A stretch of DNA of 5,806 bases from Victivallales bacterium. Its GTDB lineage: Bacteria; Verrucomicrobiota; Lentisphaeria; Oligosphaerales; Oligosphaeraceae. This document shows positions 1 to 5,806 of this stretch, one piece after another. The notes under the pieces are model-generated. The model was not told the origin of the DNA and searched no databases. It saw only the letters and a list, made by a program, of their open reading frames with translations. The stretch spans positions 1-5,806 of the forward strand of contig JAGCTA010000079.1 of assembly GCA_017963875.1 (NCBI GenBank), written 5' to 3'. The position numbers and the translations under genes were made by a program. Position 1 is the stretch's first letter. Each line of letters begins with the position of its first letter.

Positions 1-120
1 AATTGAAATCCAGCCCGAGAGATCCGAATTGAGCTTATAGAGCTTCCTGTATTTTGCGAGCATGCCTTCCGGGTATGTTACTGTTTTGCCCTGTTTGTCG
101 GAAACCGCTGTGTGTATGAC
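1..120 (-). CDS. Class B sortase, internal fragment (runs off left edge; right end broken)
   Basis: Read on the minus strand from 120 down to 1, forty codons are open and look like the region just before the catalytic core of a Firmicutes class B sortase, a membrane-anchored cysteine transpeptidase that attaches surface proteins to peptidoglycan. The key stretch is KYRKLYKLNSDLSGWISI (positions 54 to 1), which fits the family pattern of an amphipathic helix followed by N-x-D-x-x-GWI and a beta strand. Upstream it reads VIHTAVSDKQGKTVTYPEGM, a plausible linker after a membrane anchor. The catalytic His, Cys and Arg would lie beyond the left edge and cannot be seen. Upstream of about 120 the minus-strand frame stays open but reads as meaningless antisense of the PBP gene, with no membrane segment where a sortase should have one. 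The fragment therefore ends at a junction rather than at a start codon. The call rests on motif memory over a short stretch, so it is moderate. Confidence 0.55.
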
Positions 121-1728
121 ATCGTTTTCCATCCTGCGGAAATGCGCCAGCCAGGGGATATGAAGAAAACGCAGGCTGAACGGACACGCGAACATATCAT
201 GGCGTGCGTTGAGAAACTGTCCGAATGGATCGGGCGGCAGGCGTTGCTGGATGAAAAAACGTTGCAACGTCATATCAATCAACGCCCTGCAATGCCGATT
301 ACAGTGTTCAGAAATCTTGATGACGAGGAACTGTGCAGAATATGGGAACTCGAACCATGGATTGACGGCATGGATGTCGAGCCGCGCTATGTTCGAGACT
401 ACAAATTGCCAGGAGTGCTTTCACAGACGCTTGGTTTCACTGCGAACTACAGGCATGAGAATGAGTTTTCAGGGACGGATTATTCACGGATATACGTCCA
501 GCCTGACCAAATTGGTCGTTCTGGGCTGGAACTGGAATATGACAAGGAATTGTCAGGCATGGCGGGGGCGACGCTTGTCCGCGTAGATCCTTTGGGATAT
601 GCGCATGAAACCCTGCCTGGAACGCTTCCCGTCTTCAATGGGATGGATTTGCTGCTGACCATCGACAGTCGAGCCCAGCAGTTGGGCGAACAATTGCTGC
701 AAGGCCACAAAGGCTCGATAGTGGTGTTGGATGCCAATACGGGGGCAGTGATAGTCATGGCGTCAAGCCCAAGTTTTTCCCTTGATGAACTCACGACGGA
801 CAGTTATCGCTTCATGAATCAAGATAATGAGAACAAGCCGATGCTGAATCGTGCGGTGAATGCCCAATATACGCCTGGTTCGCTAGTGAAGCCGCTTGTC
901 GGTCTGGCGGCTCTGGAATGTGGCGTGATTGACACGGAGTGGCGGTACAATTGCATCGGCTATCTCAAGATCGGCGACCAGAAGATTCGCTGTGCAAGGC
1001 ATGCGGGACATGGCGAACTGGATGTATATGACGCCATCACGGTTTCATGCAATCCTTTCTTTATGGCTGCGGGGCTGAGAGCCAAACTGGCACACCTTGA
1101 GCCGATGTTCCAGGCTGCGGGATTCGGCGAGAAGACAGGAATCGATTTCCTTGAATTTGCCAAAGGGCTGTGCCCATCGAAAAAAGCGGCAAAAGAACTC
1201 TATAATCGCAATTGGCTGATAATTGACACTGCATATTGCTCAATGGGACAGGGACTAATTCAAGTAACTCCGCTTCAGGTCGCTGTTTACTGCGCGGCAT
1301 TGGCCAATGGCGGCAATGTGATGCGTCCCTATCTGGTTCAGGAAATTCGCGATTCAGAAGGCGGCATTGTCCGCCAGACGTTGCCTGTAGTACGCGGTCA
1401 TCTGCCAGTCAGCGGGCAGAATATGGAAGTTATCCGCAGCGCGATGGGAAATGTGGTGGAATCAGATTCTGGTTCGGCTAAACTGCTGAGAAATTTGACT
1501 CAGAAGGATTCAAACGGGCAGGAGGCGCGCGTCTATGTGGCCGCCAAGACGGGTACGGCGGAAATTGGGACTGGTGAGCAGAAGACCAAGGATACATGGA
1601 TGATTGTCTTCGGACCGTTGCCCGAGGCCAAATACGCATTTGCATGTGTCATAGAACATGGTGATTCAGGGGGGCGGACCGTTGGGCCGATTGCCTTTGA
1701 ATTCTGGAAACAGTGGTTGAATATGTAA
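112..1728 (+). CDS. Penicillin-binding protein transpeptidase, PBP2 (MrdA)/FtsI family, N-terminally truncated
   Basis: This is a D,D-transpeptidase that cross-links peptidoglycan stem peptides on the outer face of the inner membrane. Numbered from GTG 112, the serine-type motifs are S257-L-V-K260 (nucleophile and base), S312-C-N314 and K479-T-G-T482. Residues 1 to about 175 are the rest of the dimerisation domain, including V-E-P-R-Y, a GRSGLELEYDKELSG stretch and VRVDPLG. Residues 180 to 538 are the transpeptidase domain, with GQGLIQVTPLQVA typical of the family. The length of 538 aa is short against the usual 600 to 700. The membrane helix and the RGxIxDRxG segment are missing, and none of the three forward frames upstream encodes them. 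GTG 112 has no Shine-Dalgarno, the frame is open back to codon 7-9 after a TGA at 4-6, and those extra codons look non-homologous, so 112 is only a formal start. Homology seems to begin near YDIVFHPAEM. PBP2 is favoured over FtsI, but the rod-shape neighbours that would settle it are outside the window. A soluble 538-aa product would probably not function normally. Confidence 0.92.
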   Translation: MYDIVFHPAEMRQPGDMKKTQAERTREHIMACVEKLSEWIGRQALLDEKTLQRHINQRPAMPITVFRNLDDEELCRIWELEPWIDGMDVEPRYVRDYKLPGVLSQTLGFTANYRHENEFSGTDYSRIYVQPDQIGRSGLELEYDKELSGMAGATLVRVDPLGYAHETLPGTLPVFNGMDLLLTIDSRAQQLGEQLLQGHKGSIVVLDANTGAVIVMASSPSFSLDELTTDSYRFMNQDNENKPMLNRAVNAQYTPGSLVKPLVGLAALECGVIDTEWRYNCIGYLKIGDQKIRCARHAGHGELDVYDAITVSCNPFFMAAGLRAKLAHLEPMFQAAGFGEKTGIDFLEFAKGLCPSKKAAKELYNRNWLIIDTAYCSMGQGLIQVTPLQVAVYCAALANGGNVMRPYLVQEIRDSEGGIVRQTLPVVRGHLPVSGQNMEVIRSAMGNVVESDSGSAKLLRNLTQKDSNGQEARVYVAAKTGTAEIGTGEQKTKDTWMIVFGPLPEAKYAFACVIEHGDSGGRTVGPIAFEFWKQWLNM

Positions 1729-1730
1729 TG

Positions 1731-1750
1731 TCCTTTACTCATGAAAGGAA
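1731..1750 (+). promoter_or_regulatory. Shine-Dalgarno of the peptidase gene inside a small hairpin
   Basis: TCCTTT (1731-1736) and AAAGGA (1744-1749) are a perfect 6-bp inverted repeat around a 7-base loop. The 3' arm contains AAGGA (1745-1749), the only good ribosome binding site near the second gene, 9 bases before ATG 1759. An earlier in-frame ATG at 1741 lies in the loop and has no Shine-Dalgarno of its own, which decides the start in favour of 1759. No T-run follows the hairpin, so it is not a rho-independent terminator. When folded it would hide the ribosome site. The stem is short and A/T-rich, so the effect may be weak. Confidence 0.5.
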
Positions 1751-1758
1751 TTTGGAAA

Positions 1759-4700
1759 ATGAAACATCGTAGGAACATATTAGTAGCGTGTTTTGTTATG
1801 TTGCTGCTGATGACATGGATTGGGACCAGGTGGTTTGCTCTTTCACCTGAGAGAAATGTGGCGGAAACAGTCGCTGAAAGTCCAGTGGAAGTGCCAGAAG
1901 CCGAATCTCATGCGCAGAACTTTCCCAGTAAGGCAGTGCGTCAGATGCAGAAGAACACTGCAATGGCAAATGGTGGTTTTCTGGCCCGAGGAGGAAGTCA
2001 AAAGAACCATTTCGAACTGGTGTCGGCCACGCCGAGGTGCACACGCATTCTGTTTTCCCTAGACGATTATCGGATTAATTCCACGGAAATCAATGGCGTG
2101 AGGTTTTCTGTGCTTGACGTGCCTGGTGCCTGGTCAGGAAACCTGAAGGGCAAGCCACAGATTCCAATGTTCATGACACGCCTTGCCGTGCCAGTCTCAA
2201 AAAAGGCTCAATTGAACGTGCTGTCAGAAGACTGGGAGGAAATACCATGTGACGCGCCAGTGCCAGCGATGGGGCTGGTCAAGTGGAATGACAAAGCAGA
2301 GCCGCCTGTTCCCGATGAGGAAATCTATTCAGGAAAGGCTGTCTGGCCTAAGGCACTTGCCGTTCAGGGCAAGGCGTCGATGCTTAGGAGAACTTGTCTA
2401 TTGGGGGTAACAATAACGCCTATGGCATACGATTTTGGCCGGCATGTCCTGAAAGTATGCCGTCGTTGCGAAATAGAAGTAACTTGTGATGACGCAGAGA
2501 GTTCCGATTATGCCACGTTGTCTTCGTTTGCCGATTTCTCAAGATTGCAGACGCGCGGCGTCCTGAATAGCAGTTTGCTGCTCAGAGAGGATTCTTCGGA
2601 GAATTGCGCTGGGCGGATTTTGTTCATACTTCCAGATGGCTGGGCGGGCGATGCCGTGGAGGAGTATTTGGAGTGGAAAAACACCGTTGGATTTGAGACG
2701 CAGGTGAAAACATATCCTAGCGACACGGGGGCAGGTGCAGAGGGTATTTCAAAGACGGTCACGGCTGCATATAATGATTGGCGTTTGACGCATCTCGTGC
2801 TTGTCGGTAGGATTGATGAACTGCCTTCGGCAATCATGGCAACGAAGAAGAACAAACTCGACAACCCGTCGTCATACGATTCTTCCTTCATGGGTGATTT
2901 GGCTGTTTCCGATGTGCCGTACGCATTGCTTGAAGGAAAGGATGACTACCAGGACGTTTTTCTGAGCCGAATCCCTGTGCGGAGCGAGGCAGAACTGGCT
3001 GCTGTGCTCTTGAAACTGCGCATGTGCGAATCGGAGAGTTATGACGAGAACGTGGATGATTCATGGCGTCCGCGAGGCGTTTTCATCGGTGGAGATATAA
3101 GTGGTGAGGACTATTACCGAAAGAGTCAGGTGCCGCCTGAACTTCGTGACATGGATGATGCAGATGTCATTGAAATGGAAAGGCAACGGTTGATTTCAGA
3201 CGGCGGTTTCGCCGCCGACAGTTTCTCCTTTTACCGTTCCATGGCTTCTGCGGAACTGATTCAGGCAGGGCTGAATGTCGGTGCAGGGCTTTGTTCCTAT
3301 ATTGGTCATGGCTTGAATGATGGCTGGACGACAGGAAAGTATTATATCACTCATGCGAAGACGCTTTCAAATGGCATGAGGCTTCCGTTTGTATGCAGTT
3401 ATGCATGCCTGACTGGGAATTTCGGCTGCAATAAGGAGGCTAAGAAGAACATTTACAACCAGGTGCATTTTACTGATGACGGAGACTGTCTGGCGGAGGG
3501 GCTGCTTCGGTGCGAAACAGGCGGTGCGTGTGGAGTCTTGGCCGCAACTAATGATGTTTCCATCATCCCGCCGTATTACATGATGATGAAACTGGACGAT
3601 GATGTCATTGCGGCTGATTCTGATGAACGGCTGATGACTTTGGGGGCGTATTCTCTGGACGCCATTCTCGCAGGCATTGAATATTCGGAAACAACGACAT
3701 ACGCATGCGCTGGCATTGGAGACGAAATCGCCCGACAATTCCATCTGATTGGCGATTGTTCGTTGGCTGGAAGATTCAGAAGGCTCCAGCCCATGACCAT
3801 GAGGACAGCGCGGACGGACAGCGGGATTGAGGTGACCGTCCTTCGCGGAGCATCGCCAGTTCGAGCAGTCATTGATGAAAATATGAAACCCGTCGTCGGC
3901 ATCGCCGTCACCGTCGTTTGCCAGAAATCTGGTTTGATTCAACGCATGTTGACGGATTCCAATGGGAGCGCATCATTTGTTTTCAAAGAAGAAGAACTCG
4001 CAAGGCCCATGACTATCCATGCATACGACCCAATGAGCGGGTTGAAGACATGTATCCTCCAGCCTGTTGATTCAGATGGCGATGGAGAGATTTCTGACCA
4101 GGAACTTCTGGACTTTCTGGCGAAAACGACTTCAAAGGAATTGCGTAATGAGGCGATCATGCAGTGGAAGGAATCAGGGGCGGATGGGCCAGCACCAGCC
4201 TCCAGTCGTTCAGGAGTGTCTGTAAAAAGGGGCGACGACCAGCCCCAGGTTTCTGTCCCTAAGAAAAACGACGAGCCGTTTGACTGCCGTGCTAATCCGC
4301 ATGGAAAGGACAATTCTCTTCTTATTGCCAGTGAATCGGCTTCTCGCGGGACAGGTTATTGCACGTATGATGAGATGATTTCACGCATCGAGGCATGTTG
4401 GGTGAATCATTGGGACATCTGTCGGCCTGAATTCGTCGGGGAAAGCCTGAATGGACGGCAAATCCTTGGTATGCGAATCGGCAGGATGTGCGACAGCGAT
4501 TTCAATGCCGAGTTGCTGATTGCGGGTGGAATCCATGGTAATGAGCGGCCTGGCGTGGAGGTTTCACTACTTTTCGCGGAATGGCTGCTGGAAAAGTCTT
4601 CGTCAGACGATGAAGACGGAATACGCGTCAGGAATTTGTTGGACAGGATGACGCTATTTGTGATCCCCTGCATGAATCCAGACGGCATGGTCGCTGCTGC

Positions 4701-5806
4701 TGAGGCTGGAAGCAATTCGGAAGCATGGGAGGCGGCGCGCGAAAATGCCAACGGCATCGATTTGAACAGGTCCTATCCTGACGGCGTGGTAAATAGCACA
4801 TTAGGCCAATATGGCGCGGGGGCGAGTCTTTGTCTGGACGAATCGTTGGACCTGTCTCAGAGCGGCATGTTATGGTCAGGTGACAAGGTTCCTGAGACTG
4901 TCGCCTTTATGAAATGGTGCTGTGCCCATCGTCTGTCGGGTGCTGTTTTTCTCCATACAGGCTCCAGTGTTGTCTGCTACCCGTATGGGAACAACGCGGA
5001 GGGAAAACAAATGGAGACTGCCTGTCCAGACAGTGCCATGCTGAAATATCTGGCGAAAGGATATGTCGCCCATAGTACCATGATTGGCATGGTTGAACTT
5101 AATTCCGCCGCATGGTATCCTGTCCATGGAGAAGCCGCCGACTGGGTGTACAGATTTCTCGGTGTGCTGCCATTGACCGTTGAAATATCTCGCACAAAGG
5201 AACCTGCGGTTTCGCAATTGAACATCATTTTCAACCAACAACGCCCTGCATTGTTTTGGTGGTTGGAAGCCGCTTCGACTGGCGTTGGCGGGCGCGTGAA
5301 AACTCCCGCAGGGGATTCCATCGCGTTTGCGAAGGTCGCCTTGGGTGACGGCATGCCGAGTTATACGGATTCCACAGGGCGTTTTTTCATGACAGGCAGA
5401 AATGAAGAATCCTCGGTGATGATTTCATTCTGCGGATTTGACAATTATGTCGAGCAGATGACGCCGATGGAGGCGCAGATTGTCACGCTGTCTCCTTCGC
5501 CAGATGCCATTCAAGTCGCCTGTGGCGTGCCACGAGAACGTTATCTACCGAATTATCCAGAGGATTTGTCTGTTTCCGCACAGGATTCAAGGAATGTCCC
5601 AGCCGAATATATCATTCGCATATCTGGTGAGACCGCGCGCATATCGCGGGTGACAAGCGATGATGAGTGGCGCTGGAACAAGGATGGCAGCGCATCTGTG
5701 CTGTATGCAAAGTGCAACACAAGCAAAAATACGTTTGACTTGTCAATGATTCATTCGGACCGTCCGTTGAAAGACCATCGCATCCTTTTGTCATGCAGGA
5801 CAGTGT
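1759..5806 (+). CDS. Exported two-enzyme peptidase: C25 gingipain-like endopeptidase fused to M14 zinc carboxypeptidase (3' end outside window)
   Basis: One open frame of 1349 codons with no stop. Start 1759 has AAGGA 9 bases upstream; ATG 1741 would add six residues. Layout: MKHRR then a hydrophobic helix at 7-23 without a clear signal-peptidase site (probable membrane anchor or signal); acidic linker 30-60; C25 propeptide-like beta region about 85-241; C25 catalytic domain about 286-670, with catalytic H517 in YIGHG and C550 in SYACLTG, 33 residues apart as in gingipain RgpB (H211, C244), ending at the FHLIGDCSL motif; Ig-like beta domain about 678-769; EF-hand loop 771-782; polar Pro/Ser linker to about 865; M14 domain about 868-1155 with zinc ligands H926, E929 and H1066, plus R994, N1003, R1004, Y1120 and catalytic E1142; carboxypeptidase regulatory (transthyretin-like) domain about 1172-1240; unrecognised tail 1245-1349. 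PETVAFMKW and NSAAWYPV place the M14 part in the carboxypeptidase N/E/D branch. All active-site residues of both enzymes are present, so both are expected to work. Expected in the periplasm or at the surface; substrates unknown. About 35 cysteines. Probably co-transcribed with the PBP gene. Confidence 0.93.
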   Translation, partial: MKHRRNILVACFVMLLLMTWIGTRWFALSPERNVAETVAESPVEVPEAESHAQNFPSKAVRQMQKNTAMANGGFLARGGSQKNHFELVSATPRCTRILFSLDDYRINSTEINGVRFSVLDVPGAWSGNLKGKPQIPMFMTRLAVPVSKKAQLNVLSEDWEEIPCDAPVPAMGLVKWNDKAEPPVPDEEIYSGKAVWPKALAVQGKASMLRRTCLLGVTITPMAYDFGRHVLKVCRRCEIEVTCDDAESSDYATLSSFADFSRLQTRGVLNSSLLLREDSSENCAGRILFILPDGWAGDAVEEYLEWKNTVGFETQVKTYPSDTGAGAEGISKTVTAAYNDWRLTHLVLVGRIDELPSAIMATKKNKLDNPSSYDSSFMGDLAVSDVPYALLEGKDDYQDVFLSRIPVRSEAELAAVLLKLRMCESESYDENVDDSWRPRGVFIGGDISGEDYYRKSQVPPELRDMDDADVIEMERQRLISDGGFAADSFSFYRSMASAELIQAGLNVGAGLCSYIGHGLNDGWTTGKYYITHAKTLSNGMRLPFVCSYACLTGNFGCNKEAKKNIYNQVHFTDDGDCLAEGLLRCETGGACGVLAATNDVSIIPPYYMMMKLDDDVIAADSDERLMTLGAYSLDAILAGIEYSETTTYACAGIGDEIARQFHLIGDCSLAGRFRRLQPMTMRTARTDSGIEVTVLRGASPVRAVIDENMKPVVGIAVTVVCQKSGLIQRMLTDSNGSASFVFKEEELARPMTIHAYDPMSGLKTCILQPVDSDGDGEISDQELLDFLAKTTSKELRNEAIMQWKESGADGPAPASSRSGVSVKRGDDQPQVSVPKKNDEPFDCRANPHGKDNSLLIASESASRGTGYCTYDEMISRIEACWVNHWDICRPEFVGESLNGRQILGMRIGRMCDSDFNAELLIAGGIHGNERPGVEVSLLFAEWLLEKSSSDDEDGIRVRNLLDRMTLFVIPCMNPDGMVAAAEAGSNSEAWEAARENANGIDLNRSYPDGVVNSTLGQYGAGASLCLDESLDLSQSGMLWSGDKVPETVAFMKWCCAHRLSGAVFLHTGSSVVCYPYGNNAEGKQMETACPDSAMLKYLAKGYVAHSTMIGMVELNSAAWYPVHGEAADWVYRFLGVLPLTVEISRTKEPAVSQLNIIFNQQRPALFWWLEAASTGVGGRVKTPAGDSIAFAKVALGDGMPSYTDSTGRFFMTGRNEESSVMISFCGFDNYVEQMTPMEAQIVTLSPSPDAIQVACGVPRERYLPNYPEDLSVSAQDSRNVPAEYIIRISGETARISRVTSDDEWRWNKDGSASVLYAKCNTSKNTFDLSMIHSDRPLKDHRILLSCRTV

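Follow-up and report, generated by a model that had tools for sequence, protein, structure and literature searches.

The window, a stretch of 5,806 nucleotides from a Victivallales bacterium, encodes a C25 endopeptidase and an M14 carboxypeptidase in a single chain, and this fusion is confirmed as real. A self-processing zymogen is proposed because the Arg or Lys before the M14 domain matches the cleavage expected of the protein's own C25 domain. With about even probability, the window protein would be an exported precursor of two peptidases, in which the C25 domain cuts at Arg282 and Arg868 and thereby releases or activates a broad M14 enzyme. Somewhat more tentatively, its relatives may form a family of self-activating double peptidases, in which the activation site is written in the specificity of the protein's own C25 domain (Arg for RgpB-like, Lys for Kgp-like domains), with three arrangements and an M14 pocket that changes along with them.

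The fusion gene

The open reading frame of the fusion (P0001, 1355 codons; 1741..5805, + strand) is not interrupted, and it is open at its 3' end, where the contig ends, which leaves the protein incomplete. The relative P0002 continues for another 140 residues beyond the point that matches the truncated C-terminus. The frame starts at position 1741 or, more likely, at the ATG at 1759, which is favored because it is preceded by AAAGGA at 1743-1748, as identified by eye. Residues are numbered according to P0001, which gives numbers that are six higher than those used in an earlier note on this DNA. A hydrophobic stretch follows KHRR near the N-terminus (1774..1836, +), and from this stretch, seen by eye in the translation, we infer that the protein is exported or secreted, with the segment serving as a signal for export or as an anchor in the membrane.

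The contig that makes up the window is short and truncated at both ends, and over the first ~90 bases it has no match in the PBP2 gene of the nearest genome. PBP2, the gene upstream of the fusion, was rejected as a conserved partner: at E 1e-10, it had no match in the ORFs of the fetched loci, many of which have short flanks, and PBP2 and the fusion are located on separate contigs in genome G030. Another locus, L163, is also 5806 bases long but differs from the window in sequence.

The C25 half

Pfam searches, which the earlier note had suggested as a check, identified both peptidase domains far above the cut-offs. The N-terminal half contains a Propeptide_C25 domain (residues 93-254; 2017..2502, +; 42 bits, cut-off 22), the AlphaFold model of which matches the RgpB pro-domain 4ief_A with a TM-score of 0.87 relative to the target. 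It is followed by the Peptidase_C25 catalytic domain (residues 289-675; 2605..3765, +), as delimited by Pfam, the alignment to RgpB and the fold match; PF01364 itself covers residues 304-675 with 133 bits against a curated cut-off of 23, which places the protein in the C25 family. The AlphaFold models of this part agree with RgpB and its pro-domain, and RgpB is the best solved relative of the domain by both sequence and fold. The alignment identifies the catalytic residues as His523 (RgpB His211; 3307..3309, +) and Cys556 (RgpB Cys244; 3406..3408, +). In the alignment to the RgpB chain, Arg282 (2584..2586, +) adjoins the start of the mature enzyme and is a candidate propeptide cleavage site, while the enrichment of Arg expected at the propeptide-C25 junction was not significant (p 0.13).

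Asp473 (3157..3159, +) corresponds to RgpB Asp163, the S1 charge anchor for Arg, in the register of the family alignment, whereas an alignment of the single sequence places Asp163 four residues earlier. The role of Asp163 in the S1 pocket is described in PMC9559808. This column contains Asp in all 27 forward Rgp-type C25 domains of the set and also in 12 of the 35 Kgp-type members, and by itself it is therefore no marker of Arg preference. The lid of the S1 pocket in RgpB, Trp284, is replaced by Ile608 (3562..3564, +) and is likewise altered in the near relative L158. For this reason, the protein is not filed as an Rgp gingipain. Since the position of RgpB Glu152 is also occupied by Ile, a preference for Arg is less certain here. 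There is furthermore an insertion after the catalytic Cys. The assignment to the Rgp kind was made by default and on overall similarity, not on the Trp loop, and the C25 domain may work like an Rgp gingipain despite the loss of the lid. The similarity to RgpB and the presence of Asp473 favor cleavage after Arg, but the residue at the lid does not. The two C25 kinds can be exemplified by L003, which is closer to RgpB (1.8e-48) than to Kgp (2.9e-12) and has identical residues paired with Asp163, Glu152 and Trp284, and by L005, which is closer to Kgp (2.9e-14) than to RgpB (8.8e-8) and retains the site of Kgp Asp516.

The connecting region

An EF-hand/dockerin-like calcium loop, DSDGDGEISDQE (residues 777-788; 4069..4104, +), is located between the two peptidases. 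The Pfam match to the EF-hand (residues 776-795) scored 16.4, which is below the cut-off of 25.4, but the loop is conserved in the relatives: in an alignment of ten sequences, D777 and E788 never vary, and D781 and G782 hardly do. For the Ig domain suggested in the earlier note, there is only a sub-threshold match to bMG3 at residues 714-762. The propeptide, C25, M14 and CarboxypepD_reg domains all scored over their cut-offs. The stretch from C25 to M14 ranges from 165 to 782 residues among the relatives.

The M14 half

The Peptidase_M14 catalytic domain (residues 869-1161; 4345..5223, +) was delimited by Pfam, alignment and fold match. The score of PF00246 over residues 888-1161 (141.4 bits, cut-off 21.6), together with a catalytic set that is complete by alignment (H932, E935, R1000, N1009, R1010, H1072, Y1126 and E1148), places it in the M14 family. 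The claim that a single unbroken frame carries all catalytic residues of both enzymes was hence confirmed. AlphaFold models of this part agree with carboxypeptidases N, D and T. A transthyretin-like CarboxypepD_reg domain (residues 1182-1245; 5284..5475, +) follows, with a score of 32.6 that is barely over the cut-off of 32.3.

The S1' pocket contains Gly1083 (4987..4989, +), which we take to be position 207 in carboxypeptidase A numbering, at a site occupied by Asp in the carboxypeptidase N, M and D chains. This Asp is presumably the basic-specificity residue, paired with a Gln (Asp192 and Gln257 in what we take to be the CPD numbering). The Gln is present in carboxypeptidase N and duck carboxypeptidase D but is replaced by Ala1133 in the window protein, which thus lacks both residues of the basic-specific M14B pocket. 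Its pocket instead resembles that of carboxypeptidase T, with an acidic residue at Tyr+5 (Y1126/E1131; Glu1131 at 5131..5133, +) and a Gly at His+11 (H1072/G1083), a position where carboxypeptidase T presumably also has Gly. Because of this resemblance of Gly1083, Glu1131 and Ala1133, the M14 domain is predicted to trim broadly, possibly including Arg and Lys but not these exclusively. A strict-basic pocket (D/G/Q) was found in fusions with a Kgp-like C25 domain.

These residues do not support the notion of a strict Lys/Arg carboxypeptidase similar to CPG70, and the interpretation of the protein as trimming Lys and Arg ends is only partly supported. Acidic residues were indeed found in both pockets, Asp473 in S1 and Glu1131 in S1', but not at the basic-specificity site of the M14 domain.

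The basic residue before the M14 domain

Arg868 (4342..4344, +) is located directly before the M14 domain, in ASR followed by GTGY, and was identified as a candidate processing site from alignments of the relatives. Residue 4 of the carboxypeptidase T chain aligns with residue 868, which puts the site near a mature M14 N-terminus, and the chain may be cut here. An Arg precedes the M14 domain in 25 of 27 Rgp-type fusions, and a Lys in 30 of 35 Kgp-type fusions as compared to one of 27 Rgp-type fusions; eight of the 35 Kgp-type members have an Arg in the same interval and five have no Lys. Judging from the sequences, the residue is one that matches the expected cleavage preference of the C25 domain in the same protein, a relationship that is new here.

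With p-values that ignore the relatedness among sequences, Arg is enriched before the 28 forward M14 domains, where it makes up 40 of the 280 residues in positions -3..-12 but only 70 of the 1344 in positions -13..-60 (p 6e-7), and is present at -14..-4 in 26 of the 28 against 34 of 70 unfused M14 domains (p 2.5e-5). The unfused domains have an Arg density at -14..-4 (0.053) that is about equal to their own background (0.051). All 24 catalytically intact forward M14 domains have an Arg at -12..-3, while it is missing in two of the four broken ones. In L122, the C25 His is lost (GDG) and the Arg site is retained. Three of six unfused sister M14 proteins (L007, L008 and L011) have a Lys at the site, so the Lys site may predate the fusion or serve processing in trans. 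A test of C25 kind versus Lys on the M14 tree contained a single independent pair, with which significance is unreachable. Removed before counting were P0003, which shares its M14 with L122, L153, whose M14 is truncated at the end of the contig, and P0034, P0043 and P0044, which are identical or nearly identical to L005, L162 and L006. P0002 was excluded from all comparisons that require C25. The big sets do not include P0005 and P0007, which duplicate or are closely related to L001 and L002, and the trees were built without degenerate M14 domains.

Occurrence and phylogeny

The same domain order, which the earlier note had proposed to look for in other genomes, was identified in 22 proteins from 22 of the 197 genomes of the class. 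The reverse order, M14 before C25, was found in three genomes of the class and in 27 of the 37 matches of a separate search. Across the class, 25 genomes carry 26 same-frame fusions. Two protein searches, each of which scored ~8000 candidates, yielded 42 proteins that have both domains, some of them identical to the class loci. The arrangements seen are Rgp-like C25 before M14, M14 before Kgp-like C25, and Kgp-like C25 before M14. An alignment-based scan of genome contigs confirmed 375 relatives, the best 80 of which were examined. A scan with the single protein gave eight pattern matches, none confirmed as a relative; a profile search with A1, likewise over ~8000 candidates, gave eight proteins, none listed with M14; and among the plasmids, eight records had M14 matches, all of them partial. 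No paper describing a C25-M14 fusion was found in the literature searches made, in agreement with the view of the architecture as undescribed.

In the careful M14 tree, the forward M14 domains group with L166 (99/92) and four reversed ones group together (100/100). The widened tree, inferred by a quick method, was poorly resolved and is by itself no proof of independent fusion. Either half has decayed alone in some relatives, and in L158 it is the M14 domain that is damaged.

Alternative explanations and proposed mechanism

That two genes were joined by the assembly is virtually impossible. Although the contig is short, cut at both ends and starts with bases unlike the nearest PBP2 gene, the idea is refuted by the independent copies of the fusion listed above, to which P0002 adds the part from the EF-hand through M14 on another contig with 57% identity. 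It is unlikely, though credible, that the protein is a permanently tethered machine that trims new C-termini on the spot. The unbroken frame, the recurrence of the fusion in two orders and with two C25 kinds, and the conserved EF-hand-like loop are all consistent with such a machine, but an Arg or Lys fitting the C25 kind directly before M14, the variable length of the stretch between the domains and a pocket that is not strict-basic argue against it, and the separate decay of the two halves speaks against obligatory coupling.

A C25 domain that has drifted to another specificity or to low activity, with M14 as the working part, would fit the Ile residues at the Trp284 and Glu152 places, the insertion behind the catalytic Cys and the shared Trp loss in L158 with its damaged M14; it is nevertheless quite improbable, as His523, Cys556, Asp473, the Arg site and the intact frame have been retained. 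It is very improbable that the fusion matures surface proteins of its own cell, comparable to PorU and CPG70 with type IX cargo, instead of serving nutrition. The N-terminal hydrophobic stretch and a remote resemblance to the profiles of the type IX sortases PorU and PorU2 (28.9 and 21.7 bits) point in this direction, but these scores are far under the cut-offs of 420 and 450, which places the protein outside PorU (NCBIfam NF033707), and with no PBP2 match in the fetched loci, many of them with short flanks, no conserved neighbor indicates a pathway.

In the self-processing zymogen that we prefer, the C25 domain would cut after Arg and first free itself from the propeptide at Arg282. It would then cut between Arg868 and Gly869, in the same or a neighboring molecule, and so set the carboxypeptidase free or activate it, in analogy to the activation of pancreatic procarboxypeptidases by trypsin. 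The M14 domain could thereafter trim a broad range of new C-termini, including the Arg ends made by C25. The likely role would be extracellular or periplasmic digestion of proteins for uptake by a Victivallales-like bacterium.

If this is true, one gene would contain the bacterial equivalent of trypsin and a procarboxypeptidase, with the specificity of the protease and its cut site both readable from sequence. It would become directly testable why gingipain-type endopeptidases accompany C-terminal trimming enzymes, a question thereby opened in bacteria that are not known here as pathogens, and natural variants (the Arg kind, the Lys kind and half-dead copies) would be at hand for structure-function work.

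Comparison with known systems

The pancreatic procarboxypeptidases are zymogens that are opened when the chain is cut behind a basic residue directly in front of the catalytic domain. Their activator, trypsin, is a separate protein, whereas the activator proposed for the fusion is part of the same chain. The M14 domain is most similar in both sequence and fold to carboxypeptidases N, M and D, which we take to be subfamily M14B and which also have a transthyretin-like domain after M14. It is closer to carboxypeptidases N and D than to T by sequence and slightly so by fold (34.3 and 33.2 versus 31.7). Carboxypeptidase T, which is unfused unlike the window protein, shares the acidic residue at Tyr+5, as Asp260 (numbering Tyr255/Asp260 from PMC6937156) where the window protein has Glu1131. 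The gingipains RgpB and RgpA of Porphyromonas gingivalis share the propeptide, the caspase-like C25 domain, the His/Cys dyad and S1 Asp163, but the window C25 differs in that it is fused to a carboxypeptidase and lacks the Trp284 lid and Glu152. CPG70 of P. gingivalis is likewise an M14 carboxypeptidase that acts on gingipain-made ends, trimming those of the self-processed gingipains according to PMC5445135. However, CPG70 is a separate, Arg/Lys-specific protein, whereas the pocket of the window protein lacks the basic-specificity Asp seen in carboxypeptidases N, M and D.

Occurrence and genomic context of the C25-M14 fusions

The domain order of the window protein, C25 followed by M14 (here called forward), which the earlier note had suggested seeking in other genomes, is indeed present as 22 frames in 22 of the 197 genomes of the class that includes Victivallales, and the reversed order, M14 followed by C25, is present as four frames in three genomes. 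The M14 domain is truncated by the contig end in one forward frame, at locus L153, and damaged in three (L125, L129, and L158). The catalytic residues of M14 are lost in these three and in the database protein P0008. In the first protein search, both domains were present in 8 of 24 proteins. C25 matches were obtained in 45 of the 197 genomes, in 43 of them above the cut-off, and a profile search of the fetched regions yielded 58 distinct C25 frames, including two (L015 and L017) from other phyla; 26 of the 58 contain M14 in the same frame. At locus L166, on the reverse complement, a single in-frame TGA upstream of the M14 start splits a fusion-like gene into a C25 half (6344-8908) and an M14 half (8912-10660).

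In a sample of 387 genomes from the phylum, with at most five candidates scored per genome, hits to the M14 profile at 1e-25 were obtained in 24 genomes. No fusion was seen outside the class in this sample, since the 13 genomes with coinciding M14 and C25 frames had all been found already in the class search. A query of the reversed type retrieved 37 proteins, 34 of which contain both domains: 27 in the reversed order, including three identical or nearly identical copies of L005, L162, and L006, and seven in the forward order with a Kgp-like C25. Some other reversed proteins carry the names Planctomycetota or Verrucomicrobia, and the database names of the matches include “carboxypeptidase D”, “M14 family zinc carboxypeptidase”, and “succinylglutamate desuccinylase/aspartoacylase family protein”. 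No paper describing a C25-M14 fusion was found in the open-licence literature on gingipains and carboxypeptidases or on Lentisphaerae, Verrucomicrobia, and Victivallales. C25 and M14 peptidases are catalogued in Thermoprofundales MAGs (PMC6461988), and the words “fused” and “fusion” are absent from the available parts of that paper and of PMC13271334.

In the M14 tree, the M14 of the window clusters with its relative P0002 and with L158, located in genome G030 (support 100/98). The gene for a PBP2-type transpeptidase, at 112-1728 upstream of the fusion, also has its closest match among the 197 genomes in G030 (61% identity), which makes an origin of the window in this class most likely. Within positions 1-111, the PBP2 frame lacks an ATG start and contains a TGA at 4-6, and the likeness to the PBP2 of G030 begins near base 91, so there may be a frameshift or end artefact at the start of the contig.

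Other proteins show further combinations. P0026 (2098 aa; domains at 34-188, 236-561, 567-647, and 1414-1703) joins an Arg-gingipain-like C25, in which residues identical to Asp163 and Trp284 of Rgp are aligned, to a Porphyromonas-type peptidylarginine deiminase, and would couple cleavage after Arg to citrullination of the new C-terminal Arg. P0062 and P0063 (~3440 aa) contain C25, M14, a leishmanolysin-like M8, and a subtilase S8 with P-domain, as assigned from precomputed domains; P0062 was also examined separately. A region bearing GWN or similar motifs is present at the C-terminus of P0002 to P0010 (except P0007), L155, L168, and L174, and is common to fusions and to relatives in which M14 was not found.

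Specificity pockets of the two peptidase domains

The Rgp-type C25 domain of locus L003 aligns better to RgpB (1.8e-48) than to Kgp (2.9e-12), with identical residues at Asp163, Glu152, and Trp284. In RgpB, Arg has its charge anchor in Asp163, and Trp284 forms the pocket lid (PMC9559808). The C25 of the reversed locus L005 is closest to Kgp (2.9e-14 versus 8.8e-8 for RgpB), and has an Asp aligned to chain position 288 of Kgp, which lies at Trp+3. With an inferred chain-to-precursor offset of 228, this Kgp position would be Asp516, which binds Lys (PMC6426963). Members with Asp at Trp+3 were defined as Kgp-type and all others as Rgp-type; the Trp is missing from the window protein and from L158, and both are therefore Rgp-type by default. 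The Asp163 column alone does not separate the kinds, because Asp is present in 27/27 forward Rgp-type members and also in 12/35 Kgp-type members.

At the His+11 place, which we take to be position 207 of carboxypeptidase A, the window M14 has Gly1083. The M14 pocket is G/E/(P, A or G) in every one of the set's 23 intact Rgp-type fusions and D/(G, once S)/Q in all 35 Kgp-type fusions, the latter pattern being that seen in carboxypeptidases N and D; thus, the fused M14 pocket varies with the C25 kind. The spacing of Tyr255, Asp260, and Glu277 in carboxypeptidase T, an enzyme whose C-terminal preference is Leu, then Phe, Arg, and Glu (PMC6937156), is reproduced in the window by Tyr1126, Glu1131, and Glu1148. 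The acidic residues that the earlier note suggested looking for in both pockets are partly in place: Glu1131 occupies the Asp260 place in the M14 S1' pocket but His+11 is Gly, and Asp473 is kept at the Asp163 place in the C25 S1 pocket but the places of Trp284 and Glu152 are taken by Ile608 and Ile453.

A candidate self-processing site before M14

An Arg lies at -14 to -4 of the M14 start in 26 of the 28 forward M14s, which include P0002, the C25 of which is not seen, versus 34 of 70 unfused M14s (p 2.5e-5). Arg is denser at -3 to -12 of the forward M14s (40/280) than at -13 to -60 (70/1344; p 6e-7). It is present at -12 to -3 in all 24 intact forward M14s and missing in two of the four broken ones (p 0.016). 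Before M14, the Rgp-type members have Arg in 25/27 and Lys in 1/27, and the Kgp-type members Lys in 30/35 and Arg in 8/35. If members that have both residues or neither are set aside, the counts are 24 Arg and 0 Lys for the Rgp-type and 2 Arg and 24 Lys for the Kgp-type (p 2.7e-12), although this and the other site p-values count relatives as independent, and the tree gives one independent contrast. At the propeptide-C25 junction Arg is common, with no significant enrichment (p 0.13).

On this sequence evidence, we favour the C25-M14 fusion as a candidate self-processing zymogen. Two observations count against self-processing: three of six unfused sister M14s (L007, L008, and L011) also have a Lys before M14, and L122 retains the Arg despite the loss of its C25 catalytic His, which is replaced by Asp. 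If the chain does process itself, the candidate site before M14 (Arg868 in the window) argues for two released enzymes rather than the one joined machine proposed in the earlier note. Unfused C25 genes adjoin M14 genes on the same strand in L017 (5868-11773, a WOR-3 MAG) and L015 (9620-16698, an Eisenbacteria MAG), and this adjacency in two other phyla is in line with cooperation between the two peptidases. In P. gingivalis, the separate carboxypeptidase CPG70 strips the Arg and Lys remaining on self-cut gingipains (PMC5445135), and the fusion would therefore unite steps already known to cooperate.
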